NCBI GenBank assembly: GCA_031282935.1 | Contig: JAITCS010000217.1 | Location: forward strand, 1 to 19,572 | Direction of reading: 5' to 3' | DNA: 19,572 nucleotides | Source: Cellulomonadaceae bacterium | GTDB lineage: Bacteria > Actinomycetota > Actinomycetes > Actinomycetales > Cellulomonadaceae | Part shown: piece by piece, positions 1 to 19,572 of the stretch | How the letters are laid out: every line of letters begins with the position of its first letter | Position numbering within the stretch: position 1 is the first letter of the stretch | Position numbers and translations under genes: made by a program | The notes under the pieces: generated by a model | Databases searched by the model: none | Told to the model about the DNA's origin: nothing | Seen by the model: only the letters and a program-made list of their open reading frames with translations

Positions 1-904
1 GCGACATCGAGATCAGATGAAATTGCGGCAAATCGTTGAGGGTTTATTGAAATCGGTGGCTCCCGATGGGCGAATCCATACCGTGTTTCAGCAATCAGTG
101 GCCGCGACGGGCAGGTTGAGTTCATCGGAGCCTAACTTACAAAACATTCCGATCAGAACTGATGAGGGCCGTCTAATTCGTAAAGCTTTCGTACCAGGCC
201 CAGGCTATGAAGCATTAGTGACAGCGGACTATTCCCAAATCGAAATGCGGATTATGGCTCACCTTTCCCGCGACGCCGACTTGATTTCGGCCTTCAATTC
301 GGGGGAGGATTTGCACCGATATGTCGGCTCTCGGGTATTCGGAGTGGAACCCAGTGCGGTTTCCGCCGAAATGCGCGCAAAAGTAAAAGCAATGAGTTAC
401 GGCCTGGTTTATGGGCTTTCCGCGTTCGGGTTATCGGGGCAACTCGGGATTACACCCTCGGAAGCGCAACGATTGATGGATGACTATTTCGCGCGTTTCG
501 GTGGGGTGCGCGATTACCTGGAATCGGTGGTAGAAACCGCTCGAAAAACCGGATTCACCGAAACACTGTTAGGGCGGCGCCGCTATTTGCCTGATTTGAC
601 CTCGGACGTCCGCCAACGCCGCGCAATGGCCGAACGCATGGCCCTAAATGCGCCGATTCAGGGCAGTGCTGCTGATATTATCAAACTGGCAATGCTGGGC
701 GTGCGAAGAGCTTTAGCGGATGCTGGCATGAAATCTCGCGAGGTGTTACAAGTCCACGACGAGTTGGTGATAGAAGCCGCTCCTGGTGAAGTTGAAAGAT
801 GCGTTGAGATTTTGCGGGAAGAAATGGCGGCAGCAATAAATTTGGCGGTGCCTCTGGACGTATCCGTTGGGGTGGGGCCGAATTGGCTTGAAGCCGGCCA
901 CTAA
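1..904 (+). CDS. polA: DNA polymerase I, C-terminal part (5' end outside window)
   Basis: This is the polymerase domain of family A DNA polymerase I, which fills gaps and removes primers in replication and repair. The reading frame is open to the left edge (first full codon at base 2), so the first ATG at 17 is internal and only about 300 C-terminal residues are present. Visible motifs are TGRLSSSEPNLQNIPIRT, motif A DYSQIEMR with the metal-binding Asp at 227-229, motif B with KAMSYGLVYG on the O-helix, and motif C QVHDELVIEA with Asp at 758-760. Motif B has Tyr where E. coli has Phe762, as is usual in actinobacteria and known to affect dideoxynucleotide discrimination. The 5'-nuclease and exonuclease-like domains lie outside the window. 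The gene ends with TAA, 74 bases before the next gene on the same strand. Confidence 0.97.
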   Translation, partial: RHRDQMKLRQIVEGLLKSVAPDGRIHTVFQQSVAATGRLSSSEPNLQNIPIRTDEGRLIRKAFVPGPGYEALVTADYSQIEMRIMAHLSRDADLISAFNSGEDLHRYVGSRVFGVEPSAVSAEMRAKVKAMSYGLVYGLSAFGLSGQLGITPSEAQRLMDDYFARFGGVRDYLESVVETARKTGFTETLLGRRRYLPDLTSDVRQRRAMAERMALNAPIQGSAADIIKLAMLGVRRALADAGMKSREVLQVHDELVIEAAPGEVERCVEILREEMAAAINLAVPLDVSVGVGPNWLEAGH

Positions 905-964
905 AAGTTAGGGGCGCTAGTTTTTGGTGCCCAAAACCGCCGGGTTATTCGAGATAAAACCAAT

Positions 965-970
965 AAGGAG
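965..970 (+). promoter_or_regulatory. Ribosome binding site for the DUF368 gene
   Basis: AAGGAG ends 8 bases before the TTG at 979. It decides in favour of this non-ATG start. Confidence 0.7.
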
Positions 971-978
971 AAATAAGG

Positions 979-1932
979 TTGGGAAGTTGGATAGCCCGGG
1001 TAATTAAGGGCATAGTTATCGCTTTAGGTTTTATTTTACCCGGTGTTAGCGGTGGGGTATTGGCAGCGGTGCTCGGACTATACGAGCGGCTTCTGCACTT
1101 TCTCGCAAACTTTCGAGCCAGGTTCAAAGAGGACGCCTTATTCTTTGTTCCGGTGGCAATCGGCGGGCTAATCGGCCTCGTACTACTTTCTCGGCCATTA
1201 GAATACGCCATTGAGCATTGGCGGGTTCCCGTGATGTGGGGGTTTGCGGGCGCAATTCTCGGCACGATTCCCTCTCTTTGGCGTGCCGCCCTCTCCCGAA
1301 AGAACGCCAATCCCGCCCTAGTACATGGGGACAGTGGGGAATACGGCAGTGTCAATATGTGCCGCGACCTAAAAGATTGGCTCTGGCTAATCGGCACCTT
1401 CGCCATCGCCCTGGTGGGTTTATACCTCTTACCAATCACCATCGGAATGGTGCCAGTCAATTTCGGCACGATGATATTGGCTGGCGCCCTGATTGCGTTG
1501 GGCATTCTTGTGCCGGGGTTATCGCCTTCTAACCTGTTGATCATTCTTGGCCTGCTCACCCCAATGCTTTCCGGGTTCTCCAGCATAGATATCCTTGGCA
1601 CTTTCCTTCCAATCGCCATTGGCGCTATCGCCGCAATCGCGGCATTCTCAAAACTAATGGAACGCGCCCTAGAACGATTCCATTCCCGCGTTTATCACTT
1701 CATTATCGGGATGGTTTTGGCTTCCACGGTTTTGATTGTGGTGCCCACCCCGCCTGCCTCCGCTTTCTATAACACTGACGAGGCGATGACATATGCCGGG
1801 CTAAACGCGTCCACTTACCTGGTGGCGGGCCTGCTGTTTTTGGGCGGTCTGGCGCTCGGGCTTTGGATGTCGCGCTTGGAGGACAAGTACAAGGGCGACC
1901 CCGATGTTGCCCAGGTTGGCGGTCTGGGGTAG
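979..1932 (+). CDS. DUF368 membrane protein (PopT-type undecaprenyl-phosphate translocase family)
   Basis: A 317-residue polytopic membrane protein of the DUF368 family. Members (PopT) have been reported to return undecaprenyl phosphate from the outer to the inner leaflet of the membrane, recycling the lipid carrier for peptidoglycan and other wall polymers. Two family signatures are visible: LPGVSGGVLAAVLGLYERLL near residues 20-39 and LVPGLSPSN near 177-185. They occupy equivalent positions in the two halves, which fits an inverted-repeat transporter fold. A charged loop at about residues 105-135 separates the halves. The start is TTG at 979, chosen because AAGGAG at 965-970 lies 8 bases upstream and the hydrophobic N-terminus follows directly. 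Spacing to polA is short, so co-transcription is possible. Family assignment is firm; the transport role is taken from characterised members. Confidence 0.88.
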   Translation: MGSWIARVIKGIVIALGFILPGVSGGVLAAVLGLYERLLHFLANFRARFKEDALFFVPVAIGGLIGLVLLSRPLEYAIEHWRVPVMWGFAGAILGTIPSLWRAALSRKNANPALVHGDSGEYGSVNMCRDLKDWLWLIGTFAIALVGLYLLPITIGMVPVNFGTMILAGALIALGILVPGLSPSNLLIILGLLTPMLSGFSSIDILGTFLPIAIGAIAAIAAFSKLMERALERFHSRVYHFIIGMVLASTVLIVVPTPPASAFYNTDEAMTYAGLNASTYLVAGLLFLGGLALGLWMSRLEDKYKGDPDVAQVGGLG

Positions 1933-2173
1933 CTATTTGGGGCGGTTTGGAGCAGCTTCCGGGCGCCTTTCGGGCGGCTGGCGGCATCGCTCGCTGGCGC
2001 GAGTAGCACCCCAAGAAGGTAAAAAATGGTGTTCGAGATGCAATTCACAAAAACGTGAATTTGAGCATTTCGTAGCGGCGTAGCTTTTACACAGGCAACC
2101 AAATTGCACAGTTTTCCACAGATTCGGAAATTGGGGCTACCTCGGCGTTGACGTTTGCGGCAGGCTGAGCCGC
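1933..2173. other. Intergenic region upstream of the surface locus
   Basis: This 241-base gap holds no credible gene. Its 5' part (about 1960-2020) is G+C-rich with short imperfect hairpins but no T-tract, so a terminator for the upstream gene is not convincing. The 3' half is A+T-richer and contains a 7-bp-arm inverted repeat (2042-2061). The promoter of the surface operon probably lies here, but I cannot find a -35/-10 pair with good spacing. Confidence 0.5.
2042..2061. repeat. Inverted repeat, possible operator for the surface locus
   Basis: AATTCAC and GTGAATT form perfect 7-base arms around a 6-base A-rich spacer, 112 bases before the first gene of the surface operon. There is no T-tract after it, so a transcription-factor site is likelier than a terminator. 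The role is inferred from position and symmetry only. Confidence 0.4.
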
Positions 2174-2869
2174 ATGAAACACAACAAAAAGTTCCATAGC
2201 AAAATCGCCGCCCTCACCGTAGTGGTGGCCAGTTCCCTCCTAGTAGCCGGGGCAGGCACAACCTTGGCCTTGTGGTCGGCGCAAGAACATTTCACCGCCG
2301 GGACGATTACCGCAGGCACCTTGGAAATCACGGGCACCCAAGTCGGCATTTGGGATGTGTCACCCGACCGCATTGGGGGCCAAAACGTGGGGGTCACCTC
2401 CGATCTTCGGGGCCGACCCATCACTGACCTCGCTGCTTGGCGCAAGGTTCCGGGGGACACTATCATGTTCCGCCTCGACGCCACGCCGGTGCTCAGGGGT
2501 GACAACTTGGTCGCCACGCTCACTATTGACGGACTTACTCAACTGATTGAGACCGCTCATCAAATTCCGGGCACTTTCGAGGTGTCGGTCGCGCGGGCGG
2601 GCCAATACCTTTTACCGAGGGTAAATATCGCAGATTTGGCCACCAATTCCGGCTCTGTCAATTTGGGGAATTGGTCACCGGCAGCATCGGGAATTGCAAA
2701 TACCATCGAGATTGACCCTGCGCACCCGAATGTTGAAGTGCGGGTATTCGCCACCTTTGATCGGAATACCACAAACCGTGATGCCGTAAATGCGGTGAAC
2801 CAACTCGCCGGTATGTCCGTTGGCCTACACCAAGTGCGCAGCGGTTCCGCCCACTTTATCACGGGCTAA
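2174..2869 (+). CDS. Alternate-signal exported protein (TasA/camelysin-like, SipW-type signal)
   Basis: A 231-residue secreted protein resembling the actinobacterial 'alternate signal-mediated exported protein, RER_14450' family, which is related to TasA/camelysin. A basic N-terminus (KHNKKFHSK) precedes a hydrophobic core at about residues 11-32, then the ALWSAQ motif (Trp34) and TAGTITAGTLEITG, which mark a SipW-dependent signal. The mature part has the family pattern VPGDTIMFR (92-100), RGDNLVATLTID (108-119), and a late TFDRNTTNRDAVNAVNQL segment that leads to GLHQ. No cysteine or metalloprotease motif is seen, so a structural subunit is more likely than an enzyme. It is the first gene of a run that includes a matching signal peptidase and a sortase. 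The Shine-Dalgarno sequence before the ATG is weak. Export class is well supported; the fibre-subunit role is inferred. Confidence 0.85.
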   Translation: MKHNKKFHSKIAALTVVVASSLLVAGAGTTLALWSAQEHFTAGTITAGTLEITGTQVGIWDVSPDRIGGQNVGVTSDLRGRPITDLAAWRKVPGDTIMFRLDATPVLRGDNLVATLTIDGLTQLIETAHQIPGTFEVSVARAGQYLLPRVNIADLATNSGSVNLGNWSPAASGIANTIEIDPAHPNVEVRVFATFDRNTTNRDAVNAVNQLAGMSVGLHQVRSGSAHFITG

Positions 2870-2884
2870 AAGAGGGCTAAAAGA
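2863..2884 (+). repeat. Tandem 11-base direct repeat over a stop codon
   Basis: GGGCTAAAAGA occurs twice head to tail (2863-2873 and 2874-2884). The first copy contains the TAA stop of the first exported-protein gene, and the second repeats a TAA in the same local context. It looks like a recent small duplication and leaves the protein unchanged. Confidence 0.75.
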
Positions 2885-2904
2885 CCAATTACGGCTCATA
2901 TCAT

Positions 2905-2916
2905 ATAAGGAAAAAG
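2905..2916 (+). promoter_or_regulatory. Ribosome binding site supporting the GTG start at 2921
   Basis: An AAGGAAAAAG stretch lies just upstream of the GTG at 2921. It supports this start for the Fn3-like protein, whose hydrophobic signal begins a few codons later. Confidence 0.6.
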
Positions 2917-2920
2917 ACTA

Positions 2921-4399
2921 GTGCGTCTTAGAAATAAACTAACCCTAATCAGTGCAGTGTTCGGACTATCCCTGGTGGGTGGCATAACTCACGCAATGTG
3001 GTCCGACGCTGTGGAGTTCTCCGGAACCACCGTCAACCTGTCCATCCGAGTGCCCGTCGCGCCGAGCGCCCCGACCCCAGGGGAGGTCAGTGCCTCCACA
3101 ATAGCGGTCGTTTGCCCGGCCGTACCCGAGGCTGACTATTATGAAATTCAGCTCGCTAGCGACGCTGAGTTCAGTCAAAACGTGCTCACCGTCGAAACCC
3201 CCAATGGGGAGTACACCTTTACGGGCCTCAACCCGAACACCAAATACTTTGTTCGGTGTCGGGGCGCGAATGCGGGCGGGGCGGGTGCCTGGTCGCCAGT
3301 GGTCGAAATGGGCACCAAACCGGCAACGCCTTCCATCAAACAGACGTCGGTCACCACAACCTCGTGGAACCTCACCTGTGAAGCGGCGGGCGGTGCCGAT
3401 GGGTATGTCATCGAGTTGGCGACAACAGCCAATTTCGCCACGATTGCGCACACCGCCAACCAACAGTCCGCAAACTTTACTGGGCTTAGCGCCACCAGTG
3501 CCTATTACGGCAGGTGTAAGGCAAGCAACTCGGCCGGTTCGTCGGATTATTCTGCTTACATTTCGATCCCGGCGCTGCCTGCCAGCCCAACGCTTTCAAC
3601 CACGGCATTGTCAAGCACAGCCTGGTCGGTGTCTGCCTCGACAGTCGCGGGGGCGACCTCGTACATAATTGACCGCGCCACATCGTCGGCCTTTACTTCT
3701 GTGACCACAGTCAATGCGCAAACCGCCGCTTGGACGGGCCTTACCGCGTCGCAGGCGTATTATGCGCGAGCCAGGGCCGAGAACTCCCGAGGGTCCTCGC
3801 CGTACTCAACCACCTTAAGCATCCCGGCGCTCCCGGCGACCCCTGGGGTGCCAACCGCCACAAATGTCACCACCACGGGATTCACTGCGACGTGCCCGGA
3901 TATCGCTGGGGCGAAAACCTATGTGCGGTACTCCACGAGTTCCACCATGTCAAACGCGTCGGCATGGGCAACCAGCCCGATGACTTTCAGCGGTTTGGCC
4001 AGCAATTCGACCTATTACATTCAGTGCGAAGCTACAAACGGCAGAGGCACGAGTGTCGGCTCCAGCGCTTCGGTGACAACTTTGGTAGTGGCGATAACTG
4101 CAACGCCCGGATTCAAGTATTACGGCACCTCGACCCAGTTGGTGTGTACAGACAATAACAGCGACGCGTATGTGGTTCTCGCGGCCAGCGGCTCGAAACC
4201 GGAGGGTGCCGAATGTGGTTGGGAGTACCAACTGCGCGGCTATTGGGATCCGAATGGCTATGTGAACGTGGCACCGGGAGCCATGACGCACCCGCTGTAC
4301 TGCGAGTTCCAAGCTCGCGCGCGGTGGTTCATCGGCACCAACTTTGGGCCGTGGTCGCAGCTGTGGGGCCGATACGCACCGGAACCGGGGTGCGTTTAG
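2921..4399 (+). CDS. Exported multi-domain fibronectin-III-like protein with SipW-type signal
   Basis: A 492-residue secreted protein. Residues 1-27 form a signal of the same alternate type: basic MRLRNK, hydrophobic core, then HAMWSD with Trp27. Four Fn3-like modules of about 85 residues follow (roughly 48-134, 135-218, 220-303, 305-388). Each has an aromatic/Trp strand, an xFTGL-type turn and a YYxRCxAxN-type strand. Linkers are short and Pro-rich (IPALPATP). Modules 1, 2 and 4 each carry two cysteines (65/113, 153/199, 325/369), while module 3 has Ala at both places. The C-terminal 100 residues form a separate domain with four cysteines (409, 432, 461, 491) and many aromatic residues; I do not recognise it. 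No sorting signal or TM tail is present, so it is probably released or held by partner proteins. Adhesion or matrix function is an inference from Fn3 architecture and operon context. Confidence 0.82.
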   Translation: MRLRNKLTLISAVFGLSLVGGITHAMWSDAVEFSGTTVNLSIRVPVAPSAPTPGEVSASTIAVVCPAVPEADYYEIQLASDAEFSQNVLTVETPNGEYTFTGLNPNTKYFVRCRGANAGGAGAWSPVVEMGTKPATPSIKQTSVTTTSWNLTCEAAGGADGYVIELATTANFATIAHTANQQSANFTGLSATSAYYGRCKASNSAGSSDYSAYISIPALPASPTLSTTALSSTAWSVSASTVAGATSYIIDRATSSAFTSVTTVNAQTAAWTGLTASQAYYARARAENSRGSSPYSTTLSIPALPATPGVPTATNVTTTGFTATCPDIAGAKTYVRYSTSSTMSNASAWATSPMTFSGLASNSTYYIQCEATNGRGTSVGSSASVTTLVVAITATPGFKYYGTSTQLVCTDNNSDAYVVLAASGSKPEGAECGWEYQLRGYWDPNGYVNVAPGAMTHPLYCEFQARARWFIGTNFGPWSQLWGRYAPEPGCV

Positions 4400-5091
4400 T
4401 GAGCGCTAACATTCTAGTGGGGCAGCGGGTCAAGCGGCGCCAGGCTGCGCGAACAGAGAAGATTCCAGTGATTCCCAAACGTTCCAGTTGCTGCTGCCGT
4501 CGCAAACCTGCCGTGCGGTGGAATTGTGCCGTGAACCCGCGCCGGTTTGGGCGGGTGCTGTTGAAGTGGCTGCCCAGGGCCGGGCTGGGCCTGGTCGCGC
4601 TCGGTTATGTGGTGGCCTTCCTGGTGCCACAGATGTTAGGGGGCGTTGGGCTCACAGTGCTCTCCGGCTCGATGGCCCCGAGCATCCGGGCTGGCGATGT
4701 GGTGGCGGTGCAACTCAAAGAGGCTGAAAACGTCTGCGACAGCATCACCGAAGGCGACATTATCACGTTTATGCCCTATCCAAATAACCCACTCTTGGTG
4801 ACGCACCGCGTTATTTCGGCAGCGATTGGGCAATATGAAGGCTGGAATTGCCAGTTCATTACCCAGGGTGACGCTAATTCAGCGCCGGATGAGCCCGTGC
4901 TCCCGAACCAAATTAGAGGTCGGGTGATGTATTCCGTGCGGTGGGCTGGCTGGCTCGACCATTGGGCGGGCGCAAACCGGGATCGAATACTAATAGCCGT
5001 AGTAGTTATTTCACTCGGTTGGCTCGGTTATGAACCCACGAAAAGAATCATAGAAAGAAAGCGCGGGCAGCTAAATGCAACGCCGTCATAA
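4399..5091 (+). CDS. sipW: Signal peptidase I, ER/SipW type (Ser-His dyad)
   Basis: A membrane-bound signal peptidase of the SipW/archaeal/eukaryotic subtype. VLSGSMAPSIRAGDVV carries the nucleophile Ser91, and LLVTHRVISA carries His136 in place of the Lys of ordinary bacterial enzymes. The later FITQGDANSAPDEPV and IRGRVMYSV match conserved boxes D and E. Membrane segments are predicted at about residues 58-80 and near 195-215, followed by a basic tail. The start is GTG at 4399, sharing one base with the TAG of the preceding gene. The frame is open further upstream but overlaps the Fn3 gene, and later GTGs (4468, 4516) remain possible because no strong ribosome binding site marks any of them. 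The N-terminus before the first TM is unusually long, with a CCC cluster (31-33). Next to substrates with A-x-W signals, it is probably their dedicated peptidase. Confidence 0.9.
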   Translation: MSANILVGQRVKRRQAARTEKIPVIPKRSSCCCRRKPAVRWNCAVNPRRFGRVLLKWLPRAGLGLVALGYVVAFLVPQMLGGVGLTVLSGSMAPSIRAGDVVAVQLKEAENVCDSITEGDIITFMPYPNNPLLVTHRVISAAIGQYEGWNCQFITQGDANSAPDEPVLPNQIRGRVMYSVRWAGWLDHWAGANRDRILIAVVVISLGWLGYEPTKRIIERKRGQLNATPS

Positions 5092-6172
5092 ACTAAAACT
5101 ATACCCAAAAAGAACCAAGTATCTTGTCGCTATCGTAACTAGTGTGTTTCTGTCGGCGGTAATTGCGCCCCCCGCCCAGGCCCGACCGTTCGCCGCCAAC
5201 GACAACTACCTGCGGGCAACCCTCGGAGCGCAAACCATCGCCCTGGATTGGGCCGGAAACCAAGTCGCTAGCCCCGGTGGTGACACGATTGTCGGGGAGC
5301 GGGTGCTCATCCCAGGCGACCGGATTTTGCGCACGATTGACGTGGTGAACGCCGGGCCGACCGATGCGGTGCTTTCCGCAGCGCTCACTCTGATTCCTGG
5401 TGGCCGCCGCGATTCGGCAGGTGAAGAGGACTTCGCGCAGGCTGTGCAGTTCTTTTGGGCGCTCGCGGCGGGCGGCAGTTCGGGAGGTAATAGCGCTGGT
5501 ATCGCCAATATTACTGGCACCGCCCCCGTTGGCGAATTGCTGGCAGATAGCGGGGTATTCCTCTCGAATGTGCTCGCGCCACGGGGGAAAGTGAACCAGT
5601 TGACCGTGGGAATCGAATTACCAGATTCCATTAACGACCATTTTGCTGGAGCATTGCCAAACTTTGCGCTGACAATTAGTTTGACCGATCCAACTCCAGA
5701 ACCTCCCTCTATCCTGCCACCTCCCGGTAATCCGCCCAGCAATCCTCCCAACAACCCTCCCAACAATCCGCCTAGCAATCCGCCCAACGGAGGTGGCCCC
5801 AATGTTGGTAACGGCTGGCCGGGGCCGGGCCAAGGTTCCGATTTCGATACGGGTGGCGGGTATCAACCTGGCAATCAAAGCAATGGGCCAGGTACTGGAA
5901 ATCCCTCCGACTCATCGGATGTTGGTGCTAGCGGAGCGGGTGGCCCGTCCGTGGGCACAACCGGCGGCGGCGCAGGTAGCGGCCAGGGGTCAAGCGGTGA
6001 CGGCAACGGCGACAGCCACGGCAGCGGCGCTTCGGTAGCAGGTGGACCCAGCTTGGCTGCCACAGGTGCGGAACTAACCTCATGGGTGCTCATTATCGGT
6101 GGGCTTATTTCGCTGTGGGTAGCAGCTTTTCTGATTAGGAAACCTCGGAAGCAAAGTACAGAAAGAACCTAA
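5075..6172 (+). CDS. LAATG cell-wall-anchored stalk protein with TasA-like N-terminal domain
   Basis: A 365-residue surface protein whose ATG lies 17 bases inside the signal peptidase gene, implying translational coupling. It has an ordinary Sec signal (hydrophobic residues about 16-31, likely cut after APPAQA near 36). Residues 38-205 form a beta-rich domain with LIPGDRILRTIDVVNAGPTD (78-97), similar to the PGD strand region of TasA/camelysin-like proteins. Next come PPG, five NPP[S/N] units (219-238) and a Gly/Ser/Asn-rich stretch to about 320, which would act as a wall-spanning stalk. The C-terminus is a full sorting signal: LAATG at 327-331, a hydrophobic helix and a basic tail (RKPRKQSTERT). 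LAxTG is the motif preferred by class E sortases, one of which is encoded two genes downstream. It probably anchors the other locus products to peptidoglycan (inference). Confidence 0.85.
   Translation: MQRRHKLKLYPKRTKYLVAIVTSVFLSAVIAPPAQARPFAANDNYLRATLGAQTIALDWAGNQVASPGGDTIVGERVLIPGDRILRTIDVVNAGPTDAVLSAALTLIPGGRRDSAGEEDFAQAVQFFWALAAGGSSGGNSAGIANITGTAPVGELLADSGVFLSNVLAPRGKVNQLTVGIELPDSINDHFAGALPNFALTISLTDPTPEPPSILPPPGNPPSNPPNNPPNNPPSNPPNGGGPNVGNGWPGPGQGSDFDTGGGYQPGNQSNGPGTGNPSDSSDVGASGAGGPSVGTTGGGAGSGQGSSGDGNGDSHGSGASVAGGPSLAATGAELTSWVLIIGGLISLWVAAFLIRKPRKQSTERT
5729..5788 (+). repeat. Tandem 12-base repeats encoding NPP[S/N] units
   Basis: Five consecutive 12-base units encode NPPS, NPPN, NPPN, NPPS, NPPN. 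Codon variants (AAT/AAC, CCT/CCG/CCC) differ between units, so the array is partly decayed. Unit number could vary between strains. Confidence 0.8.
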
Positions 6173-6175
6173 ATA

Positions 6176-7078
6176 ATGACCAGACATTTACGCGTTGTGA
6201 ATAGCGCTATCAGAAAACCACGCAAACGGATAAAGGTGGTAGCCAGTGCCATATTGGCTGCTGGGATAATCGCCGCAACAGCAGGTTTTGGAACCACAGG
6301 AGGTGATCTCGAAACAACAGCAGGCGGATTCGGGGGCGCGGCGGGCGGATTCGGGGCCTCGGCAGGCAGATTTGGAGGATCAAGAGCCGGAATCGGGCCA
6401 AACCTCAACCGTGCAACCTTCGCAAACTGGCGCGACCAAACACGATTTACGCCAGCAGCAATTACCGCAGGCGACTTTGGCCTCACTAGAAATAGTGACT
6501 CTCAGTTTTATCGCCTCGATCATAACGGCGCCACCACACTAATTGCAGGTGCCGAGCTGACCCGAGGTGACCTGGTTACCCCAGGCACCTTGCTCTTTCC
6601 GGGTGACACCATCGCGGCTGTTCGCGATGCCAGCCTCAAGCTGGACGGCGGCAACCTAATTGGGCGGTTGCGGATACAGTTCGATTCAGATCCTTGTCCC
6701 GCCGGGAACATCTTTCATTGGGCAGTTCGGGCGTACCAGAGCCAGCAGGCTATCCCGCTCTCGAATAACCAGGTTAGGCAAACCAGTACCGTCCCCGCGC
6801 ATGGGGTCATCGCATATTTCACCTCTGATCCGGAAAGTCTCCAAGACATATCGGGAGTTCCGGTACACCTTGCATCGCGGGAAGCGAACATTCGGGTTCT
6901 TGTCACCGCTACGATTGACGAGGCGGCTCGGTATGTTGGCACCAAAGCAATGCCAGCGGCCAGATTAGTGCTGGAACAAGTGCGGGCGGGCAGCGGATTC
7001 GCTACCTATCAAGACGACCTATCAGCATGGGCGGGGCAGCCCGACCAAATCAACCCCGCTCGATGCGCGGTGAGCTAG
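6176..7078 (+). CDS. Third TasA-like exported protein with Gly/Phe-rich insert
   Basis: A 300-residue protein, probably exported. Its long basic N-terminus (RKPRKRIK) and hydrophobic segment at about 20-38 resemble a signal or anchor. Unlike the first exported protein, it then has a low-complexity stretch at about 41-73 with repeated GGFG, GGFGA and GRFGG units. Only after that comes RATFANWRDQTRF (Trp85) followed by AAITAGDFGLT, the counterpart of the ALWS...TITAG motif. FPGDTIAAV (121-129), LDGGNLIGRLRI (136-147) and the late VLVTATIDEAARYVGTKAM part match the TasA-like pattern. Two cysteines (164, 298) could form a disulfide. The ATG is 3 bases after the preceding stop, and its own stop abuts the sortase ATG. 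It is a diverged paralogue of the first exported protein. Whether the signal peptidase cuts before the Gly-rich insert, after it or not at all cannot be told. Confidence 0.75.
   Translation: MTRHLRVVNSAIRKPRKRIKVVASAILAAGIIAATAGFGTTGGDLETTAGGFGGAAGGFGASAGRFGGSRAGIGPNLNRATFANWRDQTRFTPAAITAGDFGLTRNSDSQFYRLDHNGATTLIAGAELTRGDLVTPGTLLFPGDTIAAVRDASLKLDGGNLIGRLRIQFDSDPCPAGNIFHWAVRAYQSQQAIPLSNNQVRQTSTVPAHGVIAYFTSDPESLQDISGVPVHLASREANIRVLVTATIDEAARYVGTKAMPAARLVLEQVRAGSGFATYQDDLSAWAGQPDQINPARCAVS
6310..6396 (+). repeat. Gly/Phe-rich low-complexity coding repeat
   Basis: Imperfect repeats of GGCGGATTCGGGG-like units (for example near 6323 and 6344) encode GGFG motifs. They are inserted between the hydrophobic segment and the Trp motif of the third exported protein. 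Confidence 0.65.
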
Positions 7079-7894
7079 ATGACCGAATTGCAGCACAGGC
7101 GATTCAGGATCGCTATCTTTCTGGCGTTGCTATGTGGGGTCGCGGGGTTGGGAGGCGTAGGGTTAGGTTGGTGGCATTTGTTTGGCACCTCAATCCCGGC
7201 TGCACAGTTTGTGGGCGCCGCGATCTCGACTTGGCAGGCGGAGCATGGCGTCGCCGAAGTGCCCGCCACGGTGGAACCCGCGCACTGGAGAACCGATTTC
7301 GCCGCCCTGGATGCGGTGACGCAACAGGTTCCACTCAAAGATGGGCAAACTTGGGGTCTGTTGCACGTGCCGTCCTGGGCCGCTCGGGGGCGGGCAACCA
7401 TGCCCATCAAAGCCGGAGTCAGCGACTCGGTGCTGGCCACTGGAGCAGCCGGTTGGTATCCCGAAACCGCTAAGCCGGGTCAGCTTGGGAACTTCGCGTT
7501 GGCCGCCCATCGGCGCACCCGAGGCAATTCATTTCGCCACACCATTGACTTAGTGCCGGGCGATGACTTTGTGGTGGTTGAGCAGGGCGCGGCTTGGATG
7601 AAATTCACCATATCTGCGCAAAGAATCGTAGCGGCAACCGAGGATCAGGTGCTGTTACCAGTGCCCGGCATTCCCGGTGCCGAAGCGTCTGAGCGCCTCA
7701 TCACCTTGACCACCTGCGGGGACGCGAACGGCGGCCAATGGGGGAACACCCACCGCGTGATCACCCACGGGGTGCTGACCGGCTGGCTGCCCCGCCTAGC
7801 CGAGCACCCCGGCAGCCGCTCGCCGCCGCCAAGTGGCGCTGCCCTGCCCACGGGAGGCGCTGCAACACCGCAAGTTCCAGTGGGCGTGGGGTAA
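7079..7894 (+). CDS. srtE: Class E sortase
   Basis: A 271-residue membrane-tethered transpeptidase that links sorting-signal proteins to peptidoglycan. One N-terminal TM helix lies at about residues 10-31. The catalytic domain shows GWYPETAKPGQLGNFALAAHRR with His144, LITLTTC with nucleophile Cys213, and NTHRVITHGVL with Arg226. The Y-P-x-T...PG..GNF.LA.HR pattern is typical of class E enzymes of high-G+C actinobacteria, which act on LAxTG signals. The protein two genes upstream ends in LAATG, so substrate and enzyme are paired. A Pro-rich tail follows residue 243. The ATG directly abuts the TAG of the previous gene, and this is the last gene of the locus. It could also serve other LAxTG proteins encoded elsewhere. 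Confidence 0.92.
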   Translation: MTELQHRRFRIAIFLALLCGVAGLGGVGLGWWHLFGTSIPAAQFVGAAISTWQAEHGVAEVPATVEPAHWRTDFAALDAVTQQVPLKDGQTWGLLHVPSWAARGRATMPIKAGVSDSVLATGAAGWYPETAKPGQLGNFALAAHRRTRGNSFRHTIDLVPGDDFVVVEQGAAWMKFTISAQRIVAATEDQVLLPVPGIPGAEASERLITLTTCGDANGGQWGNTHRVITHGVLTGWLPRLAEHPGSRSPPPSGAALPTGGAATPQVPVGVG

Positions 7895-7962
7895 TCCGGC
7901 CCGACCCGGCGCCCCAAGTCGGCTCGCCGCCCTTTCCCGCCTGCCGCTCCAAGTGCGGCACC

Positions 7963-7991
7963 GTGAAACTGCGGACAGCAGCCGCTAGGCT
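7963..7991 (+). promoter_or_regulatory. Likely promoter of mtnN with leaderless start
   Basis: GTGAAA (7963-7968), a 17-base spacer and TAGGCT (7986-7991) resemble -35 and -10 boxes. The -10 ends 8 bases before the ATG at 8000 and no Shine-Dalgarno sequence is present, as expected for a leaderless mRNA. Confidence 0.45.
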
Positions 7992-7999
7992 CTGGCATT

Positions 8000-8698
8000 A
8001 TGGGGGTAGCGATTTGCGTGGCGATGGATTCCGAGGCCGCGCCGTTTCGGGAGCTGGCGGTAACGTGCAGCGCTGAAACGGTGGTAGGCCAGGCCAGGTT
8101 TCAACGCCTGACTTTCGCGAAGGGCACCGAAGCGCTGCTGGTCATTTCCGGCATCGGCCTGGTGAATGCGGCGGTGGCTGCCAGCACTGCGGTGCAGCAA
8201 TTCGGGGCCGATATTCTGGTGAGTTCCGGCAGCGCTGGGGGAGTCGGCAGCGGCGTGAAGGTAGGTGACGTGGTGATCGGAAACGAAGCCACTCACTCTT
8301 TCGCGGACGCCACGGCCTTCGGCGAGTATGTGGTGGGGCAGATCCCAAGAATGCCGCCAACATACCTCTCCAAAACCCCTTTAGCCGGTGTCGCAACGGG
8401 GCTGGAAGCCGAAATGAAAATCCATCGCGGCCCCGCCATATCCGGGGACGCTTTCGTTTCGGCGCACAATTTTGATGCCGTCACAAAAAATTTCCCTACC
8501 GCTTTAGCAGCAGACATGGAAACAGCAGCCATCGCGCAAGTGGCTCACCTTTTTGGTATTCACTGGTTGGCCGTGCGGGGTATATCTGATTTGTGTGGCC
8601 CCGCAGCCGCCGACGATTTCGTTACTCATGTTGATGACGCTGCCGCTCGTGCCGCTGCTGTGGTTATCGCATTGTTAGGTGCTAAGGTAAGTAACTAA
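8000..8698 (+). CDS. mtnN: 5'-methylthioadenosine/S-adenosylhomocysteine nucleosidase
   Basis: A 232-residue cytoplasmic nucleosidase that hydrolyses methylthioadenosine and S-adenosylhomocysteine to adenine plus the thioribose product, clearing by-products of methylation and polyamine synthesis. All key residues are present and fall at the same numbers as in the E. coli enzyme: Glu12 (AMDSE), Glu174 in ADMETAAIAQVA, and Asp197 in RGISDL. SSGSAGG (75-81) forms the phosphorylase-fold glycine loop. Length is normal for the family. The ATG at 8000 lacks a ribosome binding site and sits just after a -10-like box. The gene ends 25 bases before pfkA on the same strand, so the two may share a transcript. 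A futalosine hydrolase is the main alternative; the conserved Glu/Asp set and length favour MTAN. Confidence 0.88.
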   Translation: MGVAICVAMDSEAAPFRELAVTCSAETVVGQARFQRLTFAKGTEALLVISGIGLVNAAVAASTAVQQFGADILVSSGSAGGVGSGVKVGDVVIGNEATHSFADATAFGEYVVGQIPRMPPTYLSKTPLAGVATGLEAEMKIHRGPAISGDAFVSAHNFDAVTKNFPTALAADMETAAIAQVAHLFGIHWLAVRGISDLCGPAAADDFVTHVDDAAARAAAVVIALLGAKVSN

Positions 8699-8713
8699 AG
8701 GAATGTGTCACTT

Positions 8714-8719
8714 AGGAGG
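8714..8719 (+). promoter_or_regulatory. Strong ribosome binding site of pfkA
   Basis: AGGAGG ends 4 bases before the ATG at 8724. It is the strongest Shine-Dalgarno match in the window and fixes this start. Confidence 0.7.
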
Positions 8720-8723
8720 GTGA

Positions 8724-9749
8724 ATGCGACTCGGATTGCTAACTGGCGGCGGCGATGTACCCGGCCTGAACGCCGTTATTCGGGCTGTTGTAAAGCGTGG
8801 GGAGGGCGATCACGGGCACACCGTGATTGGCTTCCGCAACGGTTGGCGCGGCCTCGCGGAGGGCGATGTTATTGAGTTGGGCCGCAAGAACATCCGCAAC
8901 GTGTTGCCCCTGGGCGGCACCTTGTTGGGCACGGCGCGGTATCACCCGCACTCGAACGATGGCGGCATTGACGAGGTGCTCACCACGCTAGAGGCTGAGC
9001 GCATTGACGGCTTGATCGTGGTGGGTGGCGATGGCACGCTTTCAGCTGCGCAAAAGATTGCGGAACAAGGCGTAAAACTTATCGCTATCCCGAAAACCAT
9101 TGACAACGATGTTTGGGGCACCGATAGGTCTATCGGTTTTGATACCGCAGTAATGATTGCAACCGAGGCTATTGATCGAATCCACACCACTGCCGAATCT
9201 CACAACCGCGTTATGTTGGTTGAGGTGATGGGTCGCACCGCTGGCTGGATTGCCACTATGGCCGGGATAGCTGGCGGCGCTGAAATCGTCTTGGCACCAG
9301 AGCGGCCTTTCGATATTGACCAAATCATTAAGTTCCTGAAACACCGTCACCGCAGCCATGCCTCGTTCTCGATTATCGTGGTGGCTGAGGGTGCGGTGCC
9401 CGCTGCGGGCACTAACATGCAGTACGAAACCCAGACGGGCCGTTTCGGCGAGATCGTGGCCGGCTCCATCAGCGAGCGCCTGCGCGTTATCATCGAAGAG
9501 GCCACAGGGTTTGAAACCCGTGTCACGGTGCTTGGGCACATCCAACGCGGTGGCACGCCCACGGCCTTTGACCGGATCCTTGGTTCGCGTTTCGGCGTGG
9601 CAGCCACCGATTCTATTTCGAGGGGCGAAACCGGCTTAATGACGGCCCTCGTGGGCGATGACATCAAGATGATTCCGCTTTCCGAAGTGGCTGGTAAGGT
9701 CAAGCATGTGCCGCCAGAATTGCTTGATGTCGCCTCCGCTTTGGCTTAG
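8724..9749 (+). CDS. pfkA: 6-phosphofructokinase (actinobacterial type, Gly104/Lys124)
   Basis: A 341-residue cytoplasmic enzyme that phosphorylates fructose 6-phosphate to fructose 1,6-bisphosphate in glycolysis. LTGGGDVPGLNAVIR begins the fold, and VVGGDGTLSAA (99-109) holds Gly104 at the phosphoryl-donor site. IPKTIDND (122-129) holds the catalytic Asp127 and Lys124, and EVMGRTAGWIA binds substrate. Gly104 is typical of ATP-dependent enzymes, whereas Lys124 is found in PPi enzymes. The combination occurs in the ATP-using PFKs of Streptomyces and relatives ('group III'), so ATP is the more likely donor here. The C-terminal half (LGHIQRGGTPTAFDR) is complete. It follows mtnN after 25 bases. 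Confidence 0.95.
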   Translation: MRLGLLTGGGDVPGLNAVIRAVVKRGEGDHGHTVIGFRNGWRGLAEGDVIELGRKNIRNVLPLGGTLLGTARYHPHSNDGGIDEVLTTLEAERIDGLIVVGGDGTLSAAQKIAEQGVKLIAIPKTIDNDVWGTDRSIGFDTAVMIATEAIDRIHTTAESHNRVMLVEVMGRTAGWIATMAGIAGGAEIVLAPERPFDIDQIIKFLKHRHRSHASFSIIVVAEGAVPAAGTNMQYETQTGRFGEIVAGSISERLRVIIEEATGFETRVTVLGHIQRGGTPTAFDRILGSRFGVAATDSISRGETGLMTALVGDDIKMIPLSEVAGKVKHVPPELLDVASALA

Positions 9750-9792
9750 TGTCCGATTAGTCGTTACTTGGTGTCCTTAATTAGCCGTCGTT

Positions 9793-9822
9793 TTGACCCG
9801 CGCTGGTTTTTACCGCTAGAGT
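9793..9822 (+). promoter_or_regulatory. Probable rpsA promoter
   Basis: TTGACC (9793-9798), an 18-base spacer and TAGAGT (9817-9822) match sigma-70-type boxes. Transcription would start near 9829, giving a leader of about 130 bases before rpsA. Confidence 0.55.
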
Positions 9823-9826
9823 AACT

Positions 9827-9957
9827 GCTAGTGCCTGCTTTGGCGTGCGCTGCTAGCAACAGCGAATTTCGGAGCCGACCGCCAAGCCGCCTAAAAACCG
9901 GCAAAAAATAATAACTGTCACAACTACTATTACAGTACCATCGGAGTATCCCTTTTC
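9827..9957 (+). promoter_or_regulatory. Long rpsA 5' leader
   Basis: The expected leader contains a hairpin closed by GCTAG (9827-9831) and CTAGC (9853-9857). It then has an unstructured A/T-rich stretch (about 9903-9936) and a weak GGAG (9943-9946) placed 11 bases before the ATG. Poor Shine-Dalgarno spacing plus an A/U-rich segment is reminiscent of S1 mRNAs that are autoregulated in E. coli. Regulation is inferred. Confidence 0.4.
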
Positions 9958-11448
9958 ATGACCGTAACTACCCCCCAGACTTCCACCCCGCAGGTGGCCA
10001 TTAACGATATTGGCACCGAGGAAGATCTGTTAGCCGCCATTGACGCAACCATTAAGAGCTTTAACGATGGCGACATCGTCGAAGGTAAAGTCGTCAAAGT
10101 TGACCACGATGAAGTTTTGCTCGACATTGGTTACAAAACTGAAGGTGTGATTCCTGTAAAGGAATTATCCATTAAGCACGATATTGACCCCACCAAGGTT
10201 GTAAATGTTGGTGACGATGTCGAGGCTCTTGTATTACAAAAAGAGGACAAAGAAGGCCGTCTGATCCTGTCCAAGAAGCGCGCACAGTACGAGCGGGCTT
10301 GGGGCGACATCGAGAAGGTCAAGGAAGGCGACGGTGTTGTCACCGGCACCGTGATCGAGGTCGTCAAGGGCGGCTTGATCATGGACATCGGCCTGCGCGG
10401 CTTCCTTCCGGCCTCGTTGGTTGAAATGCGTCGCGTCCGCGACTTGGCTCCTTACATCGGCAAGCAGATGGAAGCCAAGATCATCGAGCTCGACAAGAAC
10501 CGCAACAATGTGGTGCTTTCCCGTCGTGCCTGGTTGGAGCAGACCCAATCGCAGGTGCGTTCCACCTTCTTGCAGACCCTCCAAAAGGGTCAGATTCGCC
10601 CCGGTGCGATCTCGTCCATCGTCAACTTCGGTGCTTTCGTGGACCTAGGCGGCGTGGACGGTTTGGTTCACGTTTCCGAACTGTCTTGGAAGCACATTGA
10701 TCACCCGTCCGAGGTGGTCGAGGTGGGCCAAGAGGTCACCGTTGAGGTGCTCGATGTGGACTTCGACCGCGAGCGCGTTTCGCTGTCGTTGAAGGCCACC
10801 CAAGAGGATCCATGGCAGACCTTCGCCCGCACCCACGCCATTGGCCAGGTTGTGCCGGGTAAGGTCACCAAGCTAGTGCCGTTCGGTGCGTTCGTGCGCA
10901 TTGATGAGGGCATCGAGGGCTTGGTTCACATCTCCGAGTTGGCGCAACGTCACGTGGAACTGCCTGATCAGGTAGTAAAGGTGGGCGAGCCGGTATTCGC
11001 AAAGATCATTGACATTGACTTGGAGCGTCGCCGGGTTTCGATGTCGCTCAAGCAAGCCAATGAGGGTGTTGATCCGGAGTCTGAGGACTTTGATCCCGCG
11101 CTCTACGGCATGTCCGCTGAGTACGATGAGAACGGCGAGTACAAGTATCCTGAGGGCTTCGACCCGGCCACCAACGAATGGCTGGAGGGCTTTGAGGCCC
11201 AGCGCGAGGCTTGGGAGGCTGAGTACGCCAAGGTTCACGCCCGTTGGGAAGCTCACCGCGAGCAGGTTCGCGCAGCTAACGCTGCCGATGCTGCTGCCGC
11301 TGCGGCCGCCCCCGCAGCCAACGAATCGGACAACGAGGACGCCGTGCCCACCTCCTACTCTTCGGCTCCGGCCCAAGAAGAGGCCGTTGGCACCCTCGCA
11401 TCGGATGAAGCTTTGGCAGCACTGCGCGAGAAACTGACCGGGAACTAA
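9958..11448 (+). CDS. rpsA: 30S ribosomal protein S1
   Basis: A 496-residue RNA-binding protein that helps mRNAs engage the 30S subunit. Four S1 (OB-fold) domains are visible: about 38-107 (GDIVEGKVVKVDHDEVLLDI), 123-193 (GVVTGTVIEVVKGGLIMDIG), 210-280 (GQIRPGAISSIVNFGAFVDL) and 296-367 (GQVVPGKVTKLVPFGAFVRI). An acidic, aromatic linker follows, then an Ala-rich tail ending in EALAALREKLTGN. The four-domain form with such a tail is the usual actinobacterial S1. Codon choice is strongly biased from about base 10260 onward (nearly all Lys as AAG), in keeping with high expression, while the first 300 bases use AAA and AAG about equally. A strong terminator follows, so rpsA ends its transcript. 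Confidence 0.97.
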   Translation: MTVTTPQTSTPQVAINDIGTEEDLLAAIDATIKSFNDGDIVEGKVVKVDHDEVLLDIGYKTEGVIPVKELSIKHDIDPTKVVNVGDDVEALVLQKEDKEGRLILSKKRAQYERAWGDIEKVKEGDGVVTGTVIEVVKGGLIMDIGLRGFLPASLVEMRRVRDLAPYIGKQMEAKIIELDKNRNNVVLSRRAWLEQTQSQVRSTFLQTLQKGQIRPGAISSIVNFGAFVDLGGVDGLVHVSELSWKHIDHPSEVVEVGQEVTVEVLDVDFDRERVSLSLKATQEDPWQTFARTHAIGQVVPGKVTKLVPFGAFVRIDEGIEGLVHISELAQRHVELPDQVVKVGEPVFAKIIDIDLERRRVSMSLKQANEGVDPESEDFDPALYGMSAEYDENGEYKYPEGFDPATNEWLEGFEAQREAWEAEYAKVHARWEAHREQVRAANAADAAAAAAAPAANESDNEDAVPTSYSSAPAQEEAVGTLASDEALAALREKLTGN

Positions 11449-11463
11449 TCCGGTAGAGCGTAA

Positions 11464-11500
11464 AAAATGGCCCCTGGGAGGTACTCCTGGGGGCCATTTT
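11464..11500 (+). terminator. Rho-independent terminator after rpsA
   Basis: AAAATGGCCCC (11464-11474) pairs with GGGGCCATTTT (11490-11500). The stem continues inward with two wobble pairs and four Watson-Crick pairs to a GTA loop. The 3' side ends in TTTT followed by GTTT. The AAAA at the other side would let it also work for minus-strand transcripts. Confidence 0.85.
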
Positions 11501-11502
11501 GT

Positions 11503-11532
11503 TTGACTTTTGCTTTTCCGATAGGTTAAGGT
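11503..11532 (+). promoter_or_regulatory. Probable promoter of the small membrane protein gene
   Basis: TTGACT (11503-11508), an 18-base spacer and TAAGGT (11527-11532) fit -35 and -10 boxes. They begin immediately after the rpsA terminator. Confidence 0.45.
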
Positions 11533-11539
11533 AGCCTCG
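11521..11539 (+). promoter_or_regulatory. Possible DtxR/IdeR-like iron box
   Basis: The 19 bases beginning ATAGGTTAAGG match 13 of 19 positions of the DtxR-family consensus TTAGGTTAGGCTAACCTAA, and they cover the proposed -10 box. The match is modest and no iron gene is adjacent, so this is a candidate only. Confidence 0.25.
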
Positions 11540-11620
11540 CAAGTAACTTTCGCAAGTGGGCCAATCCGTTGACCTGGGCTAATCCGTTTGCACCGACACT
11601 CACCAAAAAGGGGAATGCCG

Positions 11621-12085
11621 ATGCGCACCAACGAATATCCGCAAGCGCGTGTGAATAAGATGCCATTGTTGGCGCCACTGCGCAGCGCTATGCAGCAAAA
11701 CGATCCGAATTATCAGTTCCAGCCTGCCAAGTTTTTCCAGTGGCGCAAATGGGTTATCTCTATCGTTGCGGTGGCCGCAATGTTTGGGATTGCCGCCGCC
11801 ATTATCAACCTAAGCCCCCGCCAGGATCCCATGCTGGCAATGCTGACGGGCGCGCGCCCATTCATGGCCACTTACGCCGAGTTAGCGAATAGGGGATACT
11901 CGCCTTGGCTGCCGCAATGGGAAATCGGTTCCGCTCCGGTTCAGATTCTTATTCTTGTGCTGGTTTTACTGGCCGTGGGCGGGTTCGTGGTCGCTAAGTA
12001 TCGCAGCCGCAAAGCGGAAACGCAGTGGACGCAAATCGCGCAGGCTGCTCGCGAGGCAAAAACCGGCGCCTCGAATCTCTCCTAG
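11621..12085 (+). CDS. Small two-helix membrane protein, function unknown
   Basis: I do not recognise the family. The start is taken as ATG 11621 because AAGGGG (11608-11613) lies 7 bases upstream; ATG 11615 and TTG 11588 are in frame but fit less well. The 154-residue product has a polar N-terminus and a TM helix around residues 36-52 (WVISIVAVAAMFGIAAAI). An outside loop of about 50 residues follows (DPMLAMLTGARPFMATYAELANRG...), then a second helix at about 107-125 (VQILILVLVLLAVGGFVVA) and a basic, Gln/Ala-rich cytoplasmic tail. It has its own promoter after the rpsA terminator. Its TAG overlaps the stop codon of the converging coiled-coil gene within one CTAG. Confidence 0.7.
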   Translation: MRTNEYPQARVNKMPLLAPLRSAMQQNDPNYQFQPAKFFQWRKWVISIVAVAAMFGIAAAIINLSPRQDPMLAMLTGARPFMATYAELANRGYSPWLPQWEIGSAPVQILILVLVLLAVGGFVVAKYRSRKAETQWTQIAQAAREAKTGASNLS

Positions 12086-14130
12086 AGTTCCTCGCCCTCA
12101 ATCTCCGCGATTTGCGCCAGATCAGCAGCGGAAACCCGAGCGTCTTTCCCTAACATTCCGCGCAACTCGTCCAGGTAAGTCTTGATGGACTCCTGCTTGC
12201 GCGAGAGGTCCTCGAATTGGCGTTGCGCCGTGGAGCGTTGCGCCTCAGACTCGGCGGTGGCATCAGCGAGCATCTTCTCGCTTTGCTGCCGAGCCTCCCC
12301 GATGATCCGCTCGGACTGCCCGCGAGCTTCAGCAATGAGGGTGCGAACGTATTCATCAGCGTCGGCGCGCACTTTCTCGGCGTTAGCGAGGGCCTGGGCC
12401 ACCCGCAACTCAGCCGCCGCAGCGTGCTCGTTCGCGTTGCGGATGATGGCGTTGGTTTCGGTCTTGGATTTCTCATGCCGAGCCGCAGCTTCCTGCTCGG
12501 CGGCGTCGAGGCGCGAGGCGGCTTGGGTTTCGGCGGCAGCAATCTGCAGACGCACCTTTTCTTGCCGATCAAGCAGCTCTTTATCAGCGGTGGCGTTCTT
12601 GGCGCTGGCGGTGCGTTCGGCCTCGGCGAGCACGTTCGCGGCCCGCGATTCGGCCTCGGCGACTTTGGCAGCCGCTGCCCGGTCAGCTTCGGCAATCCGA
12701 TCGCGCGCTTGCTCTAGCAGGGCAGCCGCTTGGTTCTGGGTTTCGAGCAGTTGGGCGCGGGCGGCCTCTTGCCGGGCGTTGATTTCATTGTCGGCTGCCG
12801 TGATGCGCTCGCCGATGTTGGCCTGGGTTTCGTGCACAATGCGCCCGACCTCAGTGTGGGCGGCTTGCAGCTTGGTAGCCGCCTCGGTTTCGGCCTCTGC
12901 CAAGCGGTTGCGGGCGGCCTCGTCAAGGCGCCCGGCCTCAGCTTGGGCAGCCTGAATCCGGGCAGACGAGGCGGCGTCAGCATCGGACATTTTCACCCGC
13001 GCGGCCTCAATCAGTTCCGCCGATTGGGTGTTTGCCGCCAAAATCTTAGCGTTTGCCTCAGCTTCGGCACCCGAGATTCGTTGCCGTGCGGACTCCAAAA
13101 TCTCAGAGGCTTCCGCCACGGCTGATTGCATCTTGGTGGCGGCAACCGTTTCGGCCTCCGCTAACCGCGTGCGGGATGCCTCATCGCGTGCCGCGATTTC
13201 TTTATCCGAGGTGGCCGTGGCTTCCCGAATGGCCTCTTGGGTGGCCGTGGTGACATCAGCGGCCTCTTGGTGGGCGCTGGAAACAAGGTTGTTGGCGTCC
13301 CGCTCGGCGTCTGCCAACATCTGGCGCACCCGCCCTTGGGCGTTGGCGACCTCAGCATCGGCAGCCGAAATTCGATCCGTGGCCGTGTGCTGGGCCTCCG
13401 CGACCAAACGGGCGGCCTCTTGGCGCGCATTTTCCATTACGGCGGTGGCGGTTTCCTCGGCCTCGCCCTTGAGCGCGACCGCTGCCGCTAAGGATTCGCT
13501 TTGCTGTTCAGCAATGGCAATCCCGGCCGCCTGGCGATTCTCGGCTAGTTCCTTTTCTTGCGCAGCCCTAGCGGCGCTCAGTTCCCGCTCGACGCCCGCC
13601 CGGTAATCCTCGATCTCCGTTTTGGCAGTCGAACGCATCATCGCTGATTCTCGTTCGGCTGAGGCCACCAATTCTTCGGCGCGCTTCTGGGCGGAGGCCA
13701 ACGTGCCCTGCACCTCAGCCTGGGCGGTGGAGCGGATATCCTCGGCAGCTCGCCGGGCGGTCGCGATCTGGTCGGCGGCCGTGTTCTCGGCCCGCGTGCG
13801 CGTTTGCTCAGCGGTTTCTTGGGCCCGCACCAGAATCTCAGCGGATTGCTGATTGGCTTGGGTCAGCACCTCAGAGCTTTGTTCCTCAGCGGAGCGCAGC
13901 AGTTGTTCTACCCGCGAACCCAAGCCGGAGTAGGACGGGCGATCATTTTCGGCGATCAGAGCCCGTGCGGCAGACAGCTCAGCTTGCAATCCGAGCACGC
14001 GCGCATCAGCAGCCTCAATTTGGCGCCGCCGTTGGTCGTCTATCTTCTCGAAGCGGGCGAACTGCTGATCCACCTGCACCCGGTCATAGCCGCGCATGAC
14101 GATTGGGAATAACGTACGCTCTTCGACCAC
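12082..14130 (-). CDS. DivIVA-domain coiled-coil protein (Scy-like cytoskeletal element)
   Basis: A 682-residue, almost wholly coiled-coil protein rich in Ala, Glu and Arg. Near the N-terminus LFPIVMRGYDRVQVDQQFARFEKI matches the DivIVA-type domain that binds curved membrane and helps organise polar growth or division in actinobacteria. A SYSGLGSRVEQLL linker follows, then about 550 residues of helix with an internal repeat of 29 residues (see repeat entry). The C-terminus (YLDELRGMLGKDARVSAADL...) is acidic. Architecture resembles Streptomyces Scy/FilP-like proteins. The start is GTG 14130: GAAAGG lies 6 bases upstream and a good promoter lies 40 bases upstream. The longer frame from TTG 14172 would begin inside the -10 box. 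It is transcribed away from the next gene and converges on the small membrane protein gene. A role in polar or septal scaffolding is inferred. Confidence 0.82.
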   Translation of the reverse strand: MVEERTLFPIVMRGYDRVQVDQQFARFEKIDDQRRRQIEAADARVLGLQAELSAARALIAENDRPSYSGLGSRVEQLLRSAEEQSSEVLTQANQQSAEILVRAQETAEQTRTRAENTAADQIATARRAAEDIRSTAQAEVQGTLASAQKRAEELVASAERESAMMRSTAKTEIEDYRAGVERELSAARAAQEKELAENRQAAGIAIAEQQSESLAAAVALKGEAEETATAVMENARQEAARLVAEAQHTATDRISAADAEVANAQGRVRQMLADAERDANNLVSSAHQEAADVTTATQEAIREATATSDKEIAARDEASRTRLAEAETVAATKMQSAVAEASEILESARQRISGAEAEANAKILAANTQSAELIEAARVKMSDADAASSARIQAAQAEAGRLDEAARNRLAEAETEAATKLQAAHTEVGRIVHETQANIGERITAADNEINARQEAARAQLLETQNQAAALLEQARDRIAEADRAAAAKVAEAESRAANVLAEAERTASAKNATADKELLDRQEKVRLQIAAAETQAASRLDAAEQEAAARHEKSKTETNAIIRNANEHAAAAELRVAQALANAEKVRADADEYVRTLIAEARGQSERIIGEARQQSEKMLADATAESEAQRSTAQRQFEDLSRKQESIKTYLDELRGMLGKDARVSAADLAQIAEIEGEEL
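12820..13167 (-). repeat. Four tandem 87-base units encoding 29-residue coiled-coil repeats
   Basis: Residues 322-437 (GTG-start numbering) divide into four units of exactly 29: they begin RLAEAETVAATK, RISGAEAEANAK, KMSDADAASSAR and RLAEAETEAATK. A further unit, RIAEADRAAAAK, occurs at 478-506. Twenty-nine equals two hendecads plus a heptad, a plausible coiled-coil period. Confidence 0.75.
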
Positions 14131-14170
14131 GATGAGCCTTTCAAATATCCAAGCCGCTGCTGCGCTTCGC

Positions 14171-14198
14171 AAAATAACGGGCGCCGTCGGTATGTCAA
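14171..14198 (-). promoter_or_regulatory. Promoter of the DivIVA-domain gene
   Basis: On the minus strand TTGACA (14198-14193), a 16-base spacer and TATTTT (14176-14171) form a good sigma-70-type promoter. Transcription would begin near 14164, ahead of the GTG at 14130. Confidence 0.6.
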
Positions 14199-14339
14199 TA
14201 CTGCCAGATCAACTCTAACAGTAGTGCAGCTCAGTGTGTGAAGCCATAAATGGCACGCCCTTGTGATTTCGCTAACGGAAAACTGGCGGGAATAGCTATG
14301 TTTTCGCCGTGTGGCGCGGGGATTTTTAGGTTTTCCTAA

Positions 14340-14345
14340 TATAGT
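14340..14345 (+). promoter_or_regulatory. -10 box of a probable leaderless transcript
   Basis: TATAGT ends 6 bases before the GTG at 14352. There is no Shine-Dalgarno sequence, so a leaderless mRNA is likely. No convincing -35 box is visible. Confidence 0.45.
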
Positions 14346-14351
14346 GAGCTT

Positions 14352-16418
14352 GTGGGCAGTCTAACAAGCGTGCGAAAAGCCTTAGGTGCCATCCTTTTGG
14401 GGCTGGGCCTGGTAGCGGCGGTGCTCGGCATTATCAGCCACCGGCTCTGGCCTTACCGCGCGCACATTGAGGCCACCGCCCACGCCCAGGGGGAGCCGTA
14501 TCTCCGCACCGCGCCGGGCGTGCTCCGCATGGACGATTCGGAGGTCACCATCACAGCCTCCACTGACCCCGCCCAGCCCATCTCGTTAATTATTGGGCGC
14601 GATGTTGATGTTACCGGCTGGCTCGCTGGCATCAACTACACCGAGGTGACGGGCCTGGCCGATTGGGACACCCTCGACGTGCGGCAGGTTTTAGAGCCGG
14701 GGGATCCAACGGCTCCGGCCACCACGCTGCCCCCAGACCCGCTCGGCAATGACATGTGGATTCAGCAGGTCAGCGGTACGGGCACGGTTTCCATGACTTG
14801 GCATCAAGATGCCGTGAGCAACGTGTCGCCGCTGCTGCCTGAGAAAGAGTTGGTGTTGCTGGTGGCCGCGCCGGGCGCGCAAGAGCCGCCCGCCGTTACC
14901 CTCGGCTGGGAATGGGAGTCGCGCACGCCCTATCGGTGGCCGCTGATCATTCCTGGGGTGCTCTCCATTCTGGCGGGTAGCGCCTTGTTGCTACTTGGCG
15001 GGCGCAGGTTGCTCCCGGCGGGGGCGGTGGATTCGGTGCTGCCCGTGTTGCCGCTACCGGCTGAGGTGGGCACTGACGCTGACGCCGCTTACGCTCCACA
15101 GCCGTGGATTCCATACGGTGAGCCGCCCGCAACGATTGTGGACGACGATGCTGTGCTCTTCGCGAAAGAGCCTGCGGCAGTTGGCGCCGCTGATTTACGC
15201 GATATTGAGGACGACGGCACGCTGTTCGCTGAGGCACCGTTATTGGCGGCGATTATGACGGACGACGAAGCCGTGCCGGGGCGCACCGATTCCGCTGCCG
15301 CTGACTTCGCGAGCGATGGGGCGTTGTTTGCGGATAATCCGGCTATGTTCGCTGATGATTATGTGGAGCGGCCCATTTACTTCACGCCGGACATGTTTGA
15401 GGAACTCGCCGCACCGAAACCGGCCAAGCCTAGTCTGATTCTCGGCAATGTGTTCGGAGCCCCCAAGGTGCAAACGCCGCCGCTGGGCGAAACGGTGGTC
15501 GGCAGCGCGGCAGGGGCACCGCTTTCGGGGGCGCCGGTTGTTCCCGCTGAAACGGTGCCAGCAGTGGTAGCGCCGGTTAATGATGTGCCTGTTAGCGATG
15601 TCCCTGAATCGGGCGTCGAAACTGCTGTTGAGTCGAGTGCTGTGTCTGTTGCAGAATCTGGTGAGCCCGTTGTGGAGGATTCTGGCGAAGAATCTACTCC
15701 GCAAGAAGCTGTCGCGGAGCCGGTAGAGCCCGCAGCAAAGACTACCGAAACGCGCCGCAAGCCCGCCCGAACTTGGTTCTGGCAGCGCGGTTCAGGCGGT
15801 TCGGGTACCAGCGGTTCCGGTTCTGGCGGGCAAGACGTTAGTAAGGACGAGCCGCTGAAACCTTGGACGGGGCCGAAGCCGAAGCACTTGCACGTGGCTC
15901 AGGCATCAAAACCGGCACCTGCTCCTGACGAGGCTGTCGAGGTTGCAGAGGAAAGGCGCGTCACTCCGGCCTCCCAAATTACGACACCAGCTCCGCACAT
16001 AGCGACACCTGCTCCACAAGTGGCAATGGACGCTCCACAAATGGCAACTACCGCCGCGCAAGTTGACTTGCGGCCCGCAAAGTCCGTCATTGAGCACGCC
16101 CCGACCCTGCCCAGCCTGGAGGAACGCATGGCCACCGAGCCGCCCACTGACACTGGCTATCTCCAAGTGGTCAAGCGCTCCGAGTTGCGCCGGGCGCGCC
16201 GCGAAGCCGAGGCCACTGGCAACTACGAAAAGTTGGAGGCGCTCACCGGCGCAATCCGCATCGTGCCGGAACCGCCCGCCACCACCAGCGAGGTGCCCGT
16301 GCGGGCCACCAGTTGGCGCGCCACCTGGGGCCTGCCCGACCCGAATCCCGACCCCAACCCGGAGGGCGGCGGCGCACATGCCAACGAATCCGGCCAACCC
16401 AAGGGGGGCCAACCATGA
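14352..16418 (+). CDS. Two-TM protein with extracellular domain and long disordered tail, unknown function
   Basis: I do not recognise this 688-residue protein. It has an N-terminal TM helix (about 10-30), a 160-residue domain expected outside the membrane (33-193), and a second TM helix (about 196-218). A 470-residue, low-complexity, probably cytoplasmic tail follows. The tail holds three copies of a short acidic motif, DDAVLFAKEP (265-274), DDGTLFAEAP (287-296) and SDGALFADNP (321-330). After these come an Ala/Val/Pro/Glu-rich part, a Gly/Ser linker (WQRGSGGSGTSGSGSGG), a series of APQxA-like repeats (about 542-572), and a basic segment LQVVKRSELRRARREAEATG near 598-617. The start is GTG 14352, just after a -10 box. 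Its TGA overlaps the ATG of the lipoprotein gene (ATGA), so the two are translationally coupled and probably act together at the envelope. Confidence 0.72.
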   Translation: MGSLTSVRKALGAILLGLGLVAAVLGIISHRLWPYRAHIEATAHAQGEPYLRTAPGVLRMDDSEVTITASTDPAQPISLIIGRDVDVTGWLAGINYTEVTGLADWDTLDVRQVLEPGDPTAPATTLPPDPLGNDMWIQQVSGTGTVSMTWHQDAVSNVSPLLPEKELVLLVAAPGAQEPPAVTLGWEWESRTPYRWPLIIPGVLSILAGSALLLLGGRRLLPAGAVDSVLPVLPLPAEVGTDADAAYAPQPWIPYGEPPATIVDDDAVLFAKEPAAVGAADLRDIEDDGTLFAEAPLLAAIMTDDEAVPGRTDSAAADFASDGALFADNPAMFADDYVERPIYFTPDMFEELAAPKPAKPSLILGNVFGAPKVQTPPLGETVVGSAAGAPLSGAPVVPAETVPAVVAPVNDVPVSDVPESGVETAVESSAVSVAESGEPVVEDSGEESTPQEAVAEPVEPAAKTTETRRKPARTWFWQRGSGGSGTSGSGSGGQDVSKDEPLKPWTGPKPKHLHVAQASKPAPAPDEAVEVAEERRVTPASQITTPAPHIATPAPQVAMDAPQMATTAAQVDLRPAKSVIEHAPTLPSLEERMATEPPTDTGYLQVVKRSELRRARREAEATGNYEKLEALTGAIRIVPEPPATTSEVPVRATSWRATWGLPDPNPDPNPEGGGAHANESGQPKGGQP

Positions 16419-17443
16419 GTAGTCCCATGAGTAACCAAAACCTGCGGTTTGCCGGTGTCAGCGCCGGGGTAGTGCTGGCGTTGCTGACCGGGTGCAGCAC
16501 GGCTACCTTGCCCACACCGCACCCCGTGGCCGCCACGGACACCCCCGTCCTCACCGAGGAACAGAACCTGGCCGTGCTCGCCGCCGTTAACGCCACCCTT
16601 GCAGAGGCCTCTGCCCAACGCGATGCCACCTTGTTGGCGCCGAGGGTGACCGGCCCAGCCCTGCAAATCCGCACCAGCCAGTTGCAGGTGGCGCAGGTGC
16701 TTGGGGACGACAGCCTGGTCACTGTGATACCGGACCACTATCAGCAGTTGATAATCCCCACCACTCAGTCCTGGCCGCGCACTGCTTTCGCCATCACCGA
16801 TGTCACTGAGGAACTGCACCCGCCGCGTCTGCTCGCCCTAGAGCAGGCTACCGCGCGGGAGCCGTACCGGCTTTGGGGTTGGGTGCAGTTGCGCGCAGGC
16901 GTCGAAATGCCTGCCTTTGCGGACGCCCGGATCGGCAGCCAAGAGGTGGCCCCGGACGACACCACGCTGCGGGTGACGCCTGAGGAAGCGGTGAATCAGT
17001 ACGCGGACTTGCTCACTAACGGCGGTGGTTCGGCTTTCAACGAGAACTTTGAGCCACTAGAGAATGACCACTTCAGGTTTTTCTTGGCCACTTGGGTAGC
17101 TGCCCAGCAAGAGGCCCTCTCCGCCGACCGGGTTGAGGGCACGTATTCGCTGGTGGTGCGACCCTCGGGCAGCGGTATAAAGGCGGTACGCTCGGCGGAC
17201 GGCGGGGCGTTGGTGATGGCCGAGTTGCTGCTCAACGAGCGCCTAGAGGCCGTCGAGGGCGCGGTGTTGAGCCCGCAAACCCAGACCGCGCAGGCGTTGC
17301 TGACCGGGCAGGAGTTCACTAATGTGCTCACCGCCCAGTATCGTGACATGATCGCGCTTCATGTGCCCCCGGCTGGTTCCGGCGAGCCGATCCGCTTGCT
17401 GGGGTACAACCACATTCAGGTGGGCGCCACGGTCGGCCCCTAA
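16415..17443 (+). CDS. Predicted lipoprotein, function unknown
   Basis: A 342-residue lipoprotein. ATG 16415 overlaps the TGA of the upstream gene by four bases, and a GGGGGG-containing purine run (about 16401-16408) serves as ribosome binding site. The frame is open further upstream, but that part overlaps the previous gene. The N-terminus is a lipoprotein signal: hydrophobic VSAGVVLALL and lipobox LLTGC with Cys27, followed by a Thr/Pro-rich linker. The mature part is about 310 residues with mixed helix and strand. A stretch like LRVTPEEAVNQYADLLTNGG suggests a ligand-binding or structural fold, but I recognise no family. It would sit on the outer face of the membrane, where it could contact the extracellular domain of the neighbouring two-TM protein. 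Confidence 0.78.
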   Translation: MSSPMSNQNLRFAGVSAGVVLALLTGCSTATLPTPHPVAATDTPVLTEEQNLAVLAAVNATLAEASAQRDATLLAPRVTGPALQIRTSQLQVAQVLGDDSLVTVIPDHYQQLIIPTTQSWPRTAFAITDVTEELHPPRLLALEQATAREPYRLWGWVQLRAGVEMPAFADARIGSQEVAPDDTTLRVTPEEAVNQYADLLTNGGGSAFNENFEPLENDHFRFFLATWVAAQQEALSADRVEGTYSLVVRPSGSGIKAVRSADGGALVMAELLLNERLEAVEGAVLSPQTQTAQALLTGQEFTNVLTAQYRDMIALHVPPAGSGEPIRLLGYNHIQVGATVGP

Positions 17444-17446
17444 ATC

Positions 17447-17643
17447 TGGTGGTTGAGCCTGTCGAAACCACCACAGCCGCACGCTCCTGTGGTTAACCGA
17501 ATCCGGTGGTTGACGCGCGATATGCCGCGCGCCCGCCTCCCGAAACCACCACCTCGCCGTTCCATAGGTTTCGACGGGGCTCAACCTCCAGCCTTTCCCG
17601 GTGGCTGATGAACCCGGTGGTTGAGCCTGTCGAAACCACCACA
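17447..17643. repeat. Cluster of REP-like palindromic repeats between convergent genes
   Basis: Two nearly identical elements (17447-17473 and 17616-17643) have arms GGTGGTTGAG and CGAAACCACCAC. A third (17505-17553) keeps the arms but has a longer G+C-rich centre. A fourth (17567-17586) is inverted and shorter (GGTTTCGAC...CTCAACC). Each can fold as a hairpin. They fill the 205-base gap between the stop codons of the lipoprotein gene and the converging TPR gene, where they could end transcription from both sides. Similar GGTTGAG...TCGAAACC elements are scattered in many actinobacterial genomes. Confidence 0.8.
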
Positions 17644-17648
17644 ACCAG

Positions 17649-18596
17649 CTAGTAAAGGTAAAGCGCCAACTTTTGCCGGGCCTTAGTCACCCGTGGGTCG
17701 GCAGCCCCCAGCACCTCGAAATACTCCAGCAACCGCAGCCGGATAGCCTCTTTGGTGTCGGCGTCCGCGTTGGGCAGCAACCCCAGCAGCCGGGCAAACG
17801 CGTCGTCAACCTGGCCCTGCATCACGTCCACATCTGCAACAGCCAAGGCGGCCGTCAAATCGCGCGGGTCAGCCTCAGCCGCAGCCCGCAACGGAGCCGG
17901 GTCAACCTCAGCGGTGCGCGCCATCAACTGCACTTGGGCCAGCCCGGCAACTGCCATGGCGTCGTGCGGGTCTTGTTTGATGGCTTTCCGGTAGGCGTTG
18001 GCTGCCGCCTCGTAGTCGCCCTCTTCTATTGCCGTGAAAGCTTCCTCGTGCAAGGGCGGTAACGGCGGTTCATCCGGCTCCAACTCTTCGGGGGTCGGCT
18101 CGGCGGGCACCCCGTCAAAAGGCGCCCGGCCCTTGATACCGTTTTGCGCCGCCGCCGCCAGGATCTGCCCCAACACCGCCCGCACTTGATCCTCCGCGGC
18201 GGCCCCCGCGAACAGGGGGATGGGCTGACCGGCCAGAATCGCGGCCACTGTGGGCACGCCCTCAACCTGGAACGCCGCAGCGATCTCGGGCTGGGTGCCC
18301 ACGTCCACGCGGGCGAGCAAGAACTTGCCCCCGGCCTCAGCAGCTAACCGACCCAAGAGAATGCCCAACTCGGCGTTCGCCTGGTCGGTGGGCAGCCACA
18401 GCAACACGAGCACCGGGTATCGGGCAGAATCCTGTACCACCTGCGGGAAGTTCTCCGTGGTCACGTCCACCACGTAACCGCCCGCCAGCGGCGCCCCGCC
18501 CGGTTCACCCGGGGGTGGGGCTACTGGCCGGTTCAGCACGGAGAGGTCAACGGCTCCGCGCGCAGCGAAGTTCGGGAGCGGGTTTGCAACAGCCAT
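17649..18596 (-). CDS. Thioredoxin-fold/TPR protein, YbbN/CnoX-like, no CxxC
   Basis: A 315-residue cytoplasmic protein of the YbbN (CnoX) type, which in E. coli protects and hands substrates to chaperones. Residues 40-150 form a thioredoxin fold. VLVLLWLPTDQAN (62-74) occupies the active-site position but WCxxC is replaced by WLPTD, so no redox dithiol is present. EGVPTVAAI (112-120) keeps the cis-Pro loop (Pro115). A Pro/Glu-rich linker (160-182) leads to TPR-like helices (EEAFTAIEEGDYEAAANAYRKAI, then later LRAAAEADPRDLTAALAVADVDV). No cysteine occurs in the whole protein. The ATG at 18596 is 5 bases after the glgB stop on the same strand, so the two genes form an operon. A comparable thioredoxin-like gene lies near glgB in Mycobacterium. 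A holdase or co-chaperone role is inferred. Confidence 0.87.
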   Translation of the reverse strand: MAVANPLPNFAARGAVDLSVLNRPVAPPPGEPGGAPLAGGYVVDVTTENFPQVVQDSARYPVLVLLWLPTDQANAELGILLGRLAAEAGGKFLLARVDVGTQPEIAAAFQVEGVPTVAAILAGQPIPLFAGAAAEDQVRAVLGQILAAAAQNGIKGRAPFDGVPAEPTPEELEPDEPPLPPLHEEAFTAIEEGDYEAAANAYRKAIKQDPHDAMAVAGLAQVQLMARTAEVDPAPLRAAAEADPRDLTAALAVADVDVMQGQVDDAFARLLGLLPNADADTKEAIRLRLLEYFEVLGAADPRVTKARQKLALYLY

Positions 18597-18601
18597 CTCG
18601 A

Positions 18602-19572
18602 TTACCGTGCCGGGTCGTTAGGCGGCACATCCTTCTCGTTGACGGGCGCCAAAGCGCGGGCCGCAGCAGGCTCAAAGATGACCGTGGAGAGCGGGGGTAC
18701 TGTGATGGTGGCCGAGAAGTCCCGACCGTGCCACGGCACCGACTCAGCAGTGACGCTGGGGCCGTTGGTCACGCCGGAGCCGCCATACTCGGAGGCGTCC
18801 GTGTTGAGAGCTTCCTTCCACTCGCCGCCGGAGGGCAGGGCGAGCCGGTAATTCTCGTGTGGGTTGCCAGCGAAGTTCACTATTACGGCCACGGGGTTGC
18901 CCGCTTTGTCCTTGCGGATGTACGAGAGCACGTTGCGGTCGCCGTCGTTGACGTCAATCCACTCGAAACCGTCTGGCGTGAAGTCGCGCTCCCACAGTTG
19001 CGGGTGGCTCTTGTAATATTTGTTCAGGTCGGCAACCAGATGTGCGAGAGCACCGTGCCACGGGGCGTCGTTGAGCCACCAGTTCAGGCCGTAGTTCTCG
19101 TTCCATTCCTGGTCTTGGCCGAACTCCGAGCCCATGAACAACAACTGCTTGCCGGGATGCGTCCACATGTAGCCCAAGAAAGCGCGCACGTTGGCCAACT
19201 GCTGCCACCTGTCGCTCGGCATCTTGTTGATGAGCGAACCCTTGCCGTGTACCACCTCGTCGTGCGAAATGGGCAACACGTACTGCTCGGAGAACGCGTA
19301 CACCAGCGAGAACGTCAGCTCACCGTGATGGTAGCGCCGGTACATCGGGTCGGTTTGCATGTACCGCAGGGTGTCGTTCATCCACCCCATGTTCCATTTC
19401 AGGCCGAACCCCAAACCGCCGGTCGAGGTGGGGGCGGTCACGCCTGGGAAAGCGGTGGATTCCTCAGCGATCATCATCACGCCGGGGGAGCGCTTGTACG
19501 CGGTCGCGTTCGCCTCTTGGATGAAGCCGATGGCTTCCAGGTTCTCGCGCCCGCCGTAAATGTTCGGGAACC
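18602..19572 (-). CDS. glgB: 1,4-alpha-glucan branching enzyme, C-terminal part (5' end outside window)
   Basis: This is the C-terminal 323 residues of a GH13 glycogen branching enzyme, which cuts alpha-1,4 glucan and rejoins the piece as an alpha-1,6 branch. The frame is open through the right edge (FPNIYGGRENLEAIGF...), so the ATG at 19480 is internal. The general acid Glu lies in MIAEESTAFPGV, and the transition-state Asp is in the SHDEVVHGKGS motif. GLGFGLKWNMGWMNDTL and GSEFGQDQEWNE are hallmarks of the family. The catalytic nucleophile Asp and the N-terminal CBM48 domain are beyond the edge. The final about 100 residues form the all-beta C-terminal domain. It is followed after 5 bases by the YbbN-like gene. 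Confidence 0.97.
   Translation of the reverse strand, partial: FPNIYGGRENLEAIGFIQEANATAYKRSPGVMMIAEESTAFPGVTAPTSTGGLGFGLKWNMGWMNDTLRYMQTDPMYRRYHHGELTFSLVYAFSEQYVLPISHDEVVHGKGSLINKMPSDRWQQLANVRAFLGYMWTHPGKQLLFMGSEFGQDQEWNENYGLNWWLNDAPWHGALAHLVADLNKYYKSHPQLWERDFTPDGFEWIDVNDGDRNVLSYIRKDKAGNPVAVIVNFAGNPHENYRLALPSGGEWKEALNTDASEYGGSGVTNGPSVTAESVPWHGRDFSATITVPPLSTVIFEPAAARALAPVNEKDVPPNDPAR

Follow-up and report, generated by a model that had tools for sequence, protein, structure and literature searches.

The locus analysed here raises the question of whether a TasA-type fibre, of the kind exported by way of SipW in Bacillus, could be held covalently in the wall of an actinomycete by a sortase. Six adjoining genes, A to F, were analysed within a stretch of 19,572 nucleotides (the window, on contig C70) from a genome of 1.5 Mb in 228 contigs, 66% complete; insect gut is presumably the origin of such Cellulomonadaceae and Promicromonosporaceae metagenome-assembled genomes (MAGs). 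A preliminary description had likened the locus to "amyloid-like" TasA fibres, a dated term, since TasA was shown by cryo-EM to form donor-strand fibres (PMC9674648, excerpt).

The six genes and their products

All six open reading frames lie on one strand (+) at the positions first assigned to them, with gaps of exactly 51, −1, −17, 3 and 0 nucleotides, and promoter and terminator scans gave results no better than shuffled sequence. Further pieces of such clusters were found in the same genome: SipW with a D protein on contig C200, SipW with a TIGR04089 gene on C56, a TIGR04089 gene on C3, and a weak D match on C94.

Gene C (4399–5091, +, 230 residues, GTG start) was read as a Ser-His signal peptidase of SipW type, and this was borne out by a TIGR02228 score of 79.5 bits (cut-off 51.85) and by S91, H136 and D158, invariant in 8/8 aligned SipW proteins; S91 and H136 are what we take to be the catalytic Ser and His. 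Scored against the Bacillus SipW equivalog NF046067, C stayed below the cut-off (59.6 versus 190 bits).

Three exported proteins with an A-x-W signal, or a diverged form of it, had been described, and all three were recovered. Gene A (2174–2869, +, 231 residues) carries ALW at residues 32–34 (2267–2275, +), an alternate-type signal, and exceeded the cut-off of the NCBIfam profile TIGR04089 (exp_by_SipW_III; 68.3 bits, cut-off 60). Gene B (2921–4399, +, 492 residues, GTG start) carries AMW at residues 25–27 (2993–3001, +) followed by four fn3 stretches (PF00041, 78.7 bits), and scored 17.3 bits against TIGR04088, under the 19-bit cut-off; a phmmer search at E 0.001 across 113 loci returned B itself and no other match. 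B is a probable exported fibre-associated protein, present among these loci in the window only. Gene E (6176–7078, +, 300 residues) encodes a diverged relative of the TIGR04089 family, scoring 26.6 bits against that profile (below the cut-off of 60), 62.9 bits against a profile built in this analysis, and 3e-12 in a phmmer match to relatives. Its ANW (residues 83–85; 6422–6430, +) stands ~40 residues past the hydrophobic stretch, displaced by a Gly/Ala-rich insert, and the ~19 residues after it are in register with A by eye. Judged by family and motif, C very probably processes A and B.

Gene D (5075–6172, +, 365 residues) had no family over cut-off in the profile search, and consists of a predicted TasA-like domain at about residues 50–208, a Pro/Gly-rich linker, LAATG at residues 327–331 (6053–6067, +), one membrane helix and a basic tail. 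The earlier reading of D as a wall-anchored stalk agrees with this C-terminal end, but the predicted N-terminal domain would make D more than a stalk. Structures of A and D were predicted with AF2, giving a mean pLDDT of 77.2 for A and of 65.7 for D, with ten-residue blocks of 64–93 across D residues 71–210. The first-ranked Foldseek match of A was the TasA fibre (8aur_A, E 3.5e-4, a modest match), and every one of its four best matches belonged to an extracellular fibre or tube (TasA, bundling pili, and CanA twice); for D, TasA stood at Foldseek ranks 1, 4 and 13 (and VIA ranks 1–2), again as modest fold matches.

With the TasA/camelysin family PF12389 included, A, D and E had no listed family at E ≤ 1, and B had a weak match to PF12389 (0.06). 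A, and also D, are TasA-like in weakly predicted fold but not in PF12389 sequence, and because that sequence match was tested and not found, the locus is not filed under the TasA Pfam family; in its working principle it is classed as a new form of the SipW/TasA kind. Profile–profile comparison of the A family with the D family (alignment of 50 rows) gave a match of 22 columns only (85%), so no firm sequence homology between A and D is claimed. Low-complexity words overwhelmed the D profile when it was run against a protein database, which gave 2 rows, one of them the window's own protein, and the D domain of a relative (L135) found 7 proteins, of which 4 were named, all "hypothetical protein".

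Among 51 distinct D proteins with a recognisable anchor, 26 carry LAxTG, 16 LPxTG, and 9 other types. In 18 of the 51 (L135, L142, L149, L156 and others) a CxxC-n-CxxC tail follows the sorting motif and membrane helix; this tail, absent from the window's D, is presumably cytosolic, is uncommon among sortase substrates, and is possibly a zinc ribbon.

Recurrence of the module in relatives

The module was followed through 113 loci (the window, 60 fetched regions and 52 loci found by SipW alone), holding 97 distinct SipW genes, with genes called by a simple script and profiles built in this analysis. Five of the 60 regions came from the window's genome and 55 from relatives, nearly all picked by a SipW or TIGR04089 match, and two contigs of the window's own genome were picked for a sortase. 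Counting same-strand neighbours up to four genes away, 83 of the 97 SipW genes had a TIGR04089-like gene (directly upstream in 76), 59 had a D-domain gene (directly downstream in 47), and 57 had both, with two more SipW genes fused to a D domain. The SipW–TIGR04089 pairing is inflated because of how the regions were chosen; the loci chosen by SipW only, covering one subtype, held 49 distinct SipW genes, 45 with a TIGR04089-like gene and 41 with a D domain (one a fusion). These loci belong mainly to Cellulomonas, Microbacterium, Leucobacter and relatives; the module was also present in four Propionibacteriaceae MAGs (L165, L169, L170, L174), and the SipW genes of a Chloroflexi MAG were counted as SipW only. 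In that MAG, four SipW genes stand in a row (L185).

Since relatives of A, C and D cluster in many other genomes, the locus is more than a chance arrangement. In relatives the six genes are not found together as one set: SipW, TIGR04089 and D do recur jointly, and within the loci searched both B and a sortase inside the operon are found only here. Two single open reading frames join SipW to a D-type LAxTG-anchored domain (L180:9980–11167, +, and L097:8232–9419, −, with LARTG and LAKTG), and because of these fusions SipW and D are taken to act together, whatever the fibre does.

D-profile matches occurred in 22 of 59 relative genomes, from which two partial matches (G034, with TIGR04089, and G011, without it) and five anchor-only matches were left out; the remaining 15 genomes with a D domain all fell within the 23 with TIGR04089 (Fisher 1.2e-8, with kinship ignored). 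Across 396 genomes drawn from the whole phylum, scored on the best six candidates per genome in one scan and the best eight in the other, the D profile matched 57, of which 3 were counted over the full domain (all of this order) and the rest were mostly linker and anchor; TIGR04089 was found in 4 genomes, including those 3.

A larger set occurred at 33 of the 97 SipW genes, comprising a ~955-residue protein, two TIGR04089-like proteins, a middle A-x-W protein, SipW and D. The ~955-residue protein, exported-looking and absent from the window, heads the module in many relatives (L135:4562–7429, L134:4150–7023); its start resembles CSLREA at a score under the cut-off, and it matched nothing in Pfam. 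A large CSLREA-type protein in so many clusters, together with the fn3 protein B and with fold matches that are modest in a world of common beta-sandwiches, would suit a reading without any fibre, in which separate beta-sandwich surface proteins or adhesins share an export route and D is the one wall-bound member; set against the extracellular fibres and tubes that fill the four best structural matches of A, this reading is considered unlikely.

Several other arrangements were seen. Nine TIGR02228 matches (one weak) and ten TIGR04089 matches occur in G002 (L079–L083), where the system of this genus has expanded. In G004, the SipW–D pair of L085 and a pilin-like set (LPLTG protein, sortase, LPVTG protein) run towards each other, and a TIGR04089 gene at the end of another contig has two sortases and LPxTG proteins nearby (L084, on G004:C24, outside the 97 as its contig holds no SipW).

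The sortase and the probable insertion site

Gene F (7079–7894, +, 271 residues) exceeded the PF04203 cut-off (76.2 bits, cut-off 26.6), with H144, C213 and R226 present. It had been called a class E sortase, and class E is by far its best class with the Tyr kept (NF033747, 140 bits; next class 38.6), but 140 bits is under the curated cut-off of 160, and F is described here as class E-like. Y127 of F (GWY) aligns with Y229 of SrtE1 (GHY) in the beta3/beta4 loop, a residue proposed to select Ala in LAXTG (PMC5148588, excerpt). With a matching motif, this residue, and the LAATG protein D encoded in the same operon, F is likely to sort D.

A sortase, several exported subunits and a signal-peptidase-like protein are also the contents of streptococcal pilus islets, and the resemblance would fit a pilus whose subunits are joined to each other by F, as in class C pili. 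Against this, D alone has a sorting motif by eye, and F scored only 23.6 bits against the class C model (cut-off 160) as compared with its class E score; a class C sortase pilus was rejected on these two grounds, leaving a sortase-polymerised pilus highly improbable.

A tree built from 50 sortase domains joins F to a sortase of the genome G007 (support 0.996) whose own neighbour is a further protein with an LAATG tail, up to 890 residues long; these two sortases group with others of the genus (supports 0.865 and 0.84). As far as contigs reach, with several SipW contigs shorter than 7 kb bounding the count, a sortase lies within 10 kb of SipW in 3 of the 97 loci: the window, L079 (at a distance of 5.2 kb, across a gene on the opposite strand) and L085 (where the sortase is on the opposite strand). 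The profile used for this count recovers the seven earlier matches and, at 20 bits, a known sortase in L100. Inside the operon, a sortase was found in the window only. With so few SipW loci having one nearby, the sortase seems to have been added locally. Sortases were present in 59 of 59 relatives and in 42 of the 43 genomes behind 50 of the 52 SipW-chosen loci; a search of 200 family genomes with F gave matches in 191, indicating only that such sortases are general in the family, and a scan of viral contigs with F returned no relative.

Conservation of the module does not extend to the sortase, which would suit an operon of two unrelated functions, a soluble TasA-like matrix made from A, B, C and E, and a protein D displayed by F that has no contact with the fibre. 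In the nearest precedent, that of C. perfringens, sipW-bsaABCRSD is flanked by srtB, which is dispensable and has no polymerisation role, and the authors found no LPXTG-like motif in BsaA (PMC7395162, excerpt). Both loci combine SipW, a secreted substrate (polymer-forming in C. perfringens) and an adjoining sortase gene; unlike the C. perfringens locus, the window holds a matching LAATG protein between SipW and sortase. The dispensable srtB beside sipW-bsaA is a warning against reading function from adjacency. However, D tracks SipW, at the +1 position or by fusion, and is itself predicted to be TasA-like, and the two-function reading is given the same low probability as the one without a fibre.

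The locus is flanked by polA, uptA (PF04018), pfkA and rpsA. The interval from uptA to pfkA measures 6.8 kb here versus 2.5–2.7 kb in six genomes of the genus, where it contains no SipW, TIGR04089, D or sortase gene; uptA was present in ten other genus genomes, of which eight regions were compared, the frame being found in six and uptA only in two. The whole block would then be an insertion between uptA and pfkA, into which a sortase of a genus-specific lineage may have been recruited.

Three genes of the window outside the block were recorded. An uptA-like undecaprenyl phosphate translocase (PF04018) lies at 979–1932, just upstream of the block. A nucleosidase (PF01048) is encoded at 8000–8698; at E ≤ 1e-20 just 2 of the 10 other genomes of the genus matched it, and its gene may have arrived together with the block. 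A 696-residue coiled-coil-like protein is encoded at 12082–14172 (−), with weak DivIVA/Wag31 similarity far below cut-off.

A proposed wall-rooted fibre and its precedents

A SipW-type peptidase beside secreted TasA-like substrates is shared with B. subtilis tapA-sipW-tasA and B. cereus sipW-tasA/calY/capP, as are a TasA-like fold, here weakly predicted for A and D, and an accessory protein at the base, here the candidate D. In Bacillus that place is taken by TapA, a strand-donating chaperone (PMC10151520, excerpt), or by CapP, with a C-domain that "appears to anchor" the protein to the cell surface in a system described as sortase-independent (PMC13082335, excerpt). Unlike these, the accessory protein D combines a predicted TasA-like domain with LAATG, and a sortase is encoded in the operon. 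SrtE1/E2 and the chaplins of Streptomyces coelicolor share with the locus the best-scoring sortase class E, the LAxTG signal and the conserved Tyr (PMC5148588, excerpt), and differ in that F falls below the curated class E cut-off and is linked to a SipW module. The structure matches of A, and weak profile matches, also relate it to bundling pili, AbpX and CanA cannulae, which, unlike the present proteins, are archaeal; to our knowledge no sortase occurs in these systems. The parts are known, and their combination was not found in the open PMC subset among the matches listed, where the papers matching TIGR04089 and alternate-type signals concerned Bacillus.

As the full best explanation, the locus is held, with slightly better than even confidence, to be a fibre module of the TasA (donor-strand) type to which a sortase has been added, the module itself recurring in Cellulomonas, Microbacterium, Leucobacter and actinobacteria related to them. 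The alternate signals (A-x-W) of A and B would be cut by SipW, as might that of E. Judged by the predicted fold of A, A and E are reasonably likely donor-strand fibre subunits, and B would decorate or cross-link the fibre. D, leaving by an ordinary signal and bringing its own TasA-like domain, would act as base or nucleator in the place of TapA or CapP; cut at LAATG by F and tied to peptidoglycan, it would hold the fibres grown from it covalently. That D is such a covalent base is judged evenly balanced. Relatives would rely for this step on a sortase encoded at another place in the genome. Gene content, the recurrent linkage of C with A-type and D-type genes, the two SipW–D fusions, the agreement of F with LAxTG in motif and residue, and the lack of the block at this site in six relatives are direct results; the folds are predictions, and cleavage, anchoring and polymerisation are inferred. 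Put more broadly, and only tentatively, actinobacteria may possess TasA-type donor-strand fibres rooted covalently in peptidoglycan, their base being a TasA-fold subunit encoded next to SipW, and twice fused to it, with a dedicated sortase in the present case; the CxxC tail of 18 of the 51 anchored D proteins could signal the sorting of the base to the cytoplasm.

TasA-type fibres have been described in Bacillus and in archaea, and a covalent hold on the wall, if true, would connect two ways of surface assembly so far regarded as distinct. A small locus yields a sharp prediction, namely that D should be found in the wall fraction in an F-dependent manner, and, if true, the proposal would give a testable function to a module of Microbacterium, Cellulomonas, Leucobacter and their relatives.
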